Source: Acidobacteriota bacterium (lineage in GTDB: Bacteria > Acidobacteriota > Terriglobia > Terriglobales > Acidobacteriaceae). From it: 64,000 bases of DNA. The notes under the pieces were generated by a model that saw nothing but the letters and a program-made list of their open reading frames with translations, did not search any database and was not told where the DNA came from. Position numbers and translations under genes: made by a program. The stretch spans positions 1 through 64,000 of the forward strand of contig JABCZC010000002.1 in assembly GCA_013289875.1 (NCBI GenBank). The letters are read 5' to 3'. Shown piece by piece: positions 1-64,000 of this stretch; the first letter of the stretch is position 1, and each line of letters begins with the position of its first letter.

Positions 1-3000
1 CGATTCCGACGAGGACTGCAAAGAGGACGACGCCAAGCATTGTGCGCCAGCTACGGCGGCGAGCCGGAATCCCAAAGAAGAGAAGCATGGCCAGGGCGGC
101 TCCCCCAGCAATTGTGAAGAACTTATCCAAGGGGCGGCTCAACGCAGCACTGCTGGAGCTGGTGGTGACGGTGAGCGTGGAGGTAACAGCAGATGTCCCG
201 GTGACATCAGCCGTCGTTGGGTTAAGGCTGCACCCTACCCCGTTCGCAGGGCTGGATACTGCGCAGGTGAGGGCCACGTTTCCTGTAAATCCGCCCGACG
301 GAGTCACAGTGATGGTTGAAGTGCCGGAGTTGGGCTGCGTCACGCTGATCGAGCCGCTGTTTGTGAGAGCGAAGCTGGGAGCGACTGGGGGGGTGACGGT
401 GACGGTCACGGTTGCGGTTTGTGCAGCGAGAGTCCCCGATGTGCCAGTGACTGTGACTGTGTAGCTGCCCGCTGTGGTGGTCGCAGTCGTGGCAACGGTG
501 AGCGTTGAGGTGACAGTGGTCGTTGCCGTGGTTGGGTTAAGCGTGCAGGTTGCAGGACTGGTCGCGCCAGTGGGGCCGGTGACGGCGCAGGTTAGAGCGA
601 CGCTGGCAGTAAAGCCATTCGACGGAACTACTGTGATGACCGACGTATTCCCGGTCGTAGCGCCAGCGACCAGACTGAGCGTAGTCGGTGCGGCGCTGAG
701 GGTGAAGTTTGGTGGCACTACAGCTGCAGTCACCATAGCGGTCACGGTGGCGGTAGATGTGCTGCTTCCGGACGTGCCGGTCACTGTGACGGCATAGGTC
801 CCTGGTGTTGTGGTGGCCGTTGTGCTGACGGTGAGGATCGATGTGACGGCAGCCGTACCGGTGATGTCAGCCGTGGTCGGGTTCAGCGCGCAGGTTGCGG
901 GACTAGTTGCGCCTGCCGGGCCGGTGACGGTGCAGGCCAAGGCAACGTTGCCGGTGAATGTGCCGAACGGCGTGACCGTGATGGTGGAGGTATTGCCGGT
1001 AGTAGCGTCGGCGGCGAAGGTGAGCGTGGTTGGCGCGGCAGTGACACTAAAGGGCGCGACGTTTGAGGTGACGGTGGTTGTCTCGGTTATCGTTCCCGAC
1101 ACGCCGGTAACCGTGACGGTATAAGCACCCGGGGTCGTGGTTGCGGTTGAGTCCACCGTGAGCGTAGAGGTAACGGCGGCCGTGCCAGTCACGTCAGGCG
1201 AGGTGGGATTGAGGCTGCAGGTTGCGGGGCTGGTTGCGCCGCTTGGGCCAGTCACGGCGCAGGTGAGATTCACCGTGCCAGTGAAGCCGCCGGACGGCGT
1301 GACCGAGACGACAGATGTGTTGTTCGTGGTGGCTCCAGGGACGAGACTGAGGGCGGTTGGGGCGGCCGTGAGAGCGAAGCTTGGCGTGCCGCTGACGGCC
1401 GCTTCAATGGCCAGGGTATGAACAAACTCACCGTTTGCATTCATTCCTGTAACCCGGACGTTGTAGTTGCCAGTGGCAACGGAGGAGCCGGCATCGATGG
1501 TGAGCGTAAGCGGAGAGGTGCTGCCCGGAGAGAGCGTCGCCGAGGAGCTAACGGAGCAGGTGACCGGGTTTCCGGTGGGCGTTGGGGCGCAGGTGAAGCT
1601 GACGGCTCCGGCGAATCCGTTGACGGAAGAGAGATTGATGGTGTCAGTGCCGGAGCCTCCGGAGGCGACCGGAACGATGGTGGTCTCCGGAACCATGGAG
1701 AAGTCGGAGAGGGGGCTGGAGATTGCGCCACCGCTATTGAGCGTGGTGGCAGAGATGTTGTAGTTCGTGTCGCCTGTGTATTGCAGGGTTATGAAGTTAG
1801 AACCCTGGAAGAGGACTTGACTGTTGAGCGTAGTGGAGAAGGTGGAAACAACTCCAGAGGTCGGAGCAACAAGCGGGATACCGTTCCCAATGGAATAACC
1901 GGAGGAAAAGATAATAATGCCGCCGGTTGGCGCCGGATGGCCGCTCTGACCAGTTACTGTACCGGTAATGGTAATGCTGGTTGACGGCGAGATGCTTCCG
2001 GACATGGTTGCAGTGGTGGTGGTGGAAAGACCGCCGAGCGAGCCGAGCTGGATCTGGAAGGATCCCGTAGAAGTTGCCTTGTAGTTCGAGTCTCCAGAGT
2101 AGCTGACGTTGACGTTGTAGGTTCCGGTGTTATTCGCGACTGTGACGGTAGCTACGCCTTCCGTTGCTTGATAGTTGGGATCGACCGCAGCCGAGAGGGT
2201 CGCTGTCTGGGTGCCGCCGGGCAGTCCAGTAACGGTGACGGTTCCGGTGGGAGGCTTGATAGGAACGGGGTAGACAACACCGCTATTTGGGTTGGCGAAG
2301 CTGACCTGGGCGTTGTTCGCGACCTGGATGTTGAAGACTGTATTCTGACCGTTGGCGAATTGCGTCGAATTGATCTGATTCGATGCACCGAATGCGATTG
2401 CGGGCGTGTCCTGCACTACGGTGAAGGTGACGGCCGAGGCAGTCGATTTGTTGTAGCTGTTGTCTCCGGCATAGCTCGCAGTGACGGAATGGGAACCAAT
2501 GGCGAAGGGCGCGTTGTACTCGGCATCACCCTCGGCATTGAGAACGGCGGTGTTGATCGTTGAACTTCCGTCGGCAAAGGTGACGGTTCCGGTGGGAATA
2601 CCGAAGACGGGGCAGGTGGCGCTGCTGGTAAAGCAGTTTTCCAGCGCAGTGAGCTGAGAGCTGGGGGCGACCTGAGCGCTGAGGAGTAACTGCGTGCCGT
2701 AATCGATGCTCGCCCCTGAAACAATCGAACCCGAACTGGAAGTTCCCGCCGGTGAAAAGAGATTGAAGTAGATGCCGCTGTTTTCGGGGTTGACCGTGAT
2801 CTGGGTCTTCTGGGAGCTGCTCGCGGCATTGCTGGGGTCTCCACCATAGTGTCCCCATATGTTGTAGGTTCCACCGGGCAGGTAATTCACAGTATTGCCA
2901 CTGTTGAATGTGCCATTGGAAAGTGGGAACCAGGGCTGACCCTGCTGCACCGGCTCAGTGCTGTCGGTCATCAGGGCTACATCACCCGTAGCGGTGGATG

Positions 3001-5233
3001 GGGTGACGGTGCCGCTGATGGTGATTGGTGTGCCATGCGTAAAGGTAGTTTCGGAGGGCGTGAGGGTAGTGTTGCTCGTGGCGAAGGTGACTTTATTCCA
3101 GTCGGCGACGAGAACGTTGGCATCGACGCTGCCGAGGCCGGAAGCGAGGTCATACCCTGCGGTTGCGTTGTACTCGGGCGTTGTGCCGGTTCCGATTTGA
3201 CCTTCGATCGCCGGACCGTAGGTGGGATCGGTGATCGTGGGTGGGTTGGTGATCGAGATGCAATCGGGAGATGTGGGTGAGAAGGAGCAGGGGACGGAGT
3301 TGGATCCGACGGTTATGTCGTGGAAAGCTGCGGGAAACTGCGTGGCCAGGGGATAAAGAACGAAGTCGGCCTGACCCTGGCGCCCGTACTTCTGATTGAC
3401 GAGAGCCATGATGCCGGCAAAGGCGGGTGATGAAGCCGAAGTTCCGCCGACGGCCGTTATCTGCACGGTGTTTCCGCCAGAGGCAGGCTGGCAGTCGCCG
3501 TCCTGATAGCACTCAGGGTAGAAACTGCCGTTCTGGGCAATGGCAGCATAGAGCGCGAGGTCTGGGACGTCACGGGCCGAGTCGGCGGGAACACCGGCGC
3601 CCTTTTGCCAGGCAGGTTTGGGGTAAGGTACGCAGGCGTTAGTGGAGCTTAGCGTTGCGCAGGTGCTTGCTCCCCCGCCGCCGCCGGCGATAGCGGTGAC
3701 CGTTCCGCTTGATTCAGTGAGGATGTTGAAGATATTGAGGCCGAACTGGCTGTTGTTCCAGGGCTGCTCGGGTATGACGGCCTGGAGAGATGGTTTATAG
3801 GAACTATTGCTGGCGGCGGTGGTCCAGAAGGTGCCAAGCTGGGCGTTGATGGCGGCGGTGGTCCCGTTGTACGAGCTGTAGAAGAAGTCGGTGCCGCCCA
3901 CGGAGACGTTATAGGCCGACTCGCCCCAGCCGGTGACGGCCTGGCCGCCGACGGCGTAATACTGCGAGCTTTCGTCACAACCGGCCGAGGCGCTGTCCCC
4001 CGAGGAAACCATGACGGTGATGCCTTGCGCGGCAGCCTGCTCCCAGAGAGTGGCAAAGGCCGCGTTCAGGCTGGGGCTGTAGGCCTCGCATAAGCCGAAG
4101 CTCATGCTAATGACAGGCGCGATATTGCCATAGACGGCGTGCTCGGCGGCGAGCAGTAGTCCGTACTCAAGAGTTGTGTCGGAAGCGATCACCAGATCGA
4201 TCGTGGCGTTGGGCGCAACGGCTCCGGCTTGCTCTACGTCAAGATAGGCTTCGACGGAGTCGCCGTTGGGGCCGTCCGGATCATTGATGCCGTCAACTCC
4301 CGGATCATTTCCGTCGATGATGACCTGCGGCAAATTCGGGGCTGCCGGATTGGCATCCAGGTTGAAGAGCGAGCGGAACTGCTTAACGAGATAGATGTTG
4401 ATGTTGGAGTCGTTGACGATGGCGATGGTCTGGCCCGAGCCGTTGACTTGGGCAGCGTAAAGCGGGTTGAGATCATACTGGACGGCGAAGTCGCCCGGCG
4501 CGAGAACATAGTTATTATCGATAGCCGGGGTGCCTGGGCCTGTAGTCCAGAGCGGAGTGGCCTTGTCGGTCCTGGGGTCATAGGTGGCTTTGCCGAGGAC
4601 TTTGGCATAGTTCTTCCCGCGGAAATTGTTGAGCGAGGTGAAACCGCCGAAGACCGGCGCGAGCGCGGACGGAATCTGCGGGTCGGCGGCGTTGGCGTAG
4701 TGCGTCTGTCCTTCCACCAAGTACTTGTGAATCTGAGTGTGAAAGGCGTCGCGAAACTGAGCGACGTTCCCGGAGATTTCGAGGGTCTGTTTGCCGGGGT
4801 TGAGCCTGGTTATGCTGAAGCCCTTCGATTGCAGCCAGGATTCGAGGGTAGCGATGTCCTGATCGGAGGGGCCGAATTGCTTGCCAAACTGATCCGGCGT
4901 AAGCCACTTGTGATAGCTGGCCGAGCCAGGCGTGTGCAGATCGGTGATGAGCTGCTTCAGGGCCGACTCCTGCGCGTCGCTGCGCTTGAGCACCACCTGG
5001 ACGCGGTCGAGGGGCATGCTGTCGGGCGCGGCTCCGCGATCGTTGGCTGCGCTGGCCAGGGGATGGAGCGTTCCCTTGAGGGTGACACGGGAGTTCTCAT
5101 CGATGGGCTGGGTAAGGCGGGTAGTCACCAGCGAAGATGTGGCCTGCGCAACGAGCAGGGCGGGCGCGATAAGGGTGAGGGCTGCCGCCGCGAAGGCGAT
5201 GGGGCTTAGGGAGCGGAGAATCTTTGCGAGCAT
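1..5233 (-). CDS. S53 family (sedolisin/kumamolisin-type) secreted serine-carboxyl peptidase with C-terminal Ig-like repeats, partial
   Basis: Predicted exported acid endopeptidase. The minus frame is open from 5233 to the left edge, giving at least 1744 residues with the C-terminus outside the window. Order: hydrophobic signal peptide (residues 1-30), activation prodomain (about 35-190), S53 catalytic domain (about 230-700), mixed Ig-like domains (about 720-1170), then about five Ig-like modules (1170-1690) and a hydrophobic anchor ending in a basic ARRRSWR stretch. The S53 catalytic set is visible: Glu328 and Asp332 in EAYLD, oxyanion Asp413 in SSGDS and Ser599 in GGTSASSP. The gap from Asp413 to Ser599 is longer than in sedolisin, suggesting an insertion. 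ATG 5233 is preferred over in-frame ATG 5239 because GGATAGG then sits at a normal distance. The family assignment is firm; the substrate is unknown. Confidence 0.93.
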   Translation of the reverse strand, partial: MLAKILRSLSPIAFAAAALTLIAPALLVAQATSSLVTTRLTQPIDENSRVTLKGTLHPLASAANDRGAAPDSMPLDRVQVVLKRSDAQESALKQLITDLHTPGSASYHKWLTPDQFGKQFGPSDQDIATLESWLQSKGFSITRLNPGKQTLEISGNVAQFRDAFHTQIHKYLVEGQTHYANAADPQIPSALAPVFGGFTSLNNFRGKNYAKVLGKATYDPRTDKATPLWTTGPGTPAIDNNYVLAPGDFAVQYDLNPLYAAQVNGSGQTIAIVNDSNINIYLVKQFRSLFNLDANPAAPNLPQVIIDGNDPGVDGINDPDGPNGDSVEAYLDVEQAGAVAPNATIDLVIASDTTLEYGLLLAAEHAVYGNIAPVISMSFGLCEAYSPSLNAAFATLWEQAAAQGITVMVSSGDSASAGCDESSQYYAVGGQAVTGWGESAYNVSVGGTDFFYSSYNGTTAAINAQLGTFWTTAASNSSYKPSLQAVIPEQPWNNSQFGLNIFNILTESSGTVTAIAGGGGGASTCATLSSTNACVPYPKPAWQKGAGVPADSARDVPDLALYAAIAQNGSFYPECYQDGDCQPASGGNTVQITAVGGTSASSPAFAGIMALVNQKYGRQGQADFVLYPLATQFPAAFHDITVGSNSVPCSFSPTSPDCISITNPPTITDPTYGPAIEGQIGTGTTPEYNATAGYDLASGLGSVDANVLVADWNKVTFATSNTTLTPSETTFTHGTPITISGTVTPSTATGDVALMTDSTEPVQQGQPWFPLSNGTFNSGNTVNYLPGGTYNIWGHYGGDPSNAASSSQKTQITVNPENSGIYFNLFSPAGTSSSGSIVSGASIDYGTQLLLSAQVAPSSQLTALENCFTSSATCPVFGIPTGTVTFADGSSTINTAVLNAEGDAEYNAPFAIGSHSVTASYAGDNSYNKSTASAVTFTVVQDTPAIAFGASNQINSTQFANGQNTVFNIQVANNAQVSFANPNSGVVYPVPIKPPTGTVTVTGLPGGTQTATLSAAVDPNYQATEGVATVTVANNTGTYNVNVSYSGDSNYKATSTGSFQIQLGSLGGLSTTTTATMSGSISPSTSITITGTVTGQSGHPAPTGGIIIFSSGYSIGNGIPLVAPTSGVVSTFSTTLNSQVLFQGSNFITLQYTGDTNYNISATTLNSGGAISSPLSDFSMVPETTIVPVASGGSGTDTINLSSVNGFAGAVSFTCAPTPTGNPVTCSVSSSATLSPGSTSPLTLTIDAGSSVATGNYNVRVTGMNANGEFVHTLAIEAAVSGTPSFALTAAPTALSLVPGATTNNTSVVSVTPSGGFTGTVNLTCAVTGPSGATSPATCSLNPTSPDVTGTAAVTSTLTVDSTATTTPGAYTVTVTGVSGTITETTTVTSNVAPFSVTAAPTTLTFAADATTGNTSTITVTPFGTFTGNVALACTVTGPAGATSPATCALNPTTADITGTAAVTSILTVSTTATTTPGTYAVTVTGTSGSSTSTATVTAMVTAAVVPPNFTLSAAPTTLSLVAGATTGNTSVITVVPSNGFTASVALTCAVTGPTGATSPATCTLNPTTATTTVTSTLTVATTATTTAGSYTVTVTGTSGTLAAQTATVTVTVTPPVAPSFALTNSGSISVTQPNSGTSTITVTPSGGFTGNVALTCAVSSPANGVGCSLNPTTADVTGTSAVTSTLTVTTSSSSAALSRPLDKFFTIAGGAALAMLLFFGIPARRRSWRTMLGVVLFAVLVGI
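165..1715 (-). repeat. Tandem Ig-like modules inside the S53 peptidase gene
   Basis: About five consecutive coding modules of roughly 325-350 bp. An easily tracked block encoding CAVTGP-GATSPATC recurs near 547, 894 and 1219, i.e. at intervals of 347 and 325 bp. The encoded modules share a TPSGGFTG-V-LTC core and a T-TVTVTGTSG end, typical of bacterial Ig-like folds on surface proteins. The similarity at DNA level suggests duplication and possible copy-number change. It is not a CRISPR array, since the repeats are coding and contiguous. Confidence 0.8.
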
Positions 5234-5239
5234 GGCCAT

Positions 5240-5807
5240 CCTATCCAGTGTTGAGACGATTGAATCGGGCACTCCATGTTGTTACGGTGCGTCGATGTTC
5301 GCATTCTGGGGATGCGTTCAACCGATACCCGTCCGCCGACTGCGTCAGGAGCGGTGCGAGGAGGAACAGAGAGAAATCTATGCGGGTCTCGAACGGAAAA
5401 CAGCAGAGCGTCGAAAAATAGCGAGTCCCCGAATGCGACGGTTGTAAGCGATTCGAAGAGCCGTGTCAAGGGACGGGCCCAATGACCGGGTTTGCCACCG
5501 GCAAGCGAAGGAAAGGCGCTTTCGCGGAAACTCGAGGAGCGAGAACACGCCGTCGGCGTAGAGGGTATGAGATGCATAGGGCAGGGTATGCCTTGCGACC
5601 ATTTAGACGGTAACTCCGGGAATTAGTTGCGGTGGCTGTAAGCGCCTAAAGAGTTTGATTCGATCAAACCGATTCAAGAGGGATCACGCGGTTGAGACGG
5701 ATGGCCACTCCGGCACGGCGAGCAAATACATGTAGAAAATGACTCCGGGTTCTGTCAGAGTGTTTCGCGGTGGTGAAAATCGCTTTGTCGGATCAGAAGG
5801 CTGGGAA
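5240..5807. other. Intergenic region between S53 peptidase and DUF4239-like gene
   Basis: About 570 bp lie between two divergent genes. No open frame here has a convincing start, codon bias or recognisable protein, so I call it non-coding. It should carry the promoters of both flanking genes. The only distinct element I see is the palindrome at 5653-5669, listed separately. Confidence 0.5.
5653..5669. promoter_or_regulatory. Perfect palindrome, candidate operator
   Basis: GTTTGATTCGATCAAAC has two perfect 7-bp inverted arms (GTTTGAT and ATCAAAC) around a TCG centre. It lies about 140 bp upstream of the preferred start of the DUF4239-like gene. The size and symmetry fit a dimeric repressor site. 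No regulator gene is adjacent, so the binding protein is unknown. Confidence 0.35.
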
Positions 5808-6572
5808 ATGCTGACTACTTGGGAGGATGTCGTAATCGTTATTCTGATCGTTGTCTGCTCGCTTCTCTTCAAGATGGCGGTCAACCGGTTCTGGACTACG
5901 GAGCGCCGAAAGATGCATAACGATCTGATCGGCTGGCAGCTCAGCATTCTAGGCACGACCTACGCGGTGATTGTGGGATTCATGCTGTACACGGTCTGGA
6001 CTGATTTCGGGCTGGCAGAAGCGAATGCGGACGCAGAGGCTAACGCGGTCATGAATGTGTATCGCCTGGGGGAAGGACTGCCCGCATTACAGCGCGACGA
6101 GCTGAGAAAGACGGCGCGCGCATATGTGGACGCGGTGGTGGACGAGGATTGGCCGGCGATGGCCCGCGGCGACGACGGGATCCTGGCCAGCCACGCGATG
6201 AGCTCGAAGATGTGGCAGATTCTGACGTCGGTGAAGGCGGCCTCCCCTACGGAGATCACGGCGGAGGATCATGCGCTGTATGAGCTGAGCGCAATGGCCG
6301 AGCACCGGCGTCTGAGGCAACTGGAAAGCACGTCGCGCCTGCCAGGGGTCTTGTGGTTCGTACTGATCATCGGAGGCACGGTGACGATCATGTCGAGCTG
6401 CATGTTCGGTGCTGAAAGCTCGTGGCTGCACGGGCTGCAGGTGTTTGCCTTTTCACTGCTGATCGCGCTGGTGCTGGTAGCCATCGCGGATATCGATCGG
6501 CCATTTCAGGGTTCGGTGCATGTGAAGGACGCGGCGTTCCGGCGCGCCCAGCTGAACATGAGCGAGCAGTAG
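5808..6572 (+). CDS. DUF4239-like (bestrophin-like) membrane protein
   Basis: Hypothetical integral membrane protein of 254 residues. There is a hydrophobic N-terminal helix (VVIVILIVVCSLLF), a second segment in LGTTYAVIVGFMLYTVW, a central soluble region rich in Glu/Ala helices, and two C-terminal membrane helices (about 190-235). The LGTTYAVI-GFML--VW segment followed by an Ala/Glu helix and a late EDWPAM motif matches what I recall of the DUF4239 family, whose function is not established. ATG 5808 is chosen because AAGG precedes it and the membrane helix follows at once. An in-frame ATG at 5739 would add 23 residues of doubtful sequence. It seems to stand alone, converging on the permease gene downstream. 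Confidence 0.7.
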   Translation: MLTTWEDVVIVILIVVCSLLFKMAVNRFWTTERRKMHNDLIGWQLSILGTTYAVIVGFMLYTVWTDFGLAEANADAEANAVMNVYRLGEGLPALQRDELRKTARAYVDAVVDEDWPAMARGDDGILASHAMSSKMWQILTSVKAASPTEITAEDHALYELSAMAEHRRLRQLESTSRLPGVLWFVLIIGGTVTIMSSCMFGAESSWLHGLQVFAFSLLIALVLVAIADIDRPFQGSVHVKDAAFRRAQLNMSEQ

Positions 6573-6580
6573 CTGCGGTT

Positions 6581-7153
6581 TTACGCAGGGAGTTGCGGGT
6601 CAGGCGGCGGTGCCGGAACGGCTTTCGGCTTTGGCTTACGGAAGGCATAGACGATGGCAAGAAGCGGCGGGGCAAGCAGGACTCCCCAGAAGGGGATGAC
6701 GATGCCAAGCAGGATGGGAACAAAAATGGAGGCCCAGATGGGTACGCGCGTGACGCGCTTGAGCAGCCAGGGCTGGAGCAGAAGCTGGTCAATGATGACA
6801 ATGGCCGCGTAAAGACCCAGGACAAGGCCCAGTCGGTACTCGTCGCGTCCGCTGAAAAGGACCATCATGACCGGGAAGATGACGGTAATGACGCCTCCAA
6901 AGTTGGGGACGAAGGTCATGAGTCCGCCGATGAGCGCCCAGAGAGGCGCGAGCGGGATACCGAGGAGCGCAAGGCCCAGCCACCAGAGGACGGCGACGCA
7001 GAGAGCTTCAATGGAAACTGCCCGCCACCAGTTGACGAGCGCGATCCCGGCTATGCGGGCGCTGTCGCGGGCAGTGCGGCCGTGAGTGCGGAAGTCGAAG
7101 GCCGGCATAGTCTTTAGAGCGTTTTCAGTAATTCCATAAACGCGATGATCCAT
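6581..7153 (-). CDS. AI-2E/PerM-type permease, C-terminal half only
   Basis: The 190 residues match the C-terminal half of the AI-2E transporter (PerM/YdiK-like) family. Visible are the GIPLAPLWALIGGLMTFVPN segment, the following VITVIFPVMM helix, IDQLLLQPWLLKR, and a last pair of helices around VPILLGIVIPFWGVLLAPPL. Full members have about 340-380 residues with N-terminal helices and a long extramembrane domain, both missing here. About four or five membrane helices remain, and the C-terminus is Pro-rich. It may be a pseudogene remnant or a short family variant. No in-frame upstream extension with permease-like sequence is evident before 7200. Transport substrate unknown. Confidence 0.65.
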   Translation of the reverse strand: MDHRVYGITENALKTMPAFDFRTHGRTARDSARIAGIALVNWWRAVSIEALCVAVLWWLGLALLGIPLAPLWALIGGLMTFVPNFGGVITVIFPVMMVLFSGRDEYRLGLVLGLYAAIVIIDQLLLQPWLLKRVTRVPIWASIFVPILLGIVIPFWGVLLAPPLLAIVYAFRKPKPKAVPAPPPDPQLPA

Positions 7154-7200
7154 GCTCGATGCTGCAGGATTCCGGGCAGAGAGCGGTGGGCTGGATACGG

Positions 7201-7425
7201 CTAAGCGTCACTCTCGCAACTCTGCCAGCAGGAACGCCCTTCCCGGCACACAGAGCGGTGAACGTAATGATCGTCAGGACCCGCTTTTCCCATGGTTTTG
7301 AGACACCAGTAGGTGGTGGTTGCTCCCATCACGTCGATCAGTTCGTCGTGAAATTCACCGAAGGCGCCGTAAGAAGATTTGCTGCGGAGCGAAGCGCAAT
7401 GGATCTGCACGAGTGGGGTTGACAT
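7201..7425 (-). CDS. Small Cys-containing protein downstream of the XDH operon
   Basis: A 74-residue protein I cannot name. It starts 11 bp after the FAD-subunit stop and has one of the best ribosome-binding sites in the window: AAGGAGG at 7432-7438, six bases from ATG 7425. The SD overlaps the stop codon of the upstream gene, which argues for translation in the same operon. The C-terminal half reads YWCLKTMGKAGPDDHYV and then CREGRSCWQSC. Five cysteines in all could bind metal or form disulfides. There is no signal peptide or membrane segment. A role with the molybdoenzyme is suggested only by position. Confidence 0.7.
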   Translation of the reverse strand: MSTPLVQIHCASLRSKSSYGAFGEFHDELIDVMGATTTYWCLKTMGKAGPDDHYVHRSVCREGRSCWQSCESDA

Positions 7426-7431
7426 ACCGGT

Positions 7432-7438
7432 CCTCCTT
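7432..7438 (-). promoter_or_regulatory. Consensus Shine-Dalgarno for the 74-residue protein
   Basis: AAGGAGG on the minus strand, six bases before ATG 7425. It overlaps the TAA stop of the FAD-subunit gene (7437-7439), so the two genes are probably translationally coupled. It is the main evidence that the small gene is real. Confidence 0.75.
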
Positions 7439-8441
7439 AGCCGATGGCGCTCGGGTCACGCTGCATCTGTCCGGCGGCGAGCAGCACCGTGCGGTAGATC
7501 GCTGTCTGAAAGAGCTGAACCTTGTAGCCGTTTTGCGAAAGCGGCGTGGCGTCCTGCATGGCGGCCTTCCCGGCAGCGCGAGCCGTGGCTTCGTCGATGG
7601 TCTTGCCGGTGAGCACGGCCTCGGCCGCCTTCGAACGAATGGGCGTGGGCGCGGCCACGCCAAGAACGACGGAAGCCTTGCGGCAGAGTGCGCCATCCAT
7701 GACCAGCACCACGCCGGCATCTGCGATCGGCCAGTCGAAACTCTCCTTCTCGCCGTACTTCTGATAGGCGGAGCGGGTGCCGGGAGCGGGCGCGGGGACA
7801 AAGATGCCGGTGATCAGTTCGCCGGGCTGGACAACGGTCTCGTTGATGACGCTTTTTTCAGGGGGCACGTAGAAATTGCTCATCAAGACCATGCGCTTGC
7901 CGCGCTTCGAGGTGAGCTCCACTTGCGCGTCCATCCCGAGCAATGGCACGGCGGTCGACGACGGATGGACCATCGCGCAGGTGCTGTTGTTCATGATGGC
8001 GTGGTACTGGTTTTCACCGGCTTGCGCGTGGCATTCATCGCTGCCGCCGCCCTTCTTCTTGCAGTCGACGTCGGTGGAGCGGAAATACCAGCAGCGTGGG
8101 CGTTGCATGATGTTGCCGCCGAGGGTGGCCATGTTGCGCACCTGCGGCGTGGCTGCGTGTCCGGCGGCGTCGGACAGCGCGGAGTAGCTACGCTGAATCT
8201 CAGGATGGTCGGCAATCTCGCTCAGGGTCGAGAGCGGACCAAGTTGCAGGCCGTCGGCGGATACGGTGATGCCGCGTAGGCTGTCGACATTGCGAATGTT
8301 GACGAGCTTTGCTGGAAAGACGATGTCGTCTTTCATCAAGTCAAGGAGATCGATGCCGCCTGCCTTGACGGTGGCGCCGTCGCCAAGCTGCCCGAGAGCC
8401 TCGTCCACTGTTTTGCAATCAACGAACGCGAACTTGTTCAT
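7437..8441 (-). CDS. Xanthine dehydrogenase family protein, FAD-binding subunit (PaoB/YagS-like)
   Basis: FAD subunit of a three-subunit molybdenum hydroxylase that passes electrons from the Fe-S protein to its acceptor. The 334 residues include the VKAGGIDLLDLMKDD region (FAD-binding PCMH fold), the TPQVRNMATLGGNIMQ signature, and a C-terminal CO-dehydrogenase-flavoprotein-type domain. An insertion after residue 115 carries cysteines (RCWYFRSTDVDC, SDEC, NNSTC). This resembles E. coli PaoB, which binds an additional [4Fe-4S] cluster through this region. Its ATG overlaps the stop of the Mo subunit by four bases, indicating translational coupling. The oxidised substrate (aldehyde or purine) cannot be read from sequence. 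Confidence 0.92.
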   Translation of the reverse strand: MNKFAFVDCKTVDEALGQLGDGATVKAGGIDLLDLMKDDIVFPAKLVNIRNVDSLRGITVSADGLQLGPLSTLSEIADHPEIQRSYSALSDAAGHAATPQVRNMATLGGNIMQRPRCWYFRSTDVDCKKKGGGSDECHAQAGENQYHAIMNNSTCAMVHPSSTAVPLLGMDAQVELTSKRGKRMVLMSNFYVPPEKSVINETVVQPGELITGIFVPAPAPGTRSAYQKYGEKESFDWPIADAGVVLVMDGALCRKASVVLGVAAPTPIRSKAAEAVLTGKTIDEATARAAGKAAMQDATPLSQNGYKVQLFQTAIYRTVLLAAGQMQRDPSAIG

Positions 8442-10831
8442 GCCATCACCTCTCTCTGCACCTTGCCGAGCCCGGCGAGTACGTTTGCGGGAGTCATGGG
8501 AATCCTGCGCATGCGCACCCCCGTGGCGTTGTAGAAGGCATTGCCGATGGCCGCGGCCAGCGTAATGATGCCGGCAGACTCGCCGATACCGGCGGCGTCG
8601 GTGGAACTCATTGCGATGTAGTTCTCGATAAGCGCGACTTCGATCTCGGGAACTTCGCGCGCGCCCAGGATTTTGTAGTTCTCCAGATTCGCGTTCAGCA
8701 TATAGCCGGATTTATCATCCATGATGCGCTGCTCGAAGAGCGCATAGGAAATGCCCTGCAACATGCCGCCGTTGATCTGGCTGATGACTCCGGTGGGATT
8801 GATGGGACGGCCGCAGTCGTGCGCACCGAAGACCTTTTCGACGTGTATGCGGCCGGTCTCGGTGTCGACGGCCAATTCGACGAAGTCGACGCCGCCATAG
8901 GTAAGACGGTCTTTCGAGTATTCGGCAACGCGTGTTGCGCGAGCGGAGATTTCGTCGGTCGGCAGTTTCGCTGTGACCTGCCTGAGAGAGTATGACTTCG
9001 ACGGATCGTTCTTGAAGACGACGCGGCCGTTCTGTGTGGCAAGGTTGTCGGCGGTCGTGCCCAAAGCCGGAGCGACCGCGGCAAAAAGTTTCCCTTTCGC
9101 CTGGTATGCCGCATCGCGTACTGCAGGCGTGATGGAACCGGCTGTGACGCTGCCGCCGGAGTCAGGACCGATTGGATAGCGGGTGTCGCCGATGCGGATG
9201 ACAACATTTGCGGGCGCCATGCCGAATTCCTCACCAACGATCTGGGCGAGGATGGTCTTGGTGCCACCGCCGAGGTCCTGCACGGCTGACATCAGTTCAA
9301 CGGAGCCATCGCGCAAAACGCGAACCTCGCATGAGGAATCCATGTTGACGAATCGATACCAGACCGATTGCGCGATTCCCATGCCGTGCTTGATCGGACC
9401 GGGATCGGAGCCGGCGGACTTGCGGTTGCGCCAGTTGGTGCGCTCCAGAATCAGCTGCCGCTCGACTTTGCGCGCAGGGCTCTCGTCGATTTTCTCGCGC
9501 AGCGCGAGCGGATCCATATTCAATTTGACGGCAAGTTCATCGATGGTCTGCTCGAAGGCGAAGCACCCCTGCGGATGCCCCGGCGCGCGGAAGGCCGCGC
9601 CCGGACCAGCGTTGGTGAAGACGTCGTACTCGTCGGTCAACAGGTTCGGGCATTTGTACATGTTGGTTGCGGGACCCGCTGTGCCGGCGCCGGTCCCGAC
9701 ACCCGCGGTGCCATAACTGGTGAGCTGGATGGCGGTGAGAGTGCCGTCGCTCTTCGCGCCGATCTTGAGCATCTGATGCGAATCGGGCCGGTTGCTGACG
9801 ATGTGCTCCTGCCGGCGGTCGAGCATCAGCTTGACCGGCGCGTTCGCCTTGCGCGAAAGGTTCGCGGCGACCACGCCTTCGTTCCCTGCTCCGAACTTCG
9901 CGCCAAAGCCGCCGCCCATGTATTCGGTAATGACGCGGATCTTGCTCTTGGGGAGCTTGAAGACGTCGGCGAATTCGCTGCGCACACTTGACGTGCCTTG
10001 CGTAGAGGCGTAGACCGTGACCTCGTCCGGCTTCCAGTCAACGACGAAGCCGTGCGTCTCGAGCGCGGAGTGGGTTTGCACCTGGGTAAAGTACTCGCTT
10101 TCGACGAGGACGTCGGCTTCGGCAAAGCCCTTGGCTGTGTCTCCGCGTTTGCGCCGTTCGGGCCCGTGCACGTTGCCCTTCTGGGGAACGTCGGCGGGAC
10201 CGCCGCCACCGCCTGCGCTGCCGGCTTCATCTGCGGGACCGGGAAAAACAGCGGGGGCATCCGTGGCGCGCGCTTCTGTGCGATCGACAACAAAGGGTTT
10301 GGCGTCGTACCGCACCTTGACAAGCTTTGCCGCATCATCCGCGATCTGCTGCGTGGTTGCGGCGACACCGGCGATCGGCTGGCCGGCGTATCGGATAGTG
10401 GGATAGCGCGAAGGACCATCCAGCTTTGGATTACGCAGCTCCGCGACGCCGTAGACGTGCTCGATGACGTAGACGGCACGAACGCCGGGCAGCTTTTCTG
10501 CTGCGCTGGTGTCGATCGACATGATGTGCCCGTGAGGGATGGTCGCATCGACCATGCGCGCGTAAAGCATCCCGGGCAGCTGTACATCCGCCGTATATTT
10601 GCCCTTTCCGGTGGCCTTTGCCGGGCCATCGTAGCGCTGCGTCGGTTTGCCGATGTAAGTGAGCTCGGAATTCGGCGGCAGCGGCGGCGGCTCATCGAGC
10701 GGCACCTCGCGCTGCTTCGTCTGGAGACCGTCCTGCGGAATGCCGAAGACAAAATTGTCCGTGCGGGTCGGCTGCTTCGCAGGCGTGGCGGCAACTTGCT
10801 GTCCTTCGAGGGTTGCAGTTTCGGGCGCCAT
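8438..10831 (-). CDS. Xanthine dehydrogenase/aldehyde oxidoreductase, molybdopterin-binding subunit (PaoC/YagR-like)
   Basis: Catalytic molybdenum-cofactor subunit, 797 residues, close to the size of E. coli PaoC with some 60 extra residues. The aldehyde oxidase/xanthine dehydrogenase a/b hammerhead domain occupies about 55-190. The Mo-binding domain follows, with the glycine-rich YMGGGFGAKFGAG loop, AFRAPGHPQG and QDLGGGT. The catalytic glutamate is Glu751 in GIGESAG. A Gly/Pro-rich low-complexity insert (about 205-230) is unusual. It starts one base after the Fe-S subunit stop. No XdhC/PaoD-type chaperone is nearby, so cofactor insertion factors must be elsewhere. It presumably folds in the cytoplasm and is exported in complex with the Tat-signal Fe-S subunit. 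Confidence 0.93.
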   Translation of the reverse strand: MAPETATLEGQQVAATPAKQPTRTDNFVFGIPQDGLQTKQREVPLDEPPPLPPNSELTYIGKPTQRYDGPAKATGKGKYTADVQLPGMLYARMVDATIPHGHIMSIDTSAAEKLPGVRAVYVIEHVYGVAELRNPKLDGPSRYPTIRYAGQPIAGVAATTQQIADDAAKLVKVRYDAKPFVVDRTEARATDAPAVFPGPADEAGSAGGGGGPADVPQKGNVHGPERRKRGDTAKGFAEADVLVESEYFTQVQTHSALETHGFVVDWKPDEVTVYASTQGTSSVRSEFADVFKLPKSKIRVITEYMGGGFGAKFGAGNEGVVAANLSRKANAPVKLMLDRRQEHIVSNRPDSHQMLKIGAKSDGTLTAIQLTSYGTAGVGTGAGTAGPATNMYKCPNLLTDEYDVFTNAGPGAAFRAPGHPQGCFAFEQTIDELAVKLNMDPLALREKIDESPARKVERQLILERTNWRNRKSAGSDPGPIKHGMGIAQSVWYRFVNMDSSCEVRVLRDGSVELMSAVQDLGGGTKTILAQIVGEEFGMAPANVVIRIGDTRYPIGPDSGGSVTAGSITPAVRDAAYQAKGKLFAAVAPALGTTADNLATQNGRVVFKNDPSKSYSLRQVTAKLPTDEISARATRVAEYSKDRLTYGGVDFVELAVDTETGRIHVEKVFGAHDCGRPINPTGVISQINGGMLQGISYALFEQRIMDDKSGYMLNANLENYKILGAREVPEIEVALIENYIAMSSTDAAGIGESAGIITLAAAIGNAFYNATGVRMRRIPMTPANVLAGLGKVQREVMA

Positions 10832-10832
10832 G

Positions 10833-11486
10833 TTATGCCTCCCTTCCCGCGCTGAGGGTTACCAGACCTGAGGCGACACGGTGTTGTGCGACATCGAGAG
10901 TCGCGGCAAAAACTTTGGGATAGGTTCCGCAGCGGCAGAGATTTCCGCTGACGGCATGCTTCACATCGGCAAGGCTGGGGTTCGGATTGCGCTCCAGCAG
11001 AGCCGCGCAGCTCATCACCATGCCCGGCGTGCAGAAGCCGCATTGCATGGCATCGTGCTTCACGAATGCCGCCTGCACCGGGTGCATAGTATCGCCGTGC
11101 GACAAGCCTTCGATGGTCGTAATCTCCCGGCCAACGGCGTCGACGGAGAGCGTCATGCAGGCCAGGGCCGGCACCTTGTCGATCCACACCGTGCAGGCCG
11201 AACACGATCCGCGGTCGCACACCACCTTGGTACCGGTCAGGCCAAGATTGTCGCGCAGAGTCTCAGCCAGGGTGTAGCGAGGCTCGACGGTGACGATGTG
11301 TTCCTCGCCATTGATGTGCAGCTTGATGGGGAGCGGACCTGGGCCGACAGTCGGAACGCTTTGCAGCGCACTGTTTGCTTCACGTCCGAAAGCTTTTGCG
11401 GATTCGATTACGGTGGATGCGGCAGTGACGCCGGCACCCTTCAGAAATCCGCGGCGGGAAACCTCTATCTTAGGAGCGTCTGCCAT
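10833..11486 (-). CDS. Xanthine dehydrogenase family protein, [2Fe-2S] subunit with Tat signal (PaoA/YagT-like)
   Basis: Small electron-transfer subunit, 217 residues. A twin-arginine signal (SRRGFLK, residues 10-16, then an alanine-rich h-region) predicts export to the periplasm, as for E. coli PaoA. The plant-type [2Fe-2S] domain carries the cysteine pattern CDRGSCSACTVW...C. The second, helical [2Fe-2S] domain carries CGFCTPGM and CRCGTYP. Order in this operon is Fe-S, Mo, FAD, whereas E. coli has Fe-S, FAD, Mo. It is the first gene of a tightly packed operon. A promoter would be expected in 11487-11721, shared with the divergent purQ, but I cannot define it. Confidence 0.93.
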   Translation of the reverse strand: MADAPKIEVSRRGFLKGAGVTAASTVIESAKAFGREANSALQSVPTVGPGPLPIKLHINGEEHIVTVEPRYTLAETLRDNLGLTGTKVVCDRGSCSACTVWIDKVPALACMTLSVDAVGREITTIEGLSHGDTMHPVQAAFVKHDAMQCGFCTPGMVMSCAALLERNPNPSLADVKHAVSGNLCRCGTYPKVFAATLDVAQHRVASGLVTLSAGREA

Positions 11487-11721
11487 GAGCAGCCTTTCCG
11501 ATCAGGATGGAATGCATGCGATCACGCGGCCTGGATTGACTTTGTTATCTACTTTATATCGACCAATGCCGGTTGCGCCAACGGGCCTCGCAAACCGGTG
11601 TTGTTCAAAACCAAAGTGCCGTGAAAGCGGACGGCCGTGAAGGAAAAGCCGCCGAAACGGCAGGCTTCTTCGTAAACCGCTCGAAGGGTTGGAGATCCTC
11701 AAATTCTGCTAGCCTAGAGAC

Positions 11722-12420
11722 ATGAAATTCGGCGTGCTGGTTTTTCCGGGATCGAATTGCGACCACGACACCTACCATGTGATCGCGAATCTGGCCGGAC
11801 AACCGGCTACTTTCCTGTGGCACGACTCTCCGAGCCTCGAAAACTGCGATGCGATTCTGGTTCCGGGCGGATTCGCATATGGGGATTATCTGCGCACGGG
11901 CGCAATTGCGCGCTTTTCTCCAGTGATGCAGTCTGTGAAGAAATTTGCCGCCGATGGCGGGCTCGTACTGGGCATCTGCAACGGCTTCCAGATCTTGTGC
12001 GAGGCGGGATTGCTGCCGGGCGCGCTGATGCGCAACGCAGGGCTGAAATATATCTGCAAACAGGTGTATCTGCGGACGGAGACGGCCAACACGCCCTTCA
12101 CTGAGACGCTCGAACCGGGCGAAGTGGTCAAGATTCCCATTGGTCACATGGAGGGCAACTATTTCTGCGACGCCGCCACGCTGGAAGCACTCCGGAGCGA
12201 AGACCGGGTGGTCTTCCGCTATGCGACTGCGGAGGGCAACGTGACGCGGGAGGCGAATCCTAACGGATCGCTGGATAATATTGCGGGGATTTTGAACGAG
12301 GGGCGCAACGTGCTGGGGATGATGCCTCATCCGGATCGTTCGAGCGAGCGTATGCTGGGGTCGGCGGATGGCTTCAAGATTTTTCAGTCGATGGTAGGAA
12401 CGCTAGCCACTAGCCATTAG
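11722..12420 (+). CDS. purQ: Phosphoribosylformylglycinamidine synthase subunit PurQ
   Basis: Glutaminase subunit of FGAM synthase in de novo purine synthesis; it supplies ammonia to PurL with PurS. The 232 residues start with [15 protein letters not shown], the usual PurQ opening. The class I glutamine amidotransferase triad is Cys86 (GICNGFQ), His203 (PHPDR) and Glu209. It is of full length. purS and purL are not adjacent, so it stands apart from its partners. The last codons and the stop (LATSH then TAG) lie within a dispersed TAGCCATTAG-type repeat, so the C-terminal tail may be repeat-derived. Confidence 0.96.
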
Positions 12421-12434
12421 GGATTAGCCATTAG
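12404..12434. repeat. TAGCCATTAG-type short dispersed repeat, copy 1
   Basis: The sequence is built from TAGCCA(C/T)TAG units, including CATTAGGGATTAGCCATTAG. It supplies the last codons and stop of purQ and fills the space before the next gene. A second copy lies at 15235-15263. Such A/T-simple units in a GC-rich genome look like a dispersed intergenic element of the REP kind, though two copies in one window cannot prove it. Confidence 0.55.
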
Positions 12435-12442
12435 GCCGGATC

Positions 12443-13243
12443 ATGATCGATATTCACCACCATCTGCTGTTTGGTCTGGACGACGGAGCGAGTGACGTTG
12501 AAACGTCTCTGGCGATGGTTGAGGCTGCGGTGGAGAACGGCATCACCCATATTGTGTGCACACCGCACGCGAATACCCGCTGGGCTTTCGATCCGGAAGT
12601 AAATCGGCAAAAGCTGGAAGAACTGCAAGGTCGCGTGAATGGCAAGGTTACGCTCGGGTTGGGATGCGACTTCCACCTTTCTTACGACAATATCGAAGAC
12701 GCGCTGAAGAATCGCACGAAGTACACGATTAACAGCAAGCAGTATCTGCTGGTGGAGTTTGACGACCTGATGATTCCGACCAGCATGAACGACGCCTTTT
12801 ATGAACTGATAGTGGCGGGCCTGCAGCCGATCATTACGCATCCGGAGCGGAATCTGACGATTCAGAGACATCCTGAACGGATGAAAGAGTGGTTGCGCGA
12901 AGGCTGCCTGGTGCAGGTGACGGCTGCGTCGCTGACCGGGCGGTTCGGGCGGACCGCGCAGTCGCTGGCGATGCAGTTTCTGGAGAAGAACTGGGTGAAC
13001 TTTCTGGCGACGGATGCGCACAATGTGGAGTCGCGGCCTCCCAAGCTGCGGGAGGCATACGATGTTGTCGCGAAGCGCTTCGGCGGTGAGACAGCTAAGC
13101 GGCTGTGCGTAGAGAATCCTCGGGCTGTGTTTTTCGGCGAAGAGATGCCGGAACAACCTGAGCCGAAGGGGATCGAAGAGGAAAGCAAAGCCCCGCAGGG
13201 AAGACGAAAAAAGGGGCTGCTGCGGAGATTGTTCTCGAGCTAG
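12443..13243 (+). CDS. CpsB/CapC-type PHP-domain tyrosine-protein phosphatase
   Basis: Manganese-dependent phosphotyrosine phosphatase of the PHP fold, like CpsB/Wzh and YwqE. These dephosphorylate bacterial tyrosine kinases that control capsule and exopolysaccharide export. The 266 residues show the metal-binding DIHHHLLFGLDDG start, CTPHAN near 32-37, ITHPERN near 135 and ATDAHN near 192, in the family order. The C-terminus has a Lys/Arg-rich tail after the catalytic domain. No Wzc-like kinase or capsule gene is adjacent, so its partner is elsewhere. It follows purQ by 22 bp, but the RBS region is occupied by a repeat and no strong SD is visible. Confidence 0.88.
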   Translation: MIDIHHHLLFGLDDGASDVETSLAMVEAAVENGITHIVCTPHANTRWAFDPEVNRQKLEELQGRVNGKVTLGLGCDFHLSYDNIEDALKNRTKYTINSKQYLLVEFDDLMIPTSMNDAFYELIVAGLQPIITHPERNLTIQRHPERMKEWLREGCLVQVTAASLTGRFGRTAQSLAMQFLEKNWVNFLATDAHNVESRPPKLREAYDVVAKRFGGETAKRLCVENPRAVFFGEEMPEQPEPKGIEEESKAPQGRRKKGLLRRLFSS

Positions 13244-13287
13244 TGCTGCGCGCACGGCGAATACAAAAAGCAGCTTCTTTTGACCGT

Positions 13288-13318
13288 GCTCCCTTCGGTC
13301 CCTCCGCTCAGGATGACA
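13288..13318. repeat. CCTCCGCTCAGGATGAC-type dispersed repeat
   Basis: On the minus strand it reads GTCATCCTGAGCGGAGGGAC and then GAAGGGAGC. This resembles a short sequence I recall scattered in intergenic positions of many Acidobacteriota and other genomes. It sits in the convergent gap between the CpsB-like gene and the SDR gene, where such elements are usually found. It is a single copy here, so the call rests on recall. Confidence 0.4.
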
Positions 13319-13327
13319 AATTTTTTC

Positions 13328-14053
13328 TTATAGTCCCAGCCCTCCGTCGACGCCCAGCATCTGGCCGGTGATGAAGTGCGGGCCGGTGGCGAAGAAGAGA
13401 ACGGCGGCGGCGACCTCCTGTGTCGTTCCGTTGCGCTTCATCGGCGTCTTGCGGGCAAAGTGCTCGTATTCGGCGGAGGCTTCTCCGTTGACGATCATGC
13501 CGGGGGCGACGCAGTTGACGCTGATCTCGGGCGCAAAGGCCTTGGACATCACCTGGGTGAGCATGTGCAGAGCGGCCTTCGAGGTGCAATAGTGGCCGTG
13601 CGTAGGCCAGGGATGGATGCCCCCGAGCGATCCGATATTAATGATGCGGCCGTGCGCGGCTTTGAGATACGGATGGGCCGCCTGTGCGACGAGGAAGGGC
13701 CCGCGGGTGTTGGTCTCGAACATGGCGTCCCATTGCTCGACAGAGATTTTTTCCAGGGCCTCCGTCTCAAAGCGGCCCGCATTGTTGACCAGGATGTCGA
13801 GACATCCGAAGTCGGCGGCGATCTGGTTCACGGCCGATTGAATGCTCTCGGGCTGGCGCAGGTTGGCGGGGACGGCGGCGGCACGGATGCCGAAGTCCTC
13901 GAGCTCGCGGACGGTTTCGCGGGCTTCGTCGGCTGAGTCACGATAAGTAATCGCGACGTGCGCGCCCTCTTCGGCGAGCCCGAAGGCGATGCCCCGGCCG
14001 ATGCGCTTCGCCGCTCCGGTAACGAGCGCGACTTTGTCTTGTAACTTCTTCAT
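13328..14053 (-). CDS. SDR family oxidoreductase (pteridine reductase/3-ketoacyl reductase-like)
   Basis: NAD(P)-dependent short-chain dehydrogenase/reductase, 241 residues. The cofactor loop TGAAKRIG (12-19) has the TGxxxRIG form seen in FolM/PTR1-like reductases rather than TGxxxGIG. NNAG lies at 90-93, and the active site is Ser142, Tyr155 and Lys159 (YCTSK). The end (TGQMLGVDGGLGL) is typical of the classical SDR family. It is the last gene of a probable operon tricorn-MFS-glycosyltransferase-SDR with gaps of 13-16 bp. Substrate not predictable; dihydropteridine or a ketoacyl thioester are reasonable options. Confidence 0.88.
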   Translation of the reverse strand: MKKLQDKVALVTGAAKRIGRGIAFGLAEEGAHVAITYRDSADEARETVRELEDFGIRAAAVPANLRQPESIQSAVNQIAADFGCLDILVNNAGRFETEALEKISVEQWDAMFETNTRGPFLVAQAAHPYLKAAHGRIINIGSLGGIHPWPTHGHYCTSKAALHMLTQVMSKAFAPEISVNCVAPGMIVNGEASAEYEHFARKTPMKRNGTTQEVAAAVLFFATGPHFITGQMLGVDGGLGL

Positions 14054-14068
14054 ATCAAAATTGTATTG

Positions 14069-15241
14069 CTAGCGGAGTGGGCCGGAATTTCTGCGGAGTT
14101 CGGAGAGCGGGTAGAAAGTGCCGCGCCAGCGAATGCCTCCGTGCAGAAGCGTGACGATCACGGAACGGAAAAGAGCGTAGATAAGCAGGGCTGCGGCAAC
14201 GGGAAAGGTGAGGAAATAAGCGCTGGGAATTCCGTTGTAGCGGCGGAAGGAGCGATAGACGAAGAAGAGCGTAACGAAGAGCAGCGTTCCCGGAATGCGG
14301 AATCGAAGCGGGCCGGCGAGCGCGGCGAAGGGTCCCAGGCAGGAGACGATGAGCACGGCGCAGGCGGCGAGCGCGGGCAATGCACGGAAGCGGAAGACGG
14401 CGAAGAAATTCTTGGTCAGGTTGCGGATGAAGTGGCGGGTTCCTTCGACCCAGCGGAGGCGGATGAGGCCGGGGCCGAAGGCGACGCGCTGGCGGTAGCC
14501 GGCGCGCTTGACCTCGACGCCAAGGCGGATGTCTTCGACGACCTGCATGCGCAGCGACTCGAAGCCGCCGATGGCGCGGTAGACATCGGAGCGGACGAGG
14601 TTGAAGGCTCCGATGCCAATGGAGTCGCGGCTGCGCGAATCGGAAACGCGCCAGGGCGGGGATCCGAGAATGCCGAAGAGTTGGAAGATGGCGACCATCA
14701 TGGTCTCTCCGAAGGTCTTGAGGATCACGGTGGGAAAGACGACGACGTGATCGGCACGCTCGGCCTGGGCGAGATTGACGGCGCGGAGAAGCGAGTCGGG
14801 CGAGAAAAGGATGTCGGCGTCGGTAAAGAGCAACCAGGGCGTGGTGGCCTGCCGGGCGGCTAGCGCCATGGCGTGGGTCTTGCCCATCCACCCGGGAGGA
14901 AGATCGGTGACGTGGATGACGGTGAGCCGGGTCTGGGATTCCGATGCAACTCGATCCATGATGGTGCAGGTTGCATCGGTGGAGCGGTCATCAACGGCGA
15001 GGATTTCTATCGGAACAGACTCGATGGCGAGGAGCGAGCGGAGGGTGGCCTCGATATTGGCCTCTTCATTGCAGGCGGGGACGATGACGGTGATAAGCGG
15101 CAGCTGCGCTGGTTCGAGCGGGTGGGCGTAGCGGGGATCGAGGAGATTTGGGACGCGCGGCAGATTGCGCAGGGCGGCGAGGATGCGCGCGGTCCACAGA
15201 AGCACAATGAGCCAGTCGAGCGCGAGGAGGAAGTCAGCCAT
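14069..15241 (-). CDS. Family 2 glycosyltransferase, membrane-bound (HpnB-like)
   Basis: Inverting GT-A glycosyltransferase, 390 residues. An N-terminal membrane helix precedes the GT2 domain: TVIVPACNEEANIEATLRSL, VDDRSTD and the DxD-type TDADILF. Two or three membrane helices lie in the last 120 residues. The DLPPGWMGKTHAM segment and C-terminal layout resemble hopanoid-associated HpnB and the carotenoid glycosyltransferase CrtQ. The hopanoid cluster about 10 kb away makes a lipid acceptor plausible but does not prove it. Its start codon falls inside a TAGCCATTAG repeat: ATG 15241 gives MADFLL, while the ATG at 15248 in another frame stops after four codons. Confidence 0.82.
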   Translation of the reverse strand: MADFLLALDWLIVLLWTARILAALRNLPRVPNLLDPRYAHPLEPAQLPLITVIVPACNEEANIEATLRSLLAIESVPIEILAVDDRSTDATCTIMDRVASESQTRLTVIHVTDLPPGWMGKTHAMALAARQATTPWLLFTDADILFSPDSLLRAVNLAQAERADHVVVFPTVILKTFGETMMVAIFQLFGILGSPPWRVSDSRSRDSIGIGAFNLVRSDVYRAIGGFESLRMQVVEDIRLGVEVKRAGYRQRVAFGPGLIRLRWVEGTRHFIRNLTKNFFAVFRFRALPALAACAVLIVSCLGPFAALAGPLRFRIPGTLLFVTLFFVYRSFRRYNGIPSAYFLTFPVAAALLIYALFRSVIVTLLHGGIRWRGTFYPLSELRRNSGPLR

Positions 15242-15263
15242 TAGCCATTAGGAATTAGCCATT
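15235..15263. repeat. TAGCCATTAG-type short dispersed repeat, copy 2
   Basis: CAGCCATTAGCCATTAGG followed by AATTAGCCATT. It is nearly identical to the element at 12404-12434. It contains the stop codon of the MFS gene (15255-15257) and the start codon of the glycosyltransferase gene (15239-15241), both on minus, so the element forms the whole junction. Confidence 0.55.
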
Positions 15264-16517
15264 CGATGCTGTTTCTGCCGTGCCTGTAAGCACCGGCGCG
15301 AAGCGGGATCCGGTAAAGAGGATGACACCCGAGACGGCGAGGGTGATGAGGGTAATGCTGAGTCCATAACGCAGGTTAGTGGCGTCGGATACGCGTCCGA
15401 TGAGGTGCGGTGAGAAGGCGTCGCCGAGGGCGTGGATTACGAGCAGGTTGAGCGAGATTGCCGTGGCGCGGATGGGCGCGGCGACCGAGTTGACGATGGC
15501 TGCGTTGAGCGGTCCCGTGCCGAGGAAAAGAAAGAACTCGGCGATGAAGGCTCCGGGAATGAAGACCGAGGGCGGACCAAAGAAGACCAGAGCAGCGGCC
15601 GGTATAGCGAGCACCGATCCCCATGCCGAGATCAGGTAAAGGGCGCGATAGTTGGTGCGCAGCCAACGGTGCGCGAGCCATCCTCCGATGATGGTTCCAA
15701 GGAGGCCGCAGACAACGGTGAGCCCGCCGGCAACGGTTCCGGCCTTGGCGACGGACATGGATCCGAAGCGGACGAGAAATGTTGGCAGCCATGTGGAAAT
15801 GCCGCCCACGGCGAAGGTCCACATGGCGAGGCCGAGGGTGGCAGTCCAGAATGCGGGATTGCGGGTGAGGCCGGACAGGGTGGTGCGGTTCAAGGTGGGC
15901 GCGAGGGAGTCGGCGCTTCCCCGCTGGGGTTCGCGCACGAGGAAGTAGAAGGCCAGGGCGATGAGGACTCCGGGAAGCGCGGCGATGAAGAAGGGCATGC
16001 GCCAACCGTAGCGTTGGCCGAGGATGCCGCCGGTGAGGTACCCGAGGGCTCCACCGACGGGAATGGTGATGTAGAAGATGCTGAGGACGCGGTTGCGGTC
16101 GGCCTCAGGATAGAAGTCGGCGAGCAGGGCGGGCGCGAAGATGCTGAAGGTGGCTTCGCCGATGCCGACGATGGCGTGACGGATAAGCAGGGTTTCGTAG
16201 CTATGGACCCAGGCGGTAAAGAGAGTGGCGATGCTCCAGAGGAGCGCACCGATGACGATGAGCGGCTTGCGCGGGAGGTGGTCTCCAAGCCAGCCGGTGA
16301 GTGGGGCAGCGATCATATAGACAAAGAAGAAGACGGTGGTCAACAGCCCGGTCTGCGCATCGTTGATGGCGAAGTCTTTTTGAACGAGAGGCTGTACGCC
16401 GGGAAGGATGTATCGGTCAATGAAGTTGAAGAGATTAAGGCTGGTGAGAAGAAACAGCGCCGTGCCAGCGGTGCGGGCAGCGGAGATTCGCGGCGTGGCT
16501 GGGGACGAAGCCGGCAT
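15255..16517 (-). CDS. MFS transporter, spinster-like
   Basis: Major facilitator superfamily carrier, 420 residues with about 12 membrane helices. MFS signatures are GWLGDHLPRKPLIV between helices 2 and 3, and the GIGEATFSIFAPALLADFYP region of helix 4, which is typical of spinster-type MFS proteins. GYLTGGILGQRYGWRMPFFI covers the helix 5 area. Spinster members move organic solutes or lipids such as sphingosine-1-phosphate in animals; the bacterial substrates are mostly unknown. The gene begins 16 bp after the tricorn-like gene. Its final codons and stop are repeat-derived. Function beyond export or uptake of a small organic molecule is inference. Confidence 0.88.
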   Translation of the reverse strand: MPASSPATPRISAARTAGTALFLLTSLNLFNFIDRYILPGVQPLVQKDFAINDAQTGLLTTVFFFVYMIAAPLTGWLGDHLPRKPLIVIGALLWSIATLFTAWVHSYETLLIRHAIVGIGEATFSIFAPALLADFYPEADRNRVLSIFYITIPVGGALGYLTGGILGQRYGWRMPFFIAALPGVLIALAFYFLVREPQRGSADSLAPTLNRTTLSGLTRNPAFWTATLGLAMWTFAVGGISTWLPTFLVRFGSMSVAKAGTVAGGLTVVCGLLGTIIGGWLAHRWLRTNYRALYLISAWGSVLAIPAAALVFFGPPSVFIPGAFIAEFFLFLGTGPLNAAIVNSVAAPIRATAISLNLLVIHALGDAFSPHLIGRVSDATNLRYGLSITLITLAVSGVILFTGSRFAPVLTGTAETASNG

Positions 16518-16533
16518 CGTGGAGTTCGCTCGC

Positions 16534-19500
16534 CTAGGGTTGACCCAGTCCGTCTTGGCGGTGGTAATTGGGATACGGCGGTATCGGCGCAGTGGGCACG
16601 GGGTGTTCTTTCAGTTGGTCCAGCACGATCGAAACCGCGCGTTCGAGTTGCGCGTCGCGCCCCGCGGCCACATCCTTCGGCAACTCTTCAACTTCAATGT
16701 CTGGAGCGATGCCGTGGCCTTCCACTTCCCATTCCCCGTTCAGGCCATATATCGCATAGCGAGGTGCGGTGACCCTGCCGCCATCGATCAGCACCGGGTA
16801 GCCGCCGATTCCCACCAGTCCACCCCACGTCTTTACACCCACCAGTGTTCCGAGGTTCGCCTTGCGGAAGTACCACGGCATCGCGTCGCCGCCCGATCCA
16901 GCCGATTGATTGATGATCATTACCTTAGGTCCGAAGATCGCACCTTGCGGGTCGTGAACAGGCTTGCCATCCCGCTCAATTGCGCCGCTCAGCGGCCTCT
17001 GGCCTAGCACATTCACGACGTAGTCGGCGATAAAGCCCCCCTCGTTGTAGCGTTCGTCGAGCACCACTGCTTGCTTATCGAGCTGTGCATAGAAATAGCG
17101 GTTGAAGTTCGTGTAGCCCGCGCCGGCCGTGTTGGGCATGTAGATGTAGGCGACCTTGCCGCCCGAGAGTTCATCGACTTTGCGCCGGTTTGACTCGATC
17201 CAGTCGATGTTGCGCAGTCCGTGCTCGGAGTCCACCGGCACTACCGTCACATCCCGTCCATCGCTGCCGTCTGCCTTCTTACCCACGCGCACCACCGTCT
17301 GCTTGCCGGCGGTCCCATCGAAGAAGCTGTCGAGGTTGTCGGTTGCGTGCAGCTCGCGGCCGTTGACGGCCAGCAGATACTCACCCTCGACGATGTTGAT
17401 GCCCGGAAGCGTAAGCGGCGCGGTGAGCGAGGGCGTCCAGTTCTGACCGTTATATATCTTGGAAAATTTGTACCGGTTGTTTTCGACTACATAATCGGCG
17501 CCCAGCAGGCCGGGTTTTGGTCCTTCCTTGGGCTGCCGCGGGCCGCGTACGAACATGTGGCCGACCTGAATCTCACCCAACATTTCGTTCGAGAGATAGG
17601 TAAATTCCTCCCGCGACGCAAGCCCGTCCACATAAGGCTGGTATTTTGCTTCAATCCTGGCCACGTCAAGCCCGTGCAGATGCGGGTCGTAGAAAAAATC
17701 TCGTTCGATGCGCCAGGTTTCCCGGTACATCTGCTTCCACTCGGTGCGCGGATCGAGCATTGCGACCATGCCGCCGTTATTCACCGGCTTGCCTTGCGGA
17801 GCATCCGACGATCCAGGCTTCAGATCTGCAACCGGAACGATAAACCAGCTGTCCTCGTGCATGTAGAAAAGCTTTTCACCGTTGAAGGAAACGATATATC
17901 TGTCCAGGCCGCTCAGGACCTCTTCGGTTTTGCGCTTTTCTGTGGTGAAGCGCCAGAGCGACCGGATTGGTGCACCATCTTCGGAGGAGGGACGCCCAAC
18001 AGCATTTCCTTCCGCGAGGAAAAGTACGCCTGTCTTTCCGACGGCAAGACCGACATAGTTACGAGCCGGAATCGGCAGGGAAAGGATGCGGTTTCCAATT
18101 CCGGGAAGATCGATGACGGTCGGCTTCGGCTTCTCTTCCTTCTTCTTACTTTCGTCTTTCTTCTCGTCTCCTTTGGCGGCGGCCTTGTCATCGCTCTTGG
18201 CGGTGTCTGCCTTGTCCTCCTTCTTGTCTGCGTCCTTTTTTTCTTCTTCCTTCTTGTTGTTCTCGTCGTCGCTCTCCGGAGGCACGGGCGAAGCGCCGTC
18301 TTTCGCCAGCACGACGACATACACGCTGCTGTTGGTCGCGCGGTCCAGCGAAGAAAGATCGATACCGGCGTCCGAAGGGCCGTTGTTCGTCGATGCGGTG
18401 AAGTAGATGTACTTACCGCTGGGGTCAAAAACCGGATGGTCGGCATTGCTCATGCCATCGGTGATCTGAGTGGAAGTGTGGGTAGCAAGCGAATAGAAGA
18501 AGACCGCGTCCAACTGGTTCTCGAGATCTCGCGTGTAGGCGATCCACTGTGAATCCGGCGACCAGGAGACTTCGGTAGAAGGGCCGAAAGATCCGCGCAA
18601 CCCGGTATCAATCTTTATCGGCTTGCCGCCGGCTGCGTCGACATACCAGAGATGCAGATGCTTGTCGGAGAATGCTATGTGCTTCGAATCCGGCGACCAT
18701 CGCGGGTTGTAGAAGAACGAAGGGTTGGGACCGAGATCGATGACCCTGGGCGCCTGCAGGCCGTCCTGGTCGCGGATGTAGAGCTGATATTCGCCTGAGG
18801 CATCGCTGAAGTAAGCGATGGACTTGCCATCCGGTGACCACGAAGGGTCGCGCTCAACTGAGCTCGGGGTCCTCGTCAGGTTGCGAGTATCGCCCTTCTC
18901 TTCAGGCAACGTAAAGATGTCGCCGTGCGCCTCCACCACAACTCGCACGCCCGTAGGCGAGAGGTCGATATTCTGCATTTCTTTGGCGGAGATCTTTGCC
19001 AGGTGCGGAGTCAGCGAAGGCAGGTCTCCGTGGATCGTGACCCGCACGGTATGCTCCTGCCTAGTGGCCAGGTCATACAGGTGCAGTGAGCCAAACTGCT
19101 CGTAGACCAGCGCTCCCGGGCCTGCGCTTACCGTCTTCAGGTCGTAGCCGTGGTTGTCCAGGACCTGTCTGACCTCCTTTGTCTCTCTGTCGTAGCTGAA
19201 GAGCGAGACTGGTCCGTTGCGGTCGGAGAGGAAGTAGACGGTGTTCCCTTCCCAAACCGGGCTCGAATCATTTGAATTCTCGCGCGGAACTCTCACCAGG
19301 TCGAGCGTCTTCATGTTCACCAGCCACACCGGAGTGGTCTGGCCGCCACGGTAGTGCTTCCACGCATCCTGCCACTGCATCACCGGCACATACGCCAGTG
19401 TGTTGCCATCGACCGAAAAGGCGCCGTTGGCTGCACTCGGCAGGGGCAAAACCACGGGTGATCCGGTGCCGTCAGCGTGAGTCAGAAAAAGCCGGGGAAA

Positions 19501-19941
19501 GTCTGAATAGCTCGCGTGGGACGAGATGAAGAGAACATCCCGGCCGTCCGGCTTCCAGCCGACGGCAGAGTTACCCGTCGGCTCCCAGGTAAGACGTCGC
19601 GGCACGCCGCCGTCGGCACTTACTACATACACATCGATGAGTCCATTCTCGCGTGTCGAGTAGGCGATCTGCGTGCCATCGGGAGAGAAGTAGGGTCCAG
19701 CCATCACCGAGTCGACTGAAGTCAGCCGCCTCGCTTCGCCTCCTTCACGCGAGACTGTCCACACATCGTCAGCGTAAAGAAATGCTATTCTCTCCCGACT
19801 CAGCGAGGGATTGCGCAGGAGCAGCGGTTCGGCACTCTGGGCGAAACTGCAGAGGGTGAGACTGGACAGAGCGCAGCAGCAAAAAGCAGATGCGTAGCAA
19901 AGCAGCCAGGTCCGGAAATGGAAGCGAGTGTGTCGAGCCAT
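16534..19941 (-). CDS. Tricorn-like protease (TolB/DPP-type beta-propellers, PDZ and S41 domain)
   Basis: Large oligopeptide-degrading serine protease of the tricorn type, 1135 residues. A signal-peptide-like segment (FRTWLLCYASAFCCC) comes first. Then follow two propeller halves built of FSPDG-Q-AYST and WSPDGKSIAYFSD repeats (about 35-540), a Lys/Glu/Asp-rich linker (about 560-615), a PDZ-like domain, and an S41 peptidase domain with the serine in NQSAGSGGDAMPWYF. The archaeal enzyme's Ser-His pair has a Gly-His here (QVGHMF), worth noting. ATG 19941 is chosen because AGAGGATC stands seven bases before it; an upstream ATG at 20022 adds 27 residues before the signal. First gene of a probable four-gene operon. 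Confidence 0.88.
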   Translation of the reverse strand: MARHTRFHFRTWLLCYASAFCCCALSSLTLCSFAQSAEPLLLRNPSLSRERIAFLYADDVWTVSREGGEARRLTSVDSVMAGPYFSPDGTQIAYSTRENGLIDVYVVSADGGVPRRLTWEPTGNSAVGWKPDGRDVLFISSHASYSDFPRLFLTHADGTGSPVVLPLPSAANGAFSVDGNTLAYVPVMQWQDAWKHYRGGQTTPVWLVNMKTLDLVRVPRENSNDSSPVWEGNTVYFLSDRNGPVSLFSYDRETKEVRQVLDNHGYDLKTVSAGPGALVYEQFGSLHLYDLATRQEHTVRVTIHGDLPSLTPHLAKISAKEMQNIDLSPTGVRVVVEAHGDIFTLPEEKGDTRNLTRTPSSVERDPSWSPDGKSIAYFSDASGEYQLYIRDQDGLQAPRVIDLGPNPSFFYNPRWSPDSKHIAFSDKHLHLWYVDAAGGKPIKIDTGLRGSFGPSTEVSWSPDSQWIAYTRDLENQLDAVFFYSLATHTSTQITDGMSNADHPVFDPSGKYIYFTASTNNGPSDAGIDLSSLDRATNSSVYVVVLAKDGASPVPPESDDENNKKEEEKKDADKKEDKADTAKSDDKAAAKGDEKKDESKKKEEKPKPTVIDLPGIGNRILSLPIPARNYVGLAVGKTGVLFLAEGNAVGRPSSEDGAPIRSLWRFTTEKRKTEEVLSGLDRYIVSFNGEKLFYMHEDSWFIVPVADLKPGSSDAPQGKPVNNGGMVAMLDPRTEWKQMYRETWRIERDFFYDPHLHGLDVARIEAKYQPYVDGLASREEFTYLSNEMLGEIQVGHMFVRGPRQPKEGPKPGLLGADYVVENNRYKFSKIYNGQNWTPSLTAPLTLPGINIVEGEYLLAVNGRELHATDNLDSFFDGTAGKQTVVRVGKKADGSDGRDVTVVPVDSEHGLRNIDWIESNRRKVDELSGGKVAYIYMPNTAGAGYTNFNRYFYAQLDKQAVVLDERYNEGGFIADYVVNVLGQRPLSGAIERDGKPVHDPQGAIFGPKVMIINQSAGSGGDAMPWYFRKANLGTLVGVKTWGGLVGIGGYPVLIDGGRVTAPRYAIYGLNGEWEVEGHGIAPDIEVEELPKDVAAGRDAQLERAVSIVLDQLKEHPVPTAPIPPYPNYHRQDGLGQP

Positions 19942-20121
19942 GCGGAAGATCCTCTGACACGCAGGAAATGCAGGACGTGGTCTGTGTGTACAGGACAGGA
20001 GCACTTGCCGCGATGTTTTCACCGCTTACGGAATGCCCTTGGGTGTCGCATAACCATATCATGCCGGTCGGCGCAGTCTGAACGGCTTTCTCCCGGCCGC
20101 GGCAACAGGGTCAGGGCGCGG

Positions 20122-20547
20122 CTATTTGCTCTGATCGATGGCGGGGCGGGGCCAACGGGCATCGACAATCGTGGAAATGCCGCCGCGGGGGCGGAAGTCT
20201 CCGTGGACGTGGGCCCAGACGGGATCGCAGGCTTTGACTACGTCTTCGAGAATCTGGTTGACGATGTTTTCCTGGAAGATGCCGAGATTGCGATAGGAGA
20301 AGAGGTATTCCTTCCAGGACTTGAGTTCGAGGCAACGTTCGCGGGGCATGTAGCGAAGCTGGATGATGCCGAAGTCGGGGAGTCCGGTCTTGGGGCAGAC
20401 AGAGGTGAATTCGGGGTCGTCGATCAGGATTTCATAGGCCGGAAACTGATTTTGCCAGGTTTCGATGGCGGGGAATTTGAAGTCGAGACCGGCCTTGGCG
20501 TGCTCGTCGGTATAACGGGATATGGTGGATTGGGAAACGGATGCCAT
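20122..20547 (-). CDS. queF: NADPH-dependent 7-cyano-7-deazaguanine reductase QueF
   Basis: Reduces preQ0 to preQ1 with two NADPH in queuosine tRNA modification. The 141-residue unimodal (short) type shows the thioimide-forming Cys51 in SVCPKTGLPDFG, catalytic Asp58, and the QueF motif E-KS-K-Y and R in ELKSWKEYLFSYRN. It ends with HGDFRPRGG. ATG 20547 is used; a GTG at 20565 would add six residues and neither has a good SD. No other queuosine genes (queC, queD, queE) are nearby. It stands alone between the tricorn operon and the divergent efflux set. Confidence 0.95.
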   Translation of the reverse strand: MASVSQSTISRYTDEHAKAGLDFKFPAIETWQNQFPAYEILIDDPEFTSVCPKTGLPDFGIIQLRYMPRERCLELKSWKEYLFSYRNLGIFQENIVNQILEDVVKACDPVWAHVHGDFRPRGGISTIVDARWPRPAIDQSK

Positions 20548-20711
20548 AGAGCGATTGTAGGACACCTAATAAGAGCAGGGCGCGCCAGCTACGCGACCAC
20601 TTTCTCCGCGGATGATGTCCAGGTTACACAATCTTCATGCAAGCAGCATCTTTTTGACGCATAAAGGGATCGAGGTGACTCTTATATACTTATCAACGGT
20701 CCGGGCCCTGA

Positions 20712-21962
20712 ATGGCGATCGCGAAAAGAAGAAGACGAAATCCGGTGTGGGTATGGATGGCAGCAGCCATGGCGGTGTTGCTGGTCTTCTATGCGGCGCG
20801 CTTGGCAACCCGCACGAGGATTCCGGTCCGGACAGCGATTGCGCAGCGAAGCGAACTGCGGAGCACGAGCGCAACCAATGGCAAGGTCGAGCCGCAGCCG
20901 CAGGCGAACTTCGAAGCACATGCGCCGTTTCCGGGTCTGATCAAAGCGCTCTATGTCCACGAAGGCCAGCGAGTGACCAAGGGCACGCTGCTGCTTGCCA
21001 TGGATGACACCGATGCGCGGACACGGGTGGCTGCGACGCTGGCAGCCTTGCGGAACGCGCAGGCAATCTACAGCGCGACGCTTAAGGGTGGCACGCAGGA
21101 AGAGCGGCTGGCGCTGGGCGGGGATTTCCAGAGAACGCAGACGGAGCGCGACCAGGCGCAGCACGATGTAGATGCGCTTAAGAAGCTGCAACTGACCGGA
21201 GCTGCCTCAGCGAGCGAGGTGACTGCTGCGGAGCAGCGGTTGGCAGCGGCGAATGCATCGCTCCTTCTGCTTGAGCAGAAAAAGACAGAACGCTATGACG
21301 CCGCCGATCTGGCGCGGGCGAAGGCTGCATTCGATGAAGCGCAGACGAGCAATGCTGCGGCGCAATCGCTGTTGAATCAGGCCAATGTCCGCGCGCCGTT
21401 TGCGGGGACCGTGTATTCGATTCCGGTGTCGAAGTCGGAGTACGTGCAGACGGGTACGCTGCTCTTGCAGATGGCCGACCTGTCGAAGATGCAGGTGCTC
21501 GGATATTTCGACGAACCCGAAATCGGCAAGCTACGCGTGGGTCAGCCAATTGCGATCGAGTGGGACGCGCGGCCCGGGAAAAATTGGCATGGCCATGTGG
21601 AGCGCGTGCCCTCCACAATCATCACATACGGGCTGACACGGAACGTAGGCGAAGTGCTCATAACTATCGATGATGCGGACGAAGGCCTGCTCCCCAACAC
21701 AAATGTGCGCGTGACGGTTACGACTGCGAACGAGGGGAACGCATTAAATATTCCTCGAGAGGCGTTACATACAGAGCGCGGCACTTCGTATGTATATCGT
21801 GTGGTGGATGGAACGCTTCGCCGTACGGATGTAACGGTCGGCAATCTGAATCTGACGCAGGTGGAAATTTTGAAGGGCCTTAACGTAGGTGACGTGGTCG
21901 CGCTGGGCAGCACCAACGGCCAGCCGATCGGCGACCGGGTGCCGGTGGTTGAAGCAAAATAA
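20712..21962 (+). CDS. HlyD/MacA-type periplasmic adaptor (membrane fusion protein)
   Basis: Adaptor subunit of a tripartite exporter, bridging an inner-membrane pump and a TolC channel. The 416 residues start with a basic stretch and one membrane helix (AMAVLLVFYAARLATR). A lipoyl/barrel-sandwich half (AHAPFPGLIKALYVHEGQRV) follows. Then come a long Ala/Gln/Glu coiled-coil hairpin (about 110-230), the second lipoyl half (VRAPFAGTVYSIPVSKSEYV), and beta-barrel and membrane-proximal domains. First gene of a plus-strand set MFP-TPR-TolC. No ABC (MacB) or RND pump gene is present, so the inner-membrane partner must be encoded elsewhere. Confidence 0.9.
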   Translation: MAIAKRRRRNPVWVWMAAAMAVLLVFYAARLATRTRIPVRTAIAQRSELRSTSATNGKVEPQPQANFEAHAPFPGLIKALYVHEGQRVTKGTLLLAMDDTDARTRVAATLAALRNAQAIYSATLKGGTQEERLALGGDFQRTQTERDQAQHDVDALKKLQLTGAASASEVTAAEQRLAAANASLLLLEQKKTERYDAADLARAKAAFDEAQTSNAAAQSLLNQANVRAPFAGTVYSIPVSKSEYVQTGTLLLQMADLSKMQVLGYFDEPEIGKLRVGQPIAIEWDARPGKNWHGHVERVPSTIITYGLTRNVGEVLITIDDADEGLLPNTNVRVTVTTANEGNALNIPREALHTERGTSYVYRVVDGTLRRTDVTVGNLNLTQVEILKGLNVGDVVALGSTNGQPIGDRVPVVEAK

Positions 21963-21985
21963 AGAGCGCAACAGGATGTGAAGGA

Positions 21986-22975
21986 GTGACGGCAGGATAT
22001 TGGGCGAGACTGGCGCTGGTTTACACGCTGGCGGTTGGAGCGGTTGCGGCCTTTGCGGCAATGTCTCGGGAAGCCGTGAACGCGGTTGTGGCGGCGATGA
22101 ATCAAGGGCGGACAGATGACGCATTGCGCCTTCTGGACACCACCCTGCAGCAGGATCCGAAGGACGCAGAAGCGTTGAATCTGCGCTGCCGCGTCTTTTA
22201 CGCTGAGGAGCGCTGGGACGATGCGATCGGGGCGTGCGAACTGGCAGTGCAGCTTGCTCCGGGCAACAGCAGTTATCACATGTGGCTCGGGCGCGCGTAC
22301 GGAGAAAAGGCACAGCAGGTGACGTTTGTGGCGGCATACAAGCTGGCGAAGCTGATCCGGGCGGAGTTCGAGAAGGCCGTGAGCCTAGACGGGAAGAACG
22401 GCGAGGCGCTTTCCGATCTCGGGGAGTACTATGCGGAGGCTCCGGCAGTGCTGGGCGGAGGATATGGCAAGGCGGAGGCAATCGCGCGGCAGCTGGATGG
22501 ATTTGATTCGATGCGAGCGCTGGATTTGCGCGCGCGGATCGCCGAGGAGAAGAAAGACTATGTGACTGCGGAGACGGATTACAGGGGAAAGATTTCAGTC
22601 TCCCATTCCGCGGCGCAGTCGTGGATGGACCTGGGAAGCTTCTTTCGCCGACGCGAGCGCTGGGACGAGATGCAGGCGGCGGTGGAGAGCGGGGCAGTTG
22701 CGGCGGAGCACGACCATGGACCGCCGCTCGTGGATGGCGCTTCGACCTTGATGAAGGCGGGTAGGGAGCCGCAAACTGCGATCAAGTGGATGCGAGACTA
22801 CCTGGCGTCGAACGCGTTGAGCCAGGATGCTCCGGCATTTGTGGTGCACGCGCGAATCGGGACTCTGCTGAAACAGCAGGGAGACACTCAAGGAGCGCAG
22901 AGGGAGTTTGCCGCTGCACGGGCGCTGGCGAAGGATTACGCGGGATTACCGGCGTCCCCGAATACAAGTCGCTAA
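21986..22975 (+). CDS. Tetratricopeptide repeat protein between adaptor and TolC genes
   Basis: A 329-residue protein with an N-terminal hydrophobic segment (LALVYTLAVGAVAAFAA) that may be a signal or anchor. TPR-like helices fill the rest, for example EALNLRCRVFYAEERWDDAI, LGRAYGEKAQ and MDLGSFFRRRERWDEMQ. There is no catalytic motif. It lies 23 bp after the adaptor gene and 67 bp before the TolC gene, so it is likely co-transcribed and could scaffold the exporter in the periplasm. The start is uncertain. GTG 21986 has AGGA nine bases upstream; ATG 22061 would remove the hydrophobic segment. Confidence 0.75.
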   Translation: MTAGYWARLALVYTLAVGAVAAFAAMSREAVNAVVAAMNQGRTDDALRLLDTTLQQDPKDAEALNLRCRVFYAEERWDDAIGACELAVQLAPGNSSYHMWLGRAYGEKAQQVTFVAAYKLAKLIRAEFEKAVSLDGKNGEALSDLGEYYAEAPAVLGGGYGKAEAIARQLDGFDSMRALDLRARIAEEKKDYVTAETDYRGKISVSHSAAQSWMDLGSFFRRRERWDEMQAAVESGAVAAEHDHGPPLVDGASTLMKAGREPQTAIKWMRDYLASNALSQDAPAFVVHARIGTLLKQQGDTQGAQREFAAARALAKDYAGLPASPNTSR

Positions 22976-23042
22976 TCTGTTTGGGACGCGCGGGAAACGG
23001 AATCCAGAATAGAATCTGGAGTTGCTTTCGCGGTAAGAGGTA

Positions 23043-24356
23043 ATGAAGTTGCAGAAACGAATCTACCATTGGATCGGGACCTGTGTATTGCTTGGCGCCT
23101 GCCGGGCAGGGGCGCAGGTGTCTCTTCCGACCGTGGTGGACCTGGCGGTGCGGAACAGCGCAACCGTGAGAGTGGCGCTAGCTGATGTGCAGCGCGCACA
23201 GGCGGCGCTTTCCGAATCGAGGGACGCGTACCTGCCGAGCTTCAATTTCGGATCGGCCGTCGGCTATACCTACGGATTTCCGGTAGGACAACCATCGGTT
23301 TATAACATCGGATCACAGTCGCTCCTTTACTCCTTTTCGCAGCCGGATTACATTCGCGCGGCGCGCGCCGCATTGAACTCGGCACAACTCGGCCTTAAAG
23401 ACAACGAGGAACAAGTGGCCCTTGACACGGCATTGGCCTACATCCAACTGGACAGCGACAACCGCCAGCTTGCGGCGCTGGCCCAGGAAAAGGAATACGC
23501 GGAAAGGCTGGCGGCGATCGAGCGAGATCGACTGCTGGCCGGCGTGGACGGGCGGATGGAAGTGACGAAGGCGGAGCTTACCGCGGCCCAGGTGGATGAA
23601 AAAAGTCTCCACCTGGAGGATGACGCAGGCCAGCAGAAGCAGAAGCTGGCACATCTGACGGGGCTGCCGGCTTCGAGTTTTGTGACCGATTCGAAGAGTA
23701 TCCCAGCTTCGCCCGAATTTTCCGCCGATGATTCCGTGGAAGACACGCTCATGGCGACGAACACGGGAATCCAGGCGGCGTATGCCAATGCGAAGTCGAA
23801 GCGGTTGATTTCATTTGGCGACGAGAAGCAGAATTACCGACCGCAATTCGCCTTCGGCGCAGAGTACAACCGCTATGCCGAATTCAATAACTATCAGGAA
23901 TACTACCTGCGCTTCCAGCACAACAACTTTGACATAGGGGTTCAGATCACCTTTCCGATTTACGACGCCAGCAGACGCGCCAAGGCGCGTGAATCGGCAG
24001 CGGACGCGCGGCGGGCCGGGGCCGAAGCCGATCAGACGAAATTCCAAACCAGCGAGCAGGTGTATTCGCTGCGCCACAGCATCAAGGAGCTGGTCGTTCA
24101 ACAGCGGATTGCCGAGCTGAGGAGCCAGTTGGCACAGGAACAGCTGGAAACGATTCAGGCGCAGTTAAAGAATGGCAGCGGTTCTCCGAATGCTCCACCC
24201 GTCAGTCCGAAGGATGAACAGCAGGCGCTTATCCAGGAACGCGAGCGATACGTGGACGCACTCGATGCAACTTTCTCGATGATTCGAGTGGAATTAACGC
24301 TGATGCGATCGCTGGGACGGATTGAGGATTGGGTGCGTGGGGCCGCGGCTAAATGA
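23043..24356 (+). CDS. TolC family outer-membrane efflux protein
   Basis: Outer-membrane channel with a periplasmic alpha-barrel; 437 residues. A signal peptide ends near GAQVS (residue 27). The two internally similar OEP halves follow, each with long Ala/Gln/Arg helices: AALNSAQLGLKDNEEQVALD in the first and RRAGAEADQTKFQTSEQVYS in the second. A strand-rich segment with PQFAFGAEYNRYAEFNNYQE corresponds to the outer-membrane barrel. It closes the MFP-TPR-TolC set. It carries no lipobox; Cys19 in LLGAC belongs to the signal peptide and is a weak alternative lipidation site. Confidence 0.9.
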   Translation: MKLQKRIYHWIGTCVLLGACRAGAQVSLPTVVDLAVRNSATVRVALADVQRAQAALSESRDAYLPSFNFGSAVGYTYGFPVGQPSVYNIGSQSLLYSFSQPDYIRAARAALNSAQLGLKDNEEQVALDTALAYIQLDSDNRQLAALAQEKEYAERLAAIERDRLLAGVDGRMEVTKAELTAAQVDEKSLHLEDDAGQQKQKLAHLTGLPASSFVTDSKSIPASPEFSADDSVEDTLMATNTGIQAAYANAKSKRLISFGDEKQNYRPQFAFGAEYNRYAEFNNYQEYYLRFQHNNFDIGVQITFPIYDASRRAKARESAADARRAGAEADQTKFQTSEQVYSLRHSIKELVVQQRIAELRSQLAQEQLETIQAQLKNGSGSPNAPPVSPKDEQQALIQERERYVDALDATFSMIRVELTLMRSLGRIEDWVRGAAAK

Positions 24357-24431
24357 TTGTGGATGTGTCCAGTTAGACACGGCAAAGGCGGTGCCCGTCC
24401 CCTCTAAAGTGGTAAACTAAAAGACATATAT

Positions 24432-25910
24432 ATGCCTCTGAAAACGCTGTTTCTGAATCCCCCTTCGTTCGAGAATTTTGATGGCGGCGCGAGTTCGCGC
24501 TGGCCCGCGACCCGCGAAATCGAGTCGTATTGGTACCCGGTCTGGCTGGCTTATCCGGCGGGTATGCTGGAAGGCTCCAAACTGCTCGATGCACCTCCCC
24601 ATCACGTTTCGGCGGAGGAGACGATCGAGATTGCCAAGGGTTACGAGTTCCTGGTGCTGTTTACCAGCACTCCGGGCTGGACGGGCGATCAGAAGCTGGC
24701 CGAGGCGATCAAGCGGGCGAACCCTTCGATCCGCATTGCTTTCGTCGGGCCGCCGGTGACGACCTCTCCCGACCGCGCGCTGAACGAGTGCCCGGTGATC
24801 GACTTTGTCTGCCGCCGCGAGTTCGACTTCTCAGTCGTGGAGTACGCGAATGGCAAGCCCCTCGACGAGATTCTTGGCATCAGCTATCGCAAGAATGGCT
24901 CGATCGCGCATAATCCAGACCGGCCGCAGGTGGAAGATCTCGATGCGATGCCGTGGGTGACCGACATCTACGCCCGCGACATGGATGTGACCAAATACAA
25001 CGTGCCGTTCCTGTTGCATCCTTATGTGTCGCTTTACTCGACGCGCGGATGCCCGGCGCAGTGCACTTTCTGCCTGTGGCCGCAGACGTTGAGTGGGCAT
25101 GCATGGCGCAAGCGGTCAACGGATGATGTTGCGGCGGAGATGGCCCACGCGAAGAAGCTCTTCCCGCATGTGAAGGAATTTTTCTTCGACGACGATACGT
25201 TCAACATTCAGAAGGCGCGCACAGTTGAACTTTGCGCCAAGCTAAAACCGCTGGGTCTGACGTGGTCCTGCACTTCGCGCGTGACTACGGACCGCGAGAC
25301 GCTGAAGGCGATGCGCGAAGCAGGCTGCCGTTTGCTGATCGTCGGTTTCGAGTCGGGCGATCCGCAGATTCTGAAGAACATTAAGAAGGGCGCAACCGTC
25401 GAGCGGGCGCGGGACTTTACGCGCGACTGCCACGACCTCGGCCTGACGATTCATGGGGACTTCATCCTGGGACTGCCGGGCGAGACGAAGGAATCGATTC
25501 GCAACACAATCAACTTCGCCAAGAGCCTGGACGTCGAGACGATCCAGGTTTCGATTGCGCACGCTTATCCGGGCACAGAGTTCTACGATTACGCGAAGGA
25601 GAACGGCTTCATCGTCAACAACGGGCAGATGGTCGATGAGGAAGGCCATCAATTGGCGCACATCGAGTATCCCGGACTGCCGAAGGAATATGTGCTGGAA
25701 ATGGTGCATCGGTTCTATGACGAGTACTACTTCCGGCCGAAGGCCGCGTGGCGCGTGGTGAGCAAGGCGATCGTGAACCGCGACCTGAAGCGGCTGTATG
25801 CGGAGTCGAAGTCGTTCCTCAAGCTGCGCGCGCAACGGAACAAGGTTGTGAAGAACGCGAAATCGCAGGCTACGACGGAGTCTACGACACCGGCTAACGT
25901 TGGAGCGTAG
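24432..25910 (+). CDS. hpnJ: Hopanoid biosynthesis-associated radical SAM protein HpnJ
   Basis: Radical SAM enzyme with an N-terminal B12-binding-like domain, 492 residues. The [4Fe-4S] cysteines are Cys207, Cys211 and Cys214 in STRGCPAQCTFC. The FFFDDDTFNI and GFESGDPQILKNIKKG segments are typical of the B12-binding radical SAM group. The opening LKTLFLNPPSFENFDGGA and CLWPQTLSGH are as I recall for HpnJ. Genetic work in Burkholderia links HpnI, HpnK and HpnJ to converting BHT glucosamine into BHT cyclitol ether. HpnI and HpnK are not adjacent here. The Lys/Ala/Thr-rich C-terminal tail is probably disordered. A strong terminator follows the gene. Confidence 0.88.
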   Translation: MPLKTLFLNPPSFENFDGGASSRWPATREIESYWYPVWLAYPAGMLEGSKLLDAPPHHVSAEETIEIAKGYEFLVLFTSTPGWTGDQKLAEAIKRANPSIRIAFVGPPVTTSPDRALNECPVIDFVCRREFDFSVVEYANGKPLDEILGISYRKNGSIAHNPDRPQVEDLDAMPWVTDIYARDMDVTKYNVPFLLHPYVSLYSTRGCPAQCTFCLWPQTLSGHAWRKRSTDDVAAEMAHAKKLFPHVKEFFFDDDTFNIQKARTVELCAKLKPLGLTWSCTSRVTTDRETLKAMREAGCRLLIVGFESGDPQILKNIKKGATVERARDFTRDCHDLGLTIHGDFILGLPGETKESIRNTINFAKSLDVETIQVSIAHAYPGTEFYDYAKENGFIVNNGQMVDEEGHQLAHIEYPGLPKEYVLEMVHRFYDEYYFRPKAAWRVVSKAIVNRDLKRLYAESKSFLKLRAQRNKVVKNAKSQATTESTTPANVGA

Positions 25911-25930
25911 CCGCCGTCTCAACGAAAGAT

Positions 25931-25961
25931 AACGGCCAGCCGCAGATGCTGGCCGTTTTTG
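25931..25961 (+). terminator. Rho-independent terminator after hpnJ
   Basis: Perfect 10-bp stem AACGGCCAGC / GCTGGCCGTT with a 7-base loop (CGCAGAT), running into five T. It ends the hpnJ transcript 20 bp after its stop and separates it from the DMT pair that starts at 25993, so that pair should have its own promoter or depend on read-through. Confidence 0.85.
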
Positions 25962-25992
25962 CTTACACAATCCCGGGTATCGGCCGAATCGA

Positions 25993-26430
25993 ATGACGAA
26001 ATCTACGATGACATTCCGGCGGTATCTTGTGCTGGGCGTAGTGGCGGTTACGGCTCCGCTGGGCGACACGCTGCTGAGCGTGGGCATGAAGCGCATAGGG
26101 CCGGTTTCGCTAGACCATCTTGCAACGCTGATTTACGCCGTGAGCACGCCGCAGATTTTGCTCGGGATTGCGCTGCTCATCTGCTTCTTCGCATCCTATC
26201 TGGCTTCCCTTTCCTGGGCCGATTTGACGTTTGTGCTGCCCGCGACATCGATCGGCAATGTATTTGTCGCTCTTCTGGCGCGGTTTTGGCTGCATGAGCA
26301 GATTTCTCCCGGACGATGGCTGGGAATACTGCTGATTACCGCCGGTGTGGGATTCGTGACGCAGGGCCCGTCGTATACGGAGATGCCGAAAAAATGTCCC
26401 GTGCCCGGAGCGGAGGCCAGTCAGTCGTGA
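25993..26430 (+). CDS. Four-helix DMT/EamA-like small membrane protein, subunit 1
   Basis: 145-residue membrane protein with about four helices, the size of one half of a DMT carrier. It opens with YLVLGVVAVTAPLGDTLLSV, has ILLGIALLICFFASYLASLSW and DLTFVLPATSIGNVFVALLA in the middle, and the family ending WLHEQISPGRWLGILLITAGV. The E-I-P-RW-G motif at the last helix is characteristic of EamA/SMR relatives such as ArnE/ArnF. Its stop overlaps the start of a second protein of the same kind (GTGA), so they likely form a heterodimer. Probable role: movement of a lipid or lipid-linked sugar across the inner membrane; the substrate is unknown. Confidence 0.75.
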   Translation: MTKSTMTFRRYLVLGVVAVTAPLGDTLLSVGMKRIGPVSLDHLATLIYAVSTPQILLGIALLICFFASYLASLSWADLTFVLPATSIGNVFVALLARFWLHEQISPGRWLGILLITAGVGFVTQGPSYTEMPKKCPVPGAEASQS

Positions 26431-26825
26431 GTATTCTGACTCCCGGAAACGGCTTCGCAGACGCGGCGATGATCGCGGCGATTGTGATTTTCGCGACGGT
26501 CGGCGATGTATTGATCGCGGCGGCCATGCGCGGCATAGGCGACCTGGATGAGATCAAGGCGAAAAGCGGCTTGAGTGGCGCGATTCTGGCAGTGTTGAGT
26601 AACGGGCGCTTTCTTTCGGGCGTGTTCTTTATGGGGCTGAGTTTTTTTTCCCTCCTGTTTGCACTTAGTCACGCGGATTTGAGCCTGGTGGCTCCGGCGT
26701 CGGCTTCGCTGACGTTCGTGACGAATGCGGTTGCGGCAAAAATCTTTCTCAAGGAAAATGTTGACCGCCGGCGCTGGATCGCCGCGCTGTTCGTGTGCGC
26801 AGGAGTGGCGCTGCTGGCTCGGTAG
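26427..26825 (+). CDS. Four-helix DMT/EamA-like small membrane protein, subunit 2
   Basis: 132 residues, four predicted helices, same architecture as its upstream partner: IVIFATVGDVLIAAAMRGIG, FLSGVFFMGLSFFSLLFALS, SLVAPASASLTFVTNAVAAK, and a last helix after FLKENVDRRRWIAALF. GTG 26427 is chosen because it overlaps the upstream TGA in the usual GTGA arrangement with GGAGG about 11 bases before, and because the sequence upstream in this frame lies inside the partner gene. The stop is 4 bp from the convergent stop of the GH15 gene. Paired half-size DMT proteins are known as ArnE/ArnF-type heterodimers. Confidence 0.75.
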   Translation: MSILTPGNGFADAAMIAAIVIFATVGDVLIAAAMRGIGDLDEIKAKSGLSGAILAVLSNGRFLSGVFFMGLSFFSLLFALSHADLSLVAPASASLTFVTNAVAAKIFLKENVDRRRWIAALFVCAGVALLAR

Positions 26826-26829
26826 GGTG

Positions 26830-28689
26830 TCAACGCCAGGGATGGTGAGCGCCATCGGAGAGAGCGCGATCGAGGTACGTGGCTGCGCTGATCAGTGCGA
26901 GGTGCGTGAATGCTTGCGGGAAATTACCGAGGTGTTCTCCGCTTGAGCCGAGTTGCTCGGAATAGAGTCCAAGGTGGTTAGCGTAGCCAAGCATTTTATC
27001 GAATAGCAGGCGTGCCTTTTCGAGCTGATGGGACCGGGCAAGACACTCAATAAACCAGAATGAGCAGGCGGTGAAGCTGCCTTCGCTTCCGCTCAGGCCA
27101 TCTACTGGGTCGCTGATGTTGTTGTAACGGTAGACCAGGCTGTCCTCCGTAAGGTTTTTCTCGATGGCACCGAGAGTCGACAACCAGCGGCGGTCAACCG
27201 GACTGATAAAGCGCATGAGCGGCATGAGCAGGACGGATGCATCAAGCGTCTTGGAACCTTTGTACTGAACGAAAGATTTCAGGTCTTCACTCCAAAAGTT
27301 GGTGAAGATGTCTTCATAGATCGTGTCGCGAATTTCACGCCACTTTTCAACCGGCGCGGCGAGAGAACGCTTGTCGGCAAGGCGGATGGCGCGGTCGAAG
27401 GCGACCCAGCACATGAGACGAGAGTGAAGGAATTCACGGCGGCCCCCGCGGACTTCCCAGATGCCTTCGTCGGGGCGATTCCAGTTTTTTGCAAGCCAGT
27501 CTAGGATGCGCTGGAGGTTGTGCCAGCCGTCATAGGAGACACCGTCGCCATACTTGGCGGCGAGGTACACAGCATCCATGAGTTCGCCATAGATATCAAG
27601 CTGGAGCTGTTGGTATGCGCCATTACCGATGCGGACCGGCCGCGAATTCTTGTAGCCGGAGAGCGAGTCGAGAATGATTTCGTCGAGTTCCTGACGCCCA
27701 TCAGGGTGATACATGACTTGCAACGGTCCGTGCTCGGCGTCTTCGTGCAGGCGGTCGCGAATCCAGCCTGTGAAGGCCCGGGCTTCCTCCACGAAGCCCA
27801 GGCGCATAAAAGCGTACAGACTGAAGGATGAATCGCGGAGCCAGGTGTAGCGGTAATCCCAATTGCGCTCGCCGCCAACCTGTTCGGGCAGGCCGAAGGT
27901 GGGCGCGGCGACGAGCGAGCCGTGCTCGGCGCTGCAGAGCAACTTGAGCATGAGTGCGGAACGGTTGACCATTTCACGCCAACGGCCGGTGTAATTGGAG
28001 CGGCTGATCCAGGACCGCCAGAAGCGCGAAGTTTCCTTAAAATGCTCATCGACATTGGCGGGGTCGAGGACGGCGGCTCCAGTTTTTTCCTCTTCATCGA
28101 CCTGGCCGAAGGCCAGCGTAGCGCATTCTCCCGCGCCGAGCGTAAAGGTGGCGGTTGCATCACTCCCTTCGATCTGCAGGGGGAAGGTTGCGTGCAGGGC
28201 CATGCTGGGGCAGTCCTGCGACTCGGGCGCGAAGCAGATGGATCCCTGTTCGTTGTGCACAGCGTGCCCGGATCGCGCATAGTCGAAGCGCGGGGCGCAG
28301 CGCATCTGGAAAGTGATCCGGCCCTTGATGACGCGCAGCATGCGGAGGATGTGGTGTCCGTAGGGCTTTTTGTCCTTGCTCTCGACGATGGGCATAAAGT
28401 CGGTGATCTCGGCGACGCCTGCCTCCGACAGGAAACGCGTGAGCAGGATGTTGGTGTCCGGCAGGTAGAGCTGCCTGGTATGCAGGTCTTCGATCTCAGG
28501 CGAGATGCGGAGGAATCCGCCCCGCTGCGGGTCGAGGATTGCGGCGAATACGGTGGGCGAATCGAAATTGGGGAAACAGAAGAAATCGATGCTTCCATCG
28601 ACGCTGATCAGCGCGATCGAGCGCATATTTCCGATGACGCCGTAATTCTCAATTGGTTGGAAGCCGGTGGAGTCTCTCGAGTCAGGCAT
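26830..28689 (-). CDS. Glycoside hydrolase family 15 protein (glucoamylase/trehalase-like)
   Basis: Cytosolic GH15 enzyme, 619 residues, no signal peptide. An N-terminal beta-sandwich (about 1-220) begins IENYGVIGNMRSIALISVDG, the standard opening of bacterial GH15 proteins. The (alpha/alpha)6 catalytic domain follows, with GGERNWDYRYTWLRDSSF. General acid Glu408 lies in DEGIWEVRG and base Glu536 in SGSEGSFTACSFW. Members hydrolyse alpha-glucosidic bonds; several actinobacterial ones are trehalases. It follows hpnE by 68 bp, the last gene of the hopanoid operon by position. ATG 28689 is chosen because a longer frame upstream overlaps hpnE in another frame and has no GH15 character. Confidence 0.9.
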   Translation of the reverse strand: MPDSRDSTGFQPIENYGVIGNMRSIALISVDGSIDFFCFPNFDSPTVFAAILDPQRGGFLRISPEIEDLHTRQLYLPDTNILLTRFLSEAGVAEITDFMPIVESKDKKPYGHHILRMLRVIKGRITFQMRCAPRFDYARSGHAVHNEQGSICFAPESQDCPSMALHATFPLQIEGSDATATFTLGAGECATLAFGQVDEEEKTGAAVLDPANVDEHFKETSRFWRSWISRSNYTGRWREMVNRSALMLKLLCSAEHGSLVAAPTFGLPEQVGGERNWDYRYTWLRDSSFSLYAFMRLGFVEEARAFTGWIRDRLHEDAEHGPLQVMYHPDGRQELDEIILDSLSGYKNSRPVRIGNGAYQQLQLDIYGELMDAVYLAAKYGDGVSYDGWHNLQRILDWLAKNWNRPDEGIWEVRGGRREFLHSRLMCWVAFDRAIRLADKRSLAAPVEKWREIRDTIYEDIFTNFWSEDLKSFVQYKGSKTLDASVLLMPLMRFISPVDRRWLSTLGAIEKNLTEDSLVYRYNNISDPVDGLSGSEGSFTACSFWFIECLARSHQLEKARLLFDKMLGYANHLGLYSEQLGSSGEHLGNFPQAFTHLALISAATYLDRALSDGAHHPWR

Positions 28690-28757
28690 GTTCACTAAGC
28701 TTAGATGTGCCGCATGAGAAATGGGATACGAGTTGAGAAGAATTGAGCGAGCGAAAC

Positions 28758-30179
28758 TTAGGAAAACAGGCGCATCAGGCCGGCGGGCGGTAGGTCGGGG
28801 ACGAGAAATTTTTCGACTGCGCCTGCATCGCGGCTCAAAGCTTCGGCGGCAAGGTAGCCACTGCGGACGCCGCTCTCCATCGTGGATGGCCAGCCGGTAG
28901 CTGTCCAGTCCCCGGCGAGATAGATGCCGGGCCACGGGCTCTCCGCGCCGGGACGGATGCGGTCGAGGCGCGGGCGGACAGAATATGTGGCGCGGACTTC
29001 CTTGACCACGGCAGCCTTCACGAGATTCGCTGAATTTACTGACGGGAAAAACTGCGCGAGTTCGCGCATCGCGAGGTCGATGATCTCCTGCCGCTGCATG
29101 GGGACAAGGGATTTCGAGGCGCTGACGACGAGCTCGATATAGTTTTCCTGCTGGTCGCGATGGGCCGGTTGCAGCTTCGACTTGTTGAAGAGCCACTGGA
29201 TGGTCGCGTCGAGCAGGACGGCGTGTTCGAGGTCTGTGATTTCGCGATCGAACCACAAGTGGATGCCTGTGATGGGAGAGTGCTCGAACTGGGCTAGATC
29301 AGCCGCAAGCTGTTTGCTCCCGGCATTGCGGGGCAACGATGGCAGCAGGCCGGCCAGGGCTTCGAAAGAGAGGGCCAGGACCACGGCATCGGATGGAAAG
29401 ATTCGATCGCCGCTGCGGATGATCCAACCGATCTCGGGTTCGGCCATGTCTACCGGCTCGATAGCTTCGACACTGGTGCGCAGGTGTACCTCGCTGCCGC
29501 GTGCGTGGAGATAATCGATCGCACGACCGTACAAGTCGCTGAGGGGAACACTGGGAATGCCCATGCGTCCGGCGTCGGGGGACAAGAGGAACGACTCGCG
29601 AAAAACTTTACCCGCATACTTGATGGAGATGCGGTCGAGATCTTCGTTGAGTGCGCTGACCAGAACGGGATGCCAGAAATGGTCAATGGCCCGCTTCGTC
29701 TGGCCGTGTCGCGCGAGCCAGTGGGCGAAATTCTCGTCGGTGTCGTCGGGGATGCGGGTGAGAAACGCGGACATGCCGCGGGCGATGGCGAACTTGTCGG
29801 AGATTGAAAATGCGGGCGCGTCGAGAAACGCCAGCGACGTATGAAGCGGCGCGGGCAGGAATGACGGCTGAAGCAGGGTGCGGCGTCCGCCCGGCTCGAT
29901 GAAGGTGAAGTGGTCGTACCAGCGGATGGAGTCCAGCGCACCCAGGCGGCGATAGAGATCGATAAGGTTCGTGCATCGGCCGATCAGCACATGCTGGCAG
30001 TTGTCGATCACTTCACCAGTGCCCGGATGCTCATAGGACGAAGCCCGCCCGCCAACGTACGGGCGGCGTTCCAGCAGGCGCACCTTGTGGCCAGTATCCG
30101 CGAGCGCGCAGGCAGCGGAGAGCCCGGCGAGTCCTCCGCCGATGACGGTGACGCTTTGAGGCCCAGCTGTTTCAGTCAT
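28758..30179 (-). CDS. hpnE: Hydroxysqualene dehydroxylase HpnE
   Basis: FAD-dependent enzyme that reduces hydroxysqualene to squalene, the third step of the HpnD/HpnC/HpnE route. 473 residues. The Rossmann dinucleotide motif near the N-terminus is VIGGGLAGLSAACALADTG, followed by the acidic end LLERRPYVGGRASS, typical of phytoene-desaturase-like amine oxidoreductases. The C-terminal FAD contact is PGIYLAGDWTATGWPSTMES. It begins 6 bp after hpnD and belongs to the hpnA-G-MDR-MDR-C-D-E operon. The assignment rests on family features plus the strict linkage to hpnC and hpnD. Confidence 0.93.
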   Translation of the reverse strand: MTETAGPQSVTVIGGGLAGLSAACALADTGHKVRLLERRPYVGGRASSYEHPGTGEVIDNCQHVLIGRCTNLIDLYRRLGALDSIRWYDHFTFIEPGGRRTLLQPSFLPAPLHTSLAFLDAPAFSISDKFAIARGMSAFLTRIPDDTDENFAHWLARHGQTKRAIDHFWHPVLVSALNEDLDRISIKYAGKVFRESFLLSPDAGRMGIPSVPLSDLYGRAIDYLHARGSEVHLRTSVEAIEPVDMAEPEIGWIIRSGDRIFPSDAVVLALSFEALAGLLPSLPRNAGSKQLAADLAQFEHSPITGIHLWFDREITDLEHAVLLDATIQWLFNKSKLQPAHRDQQENYIELVVSASKSLVPMQRQEIIDLAMRELAQFFPSVNSANLVKAAVVKEVRATYSVRPRLDRIRPGAESPWPGIYLAGDWTATGWPSTMESGVRSGYLAAEALSRDAGAVEKFLVPDLPPAGLMRLFS

Positions 30180-30185
30180 GGAGGG

Positions 30186-31136
30186 TCAGTTCCCTGTCCC
30201 TGTCTCTGCAGCGAGGGCGCGGCTGAAAGGAACCTGCAGCAGGCCACGAGCGAGGATCCACAGTTTTTGCCAGGTGGGGACGGAGATTCTTCGCGAGAAG
30301 ACTTCGTAGTTTTGCTGTTGGATGTGTTTGAGCAGGGAGTGATAGATCGCGATCAGAACCCAGAGCGCAGGACGCGAGTCGGGCGAGATGAGCGGCAGCA
30401 GCGCGTGGCCCGATTTGTAATAGTGTTCGGCACGTTCTGCTTCGGCACGCAACAACAGGCGCTCGTTGGGCGCGGGCGAGCGGGGCTTGGCGGCGACGGC
30501 AGCAAGGGCCGGGATGGGTACCGAATAGCGTTCAAGGTCTTCGAGGGGCAGATAGATGCGGCCGCGCTGGAGATCCTCGCGGACGTCGCGCAGGATGTTA
30601 GTGAGCTGGAAGGCGACGCCGGTTTCTTCCGCGAGTTTTTCCGCGCGAGGATCGGTATAGCCGAAGATGCGGATGCAGACGAGTCCAACGACTGAGGCAA
30701 CGAGATAGCAGTAGCGGTAGAGGTCGTCGAAGGTGGCGTAGGTGTCGTACTGCATGTCGCCGGAGCGGGGGGCACGATGCAGATCCATCGCTGTGCCCTC
30801 GACGAGGTGATCGAGAAGTTGGGAGGATATCTGAAAGCGCTGCTGCGCGTCGGCGAGAGCAATGAAGACGGGATCGGTGGTTGAGCCGCCTGACGATGCA
30901 CAGTGCCAGGCTTCGAGCCAGGCGTTGAGACTTGCCTTGCGCTGATCGATGGATAGGGATTCGTCGTCGGAGAGATCGTCCGCGTGGCGCATGAAGGCGT
31001 AGACCGCGCAGATGGCATCGCGCTTGTGCCGGGGCAGAGCGACGAAGGCGTAGTAGAAGTTTTTAGCTTCTTTCCGGGCGATTTCGCGGCAGACTCGATA
31101 GGATTCGTCAACGGATGGGGATGCAGACAGGGTCAC
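30186..31136 (-). CDS. hpnD: Presqualene diphosphate synthase HpnD
   Basis: Trans-isoprenyl diphosphate synthase (squalene/phytoene synthase family) that condenses two farnesyl diphosphates to presqualene diphosphate. 316 residues. The two Asp-rich Mg-binding motifs are DDLSDDE near 52-58 and DVREDLQRGR near 185. YCYLVASVVGL and AFQLTNILRD are hallmark segments. GTG 31136 overlaps the hpnC stop (GTGA), indicating coupling with HpnC, the next enzyme in the pathway. HpnD and HpnC are told apart here by gene order and by the VASVVG form, which is typical of the presqualene-forming member. Confidence 0.9.
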   Translation of the reverse strand: MTLSASPSVDESYRVCREIARKEAKNFYYAFVALPRHKRDAICAVYAFMRHADDLSDDESLSIDQRKASLNAWLEAWHCASSGGSTTDPVFIALADAQQRFQISSQLLDHLVEGTAMDLHRAPRSGDMQYDTYATFDDLYRYCYLVASVVGLVCIRIFGYTDPRAEKLAEETGVAFQLTNILRDVREDLQRGRIYLPLEDLERYSVPIPALAAVAAKPRSPAPNERLLLRAEAERAEHYYKSGHALLPLISPDSRPALWVLIAIYHSLLKHIQQQNYEVFSRRISVPTWQKLWILARGLLQVPFSRALAAETGTGN

Positions 31137-32101
31137 GCCGCTCTCTCCACCCCGCTGTTCGCGAGGTTTCGACCGAGGAATTTGCCGGTGAGGGCGCGCA
31201 GGAGCAGCGCGGCCTTGCGCGATTTGGAGATGCTGGGACGGCTCCGAAGCACGTTGTAGTCCTGCTGTTCGATGGCGCGCAGGATTTCGAGGCCGCCTCG
31301 TGAGAAGAGATCGAGATCGATGGCGAGTTCGCGGTCGACCATCCCGACCAGCGGAAGACCCTGCTCAAACATCCGGCGGGCGTAGTCGACTTCGTACCGC
31401 ATGAGCTCGCGGAAGGCCGGCGTGAATTTTCCGCCGGCGATGGTGGCTTCATCAACGCCGAATCGGCGCATATCTTCGGCGGGAAAATAAATGCGGTCGC
31501 GATCGTGGTAGTCGGTACGAACGTCCTGCCAGAAATTGGCGAGCTGGAGCGCGGAGCAGGTGTGATCCGAAAGTGCGAATCGCTTGGGATCACGATAGCC
31601 GCAGACATAGAGAACAAGATGGCCGACGGGGTTTGCGGAGTATTGGCAATAGCCGAGCACATCGGCCATGGTTTCGAAGCGGGTGATGGTCTGGTCCTGG
31701 CGAAACGCCACGAGCAGGTCGGCAAAGGGTGTTTTGGGAATGTCGCAGGCGCGGATGGTTTCGGCGAGGGCGACGAAGACGGGGTGACGGGCTTCTCCGC
31801 GATAGCAGGCATCGAGTTCCTGTCCCCAGAAATCGAGAAGGGCGAGAGACTGCTCGCGGTTGCCGGTTTCGTCACCCAGATCGTCGGAGACACGGCAGTA
31901 TGCGTAGATGGAATGGAAGTAAGGCCGCAGACGCTTCGGCAGAAACCAGGAGGCGACGTGGAAATTCTCGTAATGCGTCTCGGCTAGGCGCTGGCACCAG
32001 GCGCGGGCTTCGTCGAGCGTGGGAGGGTGCTCAGGGATGCGGTATTCGGGTGGCAGGGCGGCCCATCCGAGCTCGATCAATTGTGCGTTGTCAACGGTCA
32101 T
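31133..32101 (-). CDS. hpnC: Hydroxysqualene synthase HpnC
   Basis: Squalene/phytoene-synthase-family enzyme that converts presqualene diphosphate to hydroxysqualene. 322 residues. The opening PPTLDEARAWCQRLAETHYENFHVASWFLP is as in HpnC. Asp-rich motifs are SDDLGDE and DVRTDYHDRDRIYFP, and LANFWQDV is diagnostic of HpnC in my recall (HpnD has LTNILRDV). ATG 32101 is used: it starts five bases after the upstream dehydrogenase stop, while a longer frame to 32212 runs inside that gene and adds low-complexity residues. Confidence 0.9.
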   Translation of the reverse strand: MTVDNAQLIELGWAALPPEYRIPEHPPTLDEARAWCQRLAETHYENFHVASWFLPKRLRPYFHSIYAYCRVSDDLGDETGNREQSLALLDFWGQELDACYRGEARHPVFVALAETIRACDIPKTPFADLLVAFRQDQTITRFETMADVLGYCQYSANPVGHLVLYVCGYRDPKRFALSDHTCSALQLANFWQDVRTDYHDRDRIYFPAEDMRRFGVDEATIAGGKFTPAFRELMRYEVDYARRMFEQGLPLVGMVDRELAIDLDLFSRGGLEILRAIEQQDYNVLRSRPSISKSRKAALLLRALTGKFLGRNLANSGVERAA

Positions 32102-32106
32102 TGACT

Positions 32107-33159
32107 TCAGGGGATGATCGCGGTCTTGATGTCGCTGGAGCGATTCATCAGGCGTCGGAGCACGCTGTCGAGTTCCGATAATCGCGCGTGGCCGGTGATG
32201 TATTCGCGGCATTTGAACTGGCCGCTGCGGATGAGGTCGAAGGCGCGTCGGGCGGTGGCCGGGGTGTGGTGGAAGCTAGCCTTGAGAGTTATGTCGTTGT
32301 AGTGGAGACGGTTGGTATCGAGGTCGACGCGGGTTCCGGCGGCACATCCACCGAAGAAGTTTACCGTGCCGCCTTTGCGCACCATGTCCACTGCCCATTG
32401 CCAGGTGGTGGGCGTAGCGACGGCCTCTACGGCGACATCGACGCCGCGATGTCCGGGCGTGAGGGCGCGGACAGCGGCGATAGGATCGGCAGCGGCTGTG
32501 ATCTGGATAACGTGTTCGGCGCCGAAGGTGCGCGCGGCGGAGATCTGGCGGTTGCGTTTGACGACCGCGATGACGTGCAGGCCGGCCAGCTGGGCGGCGT
32601 GCATGAACATCAGGCCGATCGGGCCGCCTCCAATCACAACGATTGAGTCGCCGGGCTCCGCGTTTGATTCTTCGAGACCGCGGACGACGCAGGCCAGCGG
32701 TTCAGTAAGAGCCGCGTGTTCGAAGGGGATGGAATCTGGCACGAGGAGGGTGTTCTTCTCGACGATGCGGCGGGGGATGGAGATGAATTCGGCGTAGGCT
32801 CCGTTGTTGAAAAGCAAGTCGTCGCAGAGATTCTGCTGGTTGCGGAGACAGAAATAGCAATCGTCGCAGGGCGCGGAGTTAAGAGCGACGACACGGTCAC
32901 CCACTTTGAATCGAGTGACGCCGGGTCCGACTTCGTGGACAATGCCGGAGAGTTCGTGGCCAAAGGCCATGGGCACGGTGAGCATCCGCGCGTGATAGCC
33001 GCGGCGGTAGACCTTAAGGTCCGTTCCACAGGTGAGCGCGGCCTGCACGCTGACGATGATCTCCCCCAGACCCGCAATGGGCATAGGGAGACGCTCGATG
33101 CGCACATCTTCGCGGCCGTACAAGACAGCGGCCGTCATTTCCTGGACCATTACTTGCAT
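32107..33159 (-). CDS. Zinc-dependent medium-chain dehydrogenase in the hopanoid operon (second of pair)
   Basis: Medium-chain alcohol/polyol dehydrogenase (MDR), 350 residues, of the sorbitol/threonine dehydrogenase type. Catalytic zinc ligands are in CGTDLKVYRRG and FGHE. The structural-zinc cysteines are in CDDCYFCLRNQQNLC. The Rossmann motif is VIGGGPIGLMFMHAAQLAG. The gene lies between another MDR and hpnC with 5-25 bp gaps, so it is part of the hopanoid operon. Start choice: ATG 33159 avoids overlap with the preceding gene; ATG 33141 (MTAAVLYG) and 33210 are alternatives. The substrate is not known. A role in hopanoid side-chain redox chemistry is inference from position. Confidence 0.88.
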   Translation of the reverse strand: MQVMVQEMTAAVLYGREDVRIERLPMPIAGLGEIIVSVQAALTCGTDLKVYRRGYHARMLTVPMAFGHELSGIVHEVGPGVTRFKVGDRVVALNSAPCDDCYFCLRNQQNLCDDLLFNNGAYAEFISIPRRIVEKNTLLVPDSIPFEHAALTEPLACVVRGLEESNAEPGDSIVVIGGGPIGLMFMHAAQLAGLHVIAVVKRNRQISAARTFGAEHVIQITAAADPIAAVRALTPGHRGVDVAVEAVATPTTWQWAVDMVRKGGTVNFFGGCAAGTRVDLDTNRLHYNDITLKASFHHTPATARRAFDLIRSGQFKCREYITGHARLSELDSVLRRLMNRSSDIKTAIIP

Positions 33160-33184
33160 TTTCTCAACCTGCGACGTACCAACT

Positions 33185-34309
33185 TCAGCTTTCTGCCGCG
33201 CCCGCCTCAATGAAGACTTTCATTGAGCTGGCGCTGGGGTTGGAGGCGACTTCGATAGCCTCGACTGCATCTTCGAGAGGATAACGATGCGAAATCAGGC
33301 GGGTGAGGTCGAATCCGTTGAAATATCCGTTGAAGACAAGGTCCTCCACCTCGTCCTGAATCGCGACCGATGAACTGTACGAACCCACAAGCGATTTTTC
33401 GTCCATGCAGATGACGGCGGGGTCGATGCTGACGCTGCCGTGCTGGGTCTGGGCAAAGAGGAGAATGCGGCCTCCGGGACGGGCTGCGTCGATCGCCGTC
33501 TGAATGAGAGCGTTGCCACCCACGGCAAGAATGACCGCGTCAGCTCCGCGGCCGTCGCTGGCGGAACAGGCGGCGGCAATTACGTCTTCTTTTCCGGCGT
33601 GGATGGGGTGCGTAAGGCCGTAATTGGCAGCGATGGCGTGGCGCTCGGGGTAAAGATCGGAGGTAAGCACTTTTGCACCTGATCGCGCGGAGAGCGCGGC
33701 GAGCAGAATGCCGATGGGGCCTTGGCCGATCACCAACACGGTTTCATCGGGCAAGAGCGCCAGGCTTTTCACTCCCTTGAGGCAGGTGTTGACAGGTTCA
33801 ACGAAAGCGGCTTGCTCAAAGGGGATGCCATCGGGAATTTTGATAAGGCCGCGGCGCACGATCCAGTCCCTGACGTGGACATACTCGGCAAAGCCGCCGC
33901 CAGCGGGCTCGAAGCCGGCGGTACATCCAACGTGCTTGTACGCGGGGCATTGGGCGAAGGTCTTTTTCCGGCAGTAGTAGCAATCTCCGCAGGGAACGTG
34001 ATGGAAGACCATGACACGGTCGCCGATGGAGAAGTTCTCAACACCCTCACCAACAGCGGCGATTGTCCCGGCGGTTTCGTGGCCAAAGATGCGCGGGGCG
34101 GAATGCGAGCCAGTGTGGATCTTCTTGAGGTCCGTACCGCAGATGCCGCAGGCGGCGACCTGGATGAGAACTTCGCCAGTTTCGATGGATGGGACAGGGA
34201 CGGTTTCAACACGGACGTCATTGATGCCCCGGTAGACCGCAGCGCGCATGGTTGCGGGAATCCTGGTCTGAGCGGCTTGGGTATTAGCGGTATAAGTAGT
34301 AGCCATCAT
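33185..34309 (-). CDS. Zinc-dependent medium-chain dehydrogenase in the hopanoid operon (first of pair)
   Basis: MDR-family alcohol/polyol dehydrogenase, 374 residues. Catalytic zinc site CGICGTDLKK with GHETAG; structural zinc CGDCYYCRKKTFAQC; Rossmann loop VIGQGPIGILLAALSARSG. It is clearly related to the next gene in fold and motifs but diverged, so this looks like an old duplication or two recruited enzymes rather than a recent copy. It starts 3 bp after hpnG ends. The order hpnA-hpnG-MDR-MDR-hpnC places both enzymes directly after the phosphorylase that produces a ribosyl-hopane derivative. Substrate unknown. Confidence 0.88.
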   Translation of the reverse strand: MMATTYTANTQAAQTRIPATMRAAVYRGINDVRVETVPVPSIETGEVLIQVAACGICGTDLKKIHTGSHSAPRIFGHETAGTIAAVGEGVENFSIGDRVMVFHHVPCGDCYYCRKKTFAQCPAYKHVGCTAGFEPAGGGFAEYVHVRDWIVRRGLIKIPDGIPFEQAAFVEPVNTCLKGVKSLALLPDETVLVIGQGPIGILLAALSARSGAKVLTSDLYPERHAIAANYGLTHPIHAGKEDVIAAACSASDGRGADAVILAVGGNALIQTAIDAARPGGRILLFAQTQHGSVSIDPAVICMDEKSLVGSYSSSVAIQDEVEDLVFNGYFNGFDLTRLISHRYPLEDAVEAIEVASNPSASSMKVFIEAGAAES

Positions 34310-34312
34310 CCT

Positions 34313-34990
34313 CTATAGATTACGGGATTGGAGCTGGGATTTCGAGAGCAACCGGGCAAGATTCGACGCAGCGACGCCGCTGTTCTTGCCGAGCCGCGCA
34401 AGTGCACGCCAATAACCCGGATGAAGCGCAGCATAAGTCAGGAAGGCTGGCATGCGAAGCTGGCCACTTTCGGAGATGAAGCGGCTGAAGTCGGGGAGAT
34501 GGTCGGTGTATCCATCGGAGATTCCTTTGAAGCAGTAGAAGGCAATGTCGCTCGCGGCTGCCAGGCGGGCGACAGCGGCTGCTTCCATATCCACGAGGAC
34601 GGCCTGATGCCTTTCCGCAAGAGTCCGCTTTTCATCGGCGTGCGCAACGTGATCGAGGGTGACGAGGCGAATCCCATCCGCGGATCGCGTGGCAAAATGT
34701 TCGCCGCTGGCGTGGTCAACGATCTCGGAGATGGCATACGCACCAGGCGGCTTGAGGGCGCAGGTAAGGGCTCCGGCCCATCCGTAGGAGATGAGCATGT
34801 CAGGTTTGCCCTGCGCATAAACGCGCTCAACGGCATCGGCTGCTGCGGCAGCTCCCATGCCTCCGACGATGGCGACTGCTGCGTGGCCCTTGATGGTTCC
34901 GGTCCACAGGTTCCGTTCGGAACGATGCCAATCGTGCACGAGAGGTTTAAGTTCGCCCGGCAGGGCAGCAATGATGGCGATCCGGCTCAT
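34313..34990 (-). CDS. hpnG: Hopanoid-associated phosphorylase HpnG
   Basis: Nucleoside phosphorylase-like enzyme, 225 residues. HpnG removes adenine from adenosylhopane, giving (phospho)ribosylhopane on the way to bacteriohopanetetrol. It opens SRIAIIAALPGELKPLV, as in MTA/SAH nucleosidase relatives. Also visible are the SYGWAGAL loop, the purine-nucleosidase-type VDMEAAAVARLA and FKGISDGYTDHLPDFSRF. ATG 34990 is ten bases after the hpnA stop. A longer frame to 35191 lies within hpnA and has no family similarity. Confidence 0.88.
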   Translation of the reverse strand: MSRIAIIAALPGELKPLVHDWHRSERNLWTGTIKGHAAVAIVGGMGAAAAADAVERVYAQGKPDMLISYGWAGALTCALKPPGAYAISEIVDHASGEHFATRSADGIRLVTLDHVAHADEKRTLAERHQAVLVDMEAAAVARLAAASDIAFYCFKGISDGYTDHLPDFSRFISESGQLRMPAFLTYAALHPGYWRALARLGKNSGVAASNLARLLSKSQLQSRNL

Positions 34991-35000
34991 CGGTGCGGGC

Positions 35001-35990
35001 TCATGGGGCGTATCCGTTCGCGCGGAACCATTCGATGGCGGCGCGCAGAGCTGGGTAGACCGGGACGATGCGGAAGCCGAGTTCGCGCTGGGCCTTGGCG
35101 GATGAGGCGAACATCTTTTTCTTGCCCATGCGGACGGCTTCGACCGTTGCTCGGGGTTCGAGGCCGCGGATACGTCCTGTGATGTTTTCATCGAAGAAGG
35201 CGAAGATCATCGCCACGGCGTGCGGGACGCGCATGGTCGGCGAAGGCAGGCCCGTGATGGCGGACATCTTGTCGAGTATCTGCTTGAGGGTGAGATTTTC
35301 TCCGCCTAGAATATAGCGCTCGCCGGAGTGGCCTTTCTCGAGGGCGTCGGCATGGGTGCGGGCGACCTCGGCGACATCGACCAGATTGAGTCCGGTGTCG
35401 ACATAGGCCGGGAACTTCTTATTCAGAAAGTCGACAATGATGCGCCCGGTGGGAGTGGGTTTTACGTCCATGGGACCGATAGGCGTGGTGGGGTTGAGGA
35501 TGATGACCTGCTGGCCGGTTCGGGCGGCTTCCATCGCGACTTGTTCCGCGAAAAACTTCGAACGCTTGTAGTGACCAACCATGTCGGCGAGCGAGACAGG
35601 CGTGGTTTCGTCGACGATGGTGCCGTCGGTTTTGAAGCCCATGGTGGCGACGCTGGACGTGTAGACGGTGCGAGGCACGGCTTCTTCACGGGCAATCTGA
35701 AGCAGGGCGCGGGTTCCGTCGACGTTGGCGGCATACATTGTCTTAGGATCGCGGACCCAGAGGCGGTAGTCCGCGGCTACGTGCATCACGGCGTCGCAGC
35801 CCCGGATCGACGTGCGAAGCAATTCGGGCTGGAGGAGATCGCCAACGATCATTTCAGCCTGGAGACCTTCAAGGTTTCGCAGATTGCTGGTGGGGCGGAC
35901 GAGGAGCCGCAGTTGCGCGCCCCGTTGTGCGAGTTCACGAGCTACATGCGTTCCGACGAATCCGGTGGATCCGGTGAGGAAGACTTTCAT
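35001..35990 (-). CDS. hpnA: Hopanoid-associated sugar epimerase HpnA
   Basis: Extended SDR of the NAD-dependent epimerase/dehydratase family, 329 residues. N-terminal FLTGSTGFVGTHVARELAQRG and the early VGDLLQPELLRTSI, AADYRLW and SSVATMG segments match HpnA. The catalytic pair is Tyr-Lys in HYKRSKFFAEQ and the end contains EWFRANGY. Its precise role in hopanoid metabolism is not established. It is first in the operon, divergent from a radical SAM gene across about 130 bp, so the operon promoter should lie in 35991-36119. Confidence 0.92.
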   Translation of the reverse strand: MKVFLTGSTGFVGTHVARELAQRGAQLRLLVRPTSNLRNLEGLQAEMIVGDLLQPELLRTSIRGCDAVMHVAADYRLWVRDPKTMYAANVDGTRALLQIAREEAVPRTVYTSSVATMGFKTDGTIVDETTPVSLADMVGHYKRSKFFAEQVAMEAARTGQQVIILNPTTPIGPMDVKPTPTGRIIVDFLNKKFPAYVDTGLNLVDVAEVARTHADALEKGHSGERYILGGENLTLKQILDKMSAITGLPSPTMRVPHAVAMIFAFFDENITGRIRGLEPRATVEAVRMGKKKMFASSAKAQRELGFRIVPVYPALRAAIEWFRANGYAP

Positions 35991-36119
35991 GAGTGCGGCA
36001 TACCCAAACGGCTATTTTACGGGAGCGACGCTGTGATGAACGCGCGGATTCCCGGCAAGGAATGACATTCCGGTGACATCTGGCGCAGTCGGGTAGAAGT
36101 AACCTGAACTGATACGGGT

Positions 36120-37148
36120 ATGGCATCGACTCTCATTCAGCTTTCGGCAACTCCTGCCGCGCAGCTTGCCCAGCACGTGATCGAGCATTTGCCTGTCGTC
36201 GTGCTGTTTCCCCACAACCGCTGCAACTGCCGGTGCGTGATGTGCGATATATGGCGGATCAGGCAGGTACGGCAGATCGAGACGGCGGATCTTCTGCCGC
36301 ATCTCGAGTCGTTTCGTTTGTTGGGCACGCGGTGGATCACGCTGTCAGGCGGCGAGGCGCTGCTCCATGACGATCTGCGGGGATTGCTGGAGTTGCTGCG
36401 CGACCAGGGGATGCGCATCACGCTGCTGTCGACTGGGCTTCTACTGGCGGACAACGCGGCGTTGGTAGCGGAGCTTGTGGATGACGTGATTGTGTCGCTC
36501 GACGGACCAAGGGTAACGCACAACGCAATCCGGCGGGTTCGCGATGCGTATGAACAGATGTCGACTGGTATCGTGGCGCTGCGGGCGGTGCGGAAGGACA
36601 TGCCGGTATCGGCGCGGAGCACGGTGCAGAAAAATAACTTCCGTGAACTGTCCCGAACTGTAGAAGCGGCGCGGGAGCTGGGGCTGAATTCGATTTCGTT
36701 TCTGGCGGTGGACGTGACCTCGACAGCTTTCAATCGCGAGGATGGATGGAATGTCAGCCAGCAGTCGCGGGTGACGCTGACGAGTGAGGAAGTGGATGAG
36801 CTTGAGGCTTGTCTTGACCGGATGTGCACCGACTATGCGGAAGAGTTCCGGAGCGGGTTCATTCAGGAGTCTCCCGAGAAGATGCGGCGGATTGTAAGGC
36901 ATTTTCGCAGCGCGCTGGGCGAGGCGGAAGCCGTGGCTCCGAAGTGCAATGCGCCGTGGGTTTCCGCCGTGGTGGAGAGCGACGGGAGCGTACGGCCCTG
37001 TTTCTTTCACCCGGCCATTGGCAATTTTTACGAGCAGCCGCTAGCGGAGATCGTGAACGGCGAGGCCGCGCTCCGGTTTCGCGCCGGGCTCAATATAGAG
37101 CGCGATGCGGTATGCCGGAAATGCGTCTGCTCACTTTATCGCGCGTAG
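36120..37148 (+). CDS. Radical SAM/SPASM domain protein divergent from hpnA
   Basis: 342 residues. The radical SAM cluster ligands are Cys35, Cys39 and Cys42 (CNCRCVMC). The SAM-binding LSGGEALLHDDL and IVSLDGPR segments follow. The C-terminal SPASM-like half has cysteines in PKCNAPWVSAVV, GSVRPCFFHP and CRKCVCSLY, suggesting an auxiliary Fe-S cluster. SPASM enzymes usually modify peptides or carry out other radical chemistry. It is not HpnH, which has a different cysteine context and C-terminus. It is divergently placed to the hopanoid operon and followed by unrelated genes. The substrate is unknown. Confidence 0.82.
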   Translation: MASTLIQLSATPAAQLAQHVIEHLPVVVLFPHNRCNCRCVMCDIWRIRQVRQIETADLLPHLESFRLLGTRWITLSGGEALLHDDLRGLLELLRDQGMRITLLSTGLLLADNAALVAELVDDVIVSLDGPRVTHNAIRRVRDAYEQMSTGIVALRAVRKDMPVSARSTVQKNNFRELSRTVEAARELGLNSISFLAVDVTSTAFNREDGWNVSQQSRVTLTSEEVDELEACLDRMCTDYAEEFRSGFIQESPEKMRRIVRHFRSALGEAEAVAPKCNAPWVSAVVESDGSVRPCFFHPAIGNFYEQPLAEIVNGEAALRFRAGLNIERDAVCRKCVCSLYRA

Positions 37149-37275
37149 ATTCTGCGAACAATTTTCTTTTCATAGGCAACCATATTGGGCGTCGCGCTTC
37201 TGGCCGCCGCGAGATTGTGAACAACTCCCGCGCTTACTCCACTCCTCTAAATACTCAGAAAGTGAGGACACACGA

Positions 37276-37671
37276 ATGCGCTCTTTAAAGTTGCTCGCAT
37301 TACCCGCTATGGCTGCAGCAATGTGGGTCACGACGCCTGCTTCACCCGCCCAGGTTTCCGTGAACATTGGAGTGGCTCCCGTCTGCCCGTACGGCTACTA
37401 CTCTGCCCCGCCATATGAATGCGCTCCATACGGCTATTACGGTCCGGAGTGGTTCAGCGGCGACGTCTTCATCGGAGCTGGACCTTGGTTCCACGGCCCG
37501 CACGACTTCTACGGTCACGTGGATAATCACTACGATCCAAGCCATGGCTACCATGGACCCTATCCGCAGCGTGGCGAGCACCCGAATCCCGAGAACTTTG
37601 CCCACCATGCCGAGAACTTCCATGGCAATGAAATGCGCGACGGACGCGGACACGAAGGCCATCCAAAATAA
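37276..37671 (+). CDS. Small secreted Tyr/Gly/His-rich protein
   Basis: 131 residues with a clear signal peptide (LKLLALPAMAAAMWVTTPA, cleavage near SPAQ). The mature part is aromatic-rich: CPYGYYSAPPYECAPYGYYG then EWFSGDVFIGAGPWFHGP, ending in a His/Asn/Gly-rich tail (ENFAHHAENFHG). Two cysteines could pair. I recall similar short PYGYYGP--F-GG-FIG-GPW proteins in Acidobacteriota, of unknown function. ATG 37276 is chosen because the signal peptide starts there and GTGAGGA precedes it; the upstream in-frame sequence is not protein-like. It has no obvious operon partner. Confidence 0.78.
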   Translation: MRSLKLLALPAMAAAMWVTTPASPAQVSVNIGVAPVCPYGYYSAPPYECAPYGYYGPEWFSGDVFIGAGPWFHGPHDFYGHVDNHYDPSHGYHGPYPQRGEHPNPENFAHHAENFHGNEMRDGRGHEGHPK

Positions 37672-37790
37672 AATCGCGGTACCTTCTGCACGCGGTGGAG
37701 TCTGCGGCTCGATCACCCACGACGGGCCGCAAGATTCTCCCCACTTGCTCCGGTTTCACGGGCGACTGCTAGAATCGCGCCGGAGGAATC

Positions 37791-38138
37791 ATGGGTAGAC
37801 CAGTGGTCCACTTTGAAATTGGGTGCAAGGACAAGGCTAAGACGGCGGAGTTCTACCGCAATCTGTTTGGCTGGACGATGCAGGAGATGGGACCGGCCAC
37901 GATGGTCGCGACAGGCGCGGACTCAGGCATTCAGGGCCGTATGTCCTCGCTGGGACACGAGCCTCACAACTATACGATTTTCTACGTGCAAGTGGACAAT
38001 TTGGAGATCTGTCTGAAGGAAGCCGAGTCGCTGGGCGGCAAGACGCTGGTGCCGCCGGTATCCATTCCGACAGGCAGGTTCGCAGGGCTGGCCGACCCGG
38101 AAGGAAATACGGTAGGGTTGTTTGAGATCAAGGCGTGA
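37791..38138 (+). CDS. VOC (glyoxalase/bleomycin-resistance-like) family protein
   Basis: 115-residue single VOC domain. It opens VVHFEIGCKDKAKTAEFYRNLFGW, the first beta-alpha-beta module with a metal-ligand His near residue 7. The second module has YVQVDNLEICLKEAESLGGKTLVPP and ends in ADPEGNTVGLFEIK, with the C-terminal Glu typical of the metal site. Related short proteins are annotated as glyoxalase-like; the substrate is unassigned. It stands alone, convergent with the inositol-phosphate synthase gene. Confidence 0.88.
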   Translation: MGRPVVHFEIGCKDKAKTAEFYRNLFGWTMQEMGPATMVATGADSGIQGRMSSLGHEPHNYTIFYVQVDNLEICLKEAESLGGKTLVPPVSIPTGRFAGLADPEGNTVGLFEIKA

Positions 38139-38149
38139 AGATAAAATCA

Positions 38150-38170
38150 CGCGGCCGCTGAGCGACCGCG
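38150..38170. terminator. GC-rich hairpin in a convergent gap
   Basis: CGCGGCCGCT-G-AGCGACCGCG forms an inverted repeat with one mismatch between two convergent stops (VOC at 38138 and ino1 at 38178). It is suited to end transcription in both directions. There is no T-run, so it is only a weak candidate. Confidence 0.35.
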
Positions 38171-38177
38171 CCTGCCC

Positions 38178-39500
38178 TTAATCGTAATATTCGAGGCCCA
38201 GGTGGGTGATGAGCTCTTCGCCCCGAATGTGGCGGAGGGTGTTCTTCAGCTTCATGGACTGGATGAAGAGGTCGTGCTCGGGATAAAGTCCGGGTGCTGT
38301 CTGGGGCGACTTGAAATAGAAGCTGAGCCACTCCTGGATTCCGAGGTGCTTGAGCTCTGGGGTGCGCTGAGCGAGGTCAAGGAAAAGGACAAGATCGAGG
38401 GCCAAAGGCGCGGCCAGAATGGAGTCGCGGCAAAGGAAATCGACCTTGATCTGCATCGGATAGCCGAGCCATCCGAAGATATCGATATTGTCCCAACCTT
38501 CTTTGTTATCACCGCGTGGCGGGTAATAGTTAATGCGAACCTTGTGGTAAATATCCTTGTAAAGGTCAGGGTAAAGCTCGGGCTGGAGGATGAAATCCAG
38601 GACACCGAGTTTTGATTCCTCCTTGGTTTTGAAGGACTCGGGGTCGTCGAGGACTTCGCCGTCCCGGTTGCCGAGAATGTTGGTGGAATACCAGCCGGCG
38701 ACTCCCAGCATGCGCGACTTGAAGGCGGGGGCGAGCACGGTCTTGATGAAGGTTTGGCCGGTCTTGAAGTCTTTGCCGCAGATAGGCGCTCCGGTGAGTT
38801 TGGAGAGCTCGATCATGCAGGGCAGATCAACGGTCAGATTGGGCGCGCCGTTGGCGAAGGGAACGCCTTCCTTGAGCGCAGCGTAGGCATAAATCTGCGA
38901 CGGAGCGATGTTTGGGTCGTTGTCAACGAGACCCTTTTCGAAGGCGGCGACTGATTGGTGAACGGCCGAAGGCTCGAGAAAAATTTCGGTTGAGCCAGTC
39001 CAGATCACTACTACGCGCTCTACCTTTGACTTGAAGCTTTGAATGTCGGCGATGAGCTGCTGGGCGAGGTCGCACTTGCTCTTGCCTTGCTTAACGTGGG
39101 TGCCATTGAGCCGCTTGACGTAGTGCCGGTCAAAGACGGCGGGCATGGGCCTGATCTCTTCGAGAAAGGGCCGAATGCTCTTCAGGTGATCGCTGTCCAG
39201 CACCTGGGCATGCGCGGCGGCCTCGTACATGTTGTCGGGGAAGATTTCCCAACCGGTGAAGACAATATCGTCTAGAGACGCGAGCGGGGCAAAATCCTTG
39301 ATCAGGGGCGTGCGATTGTCCGTGCGCTTGCCGAGGCGGATGGTGCCCATCTGGGTGAGCGAACCGATCGGCTTGGCCAGGCCTTTGCGGACCGCTTCGA
39401 CACCAGCGATCAGCGTGGTGGCGACGGCTCCCATGCCGACCACCATAACTCCAAGTTTTCCATTAGGTGGCTGAATGTTCGCAGCCTTCGGTGTAGACAT
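38178..39500 (-). CDS. ino1: myo-Inositol-3-phosphate synthase
   Basis: Converts glucose-6-phosphate to 1L-myo-inositol-1-phosphate with NAD as internal redox cofactor. 440 residues. The N-terminal NAD loop is VMVVGMGAVATTLIAGVEAV. Other visible synthase elements are GWEIFPDNMYEAA, VIWTGSTEIF, APNLTVDLP, the LTGAPICGKDFKTGQT active-site block and NILGNRDGEVL, all expected of the Ino1 family. The length suits the longer bacterial type. ATG 39500 has AGAGGAC 11 bases upstream; the ATG at 39521 adds seven residues. In bacteria the product feeds inositol phospholipids or soluble inositol compounds. No inositol phosphatase or CDP-alcohol transferase is adjacent. Confidence 0.93.
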   Translation of the reverse strand: MSTPKAANIQPPNGKLGVMVVGMGAVATTLIAGVEAVRKGLAKPIGSLTQMGTIRLGKRTDNRTPLIKDFAPLASLDDIVFTGWEIFPDNMYEAAAHAQVLDSDHLKSIRPFLEEIRPMPAVFDRHYVKRLNGTHVKQGKSKCDLAQQLIADIQSFKSKVERVVVIWTGSTEIFLEPSAVHQSVAAFEKGLVDNDPNIAPSQIYAYAALKEGVPFANGAPNLTVDLPCMIELSKLTGAPICGKDFKTGQTFIKTVLAPAFKSRMLGVAGWYSTNILGNRDGEVLDDPESFKTKEESKLGVLDFILQPELYPDLYKDIYHKVRINYYPPRGDNKEGWDNIDIFGWLGYPMQIKVDFLCRDSILAAPLALDLVLFLDLAQRTPELKHLGIQEWLSFYFKSPQTAPGLYPEHDLFIQSMKLKNTLRHIRGEELITHLGLEYYD

Positions 39501-39622
39501 TCTTACTGGTCGTCCTCTCAATCGAAATAATGCGCGTGCGCAAACACTCTAGTGTCGCCTTGGAGGAAGAGCTTTGGCAAACGAGAGGGACTCAAGTGGC
39601 GGATTTCCGGGTTCAAACGGGC

Positions 39623-40261
39623 TTAGGCTTCGCTGGGCCGCACGCGGTCCTTCCAATGGGTCCAGACAAACCAAACCATGGCGGCCAGCAGCAACACGAC
39701 AACGACCGTGTGGAAGCGATGGAAGGCGGCCTTGAAGGCTGGATTCGTTTCCCAGGCCTGACCGAGCCTCATGCCGGTATAGGCCAGCGCCAAGCACCAG
39801 GGCCAGGAACCGAGAAAAGTATAGATGTGGAAGCGGAGCTGGTTCATCCGGGCGATGCCGGCCGGCAGTGCGATGAAGGTCCGGATAACCGGCAGCAGCC
39901 GGCCAATGAAAACGGTAATCGATCCGTAGCGCGCAAAGAAGTGCTCGGCACGTTCAAGGTCGCGGTGGTCGAGCAGCACGAAGCGGCCGTATTTTGCGAT
40001 GAAAGGACGGCCGCCGTAAGCGCCGATCCAATAGGCAACCAGAGAGCCAAGATTGCAGCCGATGGCTCCGGCCGTGGCGACCCCAAGCAGCGAGAGCTGT
40101 CCAGTATGCACGAGATAGCCGGCGAACGGCATGATGATCTCGGAGGGCAGCGGAACGCACGCAGATTCAATGCCCATGAGCAGGGCGACACCGATGTATC
40201 CCGAGGCCGAGATGGTGGCAATGATGAAGCTGGCGAGGAAGGCGAGGATTTTCTCGGTCAT
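39623..40261 (-). CDS. DedA family membrane protein
   Basis: Integral membrane protein of the DedA/SNARE-associated superfamily, 212 residues. Characteristic segments: GIESACVPLPSEIIMPFAGY (acidic residue and PSE motif), GAIGCNLGSLVAYWIGAYGG, and the second re-entrant block VFIGRLLPVIRTFIALPAGI with the conserved RLLP-IR-----AG. C-terminal membrane helix VVVVLLLAAMVWFVW. Some DedA proteins recycle undecaprenyl phosphate or phospholipids across the membrane. Start: ATG 40261 preferred; a TTG at 40270 would add three residues. Confidence 0.92.
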   Translation of the reverse strand: MTEKILAFLASFIIATISASGYIGVALLMGIESACVPLPSEIIMPFAGYLVHTGQLSLLGVATAGAIGCNLGSLVAYWIGAYGGRPFIAKYGRFVLLDHRDLERAEHFFARYGSITVFIGRLLPVIRTFIALPAGIARMNQLRFHIYTFLGSWPWCLALAYTGMRLGQAWETNPAFKAAFHRFHTVVVVLLLAAMVWFVWTHWKDRVRPSEA

Positions 40262-40378
40262 TCGAGGCAAGTATACCCGCGGATGAAGCGGCTGCCCTTC
40301 ACACTTTCGCGGAATTGCCCTGAACCAATGGCGGACTGAGCCCTTTGTTAGGATAGAGGGTTAGATCAGGAGCAAAAG

Positions 40379-41152
40379 ATGGCGGAGATTTTGACCGAGC
40401 CCGTGGCCGCGGGCGAGACGACACAGACGGGACCAGAGCCAGCGAAGCAGGACGAGAAGAAGATTCAGCGGCAGATGGTCGCCTTCACCTTCTACAAGGT
40501 GATGCCGGAGTGGCGGCGGCTCCCTTTCGCGGAGCGCGCCGAGCACAAGCGGCAGTTTGCGGAGATTCTGAAGCGCTGGAACCAGCCGGGCAGGCTACTC
40601 GGGTTGACCTATTCGACGGTGGGCCTGCGCGGCGACGTGGACATGGTGCTGTGGCGCATCTGCTACTCGGTGGACGACCTGAACCAGATGACAGCCGAGC
40701 TGCTGGCGAGTCCGCTGGGCGGATATCTGCAGACCCCGCACAACTTTCTCGCGATGACCAAGCGGTCGCAATATCTGATTGGGCACGAGCATGAGGGGCA
40801 GCACGATTCGCGCGGGAGTATTCGTCCGGGCGGGCAGAAGTACATCTTCATTTATCCCTTCTGGAAGACGCGCGCGTGGTATCTGCTGCCAATGGAAGAG
40901 CGGCAGCGGCTTATGAGCGAGCACATTCGCGTGGGACACTTGTATCCGCGGGTCAAGCTGAATACGACGTACTCGTTTGGCATCGACGACCAGGAGTTTG
41001 TCGTGGCGTTCGAGAGCAATTTTCCCGAGGACTTTCTGGACCTGGTGCAGCAGCTGCGCGAGACGGAGATCTCTGTCTACACGCTGAAAGACACGCCGAT
41101 CTTTACATGCATCCGGATGACGGCGGAGGAGATGCTCGATCGGCTGGGTTAA
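40379..41152 (+). CDS. hemQ: Coproheme decarboxylase (HemQ), chlorite dismutase family
   Basis: Last enzyme of the coproporphyrin-dependent heme route: oxidises two propionates of coproheme III to give heme b. 257 residues. A variable N-terminal tail (1-30) is followed by two ferredoxin-like halves. Active-site tyrosine region KYIFIYPFWKTRAWYLLPME, and proximal histidine region SEHIRVGHLYPRVKLNT, both in HemQ form rather than true chlorite dismutase (no chlorite arginine context). A strong SD (AGGAG) lies six bases before ATG. The heme genes hemA, hemC and hemD are 1-5 kb away on the other strand. A terminator follows. Confidence 0.9.
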   Translation: MAEILTEPVAAGETTQTGPEPAKQDEKKIQRQMVAFTFYKVMPEWRRLPFAERAEHKRQFAEILKRWNQPGRLLGLTYSTVGLRGDVDMVLWRICYSVDDLNQMTAELLASPLGGYLQTPHNFLAMTKRSQYLIGHEHEGQHDSRGSIRPGGQKYIFIYPFWKTRAWYLLPMEERQRLMSEHIRVGHLYPRVKLNTTYSFGIDDQEFVVAFESNFPEDFLDLVQQLRETEISVYTLKDTPIFTCIRMTAEEMLDRLG

Positions 41153-41178
41153 TACATGCCGCAGGGGCTTAGTAAAGG

Positions 41179-41203
41179 GCGTGGGCCGCGGCTCACGCTT
41201 TTG
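41179..41203 (+). terminator. Rho-independent terminator after hemQ
   Basis: Stem GCGTGGGC / GCTCACGC (one G-U pair) with tetraloop CGCG, followed by TTTT. It lies 27 bp after the hemQ stop and before nth, so the two genes are probably separate transcripts. Confidence 0.65.
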
Positions 41204-41226
41204 CTTGTGATTAGAATGCTTGAGTG

Positions 41227-41949
41227 ATGGCTACGAAAAAGCTGGCGAATCCCAAGCCTGGTGTTGGCGAGAAGAAAAAGGGCTCGAATTCCACGGACGA
41301 TCTCGCGCCGGAGCGGATCGCGGAGATTCTGCGGCTGCTGGAGGCGGCGTATCCCAATGCGGAGTGCGCATTGCGCCACAGAAATGCCTGGGAACTGCTT
41401 GTGGCGACGATCCTGTCGGCGCAATGCACTGATGCCCGAGTGAACATGGTGACGCCGGAGCTGTTCCGGAAGTTTCCGACTCCGAAAGCGATGGCCGAGG
41501 CTTCCCTGCCCGCGATCGAGGAAGAAATTCGTTCAACCGGTTTCTACCACAACAAGGCGAAATCCATTTCCGGCGCAGCGAAGAAAATTGTCGGCGAGTT
41601 TGGCGGGAAGGTTCCAAAAACAATGGCCGAGTTGCTGACGGTTCCGGGAGCCGCGCGCAAAACTGCGAATGTGGTGCTGGGCGTGGCCTACAAGATCGCC
41701 GAGGGCGTGGTTGTGGACACGCACGTGCTACGCATATCCAAACGTCTGGGCCTGACGCAGGAGACCGATCCCAAGAAGGTAGAGCAGGAACTGATGCGAA
41801 TCATCCCGAAGGATCACTGGATTCAGTTTTCGCATGAGGTGATTCATCACGGGCGGCAGGTTTGCATCGCCCGTAAGCCGCGCTGCGTGGATTGCACGCT
41901 CGAATCGCTGTGTCATTCGGCGGACAAGACGTGGAGCAGTCACCGATAA
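41227..41949 (+). CDS. nth: Endonuclease III
   Basis: DNA glycosylase/AP lyase for oxidised pyrimidines. 240 residues: a Lys-rich 20-residue N-terminal tail precedes the helix-hairpin-helix GPD fold. Catalytic Lys145 in PGAARKTANVVL and Asp164 in VVVDTHVLR. The [4Fe-4S] loop is C-x6-C-x2-C-x5-C in CIARKPRCVDCTLESLC. ATG 41227 directly follows an in-frame GTG at 41224. Its 3' end overlaps the hemD 3' end by ten bases (convergent). Confidence 0.95.
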   Translation: MATKKLANPKPGVGEKKKGSNSTDDLAPERIAEILRLLEAAYPNAECALRHRNAWELLVATILSAQCTDARVNMVTPELFRKFPTPKAMAEASLPAIEEEIRSTGFYHNKAKSISGAAKKIVGEFGGKVPKTMAELLTVPGAARKTANVVLGVAYKIAEGVVVDTHVLRISKRLGLTQETDPKKVEQELMRIIPKDHWIQFSHEVIHHGRQVCIARKPRCVDCTLESLCHSADKTWSSHR

Positions 41950-42746
41950 GTCAGGGCTTCGACGGTGGCGGCGATGAGGCCGGGGATGTCGTGGGGGTTA
42001 GCTTCGGCGGCTGGTTCCCAGTTGTGGTCGCGCAGCGTCTGGCTGGTGATGGGACCGATCGAGATGGCGCGCATCTTTCCAGGCGGCCGATGAATGCCAG
42101 CCGCTCGGAGCAGGTGGTAGAAGTTTGTGACCGTCGATGAACTGGTGAAGGTTGCGGCATCGGGAGGCGGCTGACCCCGGGCGAAGATCTCCGCGATGTG
42201 AGTGATCGAGGTTTCGGGGATGACGTTTCGATAGGCGTCGACGACGTCGACCCGGGCTCCTGCTTCGGCGAGTGCGGCCGGAATGATGTCGCGGGCGACG
42301 GCAGCCCGGACGATCAGGACGCGGGCGTTGCGAGCCTTGTCTCCGATCGAGTCGATGAGCGATTCGGCCACGTATTCTCTTGGCATGACGGTCACTGAAA
42401 GGCCTGCTTCCTTCAAGGCACGAGCCGTGGCCGACCCGATTGCGGCGATTTTCAGATGCGAAAAGTTTGTCGTGGCGAGGTCGAGCGCGGCGAGACGCTC
42501 GCGGATCGATCGGACCGCGTTCGCGCTGGTCACGATAAGCCACTGATACTGCTGCAAATTCCGGAGAGCCTTGTCCAGAGGCTCCGAGAACTCCGGCGGA
42601 ATAATTTCGATGGCGGGAATCTCGACGATTTCGGCACCGAGAGCGGTGAGTTCCTTGGAGAGCTGTCCCGCTTGCCGGCGGGCCCGGGTGACGAGCATGC
42701 GCTTCCCGGCGAGCGGTAAAGACTTCGGGTTAGCAGACAACGGCAT
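41940..42746 (-). CDS. hemD: Uroporphyrinogen-III synthase HemD
   Basis: Closes and inverts ring D of hydroxymethylbilane to uroporphyrinogen III. 268 residues from ATG 42746. HemD sequences are weakly conserved, but the order is right: LAGKRMLVTRARRQAGQL start, EIPAIEIIPPE, WLIVTSANAVRSIRERL, AAIGSATARALKEAGLSV, a second domain with VLIVRAAVARDIIPAAL and TFTSSSTVTNFYHLL, and AISIGPITSQTL. An in-frame ATG at 42794 would add 16 residues but place the start within the palindrome of the divergent FitA-type operator. Context with hemC, hemA and the CcsA/HemX-like gene supports the call. Confidence 0.9.
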   Translation of the reverse strand: MPLSANPKSLPLAGKRMLVTRARRQAGQLSKELTALGAEIVEIPAIEIIPPEFSEPLDKALRNLQQYQWLIVTSANAVRSIRERLAALDLATTNFSHLKIAAIGSATARALKEAGLSVTVMPREYVAESLIDSIGDKARNARVLIVRAAVARDIIPAALAEAGARVDVVDAYRNVIPETSITHIAEIFARGQPPPDAATFTSSSTVTNFYHLLRAAGIHRPPGKMRAISIGPITSQTLRDHNWEPAAEANPHDIPGLIAATVEALTYR

Positions 42747-42785
42747 AGATTTCTTGAATGGTAACTCGTGACCACGTGAGAAGGG

Positions 42786-42801
42786 TGCTATCATGATATC
42801 A
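42786..42801. promoter_or_regulatory. Near-palindrome TGCTATCA-TGATATCA, candidate antitoxin operator
   Basis: Two inverted 8-bp half-sites, TGCTATCA and TGATATCA, differ from perfect symmetry at one base and include the perfect TATCATGATA core. The site ends at the SD of the antitoxin gene. TGCTATCA is, as I recall, the half-site of the FitA operator of gonococcus, where the halves are spaced further apart. Autoregulation by the FitA-type antitoxin is likely. Because hemD starts on the opposite side, it could also be affected. Confidence 0.5.
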
Positions 42802-42814
42802 AGTAGGTATGCAC

Positions 42815-43063
42815 ATGGCGCAACTTATAGTACGAAACCTGGAGAACCAGATCAAAGCGAGATTGCAGCGTCGCGCTAAGCGGCATGGCCTAAGTATGGA
42901 AGAAGAAGTGCGCGACATCCTTCGCAACGCACTGAAGGACGAGGATGCGTCTGTAATCGGGCTGGGAACGGAAATCGCCGCTTTGTTCCGTGGGAACGGG
43001 CTGGAGGAGGATATACCTGAACTTCGTGGTCATGCAGTCAAACCGGCAACGTTCGAATCATGA
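42815..43063 (+). CDS. FitA-type ribbon-helix-helix antitoxin
   Basis: 82-residue antitoxin of a type II module. The N-terminal ribbon-helix-helix DNA-binding part is AQLIVRNLENQIKARLQRRA followed by KRHGLSMEEEVRDILRNAL, closely following the FitA pattern. The C-terminal part (ALFRGNGLEEDIPELRG) should wrap the toxin. ATG 42815 is chosen because AAGTAGG sits seven bases upstream; ATG 42809 would be one base from it. It overlaps the toxin gene by four bases (ATGA). Likely autorepressor at the palindrome just upstream. Confidence 0.88.
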   Translation: MAQLIVRNLENQIKARLQRRAKRHGLSMEEEVRDILRNALKDEDASVIGLGTEIAALFRGNGLEEDIPELRGHAVKPATFES

Positions 43064-43479
43064 TCCTACTCGATACAAATGTACTTTCTGCTCTCATGCG
43101 GCAGTCGCCCGACGCAGAAGTAATTCGATGGCTCGACCGGCAGCCTCGCGCTTCGATCTGGACGACAGCAATCACTCTCATCGAAGTGCACTTCGGACTG
43201 CAGGTAATGTCTCTCGGCAGGCGTCGAACACTCCTGGTCGCCGCGTTTGAACGGCTCATCGTGGAGGTGATGCAAAATCGTCTAGCTCCATTCGATGGGG
43301 AGGCAGCGCAGTATGCGGCGGACGTGATGGCGGTCCGACAGAAAAAGGGCCGTTCGGGCGAATTGCGGGACACGATGATTGCTGGAATCGCCTTGGCTTC
43401 ACACGCGACTCTGGCGACGCGGAACGTGAAACACTTCGAAGACCTGTCGATTACAGTCGTTAATCCATGGGAAACGTAG
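43060..43479 (+). CDS. FitB/VapC-type PIN-domain toxin
   Basis: 139-residue PIN-domain ribonuclease toxin, the same length as FitB. Acidic active-site residues are Asp5 (LLDTNVLS), Glu42 (TLIEVHFG) and Asp104 (ELRDTMIAGIA). The fourth position, in ATRNVKHFEDL, is Asn122 with acidic residues close behind, as often in PIN proteins. It is translated by overlap with the antitoxin. Its last 20 bases overlap the convergent hemC 3' end. PIN toxins usually cut tRNA or rRNA; the target here is unknown. Confidence 0.9.
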   Translation: MILLDTNVLSALMRQSPDAEVIRWLDRQPRASIWTTAITLIEVHFGLQVMSLGRRRTLLVAAFERLIVEVMQNRLAPFDGEAAQYAADVMAVRQKKGRSGELRDTMIAGIALASHATLATRNVKHFEDLSITVVNPWET

Positions 43480-44428
43480 GCAGGGACTGGAGCAGGCTCG
43501 CTGCCCCTTGTTCTAGTAGGCGTGCTGCGAGCTTCTGGCCAAGTGCGACCGGGGCGGCGCGGTGCTGATGATCGAGCGTGGCGCGGACCATTCGATGACC
43601 GTCAGGCGAAGCAACGCTTCCAGTAATCGTGAAGCCTTCCAGCGACGGCTGGCAATGAATGCCAATGGGGACCTGGCAGCCTCCTCCCAGAGCCGCGAGC
43701 GCGGCGCGCTCGGCGGTGACGGCGAAACGGGTCGGCTGGTCGTCAAGAAAGGCGAGCGCTTCGATGGTTGCGCTGTCGTCGGAGCGGGTTTCGATGGCGA
43801 GGGCTCCCTGGCCGGCGGCGGGACAGAGAATGAGCGCAGGAAAACGCTCGCGAAGATATCCCGTGCGACCGAGGCGCTCAAGGCCTGCAGTGGCGAGGAT
43901 GATGGCGTCGGCCTCCCCTTCGGAGAGCTTGCGCAGGCGCGTGTCGACATTGCCGCGAAATTCTACATATTGCAGGTCGCCGCGCTGGGCGCGGAGCTGT
44001 GCCTGACGGCGCAGACTACTGGTTCCGATACGCGCACCAGAATGAAGAGAGGCAAAGTTCTCGTAATTGACCGAAACGAAGGCGTCACTGGGATCGGCGC
44101 GGGCCGGGATCGCGGCAAGAGAGAAGGGCTCGTCAAGCGCGGTGGGCAGGTCTTTAAGGCTGTGGACGGCGAGGTCGATCCTGCGGTCGTAGAGCGCTTC
44201 TTCGATCTCCTTGGTAAACATGCCCTTGGGCACGCTGGCGCCCACCTGCGCGAAGGTTAAGTGCTGCATGGCATCGCCTGTGGTGCGGATGATTTCAAGG
44301 GAGACTTCATTGCCACGTGCGCGGAGCTGATCAGCGATGTGGTTGGCCTGCCAGAGGGCGAGCTGAGATCCGCGGGAGCCGATGACGAGAGAACAGGGCT
44401 CAGGGCTCAGGGCACAGGGATCAGTCAT
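43460..44428 (-). CDS. hemC: Hydroxymethylbilane synthase (porphobilinogen deaminase)
   Basis: Polymerises four porphobilinogens to hydroxymethylbilane. 322 residues. It begins VIGSRGSQLALWQANHIADQL, with HSLKDLPTALDEPF and the GTSSLRRQAQLRAQRGDL substrate-binding arginines. The dipyrromethane cofactor cysteine is Cys251 in LGGGCQVPIG. It overlaps the hemA end by eight bases, so it is co-transcribed with hemA. The 3' end overlaps the PIN toxin gene from the other strand, which may create antisense interference. Confidence 0.96.
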   Translation of the reverse strand: MTDPCALSPEPCSLVIGSRGSQLALWQANHIADQLRARGNEVSLEIIRTTGDAMQHLTFAQVGASVPKGMFTKEIEEALYDRRIDLAVHSLKDLPTALDEPFSLAAIPARADPSDAFVSVNYENFASLHSGARIGTSSLRRQAQLRAQRGDLQYVEFRGNVDTRLRKLSEGEADAIILATAGLERLGRTGYLRERFPALILCPAAGQGALAIETRSDDSATIEALAFLDDQPTRFAVTAERAALAALGGGCQVPIGIHCQPSLEGFTITGSVASPDGHRMVRATLDHQHRAAPVALGQKLAARLLEQGAASLLQSLPTFPMD

Positions 44429-45767
44429 TGTCGTCGCTTGCTTTTGTCAGAGCAGGTTCCCCTGAGGCGCTTGTGTTCTCGGCAGCTTGGACAGGCTCTG
44501 CTGCCGGTTCTTTGCTCCCATTCAGCTGAAAGGTGGCCCGGATGGCGTCGACGGTAGCGAGATCACCCTGTCGAGCGGCCGCTTTCAGGGCCTGCAGGGG
44601 CTGGTGCAGGAATTTATTCATGAGACCGCGGGTTAGGGCCTCAACGGCCGCCTGCTGGGCGGGCGTGAGCGATTGCAGGCGGGATTGGGCGCGGCGGAGT
44701 TCGCCCTGGCGCATTTCCTCTGCGGTCGCCTGCAGATCAACGAGAGTAGGCACGACGTCAAGGGTCTCGATGCGGCGCTGGTAGCGGACAAGTTCCTGTT
44801 CGAGAATGGCCTCGGCACGCTCAGCCTCCCGGCTGCGAGTCGACAGATTCGAGACGGTCACGCTTTGCAGGTCATCGATGTCATAGAGAAAGATGCCGTC
44901 GAGGCGGTTGATTTCCGGATCGACGTCGCGAGGCACGGCAATGTCGATGAAGAACATAGGCCGGTTGCGACGGCGATGCAGAAACTGCTGGGCGTGCGGC
45001 GTGCGGAAGATGAATTCCGCCGAGCCTGTTGAGGTAATGAGGATGTCTGCTTCGTCGGCGCGATCGTGCAGTTCGTCAAAACGGACGACATGACCGTTGA
45101 ATTTCCTCGCCAGATGCAGGGCGCGTTCATGAGTGCGGTTGGCGATGAGGAGAGAGCCAGCTCCCTGCTGCATGAGGTGGCGCGCGGCGAGTTCGCTCAT
45201 TTTGCCCGCGCCGACGAGCAGCACCCGTTTGCCCTCGAGCGAGCCGAAGATTTTGCGCGCAAGATCCACAGCAACCGACGCGATAGAGACCGAGGATGCT
45301 CCGATCTGCGTTTCGGTGCGGACTTTCTTTGCCGCTGCCAGAGCGCTCTGCAGCAGGCGTTCAAGATTGCCTCCCACGGCGCCCACGGATCGGGCGGCGG
45401 TGTAGGACTCCTTGACCTGGCCGAGAATCTGCGGCTCCCCGACGACCATGGAATCGAGACTGGCGGCGACGCGGAAGAGATGGCGGACAGCGTCTGACTC
45501 GTGGTGCTGGTAGAGATGCGGCTGAAGCGATTGCGAATCGACGGAGAAGTGCTGGTTGAGGTAAAGGGCAAGTTCGGGCTCGGAGCCTTCGTAGCAGACG
45601 AGCAGCTCCACGCGGTTGCAGGTGGAGAGAATAAATCCCTCGCGGATACCAGGATGAGACAACAACGCGCGCGTTTCGTCGGCCAGCTTTTCCGGAGCAA
45701 TGGCGAGACGCTCACGCAGTTCCACGGGTGCGGTCTTGTGGTTGAGGCCTGTGAGGAGGATCTTCAT
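44421..45767 (-). CDS. hemA: Glutamyl-tRNA reductase
   Basis: Reduces glutamyl-tRNA to glutamate-1-semialdehyde, the first committed step of C5 tetrapyrrole synthesis. 448 residues. The start MKILLTGLNHKTAPVELRER and the catalytic Cys50 in STCNRVE are diagnostic. The NADPH domain has VLLVGAGKMSELAARHLMQQ, and the C-terminal dimerisation helices include QTALLTRGLMNKFLHQP-like sequence. The end is extended by a Glu/Pro/Ser-rich tail. The gene overlaps the CcsA/HemX-like gene by four bases and hemC by eight, forming a compact operon. Confidence 0.96.
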   Translation of the reverse strand: MKILLTGLNHKTAPVELRERLAIAPEKLADETRALLSHPGIREGFILSTCNRVELLVCYEGSEPELALYLNQHFSVDSQSLQPHLYQHHESDAVRHLFRVAASLDSMVVGEPQILGQVKESYTAARSVGAVGGNLERLLQSALAAAKKVRTETQIGASSVSIASVAVDLARKIFGSLEGKRVLLVGAGKMSELAARHLMQQGAGSLLIANRTHERALHLARKFNGHVVRFDELHDRADEADILITSTGSAEFIFRTPHAQQFLHRRRNRPMFFIDIAVPRDVDPEINRLDGIFLYDIDDLQSVTVSNLSTRSREAERAEAILEQELVRYQRRIETLDVVPTLVDLQATAEEMRQGELRRAQSRLQSLTPAQQAAVEALTRGLMNKFLHQPLQALKAAARQGDLATVDAIRATFQLNGSKEPAAEPVQAAENTSASGEPALTKASDDND

Positions 45768-46579
45768 GAGGCGCTGAACCTGTGGACCGAGCTAAAGAGA
45801 TTGGCAGCCCAGACGCAGAGCATGACGAGAAAGACACCTGAGGACAGATAAACGGCGCGTCGGCCGCGCAGGCCCGTGCTGCGACGAACGAAGAGCATGA
45901 CGATATACAGTCCCCACATGACAAAGGAGAGCAGCACCTTCGGATCCGCGAAATAAGCAGAGCCATAGCTCTCCTGCGCGATGAGAGACCCGGCAAAGAG
46001 GCCGACGGTCATGCCGCAGAATCCGAGAACGAGCGTGGTTTGCGCGATCTGGTCCATGGTGTCGAGCGGGGGCAGCCAATCGAGGAAGCCGGGCGAACGC
46101 TTGTTCTTAAGTCGGCGTTCCTGAAGCAGGTAGAGAAAGCTCGCAAAGAGGCTGAAAAGGAGCGCCGCGTAGGCCGCGAGCAGAGCGATGATGTGAAGAA
46201 AGAGCCAGCCGCTGCGGATGACGGGCGAGCTGAAGGTGTACTTGTCTGGGCCGAGCGCAGGGACAACGACCAGAAGAAACGAGAGCGGAAGCGCGAAGAT
46301 TCCAAAGGATAAGGTGCGGTAGCGAAGGGCGATGACGAGGAAGACAGTCGCGACAAGAAGAGCCAGCATCGACTGGACTTCGTGCATGCCGACCGGCATC
46401 CAGCGGTGGGCGAGCACAAGCATTTCCACGACGGAGACGAGGTGGGTGAACCAGGCTGTCAAGGCAAGGGAAAGACAGATCCGACGCCAGGCCGGCCGAT
46501 GCCCGAAGACGGCCGCAAACACCGACACTGTGGCCAATCCGTAAAGCACTGCCGCCACTCGGAGCCATAGCAGAAACAT
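45764..46579 (-). CDS. Cytochrome c assembly (CcsA/HemX-like) membrane protein
   Basis: 271-residue membrane protein with about eight helices of the CcmC/CcsA/HemX superfamily. It carries conserved histidines in WFTHLVSVVEMLVLAHRWMP and in LFLHIIALLAAYAALLFSLF, and the FGMTVGLFAGS and WGLYIVMLF segments. It lacks the full tryptophan-rich WWD signature of CcsA and CcmC, fitting HemX, which is encoded beside hemA in Bacillus. HemX affects glutamyl-tRNA reductase level there. It is first in the operon HemX-hemA-hemC-(TA)-hemD. Confidence 0.85.
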   Translation of the reverse strand: MFLLWLRVAAVLYGLATVSVFAAVFGHRPAWRRICLSLALTAWFTHLVSVVEMLVLAHRWMPVGMHEVQSMLALLVATVFLVIALRYRTLSFGIFALPLSFLLVVVPALGPDKYTFSSPVIRSGWLFLHIIALLAAYAALLFSLFASFLYLLQERRLKNKRSPGFLDWLPPLDTMDQIAQTTLVLGFCGMTVGLFAGSLIAQESYGSAYFADPKVLLSFVMWGLYIVMLFVRRSTGLRGRRAVYLSSGVFLVMLCVWAANLFSSVHRFSAS

Positions 46580-46823
46580 ACGCGCCCAATCACCGGAGAG
46601 TAACTTTCAAGTATAGCTGCCATGCCTGGAAAGAGCCGCCAGGAAAGACCACGTTGCCCTGTTCGTCGGCCAATGGGCGCCCCGTTTCTTATCATCGGGA
46701 CTTACGACAAACTGGTGAAACACCACGGCAGCGATCAGGCAGATCAAGCCGATCGCTCAGATTACACGGATTCAAACGCGATTCACAGCGCGGCAAGCTA
46801 AAGATCCGGCACCCAGGGACTAC

Positions 46824-46855
46824 ACGCCGGCATACGCTTCACGGTATGCTGGCGT
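46824..46855 (+). promoter_or_regulatory. 12-bp hairpin immediately upstream of mutS
   Basis: ACGCCGGCATAC (46824-46835) pairs with GTATGCTGGCGT (46844-46855) with one G-U pair, loop GCTTCACG. It ends six bases before the mutS GTG and so covers the place where an SD should be; no SD is visible. There is no T-run, so it is not a typical terminator. It could hold down translation of mutS or be a protein-binding palindrome. Confidence 0.5.
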
Positions 46856-46861
46856 ATTCCC

Positions 46862-49519
46862 GTGTCCGATACTTCGATAATCCAGCAGGATCTGGATCAA
46901 ACCCCGCTCATGCGCCAGTTCTGGGCGGCCAAGCGTCTGAATCCCGACGCTCTTCTCTTCTTCCGGATGGGCGATTTCTACGAACTGTTTTTCGAAGACG
47001 CGAAGGTCGCATCCCGGGAACTGCAAATTCAGCTGACGGCTCGCGACAAGGAACGCGCGATTCCCATGTGCGGTGTTCCGTATCACGCGGCAGAAGGGTA
47101 TGTAGCACGGCTGCTGCGCAAGGGATATCGGATCGCGATGTGCGATCAGATGGAAGACCCTAAGCTGGCAAAGAAGATAGTGCGGCGCGAAGTGACGCGC
47201 GTGCTGACGCCGGGAACGGCGATGGATCCGGCGTTGGGGTCGAGCGAAAACAATTATCTAGCCGCGATCCATATAACCGAGCATGCGACCGGACTGGCAT
47301 ATCTTGATCTTTCAACCGGGGATTTTCGAGCGACGGAATTTTCCGGCCCGAATGCTCTGAGCCAGTGTGCCGATGAGCTGGCAAAGCTAACGCCGAGCGA
47401 GGTGTTGGCGACAGCAGCGAGTCCGCTGATGAATGAGAGCCGTGAGCTGGCAGCGGCTTTCGAGCGGGTAAGGACGCGGACCGTAATCGAGGATTGGGCC
47501 TTCGCGCGGGACTATTCCATACCGCTGCTTGAGCGTCAGATGGGAACAGCGTCGCTCGACGGCTTTGGGTTCTTGCAGCATGGTGCTGCGGCGGTTGCGG
47601 CTGGAGTAGTTGTCCACTACGTGCGGCAGACACAGCAGAATGATGCCGGACACGTGGATACGATCCGCTATTACGAGCGTAGCCAGCACATGCACCTGGA
47701 CCAGGTGACGGTACGGAACCTGGAGTTGCTCGATCCGATTTTCCACGACGCCGGCGCGGACGCCACACTGTTCAAAACGCTCGATTGCCTGATGACTCCA
47801 ATGGGCAAGCGGCTGCTGCGCGCATCGCTGGTACGTCCTCTGCTGGATCCTGGTGCTCTTGAAGAGCGCTACGACGCGGTTGGCGACACGAAACAGGACT
47901 TGATGACGCGCGAGCAGATTCGGAGAGACTTGGGCGGGATTCTGGACCTGGAGCGCTTGTTGGCGCGAATTTCTCTCGACAGCGCAGGTCCGCGCGACGT
48001 GCTGGCGCTGGCGGCGTCGCTGCAACACTTGCCCGCGCTGAAGGAAAACATCGCCGAGTCGAGGGCAAGCTTTTGGAAGACCGCGCACGAGCGGCTGGAT
48101 GTGCTGGATGACCTTAGTTCGGTGATTACAAAAACGCTGGTGGCGGAGCCTCCGGTGACACTGGCCGAGGGTGGAGTGATTGCGCCAGGCGTGGAAACAG
48201 AACTCGATGAGTTGCGGGCGATCAGCCATGACGGCCGATCGTCGATTGCAGCAATCGAGGAGCGCGAGCGGCAACGGACGGGAATTCAGTCATTGAAGGT
48301 GCGATTCAATTCCGTCTTCGGGTACTACATCGAAATTACGAAGTCGAATCTGGGAAAGAATGTTCCGGCAGATTATGAGCGCAAGCAAACGCTGGTGAAT
48401 GCGGAGCGTTTCACAACGCCCGAGTTGAAGGACCACGAAGTCAAGGTACTCACGGCGCACGAGCGATCGGTGGAGATCGAGAAGCGGCTGTTCGGCGAGC
48501 TGCGACGAAAGTTGATGGAGAACGCCGGGCGGATTCGCAAAACAAGTGCAGTGGTTGCCGAGATCGATCTGATCGCGAACTTTGCGCATCTTGCGGCGCT
48601 GAGAGATTACAGCAGGCCCCTGCTCGAAGATTCGACAGTGCTGGAGGTGGTCTCGGGGCGACATCCTGTGATCGAACGGCTGATGGAAGAGGCCGGCGAA
48701 GGGCGGTTTGTTCCGAACGATCTTTATCTCGACGCGGAAGGACCGAGCCTGCTACTGCTGACCGGTCCGAATATGGGCGGAAAGTCGACGTATCTGAGAC
48801 AGGCAGCGCTGCTGGCGATCATGGCACAGATGGGGAGCTTCGTTCCAGCGGAGCGGATGCGCTACGGCCTTGTGGATCGCGTGTACACGCGCATTGGTGC
48901 TAGCGATAACGTGGCGCGGGGCCGCTCGACGTTCATGGTAGAGATGACGGAGACGGCGACGATTCTGAATACGGCTACGGCCCGTTCCCTGATTTTGCTG
49001 GATGAGATGGGACGCGGCACATCGACCTTCGACGGGCTGGCACTGGCGTGGGCAACCGTCGAGTATCTGCATGCGCACGTAGGCGCGCGCACATTGTTTG
49101 CCACGCATTATCATGAGTTGACGATTCTGGCGGAGCAACTGGCGAAGCTCAAGAATCTGCGCGTGGCGGTGAAGGAATCGCCGCAGGGTATTGTGTTTCT
49201 GCACGCGATCGAGGATGGTCCTGCAAACAAAAGCTACGGCATCGATGTGGCGCGGCTGGCGGGGCTGCCTCCGAAGGTCATACAGCGTGCGCGACAGGTG
49301 CTGAAGCAGCATGAGCGTTCGGAGCGGCACAATGTTGCGGTGGAGACCGAGGCTCCGCTGCAAATGACGATGTTCACTCCGTTGTCGCAAAGGATTCTGG
49401 ATCGCCTGGAGGAGACGGATATCAATTCGCTGACGCCGTTGCAGGCGCTGAATCTGCTCGAAGAATTGAAGACCGAGATCAAGACAGGAACCGGCAAAAC
49501 AGGGAGTAGTGGCGCGTGA
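46862..49519 (+). CDS. mutS: DNA mismatch repair protein MutS
   Basis: Mismatch-recognition ATPase, 885 residues, full length. The mismatch-contacting Phe39-Tyr40-Glu41 lies in MGDFYELF. Domains follow the usual order: connector, core, clamp with SRVKS-type RFNSVFGYYIEITKSN, ATPase. Walker A is GPNMGGKST (635-643), Walker B LILLDEMGRGTST (Asp714), and the His loop FATHYHELT. The start is GTG 46862, as no ATG fits the conserved N-terminus (TPLMRQFWAAK). It heads an overlapping set mutS-nagZ-anmK-binding protein. A hairpin covers its leader. Confidence 0.97.
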   Translation: MSDTSIIQQDLDQTPLMRQFWAAKRLNPDALLFFRMGDFYELFFEDAKVASRELQIQLTARDKERAIPMCGVPYHAAEGYVARLLRKGYRIAMCDQMEDPKLAKKIVRREVTRVLTPGTAMDPALGSSENNYLAAIHITEHATGLAYLDLSTGDFRATEFSGPNALSQCADELAKLTPSEVLATAASPLMNESRELAAAFERVRTRTVIEDWAFARDYSIPLLERQMGTASLDGFGFLQHGAAAVAAGVVVHYVRQTQQNDAGHVDTIRYYERSQHMHLDQVTVRNLELLDPIFHDAGADATLFKTLDCLMTPMGKRLLRASLVRPLLDPGALEERYDAVGDTKQDLMTREQIRRDLGGILDLERLLARISLDSAGPRDVLALAASLQHLPALKENIAESRASFWKTAHERLDVLDDLSSVITKTLVAEPPVTLAEGGVIAPGVETELDELRAISHDGRSSIAAIEERERQRTGIQSLKVRFNSVFGYYIEITKSNLGKNVPADYERKQTLVNAERFTTPELKDHEVKVLTAHERSVEIEKRLFGELRRKLMENAGRIRKTSAVVAEIDLIANFAHLAALRDYSRPLLEDSTVLEVVSGRHPVIERLMEEAGEGRFVPNDLYLDAEGPSLLLLTGPNMGGKSTYLRQAALLAIMAQMGSFVPAERMRYGLVDRVYTRIGASDNVARGRSTFMVEMTETATILNTATARSLILLDEMGRGTSTFDGLALAWATVEYLHAHVGARTLFATHYHELTILAEQLAKLKNLRVAVKESPQGIVFLHAIEDGPANKSYGIDVARLAGLPPKVIQRARQVLKQHERSERHNVAVETEAPLQMTMFTPLSQRILDRLEETDINSLTPLQALNLLEELKTEIKTGTGKTGSSGA

Positions 49520-50580
49520 ATCTGCGGCAGCAGGTCGGTCAGTTGCTAATTGTCGGTGTCGAAGGGCCGGAACTGACGACGCTCGAACGTGCATGGCTAA
49601 AACTGGTGCGTCCGGGAGGAGTGATTCTCTTCCGGCGCAATATCGAGCAGGCCGCGCAGATAACTGCGCTGCTGCGCGAGGCGACGGAGATTGCCGGCGC
49701 TCCCCTGTTTCGTTGCGTGGACCTCGAAGGCGGCGTCGTAGACCGACTACGCGACCTGATTGCTCCCATGCCTTCGGCGGCAGCAGTGTTTGCGACGGGC
49801 AAGCGCGCGATCTTCGTGAAGCATGGAAAGCTGATCGGGCAGGAGGCTCAGACACTTGGATTCAATGTGACGTTGGCCCCCGTGCTCGATCTTGGATTGC
49901 CGATTTCGGCACCGGTGATGCGGACGCGCGTTGTTTCCGCCAAGCCGGATGATGTGGCCGAGTATGCCCTGGCTTTTGTCGAGGGCCTTGAAGCAGAAGG
50001 CGTATTGGGTTGCGGCAAGCATTTTCCCGGACTCGGAGGCGGGACGCTGGACTCACACGAAGCGATGCCGCTGATCGAACGGACATGGAAGGAACTCTGG
50101 GAGCAGGACCTGGCGGTGTTTCGCGCATTGGCTCCGATGCTGCCGATGATGATGGTAGCGCATGCGGCCTATCAGCGAGTTAAGGATGCGGTTCCGGCGT
50201 CAATCTCGCCCTACTGGATTTCGACGGTGCTGAAGAAGCGCGTAGGCTTTGCGGGACTGGTCGTGTCGGACGATATGGAGATGGGTGGCATCCTGACTCA
50301 GGCATCGATGGAGGAGGCGGCGGTGAAGGCAGTGCTCGCGGGAACGGATGTGATCGAGATTTGCAAGGATGCCGCGCTGGTTCTGCGCGCGTACGAGGCA
50401 TTGTTGACGGAGGCGGAACGTTCGGCTGCGTTCCGGCGGCGCGTGGAGGCCGCAGCACAGCGTGTCATCGAACACAAGGATCGGCATCTTGATGCGGCGA
50501 TGCCACGCACAGCGTCCGCAGCGCAAATTGAGAAGCTGCGAACAAGTGTGAAGAAGTTCGCCGAGGACGTTGCGGCATGA
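49516..50580 (+). CDS. nagZ: Family 3 beta-N-acetylhexosaminidase (NagZ-like)
   Basis: Cytoplasmic glycosidase that removes N-acetylglucosamine from anhydro-muropeptides in peptidoglycan recycling. 354 residues, single (beta/alpha)8 domain, no signal peptide. Motifs: VDLEGGVVDRLRD, GCGKHFPGLGGGTLDSHEAMP (KHFPG and the DSH loop that supplies the acid His in NagZ), and the nucleophile Asp in VSDDMEMGGI. The RS(F/Y) motif usual before KHFPG is not evident (RTRVVSAKPDDV), a small departure from the proteobacterial pattern. GTG start overlaps the mutS stop (GTGA). Linkage to anmK supports the function. Confidence 0.88.
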   Translation: MNLRQQVGQLLIVGVEGPELTTLERAWLKLVRPGGVILFRRNIEQAAQITALLREATEIAGAPLFRCVDLEGGVVDRLRDLIAPMPSAAAVFATGKRAIFVKHGKLIGQEAQTLGFNVTLAPVLDLGLPISAPVMRTRVVSAKPDDVAEYALAFVEGLEAEGVLGCGKHFPGLGGGTLDSHEAMPLIERTWKELWEQDLAVFRALAPMLPMMMVAHAAYQRVKDAVPASISPYWISTVLKKRVGFAGLVVSDDMEMGGILTQASMEEAAVKAVLAGTDVIEICKDAALVLRAYEALLTEAERSAAFRRRVEAAAQRVIEHKDRHLDAAMPRTASAAQIEKLRTSVKKFAEDVAA

Positions 50581-51755
50581 GGCCTACAAAGAAGCAGGCG
50601 ATGATAGTCGCCGGAGTGATGAGCGGGACCTCCGCGGATGGGATCGACGTTGCACTGGTGAAAATTACGGCGACGGACAGAAATCTGAAGATCAAGCTGC
50701 TGGCGCATCATGCGATGAGTTATCCCGCTGCCTTGCGGCGCGGAGTCCTGGCGGCGATGGATGCGAAGCAGACTTCAACTGCCGAGCTCGCACGGCTGAA
50801 CTGGCGGTTGGGCATGGCGTATGCGGAAGCGGTCCGCGCGGCGGTCGACAAGTATGGGGTGAAGATCGACTTGGTTGGATGTCACGGCCAGACGATTTAT
50901 CACCAGTCGAAGCCGGCGACATACGCGGGCTGCCCGGTGGGCTGCACGTGGCAATTGGGAGAACCGGCGCTGATTGCTACGGAAATGCGGGTTCCTGTGG
51001 TGTCAAATTTCCGGCCGGCAGATATGGCAGTGGGGGGACAGGGCGCACCGCTGGTTCCGCTGCTTGATTACGTAATGTTCGCAAATGCGGAGCGGACGAG
51101 AGTCTTGCAGAATCTTGGCGGGATCGGGAACCTGACAGTAATACCTGCCAGCGGCAAGGCAGCGGATCTGATTGCATTCGATACGGGTCCAGGCAACATG
51201 GTCATCGACGCTTTGATGGAGCGCTTCTTCCAGAAACAATATGACCGTGACGGAGGCGTTGCGGCGCGCGGACGCGTGCTTGAGCAGGTCGTGAAAGATG
51301 TGCTGCGCAAATCTTACTTTTCCTTGCGGCCTCCGAAGTCTGCAGGCCGGGAGCAGTTCGGGGCGGCTTTCACGGCCGAATTTGTCGGGGCGTGCGAGAA
51401 AGCGGGGGGCACACCGGACGACGCAGTGGCAACTGCCACGGCAGTTACTGCCGAGAGCATCGCGATAGCGTACGAGCGGTTTGTGGCGCCTCTGAGCAAA
51501 GGGAAGGCGGTGGACTACATCGTCTCCGGTGGCGGAGCGCGCAACGCGACATTGATGAAGATGCTGCGGGAACGCCTGGAACCGATGGCATGCAAGGTTG
51601 CCGTTATCGATGAGATCGGTATTCCTTCGCAGGCAAAAGAAGCTGTCGCCTTTGCGCTGCTTGCGTGGCAAACCTGGCATGGATTGGCGGGAAATGTTCC
51701 GTCGGCGACGGGTGCGAAGAGAGCGGTGGTGCTGGGCGAGATCTGTTATGGGTAA
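50577..51755 (+). CDS. anmK: Anhydro-N-acetylmuramic acid kinase AnmK
   Basis: Phosphorylates and opens 1,6-anhydro-MurNAc to MurNAc-6-phosphate, the step after NagZ in cell-wall recycling. 392 residues. AnmK signature near the N-terminus: VAGVMSGTSADGIDVALV. Other conserved blocks: LVGCHGQTIYHQ, RVPVVSNFRPADMAVGGQGA (Asp base region), QNLGGIGNLTVIP, FDTGPGN, and VSGGGARNATLM. It overlaps nagZ by four bases and the following lipoprotein gene by eight. Somewhat longer than E. coli AnmK (369). Confidence 0.95.
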   Translation: MRPTKKQAMIVAGVMSGTSADGIDVALVKITATDRNLKIKLLAHHAMSYPAALRRGVLAAMDAKQTSTAELARLNWRLGMAYAEAVRAAVDKYGVKIDLVGCHGQTIYHQSKPATYAGCPVGCTWQLGEPALIATEMRVPVVSNFRPADMAVGGQGAPLVPLLDYVMFANAERTRVLQNLGGIGNLTVIPASGKAADLIAFDTGPGNMVIDALMERFFQKQYDRDGGVAARGRVLEQVVKDVLRKSYFSLRPPKSAGREQFGAAFTAEFVGACEKAGGTPDDAVATATAVTAESIAIAYERFVAPLSKGKAVDYIVSGGGARNATLMKMLRERLEPMACKVAVIDEIGIPSQAKEAVAFALLAWQTWHGLAGNVPSATGAKRAVVLGEICYG

Positions 51756-53292
51756 TGCGCCTCGGTGCTTTCTGCTGTTAGTGTTCGCGCACCTGATCGT
51801 GGCTGGTTGCGGCCGGACCAGGCCCGATCCGAACACGGTGACGATGCTGATTGAGAGCAGCCCGACAAATCTCGATCCGCGCATTGGGACGGATGCACAG
51901 TCGCAGCACATTTATCCGCTGATCTTTGACTCTCTAGTACGACGGAACGAGCATTTCGGGCTCGATCCGTGGCTTGCAGAGAAGTGGAACTCACCGGACC
52001 CGAAGACGCTGATCTTCCATCTGCGCTCGGGGGTGCATTTTCAGGACGGACGGCCGTTAACCTCGCGCGACGTAAAGTGGACGCTCGATTCGATCCTCGA
52101 TGGAACGGTTGTAACCATCAAATCCGGCGCTTACCGAAACATTGCAAGCGTCGAGACGCCCGATCAAAACACCGTCACCATTCACATGAAGCAGCCCGAT
52201 CCAGCGCTGCTGTGGAACGTGTGCGACGGCGGATTCGGTGTTGTGCCGTATGGCAGCGGGCGTGACTTCTGGCGTCATCCGATCGGCAGCGGGCCTTATC
52301 GATTTGTGAGTCAGGAGACCGACAGGGATGTCGTGCTCGAGCGCGCGGCGAGCTATTGGGGGCCGCTGCCGCATATCGAGCGCATCCGGTTTGCGGTGGT
52401 ACCGGATGCGACGACGCAGGCACTGGAGCTCCAGAAAGGATCGGCAGATGTGGCCGTCAATGCGCTTACCCCTGACATGATCGATGCATTGAAACGGAAG
52501 TCAGGTCTGGTGGTAGAGGACGGCCCGGGAACGAGGCTGAATTATATCGTCTTCAACATGCGCGATCCCATTCTGAAAGATACTCACGTGCGGCAGGCGA
52601 TTGCGCTCTCCATCAATCGTCCCTTGATTATCCATACGCTCTATCGGGATCAGGCGCGATTAGCAGAGAGCATTCTCCCGCCGCAGCATTGGGCCTGGAG
52701 CGAAGACACGGAGAAGCATCCATACGATCCCGCAAAGGCAAATGCTCTGCTTGATGCGGCTGGTTATCGCAGAGGCGCGGGAGGGGTTCGCTTTCACCTG
52801 GGGATGAAGACTTCTACGGACGAGACGGTGAGGTTGCTGTCAGTGATTGTGCAACAGCAACTGGCACAAATTGGGATTGCTGTCGATTTGCGCAGCTACG
52901 AGTTCGCAACGTTTTACTCGGACCTGACGAAGGGCACTTTTCAAATGGCTCCTTCGCGGTGGATTGGCGGGAATGAGCAACCTGACATTTTCCATTACGC
53001 ATACTCGCAGGCGAGCTTTCCGCCGCATGGGAGCAACCGCGGATTCTACGCCAACCAGGCTCTGGATGCGCTGCTGGACGATGCGGCGGCGACGAACGAC
53101 CAGGCGCGCCAGCGCGAAGACTACGAGAAGGTGCAGCAGATACTGGCACGGGACCTGCCGTCGATTAACCTGTGGTATCTCGATACGGTCGTGATTCACA
53201 ATAAACGGTTGGCAAATGTACATACGTCCCCGTCGGGGAATTTCGAGTTTCTGCGGAACGCGGCGGTTGCGCAATCGTCGGGTCGGGAATAA
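51748..53292 (+). CDS. ABC transporter substrate-binding lipoprotein, family 5 (peptide type)
   Basis: Periplasmic solute-binding protein of the DppA/OppA/MppA family, 514 residues. The lipoprotein signal ends in LIVAGC, with Cys21 lipidated. The domain follows the family: NLDPRIGTDAQSQHIYPLIFD, WLAEKWNSPDPKTLIFHLRS, VHFQDGRPLTSRDVKWT, HPIGSGPYRF, HVRQAIALSINRP. It overlaps anmK by eight bases in the recycling set, which makes a murein peptide plausible as ligand (compare MppA). No permease or ATPase genes follow. ATG 51748 is chosen because the lipobox signal begins there; a longer frame runs inside anmK. Confidence 0.9.
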   Translation: MGNAPRCFLLLVFAHLIVAGCGRTRPDPNTVTMLIESSPTNLDPRIGTDAQSQHIYPLIFDSLVRRNEHFGLDPWLAEKWNSPDPKTLIFHLRSGVHFQDGRPLTSRDVKWTLDSILDGTVVTIKSGAYRNIASVETPDQNTVTIHMKQPDPALLWNVCDGGFGVVPYGSGRDFWRHPIGSGPYRFVSQETDRDVVLERAASYWGPLPHIERIRFAVVPDATTQALELQKGSADVAVNALTPDMIDALKRKSGLVVEDGPGTRLNYIVFNMRDPILKDTHVRQAIALSINRPLIIHTLYRDQARLAESILPPQHWAWSEDTEKHPYDPAKANALLDAAGYRRGAGGVRFHLGMKTSTDETVRLLSVIVQQQLAQIGIAVDLRSYEFATFYSDLTKGTFQMAPSRWIGGNEQPDIFHYAYSQASFPPHGSNRGFYANQALDALLDDAAATNDQARQREDYEKVQQILARDLPSINLWYLDTVVIHNKRLANVHTSPSGNFEFLRNAAVAQSSGRE

Positions 53293-53460
53293 GGTTCTTT
53301 TCGAACCCAGCGTATTACGCCAGCATTAGCGTACTTCGCGATTGTCCTGTGCTGATGTAACCTTGAGATAGACGAATTCACACAACGCGGCATTTCCGGG
53401 ATTGCCAAATCACGGTAAGCGCAAATACTCACGACTTGGATCTTTGGAGAACTTTACGGG

Positions 53461-54420
53461 ATGAGCAGCGTCAGTGCCTCACGAGCCCCCAGTTACGAAA
53501 TTGAGTTCGCGGAGCGCACACAATGCGCTCTCTGCGGCAGCACCAGGAGAACTGTCCATCGAGCGTTTCGCGATATCCCGGTAGTTCGCTGCTCACAGTG
53601 CGGCTTCTTGTATTCGGCGCGGACCATGAGCACGGAGACTATGGAGGCCTACTACCGTGAAAACTTCGGAAGTCAACGTCATCTGCAGGGCCAGATCGTG
53701 AATGCCCGTACGAACGGAGTTGCTCTAGCGCGACTTCTGGATCTGAAGAACGTGCGAAACTGGCTCGACATTGGAACAGGCTACGGATTTTTGCTGAAGT
53801 GGCTCAAGGAGAAGTGGGGCATTGCAGCGCAAGGCATCGAGCTTTCAGCACAGGAGGCGGGCTACGCGCGCGAAAAGCTAGGACTTGAAGTCCATTGCAG
53901 ACTCCTTTCGCAATCCACCCTGCCGAAAGCGGGGTTTGACGTTGTTTCCTGCTTCGAGGTGATCGAACATATTCCTGAGCCCAAGGCATTCGTCAAAGAG
54001 ATGGCAGAGTACATGAAGCCTGGCGGGTCTCTCGTAGTCATGACCGACAATTTCGAGAGCAATGTAGTACGAAAACTAAAGGGTAGCTTCCCAAAGTGGA
54101 TTCCTCACACGCACATCAGTCATTTCGGCCCCAAGAGCCTTCGTGATTGCCTGAACAGCGTACCAGGATTGGAGCTGGAAAAAGAGGCATCCTATACGCC
54201 TTGGGATCTGGTGGGCAGACAATGCGTTTCGGTGCTTCGACCGGTGGCGCCGGATGAGCAGGCCTACGACGTTCGGGAGGCTTTGTCGACGGAGATGCAA
54301 AAAGACTACAAGCTGTATCAGTTGCGATATGCGTTTAACCCTTTCTGGACGCGTATCAGTATGAGTAGCTCCCTTGACGGGGGTGCCCTGATGTATGCCC
54401 TCTGCAGAAAACGCGCATAG
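53461..54420 (+). CDS. Class I SAM-dependent methyltransferase with N-terminal zinc-finger-like motif
   Basis: 319 residues. An N-terminal CALCGS-(about 19)-CSQCGF pair looks like a small zinc ribbon, as in sugar C-methyltransferases and related enzymes. The SAM domain has motif I WLDIGTGYGFLLKWL, motif II VHC, and motif III FDVVSCFEVIEHIPEPKAF followed by YMKPGGSLVV. The C-terminal part (HTHISHFGPKSLRDCL) is usual for methyltransferases acting on sugars or polyketides. Single gene with intergenic spaces of about 150 bp on either side. The substrate is unknown. Confidence 0.82.
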   Translation: MSSVSASRAPSYEIEFAERTQCALCGSTRRTVHRAFRDIPVVRCSQCGFLYSARTMSTETMEAYYRENFGSQRHLQGQIVNARTNGVALARLLDLKNVRNWLDIGTGYGFLLKWLKEKWGIAAQGIELSAQEAGYAREKLGLEVHCRLLSQSTLPKAGFDVVSCFEVIEHIPEPKAFVKEMAEYMKPGGSLVVMTDNFESNVVRKLKGSFPKWIPHTHISHFGPKSLRDCLNSVPGLELEKEASYTPWDLVGRQCVSVLRPVAPDEQAYDVREALSTEMQKDYKLYQLRYAFNPFWTRISMSSSLDGGALMYALCRKRA

Positions 54421-54566
54421 AGGCAAGATCTTCTTTTCACTCTCTATCGGCTTCTCGACAATAAGACTCGCTGCGGGCTTACGCTGGGGCCAATAGGAGC
54501 CTGCTATGTGCGCGGATTGTTACTTCATGATCTCTTTTGGCCCGGACCGAATCCGGTCGTGCGGAG

Positions 54567-57254
54567 TTAATCGATCTTACGGGTGACAGAAGCAGCTGTA
54601 TGCGTTGCGGCCCCAGGGTCCAGGGTGATCGATGGGGCGTTCCAGGCGGAAACGACGATTGTGTACTTCTCCGGCGTATGCGGCGGCAGCTTGGCAGTGA
54701 CAGTGATGGACTCGTCCGGCATCAGCTCGATGTAGTTGTCGGACCAGAGCGTGGGGACAATATTTTCGCCGCCAGGGGCGGCGGCGGAGACCGAGACCTG
54801 AAAAGCAAGCGTCTTCGAAGGATTATGCAGGTGAACGGCAATTCCCTGCCCTTCTTTGCTCGTAGAGCCCTCGATGCGGGACTGCGGAAGAGTGCGGAGC
54901 GCCTTCATGTCCTCGTGCTCGAGCGCAGGCGTGTGCGTGTAGTCGGTCTTCGGCCAGTTCCACGTGGTGAGCTTCGATGGCACCCAATAGAAATTCCTGC
55001 TTACGATCTGGCCTGTGTCATTTTTCAGCGTGAGCTGGACGAAAGTGATCGGAGAGTTCACTGCAAATACTGAGTCCGGAATAGTGAACGCGCCGGTAGA
55101 AGTATCGGTGGGAACTTCCAGGTCGCTCTGTTTTGCGAACAGCTCTTTGAGGCTGGTGTCGTAAGCCTGCGCGGAGACGATCAGATGCTCTGACGGCTGA
55201 TACGTGCTGTTTACGACGTAAACGCTGTGGTCGTCATACGAATACTGCACGTGGAGAGGCTCGCAGGCCTTCTTCGCGCCGAAATAGCCACCACCGGTAT
55301 CGAGATAGTAGTCGTAGAGGTGCCAGATCATCGAAGGCCAGGCGTTGTTGAGCATCCACTGGATGACTCCGGTGGACGTGTACTTATTGCGGCTGTACGC
55401 CTCGAACATGGCGCGCTCGGTGTCATAGCTCATGGTTTGGGCGATGCGGATGTACTCGGCGGCCTCGCTGACGGGGCCGTAGGCAGACTTCATCGCGTCG
55501 TCAAAGACGGCCAGCTCTTTGAATTCACCGCCGCCATAGTGGAAGCTCCAGGTAGCATTCGGCGGCCAGAGTTCGTCGGCAGGAATGAATTTTTTGATGC
55601 TGCTTAAGGCCGGAATCGCCGGGCCGGGGCTGGTTTCGGTGTTGAAGCCGTAGGCGCCGCCGTAGCGATTCGTGTCCACCAGCCAGTAAGAAGGCGCGAC
55701 ATAGTCATACGGGCCGCTCATCTTGACGCCGCTCTTGCCGGTGACGGTAGTGGGAGTGGCCGAGGCGGAAGAGAGGACGGGATTCGGCCAGTGAGTTTCT
55801 GACTCCACAGAGAGGTAGGCGCTCTCAACGTTGGTCGGCGGCGGGTTGTCGCTACCGTTCAGCCACACAAGAAGACTGGGATGGCTGCGAATGCGTAGCA
55901 TCTGCGAGCGGAGGGAGGCCGTCGCAATATCAAGCGTGCCCGGCTGCCACTTGTCCCAATGTTCCCAGTGGTCGCAGCAGCACCAGCCGAGCATCACGAG
56001 AATTCCCTGCTCGTCGGCTAGGTGGAAGAACTCGTCCGTCTCCATTTTGCCTTCGAGGCGGATGGTGTTCAGGTGCATGTCGCGGACCATGCCCAGTTCG
56101 TCGCGCAGCTTTTCGGGATCCTGGCGCAGCAGCATGTCCTGCGACCAACCTGCACCGCGGATCAGGATCGGCTTGCCGTTGACGTGGAAGAGGCGAAAGC
56201 CCTTGTCAGTGAGCTCGGATGTGATTTCGCGGATGCCGAAGCGGACGGACTGTTCGTCGGAGACGTGTCCACCCTCGATGAAGCTAAGTGTGAGCGTTTC
56301 GAGATGCGGCTCGCCCATCTGGTACGGCCACCAGACGGGCGGATTGCGCATGCGCAGCTGCGGGAACTGCTCCGGCGAGAAGGCTACGGTCTTATCTTCT
56401 TTCGGAGCAAGGTCGATAGGCTGCTCGATTGCGATATTTGCCACCGTGCCGCGTACAGTTCCGTGGACGGCACGGTCTGAAGCGTTGTGGAGCTCGCCGT
56501 AGACGGAGAGATCGGCTTCTGTGAGCGATGCGTCGGGGAAGTGGGTCGCCGCGAGCGGCGAGCGCACGGAAACCGCACCTGTCGTGATGAGACTGACCGG
56601 ACCCCACAGGCCCATGTCTTTGTCGGGCGGACAGGGGTTCCAGTCGACCCAGTTGATGCCGAGGTCGGTTTCGGTGGGCGCGAAGGTTTCGACGGCGATG
56701 GTGTTTTCCTTGCCGGCGTTCAAGTCGTGAGTCACATCGAAGTCGTAGGTTCGATAGGCGCCGGCGATCTGCTTGTCGTCGGCGATCTGCTTGCCGTTGA
56801 CCCAGAGATTGGCGCGGTAGTTGATGCCGCCGAAGTGCAGCCAGAGCGTTCTATCGCGCTCAGCTGAGGGCACCGTGAAGGTTTTTCGATACCACCAGCC
56901 GCAGTGATAAGGACTGTCCTCGGGCATGGGCAGGTTGGAGAAGTTCTGGCCAATGGGATAGTTTGCGCCGGGAATCTTGCGGAGATTCATCGCGTAATAG
57001 GGCTGCTTGATCTCCCCGGCGGCTACCTGGGCGGCAAGCACCGTCGAAGGCACAGTGACGCTATACCAGTCCTGCGGATGAAAGGACGCCACGGAGATGG
57101 CGGCGCCGTCAGCCTGCACCTTGCATGCCGATTGCAGGGTCCAGCCGTCGCGCAGCGGCGTATTGCTGCCCCATGCCGGGATGGAGGCGGACAAACAGAG
57201 TACTGCGGAAGCCAGGCTGAGTTTGGCGCAGAAAGATCGGAGGCAATGAAACAT
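54567..57254 (-). CDS. Secreted GH2 exo-beta-D-glucosaminidase-like protein
   Basis: 895-residue glycoside hydrolase family 2 enzyme with a signal peptide (SLASAVLCLSASIPAWG). Sugar-binding and Ig-like domains (about 30-330) precede a TIM barrel and C-terminal Ig domains. Active-site Asp469 lies in NGSDNPPP and Glu540 in FNTETSPGP. These contexts, with KMSGPYDYVAPSYW, GGGYFGAKKACEPLH and QYSYDDHSVYVVN, correspond to CsxA exo-beta-glucosaminidase of Amycolatopsis rather than to beta-mannosidases (which keep NE in place of GSD). Likely action: removal of glucosamine from chitosan-type oligosaccharides outside the cytoplasm. It begins 36 bp after the UDP-sugar dehydrogenase gene. Confidence 0.85.
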   Translation of the reverse strand: MFHCLRSFCAKLSLASAVLCLSASIPAWGSNTPLRDGWTLQSACKVQADGAAISVASFHPQDWYSVTVPSTVLAAQVAAGEIKQPYYAMNLRKIPGANYPIGQNFSNLPMPEDSPYHCGWWYRKTFTVPSAERDRTLWLHFGGINYRANLWVNGKQIADDKQIAGAYRTYDFDVTHDLNAGKENTIAVETFAPTETDLGINWVDWNPCPPDKDMGLWGPVSLITTGAVSVRSPLAATHFPDASLTEADLSVYGELHNASDRAVHGTVRGTVANIAIEQPIDLAPKEDKTVAFSPEQFPQLRMRNPPVWWPYQMGEPHLETLTLSFIEGGHVSDEQSVRFGIREITSELTDKGFRLFHVNGKPILIRGAGWSQDMLLRQDPEKLRDELGMVRDMHLNTIRLEGKMETDEFFHLADEQGILVMLGWCCCDHWEHWDKWQPGTLDIATASLRSQMLRIRSHPSLLVWLNGSDNPPPTNVESAYLSVESETHWPNPVLSSASATPTTVTGKSGVKMSGPYDYVAPSYWLVDTNRYGGAYGFNTETSPGPAIPALSSIKKFIPADELWPPNATWSFHYGGGEFKELAVFDDAMKSAYGPVSEAAEYIRIAQTMSYDTERAMFEAYSRNKYTSTGVIQWMLNNAWPSMIWHLYDYYLDTGGGYFGAKKACEPLHVQYSYDDHSVYVVNSTYQPSEHLIVSAQAYDTSLKELFAKQSDLEVPTDTSTGAFTIPDSVFAVNSPITFVQLTLKNDTGQIVSRNFYWVPSKLTTWNWPKTDYTHTPALEHEDMKALRTLPQSRIEGSTSKEGQGIAVHLHNPSKTLAFQVSVSAAAPGGENIVPTLWSDNYIELMPDESITVTAKLPPHTPEKYTIVVSAWNAPSITLDPGAATHTAASVTRKID

Positions 57255-57290
57255 GACTGTCTTTCTAACAGAAAGAGACGTATCCTGGAA

Positions 57291-58634
57291 TCAGCAGCGA
57301 ACGATCTTCTCGGACTGTGTGCCCTTCGTCGCGTTGCGTGTATCCACAACAAGCCTCGACTCACGAACGATGCGCGGGTAGTCGTAGTCGGAATGGTCGG
57401 TGACGATCAGGACGCAGTCGTATTGCGCAAGATCGTCAAGGGGCGTGCAGTGCATATCAAGGTTGTAGTGGCGTCCATGCCCGACGTAGGAAAAATAAGG
57501 GTCGTTGTAGGAGACGACGGCTCCGCGCTTGCGCAGCAGCTCGATAATGGTGAGCGCGGGAGACTCCCGCAGGTCGTCGACATCCTTTTTGTATGACATG
57601 CCGAGCACCAAGATGCGGGAGTCCTTGAGCGGCTTGCCGTGGTCGTTGAGCGCGGCAGCCGTCTGCTCGATCACGTAATAAGGCATGGCAACGTTGACTT
57701 CGCCGGCGAGCTCGATGAACCGGGTGCGGAAATCGAACTGCTTCGCTTTCCACGAGAGGTAAAAGGGATCGATGGGAATGCAGTGACCGCCAAGGCCGGG
57801 ACCGGGATAAAACGCCTGGAAGCCGAAGGGCTTGGTTTTGGCGGCGTCGATCACCTCGAAAATATCGATACCCATGCGCTGGCAAAGCTGCTTCAGCTCG
57901 TTGACCAGCGCGATATTTACGCAGCGGTAGATGTTTTCCAGGAGCTTGGTCATCTCGGCCACGGCGGGCGATGAGACGGGGATGGTCCGATCAAAGATCG
58001 TGATGTAGACAGACGATGCCAGGTCGAGCGCGACCGGGCCAACGCCGCCGACCACCTTCGGAATCTCCCGGCGGGCAACGGTGTCGTTACCGGGATCTTC
58101 GCGCTCCGGCGAAAATGCCACGTAGAAGCCCTTCGCTTCGGCATCACGAGCAACTTTCAGACCAGAGGGATTCTCTTCCAGGATGGGGATGAGCACTTCC
58201 TCGGTGGTTCCGGGATACGTGGTGCTCTCGAGAATGATCAATTGCCCTTCGCGAAGGTGCGGCGCGATGGCCTTCGCTGTTTCGCGGATATAGCTCAGAT
58301 CGGGCTCGTGAAATTCGCTGAGTGGGGTGGGCACACAGATGGCGACTACGTCCATCTCCTCGATCTCGGCGTAGTTGGAAGTAGTGCAAAAACCTCTCTG
58401 CTGCGCGGACCGAATCTCCGTCGCAGGAATACGAACGATGTAGGAGCCTCCGCCGTTCAGGGTGGCTACCTTGACGGAATCGATGTCGAAGCCCGTAACG
58501 CGGAACCGCTGATCGCTGAAAAGCAGGGCAAGCGGGAGTCCAACATAGCCCATGCCGATGACGCCGATTCGGGCCGTTCGCGACTCAATTTTCTGCTGCA
58601 GTTGCTCAGCTCTGCCGGTATGCACTAATGCCAT
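57291..58634 (-). CDS. Nucleotide-sugar (UDP-GlcNAc/ManNAc-type) 6-dehydrogenase
   Basis: Oxidises the C6 hydroxyl of a UDP-hexose(amine) to the uronate in two NAD-dependent steps. 447 residues: N-terminal GVIGMGYVGLPLALLFSDQ, CVPTPLSEFHEPDL, ESTTYPGTTEEV, central KLLENIYRCVNIALVNEL, catalytic Cys285 in GPGLGGHCIPIDPFYL, and C-terminal SYKKDVDDLRESPALTIIE. The GGHCIPIDP form and the length match the WbpA/WecC group rather than Ugd, suggesting UDP-GlcNAc or UDP-ManNAc as substrate. Only a GH2 gene is adjacent; no polysaccharide locus surrounds it here. Confidence 0.9.
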   Translation of the reverse strand: MALVHTGRAEQLQQKIESRTARIGVIGMGYVGLPLALLFSDQRFRVTGFDIDSVKVATLNGGGSYIVRIPATEIRSAQQRGFCTTSNYAEIEEMDVVAICVPTPLSEFHEPDLSYIRETAKAIAPHLREGQLIILESTTYPGTTEEVLIPILEENPSGLKVARDAEAKGFYVAFSPEREDPGNDTVARREIPKVVGGVGPVALDLASSVYITIFDRTIPVSSPAVAEMTKLLENIYRCVNIALVNELKQLCQRMGIDIFEVIDAAKTKPFGFQAFYPGPGLGGHCIPIDPFYLSWKAKQFDFRTRFIELAGEVNVAMPYYVIEQTAAALNDHGKPLKDSRILVLGMSYKKDVDDLRESPALTIIELLRKRGAVVSYNDPYFSYVGHGRHYNLDMHCTPLDDLAQYDCVLIVTDHSDYDYPRIVRESRLVVDTRNATKGTQSEKIVRC

Positions 58635-58722
58635 GAAATATCCATGCCCTTCGCGTTAAAAGAGTAACTTATGATTCTATCTCGGGATGATGGACGATCC
58701 AGTTTCGGGAAAGGTTCGCAGT

Positions 58723-59232
58723 TTAAAGCTGCGGCAGTGGGATCGAGGTGCTCTGCGGCGGATCAGGTGGCGGAGCAATGCGCACAAGCTTGAGGAACTG
58801 ATCGAAATCCGGCCTGACCTTCAGCAATTCCGATTCGAGCGTTGTGAGGGTGACGATACCGATCCATTTTTCGTTGCGGACATAATGCTGTACCTGAATG
58901 ACTGACATCTGGTTCAGAGGCTGGTGCTTCAGCATCAGCATCGCACTATCCTGTGCACCGGGAAATTGCGTGGAGGCTGGGCCGGCAATCGCTGGATCCT
59001 TGAATGTTCGCTTTATCAGAGTAATCTGTGCCTGAATGTAAAGCATGAGCTGATCACCGGCAAGCAACTCATCTTCCTTGAGATATACATTGCTCGGGGC
59101 CATACCTTCACCGCTGCGCTGAATGCCGAAATCAGGAATCCAGGTCCAGCCGAAGGGGATAGCTGGAATGATCCAGCGGCCGATGCGAGGGGCGATGGCA
59201 TAGCTCGCGGCTTGTCCTGAATCGATGCTCAT
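58723..59232 (-). CDS. Small T6SS-linked protein, possibly DcrB/DUF1795-like
   Basis: 169 residues, no signal peptide or membrane helix. The first half has IPFGWTWIPDFGIQRSGEG; the second reads VQHYVRNEKWIGIVTLTTLESELLKVRPDFDQFLKLVRI. A strand pattern ending in a helix that closes the domain resembles DcrB/DUF1795 proteins, to which the Eag T6SS effector chaperones belong. The resemblance is weak and seen by eye. It lies 76 bp after the PAAR gene on the same strand, so it is probably part of the T6SS set. The last ten residues are Pro-rich. Confidence 0.6.
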   Translation of the reverse strand: MSIDSGQAASYAIAPRIGRWIIPAIPFGWTWIPDFGIQRSGEGMAPSNVYLKEDELLAGDQLMLYIQAQITLIKRTFKDPAIAGPASTQFPGAQDSAMLMLKHQPLNQMSVIQVQHYVRNEKWIGIVTLTTLESELLKVRPDFDQFLKLVRIAPPPDPPQSTSIPLPQL

Positions 59233-59308
59233 GCAAACCGTCGCGACTAAAGGCGCCGGACACCACGATCAAGCCGGCGATGAACTAATAGCTGCATTAT
59301 TTTTCTGG

Positions 59309-59932
59309 TCACCGGTTTCCTGCCTGGTTTGCCGGAGACCATACCTGCATTCCATCGGACGCCGTCGGATCCGCAGGCTGTCCTGCCCATCCCCTTGTGC
59401 CGTCAGAGAGTGTCACTGGCTGCACGCTTTGGAAGCTGGAGGTTGCCTCTGGAGGCAGATCCGGCCATCCTGGTTGCTGAAGCGTGATTGGGGGAAGCTG
59501 GCTGCCCAGGGGCGCGGAGGTCTGAATCGTTCCATCCTGCTGCAACGCGGCCTGCGGGCCGGGAGGTGCCGGCGGCAGCATTGGGACAGGAACGCCCATG
59601 GCGGCTACTCCACCCATGGCTCCGGCTGCACCGCCCGCGCCGGCCATTCCAACCAGAACGGTTTCGCAGCCCATGACGGCGATATCCGGCGGACCTACGC
59701 ACACGAGCGTGTCGGTCACACGCGACTGCGGCATGTTTCCCACGAGGACCGTTGGAGAGCCGAGAATGAATGGCCCCCCCACGTGAGGAACGACACCCGT
59801 GACCATGGGACAGACATGGTTGTCGCCGATGCGGGAGGCGGGCAACATACCAATGAGCACCGTCGGGAAGCCAACGACGACGATGCCGCCGTGAGCTGTC
59901 TGGCTGGTGATGGTGCAGGCTGGCATTCCCAT
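59309..59932 (-). CDS. PAAR-domain T6SS spike-tip protein with C-terminal tail
   Basis: 207 residues. The N-terminal PAAR domain (1-95) shows the internal repeat of the fold: GFPTVLIGMLPASRIGDNHV, GSPTVLVGNMPQSRVTD and GCETVLVGM, with candidate zinc ligands His14, His39, His50 and cysteines 41 and 78. PAAR proteins cap the VgrG spike and can carry effectors. A Gly/Ala then Pro-rich stretch (98-130) leads to a 75-residue tail (about 133-207) that I do not recognise. It starts 24 bp after vgrG on the same strand. Confidence 0.9.
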   Translation of the reverse strand: MGMPACTITSQTAHGGIVVVGFPTVLIGMLPASRIGDNHVCPMVTGVVPHVGGPFILGSPTVLVGNMPQSRVTDTLVCVGPPDIAVMGCETVLVGMAGAGGAAGAMGGVAAMGVPVPMLPPAPPGPQAALQQDGTIQTSAPLGSQLPPITLQQPGWPDLPPEATSSFQSVQPVTLSDGTRGWAGQPADPTASDGMQVWSPANQAGNR

Positions 59933-59956
59933 ACTTCGCGCTTCTCCTTGACTAGC

Positions 59957-62089
59957 TCAACTGCCAGCCGGTTTGGAATATGGATCATCTCCCGGAAAGG
60001 TGGGCGCTGTGGGCGCGGCGGGAGGATCCGGGCTCTGCGGCATGCCTGGCGATCCGGGAATAGCAGCCCCGCCGCTGTTAATCATCACCAGCGTGCCCTG
60101 AATAATCACACCGGTGGGCCCCACGGAAACGAAGCCGCCGGGTCCGGAAAGGCACACATTCATCCCGGCTTCGATAACGACATTCATGCCTCCCTTGATG
60201 TGGACTTCCTGGCCGGAATCAACCACGTAAAGCATGCCGGACTTGTTGAACTGGTTCTCTCCAACCTGGAGCGAATAGTTCGTCCCAATCTTCTCGTTGA
60301 GATTCTGGCCAACGTTGATGTTCGAGTTCTGGCCGATGCTCTCCATGTAATTGCCCTTGACGTTCCGGTCAGCTTCGCCATCGATCTCGTGCACTTGCTT
60401 CCCTTTCACGAGCAGGTGCGAGTCTCCGTCCACCTCCTCAAACTGATTGGAGGTGATTTTTGTGTGTTGTTCATTGCCGACGAGGGTGTGCCAGTCGTGT
60501 TCGACGTGCAGGTCGTAGTCCCGCTCGGCATTCATGTAGATCTGCTCTTTGCCCTTCAGGTCTTCAAAGCGAAGTTCGTTGGCATTGGCCGCGCCGCCGT
60601 TCTTGGAGCTTCGAGTGAGAACGCCGGAGAGGGTATACTGGCCCGCCGGATCGTACTTGGGCATGTTGACGCCGTTATATACGGAGCCGACCACAATGGG
60701 CTGATCGGGATCGCCCTCCATGAAGTCGATCAGAACTTCATCGTCGACACGCGGCCAAAAATAGGTTCCCCAGCCTTTGCCCGCCCAGCTTTGCGCGACC
60801 CGAAGGAGCGTGTTATCCGGGGTATTGGGCTTGCGCTGGCGGTCCCACCAGAACTGCACGTTAACGCGGCCGTACTTGTCCATGAAGGAGTCTTCACCGG
60901 AATTCACGACGACCTTGCCGGTATGCATGCCATTGACTACGGGCTTTTCCGTCTTGATCGGAGGCCGGTAAGGGATGGAAAAAGGGATCGCTGTAAACGT
61001 GTTGGCGTAGGGGACCTGTGGACTCGTCGTTCGCGCCCGATAGGAGGGCATTTGCCGCACGTTGTGCTCGACTCGGGTGACAAGATACTTGGTGTTCAAG
61101 CTGGACTGCGGGTGTTTTGTAAGCTCGAAGCTGTAGCCTGTCTGCAGGCTGATGGCGTTCGAATCGCCCTCGACGATCACGGTGCCGGCGTCGCTGCTGT
61201 CTCTGCGCATATTCATGAAGAACGACGCCAGATCGCTGATCTTCGGATCCGATCCCTCCTTCTTCAGATAGGCCGCAGCGCTGTCGGCGTAGTCGTACTT
61301 CTCGTTGCCGTTCGTGCCCAGGGGGCCTTTCGTCGCCGCCTTTGTTCCTGGGTCCGGCACAGTTTTGTACTTGATAAAGCTGTAGTCCCAAATGGTGTGG
61401 TTGCCGGTGACCAAGGTCGACTTCGAGATGAAATTCTTTACGACGAAATCGTAGAAACCCTCGGTATCCTTTGGCTGTGGCGCATAACGAAACGAGCTTT
61501 GAATCGCACAGGCGCTCAGCTTGCTGGAAGTATCCTGCAAGGTGAAGGTGTGATCGTCCTGCGTGTGCTTGAAGTAGTAGAGGATTCCGTGCTGCTCCAT
61601 GAGCCGCGAAATGAAGTTGAAATCCGTCTCGCGATATTGCGTGCAGTACTCCATAGGCGTGTAGCTATTCGACGTTTCGACGGCGGGGCTGATCTTGTAT
61701 GGGCTCAGTACTGCCTTTATCACATCCGTGACGGTCTGGTTCTGGAAAACGCGCGTGTTCTTGTTGAGAGTGAGCACCCATAGATTCGGAACAATGTACG
61801 CGCGATAATTGTGGAACTCCTCGTCGCCTCCGTTCATTTCAAAACTGGAGACAAAGCCGTTAATGCAGCGCTTTGTTCCTGAGTCGTTCGCCTGTATGGC
61901 GACGCACACCTTTTGACCAACAATGCTCTTGGGGTCGATCGATCTGTCGGCAGTTGCCAGAAGATCCAACTGATAGAAGAAGAGTTCCGAGATGCCCTCC
62001 ACGCCGGCGATATGTTCCGGCAGAAGGACGTCCTTGCCCAGAGGACTGGTGAAGTTGAGCAGACGATCCGTTTGTCCAAATGTGCCCAT
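59957..62089 (-). CDS. vgrG: Type VI secretion system spike protein VgrG (TssI)
   Basis: Trimeric needle-tip protein, 710 residues. The gp27-like part (about 1-390) begins LLNFTSPLGKDVLLPEHIAG and contains CTQYRETDFNFISRLMEQHG, the VgrG hallmark. The gp5-like OB-fold carries VNVQFWWDRQRKPN, RVAQSWAGKGWGTYFWPRV and FMEGDPDQPIVVGSVYNG. A repetitive beta-helix (NVGQNLNEKIGTNYSLQVGEN) follows. The last 40 residues are Pro-rich and not an obvious effector domain. It sits 93 bp after the ClpV gene and 24 bp before the PAAR gene. Confidence 0.95.
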   Translation of the reverse strand: MGTFGQTDRLLNFTSPLGKDVLLPEHIAGVEGISELFFYQLDLLATADRSIDPKSIVGQKVCVAIQANDSGTKRCINGFVSSFEMNGGDEEFHNYRAYIVPNLWVLTLNKNTRVFQNQTVTDVIKAVLSPYKISPAVETSNSYTPMEYCTQYRETDFNFISRLMEQHGILYYFKHTQDDHTFTLQDTSSKLSACAIQSSFRYAPQPKDTEGFYDFVVKNFISKSTLVTGNHTIWDYSFIKYKTVPDPGTKAATKGPLGTNGNEKYDYADSAAAYLKKEGSDPKISDLASFFMNMRRDSSDAGTVIVEGDSNAISLQTGYSFELTKHPQSSLNTKYLVTRVEHNVRQMPSYRARTTSPQVPYANTFTAIPFSIPYRPPIKTEKPVVNGMHTGKVVVNSGEDSFMDKYGRVNVQFWWDRQRKPNTPDNTLLRVAQSWAGKGWGTYFWPRVDDEVLIDFMEGDPDQPIVVGSVYNGVNMPKYDPAGQYTLSGVLTRSSKNGGAANANELRFEDLKGKEQIYMNAERDYDLHVEHDWHTLVGNEQHTKITSNQFEEVDGDSHLLVKGKQVHEIDGEADRNVKGNYMESIGQNSNINVGQNLNEKIGTNYSLQVGENQFNKSGMLYVVDSGQEVHIKGGMNVVIEAGMNVCLSGPGGFVSVGPTGVIIQGTLVMINSGGAAIPGSPGMPQSPDPPAAPTAPTFPGDDPYSKPAGS

Positions 62090-62182
62090 ACTGGCCTGCC
62101 AGAACCTTCTTATTGTGAATACGCAGAGGCGAGAGTTTCACCGCCGTCCATTGTGCATCGCTGAATCGCCAATCGCGAGGGA

Positions 62183-64000
62183 CTACCAATCATAGGTGAA
62201 TCGGCCCTCCGAAGACACGCCAACCTGCACTCGCTCCGTCGGAGTTTCTTCCGCCATGCGAGCCAACACCTGCCGCGAAATCTCCGGCAGCATGGTATTC
62301 GAGAGGATGTTGTCGACATTGCGCGCCCCGCTTTCGACTTCCGTGCATCGTTTGGCGACTTCTTCCAGCACGGAGTCGTCATAGGTCAGCGCAATCTTGT
62401 GGGTTTCGTTCAGACGGCGCTGAATCTTGCCGATCTTCAGCCGGATGATTTGCTTGAGCGCTTCGTCGCGCACCGGAAAATACGGAACGATGATCATGCG
62501 TCCCAGGAATGCCGGCTTGAATATCTTGTTCAGCTCGGGCTTGATGGCGAGCGTCAGACCCTCGCTGTCTGGCATGGTTTCCTTGTCGGCGGTGAGCTTC
62601 ATTAGCGTGTCGGTGCCCGCGTTGCTGGTGAGGATGAGGATCGTGTTCTTGAAGTCGATGGAGCGGCCTTCTCCATCTTCCAGATTTCCCTTGTCGAAAA
62701 CCTGGTAGAAAAGCTCCAGCACATCGGGGTGAGCCTTCTCGACCTCATCCAGCAGCACGACCGAATAAGGACGGCGGCGCACGGCTTCAGTGAGTACGCC
62801 GCCTTCGCCGTAGCCCACGTATCCCGGAGGCGAGCCCTTGAGGGTGGAGACGGTATGCGCTTCCTGAAATTCCGACATATTGATTGTGATCAGATTGCGC
62901 TCGCCGCCATAAAGCAGATCGGAAAGCGCCAGTGCCGTCTCCGTTTTTCCGACGCCGCTCGGCCCGACCAGCATGAAGACGCCGACCGGCTTGCCGGGAT
63001 CGTCGAGACGGGCGCGCGAAGTGATGATGCGCTGCGCGATGGCGGCGAGCGCGTGATCCTGGCCGATGACGCGCTTGCGCAGATGACCGTCCAGTTCCAG
63101 CACGGCAGCGATTTCATCCTTCACCATCTTGCCGAGGGGAATGCCGGTCCAGGCGGAAATGACTTCGCCGACGATGCGCTCATCGACGCAGACGTGCATG
63201 AGCGGATTTTCGCCCTGTATTTTTGCGAGTTCGTCTTCGAGCGCCTGTAGCGCTTCAATCGACGGCTTTACTTCGTCACCTTCGGCCGTCACCGTCTCTG
63301 CGCCGGATTCGAGGGCTTCGCGCATGGCACGTATGCGCCTGACCAGCTCGACTTCCTGCTCCCACTGGGTCTTGAGTTTCGCCAGATTCGCCTCGGTGGC
63401 GGCAAGCTGCTCCTCGATCGCGGCGAGTCGTTCAGCGTGATCTTCGCCGACGGTGCTTTCCCGCTCGAGAATCCGCTTCTGCACCTTGAGGTCGTCGATG
63501 CGGCGCATGGCATCTTCAATCGCCGGAGGAATCGTGTTCTGTCCAAGCGAGAGACGCGCGCACGCGGTATCGAGTACGCTGACAGCTTTATCGGGCAACT
63601 GCCGTCCAGCCAGGTAGCGATGTGACAGCTTCACAGTCGAGCTGACGGCCTCGTCGAGAATACGCAGACTGTGGTGCTTCTCAAGAGCCGCAACAATGCC
63701 GCGCAGCATGGTACCGCATTGCTCTTCGCTCGGCTCTTCCACCTTGACAACCTGGAAGCGCCGCGCAAGCGCCGCATCTTTTTCGAAATATTTCTTGTAC
63801 TCGGACCAGGTCGTCGCGGCGATAGTGCGTAGTTCGCCGCGCGCCAATGCAGGCTTCAGCATGTTGGCGGCATCATTCTGGCCTGCCTGCCCGCCTGCGC
63901 CGATCATGGTGTGGGCTTCATCGATGAAAAGAATGATGGGATGCGGTGAGGATTTGACCTCATTGATAAGTCCCTTCAGGCGGTTCTCGAATTCTCCTTT
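62183..64000 (-). CDS. clpV: Type VI secretion ATPase ClpV (TssH), N-terminal part outside the window
   Basis: AAA+ unfoldase of the ClpB/ClpV family that disassembles contracted T6SS sheaths. 605 C-terminal residues are present and the frame is open to the right edge. It enters within the first ATPase domain ([20 protein letters not shown] is Walker B1), continues with the arginine-finger region [13 protein letters not shown], a middle coiled-coil (about residues 165-225 of the visible part), and the second ATPase domain with Walker [15 protein letters not shown] and Walker [31 protein letters not shown] is of ClpV rather than ClpB style. Adjacent vgrG and PAAR genes support TssH. Confidence 0.93.

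Follow-up and report, generated by a model that had tools for sequence, protein, structure and literature searches.

Two zinc-dependent medium-chain dehydrogenases (MDRs), here MDR1 and MDR2, are encoded within a hopanoid operon in the 64-kb stretch of acidobacterial DNA analysed here (the window), and their position raises the question of which step of hopanoid synthesis they might carry out. One candidate is the reduction of ribosylhopane to bacteriohopanetetrol (BHT), a reaction that Bodlenner et al. reportedly obtained in 2015 in a cell-free system from Methylobacterium organophilum. Bacteriohopanepolyols are widely used biomarkers, and the enzyme for this step, in M. organophilum as elsewhere, was still called not established in 2025 in the available text of PMC12583986; the earlier note had likewise treated the reductase as unassigned. 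As far as that text goes, apart from hpnA, B, L and M this work on Alphaproteobacteria turned up no gene around the hpn cluster that was an obvious candidate.

In acidobacterial hopanoid clusters, Sinninghe Damste et al. (2017; PMC5462960) described ug1 after hpnA-hpnG (cluster C) and ug2 before hpnC-hpnD-hpnE (cluster A), the latter, about 350 aa long, often carrying the annotation Zn-binding alcohol dehydrogenase. By position, MDR1 corresponds to ug1 and MDR2 to ug2, and the hopanoid-cluster linkage of the two genes is already partly published. In the available sections of that paper neither gene is given a function, ug1 is not stated to be an MDR, no coenzyme split is described and Armatimonadota do not appear; the account differs internally, with ug2 in all SD1 and SD3 in one place and SD3 clusters without ug2 in another.

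The MDR genes within the hopanoid operon

Both MDR genes are intact and lie on the minus strand in one operon, hpnA-hpnG-MDR1-MDR2-hpnC-hpnD-hpnE (Table 1). The earlier note had described two MDR genes with intact catalytic and structural zinc sites between hpnG and hpnC, at gaps of 3-25 bp. Coordinates and residues were confirmed, and with the likely starts the gaps were 3 bp (hpnG/MDR1), 25 bp (MDR1/MDR2) and 5 bp (MDR2/hpnC). The start of MDR2 was taken as ATG; a TTG-started reading frame reaches 33210 and would overlap MDR1. The open reading frames of hpnG and hpnC were listed to 35191 and 32212, and the ends tabulated are those of the likely ATG codons. The names hpnG (83 bits against an NCBIfam cut-off of 187) and hpnD rest on best match and position, both scoring under their cut-offs. 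The source genome has 18 ADH_N matches. The placement of MDR1 and MDR2 is not chance, because only these two of the 18 fall in the hopanoid operon and their arrangement there is a conserved feature of the family.

Table 1. Hopanoid-related genes of the window and their coordinates.
Gene	Product	Coordinates	Strand	Remarks
hpnJ	Radical SAM enzyme of BHT cyclitol ether synthesis	24432..25910	+	770.2 bits, above cut-off
hpnE	Hydroxysqualene dehydroxylase	28758..30179	-	NCBIfam 497.8 bits, above cut-off
hpnD	Presqualene diphosphate synthase	30186..31136	-	Best match, 246.7 bits, below cut-off of 278.6
hpnC	Squalene synthesis	31133..32101	-	NCBIfam HpnC 358 bits, above cut-off
MDR2	Zinc medium-chain dehydrogenase, NADP-type (Val200-Lys201-Arg202)	32107..33159	-	350 aa from ATG; directly before hpnC
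MDR1	Zinc medium-chain dehydrogenase, NAD-type (Asp218)	33185..34309	-	374 aa; directly after hpnG
hpnG	Putative adenosylhopane nucleoside phosphorylase	34313..34990	-	Best NCBIfam match TIGR03468, below cut-off
hpnA	Hopanoid-associated sugar epimerase (SDR-like)	35001..35990	-	NCBIfam 496 bits, above cut-off

Zinc sites, coenzyme motifs and nearest relatives

MDR1 and MDR2 both matched Pfam ADH_N and ADH_zinc_N above cut-off, and both proteins of the window carry the catalytic Cys/His/Glu, a further Glu and four structural-zinc Cys; domains and zinc ligands place the two in the zinc-dependent MDR superfamily. Matches below 40% identity, with fewer than 300 aligned residues or with an internal stop were excluded from residue counts. 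Across the 137 different MDR1 and 121 different MDR2 sequences that remained, the zinc-site residues were kept with a sole exception, a Cys-to-Arg change in one MDR1. The two families differ at the end of Rossmann strand 2. All 137 MDR1 sequences have Asp or Glu there, the NAD-type acidic residue. MDR2 has Val, Gly or Ala at this site in 118 of 121 sequences (Asp in the other 3), followed one place on by Lys, Arg or Asn in 121/121, as in NADP-type enzymes. From these motifs, MDR1 is predicted to use NAD(H) and MDR2 NADP(H).

The best NCBIfam matches were the same for both proteins: IolM (scyllo-inosose 3-dehydrogenase, NF041097; 161 bits for MDR1, 154 for MDR2) and L-threonine 3-dehydrogenase (TIGR00692; 158 and 150 bits). 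The curated cut-offs are 450 and 458 bits, and scores this far below them led us to reject both identities. In a PDB sequence search, the NADP(H)-dependent ketose reductase 1e3j was the best match for each protein; near solved relatives include ketose reductase and xylitol, galactitol-1-P and sorbitol dehydrogenases, with threonine and other alcohol dehydrogenases close behind 1e3j. A structure search with models was less specific, ranking 4ej6/4ejm, of unknown function, first. By nearest solved relative, both MDRs are putative enzymes of the polyol dehydrogenase/ketose reductase type. The models share the fold, and the proteins the catalytic and structural zinc sites, of the sorbitol dehydrogenase/NADP(H)-dependent ketose reductase branch (1e3j, 1pl6, 7y9p). 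Unlike that branch, to which identity is only 23-29% where listed, the MDR1 and MDR2 families each hold conserved residues of their own and would act on a lipid.

Sorbitol-dehydrogenase-type MDRs interconvert polyols and ketoses (at C2), not aldoses and polyols. The earlier note's description of such enzymes as interconverting open-chain aldoses and polyols was inexact on this point, judged by family knowledge and the nearest solved relatives. Outside the hopanoid setting, in Rhodococcus opacus a 46.5% identical relative of MDR2 has an FGGY kinase and a class II aldolase as neighbours. A plasmid search with MDR1 returned only relatives of at most 37% identity.

Linkage to hopanoid genes in Acidobacteriota and Armatimonadota

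Linkage of the pair to hopanoid genes, which the earlier note had proposed to survey, was found in Acidobacteriota as gene order. Among 150 genomes of the family, MDR1 was present in 141 (the search gave 142 matches, that of G116 being its MDR2) and MDR2 in 142. The two genes were adjacent in 128 of the 139 genomes with both, and MDR2 adjoined hpnC in 126/130. In nine genomes of three genera the pair was truly split: MDR2 adjoined hpnC in all nine, and MDR1 followed hpnG in the four whose MDR1 locus was read (L029, L030, L031, L037). Two genomes that keep Shc and HpnH (G008, G104) are without hpnG, both MDRs, hpnC and hpnD together. Because one missing block explains these absences, we now regard co-loss within the family (G007, G008, G104) as neutral.

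A scan of genome contigs gave 527 relatives, of which the 80 most similar to the protein of G210 were kept, so that proportions are no census. The pair was found in 74 of these loci and an hpn or shc gene in 70; among the other ten, L118 covers no more than 3.2 kb and L079 comes from an HpnH-positive genome. Among the 67 of these 80 loci with room, MDR2 was next to hpnC or hpnD in 59. Another acidobacterial family has the single operon shc-hpnH-hpnA-hpnG-MDR1-MDR2-hpnC-hpnD-hpnE (L062), and a locus titled Bryobacterales (L110) has both MDR genes in its cluster. At eight of the 80 loci (L076, L109, L111, L114, L115, L130, L132, L143), shc/hpnA/hpnG lie some kb upstream in the opposite orientation, and MDR1 is found beside MDR2-hpnC instead of hpnG. 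In f27-type genomes and L103, MDR1 directly follows hpnA, with hpnG not in between; no clear HpnG was found elsewhere in them, and for the hpnG-like genes of the f27-type genomes HpnG was no clearly better match than MTA/SAH nucleosidase or futalosine hydrolase. Where the pair is missing, a type 2 IPP isomerase, not another reductase, comes after hpnG in three loci (L056, L060, L065).

Beyond gene order, HpnH was present in 20 of 21 MDR1-positive genomes in a sample of Acidobacteriota, and in Armatimonadota in 20/24 MDR1-positive versus 24/177 MDR1-negative genomes (samples; G483 was counted as HpnH-positive on a partial match below the cut-off, and G365, G480, G498 and G501, four of the 24, are known as short loci only). 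The Armatimonadota pair is usually unlinked to hpnH: MDR1 and HpnH were on different contigs in 19 of the 20 genomes with both; in the remaining genome about 73 kb separates them. The linkage extended outside Acidobacteriota as co-occurrence with physically unlinked HpnH and, on 20 loci, with hpnG. There, hpnG was near hpnH at 8/10 MDR1-positive and 2/10 MDR1-negative loci (Fisher p 0.023, phylogeny ignored; a small, biased sample). This comparison covered only the neighbourhood of hpnH in 10 of the 20 MDR1-positive and 10 of the 24 MDR1-negative HpnH-positive genomes; the negative loci were drawn from those ranking highest by HpnH score, L201-L207 could all belong to a single lineage, and L202 ends 0.8 kb past hpnA. 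Of 20 long Armatimonadota pair regions, seven have the pair followed by hpnCDE and none was found to contain hpnG.

The linkage with hpn genes is conserved across lineages, as expected of hopanoid genes. The pair was not general among genomes with HpnH: there was no MDR1 match in 17 of 37 HpnH-positive Acidobacteriota or 24 of 44 HpnH-positive Armatimonadota (samples). In each genome the 10 to 13 top candidates were scored, so that a weak MDR1 in an MDR-rich genome could be missed; for genomes reached through loci, completeness was not stated. With HpnH as a proxy for C35 hopanoids, these counts reject the pair as the universal BHT reductase, and BHT makers other than pair carriers must use something else.

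Candidate reactions of the pair

We consider the function of the pair very probably tied to hopanoids, and it would probably act on the side chain after HpnG. HpnG would first remove adenine, and the two enzymes would then work on the ribose-derived C31-C35 side chain. It is quite possible that one of them reduces ribosylhopane to BHT. More tentatively, the assignment we favour is that these co-inherited polyol-dehydrogenase-type zinc enzymes have divided roles: MDR2, of NADP(H) type, may be the reductase that forms BHT from ribosylhopane or from its keto derivative, and MDR1, of NAD(H) type, may act on this side chain too, as a polyol dehydrogenase whose most likely site is C-34, which matches C2 of a pentitol. 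Substrate, direction and the filling of the missing step in these lineages are what we infer; on the best reading, the leading reactions are ribosylhopane reduction or C-34 redox chemistry or epimerisation. The earlier note had proposed the pair as candidates for the missing redox step or steps of the side chain. The linkage supports this proposal in part; against a simple missing BHT reductase stand the many pair-less HpnH genomes, pair genomes without HpnH or Shc, and the ketose preference of the relatives.

The genomes last named bear on a different explanation, that the pair serves general polyol or sugar metabolism (for example ribose-ribitol-ribulose, with NADPH and then NAD+) and is a mere passenger in hopanoid operons. 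The pair is present in eight acidobacterial genomes (G298-G303, G305, G307) that gave no HpnH or Shc match (E 1e-20), five of which had no HpnC/HpnD match either, and a UBP4 genome (G306) carries MDR1-MDR2-hpnC-hpnD-hpnE but neither Shc nor an HpnH above cut-off; a strict restriction of the pair to hopanoid makers fails on these nine. A pyrimidine-nucleoside (thymidine) phosphorylase lies some kb from the pair in L071 and L067, as does a purine-nucleoside phosphorylase in L071, with QueF and proline dehydrogenase in between, and the sugar cluster in R. opacus points the same way. However, the HpnH-negative acidobacterial rows form one clade with HpnH-positive G210 inside it (tree of 65 of 104 concatenated rows; similar acidobacterial loci were thinned by every fourth, and L070, its MDR2 cut by a contig end, was left out), the MDR genes stay beside hpnG or hpnC where operons break, and HpnH co-occurs with the pair in Armatimonadota without physical linkage. 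We regard a passenger role as unlikely. Where shc/hpnA/hpnG run away from MDR1, and where the pair precedes hpnCDE in Armatimonadota and UBP4 (L085), position alone would also suggest a role at the squalene stage, as would the adjacency of MDR2 to hpnC or hpnD. Such a role is improbable: HpnD, HpnC and HpnE are, in work cited in the available text of PMC5462960, the three enzymes from farnesyl diphosphate to squalene and leave an alcohol dehydrogenase unneeded, and HpnC/HpnD-type matches occur without any MDR1 match in Acidobacteriota such as G196 and G238. The same two genomes weigh against the suggestion that one MDR serves cyclitol formation or another head-group oxidation. hpnJ is nearby in the window and in other loci, but adjacent hpnJ-hpnK, with HpnK above cut-off, occurs in G196 and G238 (L050, L053), and SD1/SD3 acidobacteria are reported without hpnK (PMC5462960, in the part available). 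The cyclitol role put forward in the earlier note is not supported by this distribution and was rejected on it, and any head-group oxidation seems very improbable.

Two further readings, each unlikely, concern the side chain itself. HpnA could reduce ribosylhopane, as Sinninghe Damste et al. suggested (PMC5462960, available text), leaving the pair an unrelated or accessory redox step; HpnA is SDR-like and occurs beside HpnH also where there is no MDR1 match (L054, L055, L057-L060, L065; L201-L209). Against this, the same text cites hpnA as dispensable for BHT in Burkholderia cenocepacia and absent from some BHT producers such as Rhodopseudomonas. Alternatively, the pair could be a two-enzyme epimerase: MDR1 would use NAD+ to oxidise a hydroxyl of the BHT side chain (C-34), NADPH-dependent reduction of the ketone by MDR2 on the opposite face would yield 34R BHT, and another enzyme would reduce the aldehyde. 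Sorbitol-dehydrogenase-type enzymes work on the carbon beside a terminal CH2OH, which fits this chemistry, as do the opposite coenzyme types of a pair nearly always found together; a tailoring step would be expected not to be universal among HpnH genomes, and bacteria contain both 34R and 34S BHT (PMC12583986, available text). For Acidobacteriota, the published analyses relied on Rohmer degradation (PMC5462960, as far as available), which shortens the chain and would therefore be blind to C-34.

A conserved NAD-type/NADP-type pair that in two phyla accompanies hpnH and, it appears, hpnG as well offers concrete candidate genes and proteins for the ribosylhopane-to-BHT step. Among named genera, the pair is carried by Edaphobacter and Granulicella (L133, L134), in which MDR1 is with hpnG and MDR2 does not adjoin MDR1. 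Should the two genes prove not to serve it, they would still reveal either a step not yet described or a polyol module of general function that hopanoid operons have taken up. On a more speculative view, which we think has a low probability, the pair is a dedicated two-coenzyme side-chain module in which oxidation by MDR1 with NAD+ and reduction by MDR2 with NADPH set the redox state and C-34 stereochemistry of BHT. If true, the pair would serve in Acidobacteriota and Armatimonadota as a genetic marker for BHT isomers, which are used as geochemical biomarkers.

Organization and conservation of the operon

Two zinc medium-chain dehydrogenase (MDR) genes, MDR1 and MDR2, lie in a hopanoid operon with 3, 25 and 5 bp of spacing around them when the likely ATG starts are used. 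In this draft genome, shc and hpnH are located on a different contig from the operon.

Features of the operon and its surroundings
Feature	Position	Strand	Remark
hpnJ	24432-25910	+	downstream of operon; passes NCBIfam cut-off
pair of small EamA-type membrane proteins, 145 aa and 169 aa	25993-26825	+	immediately 3' of hpnJ
glycoside hydrolase family 15/trehalase-like protein	26830-29256	-	same strand as and past hpnE; GTG start overlaps hpnE, ORF probably over-extended
hpnE	28758-30179	-	passes NCBIfam cut-off
hpnD	30186-31136	-	NCBIfam best match, below cut-off
hpnC	31133-32101	-	passes NCBIfam cut-off
MDR2	32107-33159	-	zinc MDR, Pfam
MDR1	33185-34309	-	zinc MDR, Pfam
hpnG	34313-34990	-	NCBIfam best match, below cut-off
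hpnA	35001-35990	-	passes NCBIfam cut-off
radical SAM/SPASM protein	36120-37148	+	divergent from hpnA, 129 bp apart; above no NCBIfam cut-off among 25 families shown
myo-inositol-1-phosphate synthase	38178-39521	-	Pfam 338 bits; ~2 kb upstream of hpnA

The EamA-type pair, which we take to resemble the ArnE/ArnF flippases, had homologues in 22 of 24 fetched loci with an hpnJ match, including the hpnJ-hpnK loci L050 and L053, and is a candidate flippase for composite hopanoids.

In all, 150 genomes from 79 genera of the window's family were searched with strict thresholds. MDR1 was found in 141 (a 142nd match, in genome G116, is really its MDR2), MDR2 in 142 and HpnC in 133. The two MDR genes were adjacent on one strand in 128 of the 139 genomes with both; the earlier note's pair in a hopanoid operon is real, conserved and hopanoid-associated. 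The remaining 11 comprised two pairs interrupted at contig ends and nine truly split (genera g32, g35 and g65). MDR2 adjoined hpnC in 126 of 130 genomes, with the genes on separate contigs in the other four, and did so in all nine split genomes; MDR1 followed hpnG in all four split-genome MDR1 loci read (L029, L030, L031, L037). The split arrangement is exemplified by locus L133 of Edaphobacter modestus and locus L134 of Granulicella aggregans, which both read ispH-shc-hpnH-hpnA-hpnG-MDR1 and lack MDR2. By position, MDR1 and MDR2 are ug1 and ug2 of Sinninghe Damste et al. 2017 (PMC5462960), in the available portions of which acidobacterial ug1 follows hpnA-hpnG and hpnC is preceded by ug2, described as a Zn alcohol dehydrogenase; no function is given there for either.

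Gene order and co-occurrence beyond the family

Genome contigs were scanned using an MDR1 alignment whose first sequence was the protein of genome G210, and the best 80 of 527 relatives were kept. Among these 80 loci, the MDR1-MDR2 pair was present in 74 and an hpn or shc gene in 70; a same-strand hpnA or hpnG lay just upstream in 50 of the 68 with enough sequence, and on the downstream side hpnC or hpnD followed closely in 59 of 67. A locus from another acidobacterial family (L062) showed the single run shc-hpnH-hpnA-hpnG-MDR1-MDR2-hpnC-hpnD-hpnE. In eight loci (L076, L109, L111, L114, L115, L130, L132, L143) the shc/hpnA/hpnG run was inverted and some kb upstream, and MDR1 remained beside MDR2-hpnC. 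A further arrangement, seen in one genome group (f27) and including loci L066, L068, L069, L103, L105, L113, L144 and L147, had hpnA-MDR1-MDR2 ahead of hpnC or hpnD; hpnG was missing between hpnA and MDR1. HpnG-like proteins elsewhere in such genomes were ambiguous, scoring about as high against MTA/SAH nucleosidase and futalosine hydrolase as against HpnG; none was found in one of them, G311.

A genome survey of the kind proposed in the earlier note showed co-occurrence of MDR1 with HpnH. Among 159 Acidobacteriota genomes, 21 had MDR1, 37 HpnH and 20 both. Among 201 Armatimonadota genomes (the phylum of G304), 24 had MDR1 and 44 HpnH (43 above cut-off), which was present in 20 of 24 genomes with MDR1 versus 24 of 177 without. 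This co-occurrence is not due to operon linkage, since the pair and hpnH were on separate contigs in 19 of the 20 genomes and ~73 kb apart in the remaining one. In long Armatimonadota regions around MDR1, the pair was followed by hpnC-hpnD-hpnE in 7 of 20. Four Armatimonadota had MDR1 and no HpnH: G313 lacked MDR2 in the region read, G480 had MDR1 at 34% identity and no MDR2 in its short locus, and in G342 and G420 the pair adjoined hpnCDE. In a small, non-random sample, with phylogeny ignored, hpnG lay near hpnH in 8 of 10 Armatimonadota with MDR1 versus 2 of 10 without, which suggests that the pair tracks ribosylhopane production. Seven Armatimonadota loci (L201-L207) contained shc-hpnH-hpnA and, over the sequence read, no hpnG, which hints that their hopanoids end at adenosylhopane.

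Occurrence of the pair outside hopanoid producers

The pair is not exclusive to hopanoid makers. Eight genomes behind the best 80 of 527 loci (G298-G303, G305, G307) possessed it with no HpnH or Shc match, five of them also without an HpnC or HpnD match. Seven of the eight could be placed in a tree built from 65 concatenated pairs, where they formed one clade with G210, a genome whose HpnH and Shc are above cut-off and whose HpnG-like match is below it. The pair may have persisted in one lineage that lost hopanoids; because the root of the tree is not fixed, it may alternatively have been recruited into hopanoid operons. A UBP4 genome (G306, L085) carried MDR1-MDR2-hpnC-hpnD-hpnE with no Shc match and no HpnH above cut-off, apparently combining squalene genes and the pair with an absence of hopanoids. 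Many genomes with HpnH, including G238 and G264, had no MDR1 match. The sole good match outside these groups was an MDR2 relative (46.5% identity) on Rhodococcus opacus plasmid pLPS8 (L150:10001-11050), located in a sugar-use cluster with a DeoR regulator, an FGGY kinase, a class II aldolase and an MFS transporter.

Predicted coenzyme preference and proposed role

Both proteins are ordinary zinc MDRs by Pfam, with structure models of mean pLDDT 91.1 (MDR1) and 92.4 (MDR2). By sequence profile, the nearest to both was the NADP(H)-dependent ketose reductase 1e3j, closely followed by polyol, threonine and other alcohol dehydrogenases; fold searches matched many MDRs with low specificity. Across 137 distinct MDR1 and 121 distinct MDR2 sequences, the zinc ligands were conserved with the exception of a single Cys. 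The coenzyme site was read where the second Rossmann strand ends, 23 residues past the first Gly of GxGxxG. In MDR1 this position is Asp in 135 sequences and Glu in 2. In MDR2 it is Val, Gly or Ala in 118 of 121 and Asp in 3, followed by Lys, Arg or Asn in all 121 and then by Arg in 105. In MDRs generally, an acidic residue at this site indicates NAD(H) and residues of the MDR2 type NADP(H). Judged by these residues, MDR1 would use NAD(H) and MDR2 NADP(H).

Formation of bacteriohopanetetrol (BHT) requires the reduction of ribosylhopane, a step reportedly observed in a cell-free system by Bodlenner in 2015. A 2025 paper (PMC12583986) calls the enzyme for this step not established, and in the mainly open-access literature surveyed, none of the passages mentioning ribosylhopane assigns the reductase. 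An NADP-type reductase (MDR2) side by side with an NAD-type polyol dehydrogenase (MDR1) would fit one of two schemes: C-35 is reduced and redox chemistry also takes place at C-34, or C-34 is epimerised. Enzymes of the sorbitol dehydrogenase type prefer the carbon adjoining the terminal alcohol, which in BHT is C-34; this preference supports C-34 chemistry and counts against the earlier argument from aldose-to-polyol interconversion. The cyclitol role suggested for one of the MDRs was not supported. Side-chain redox after HpnG, the putative adenosylhopane nucleoside phosphorylase, is the best reading of the pair's function, and the pair plausibly includes a candidate ribosylhopane reductase.
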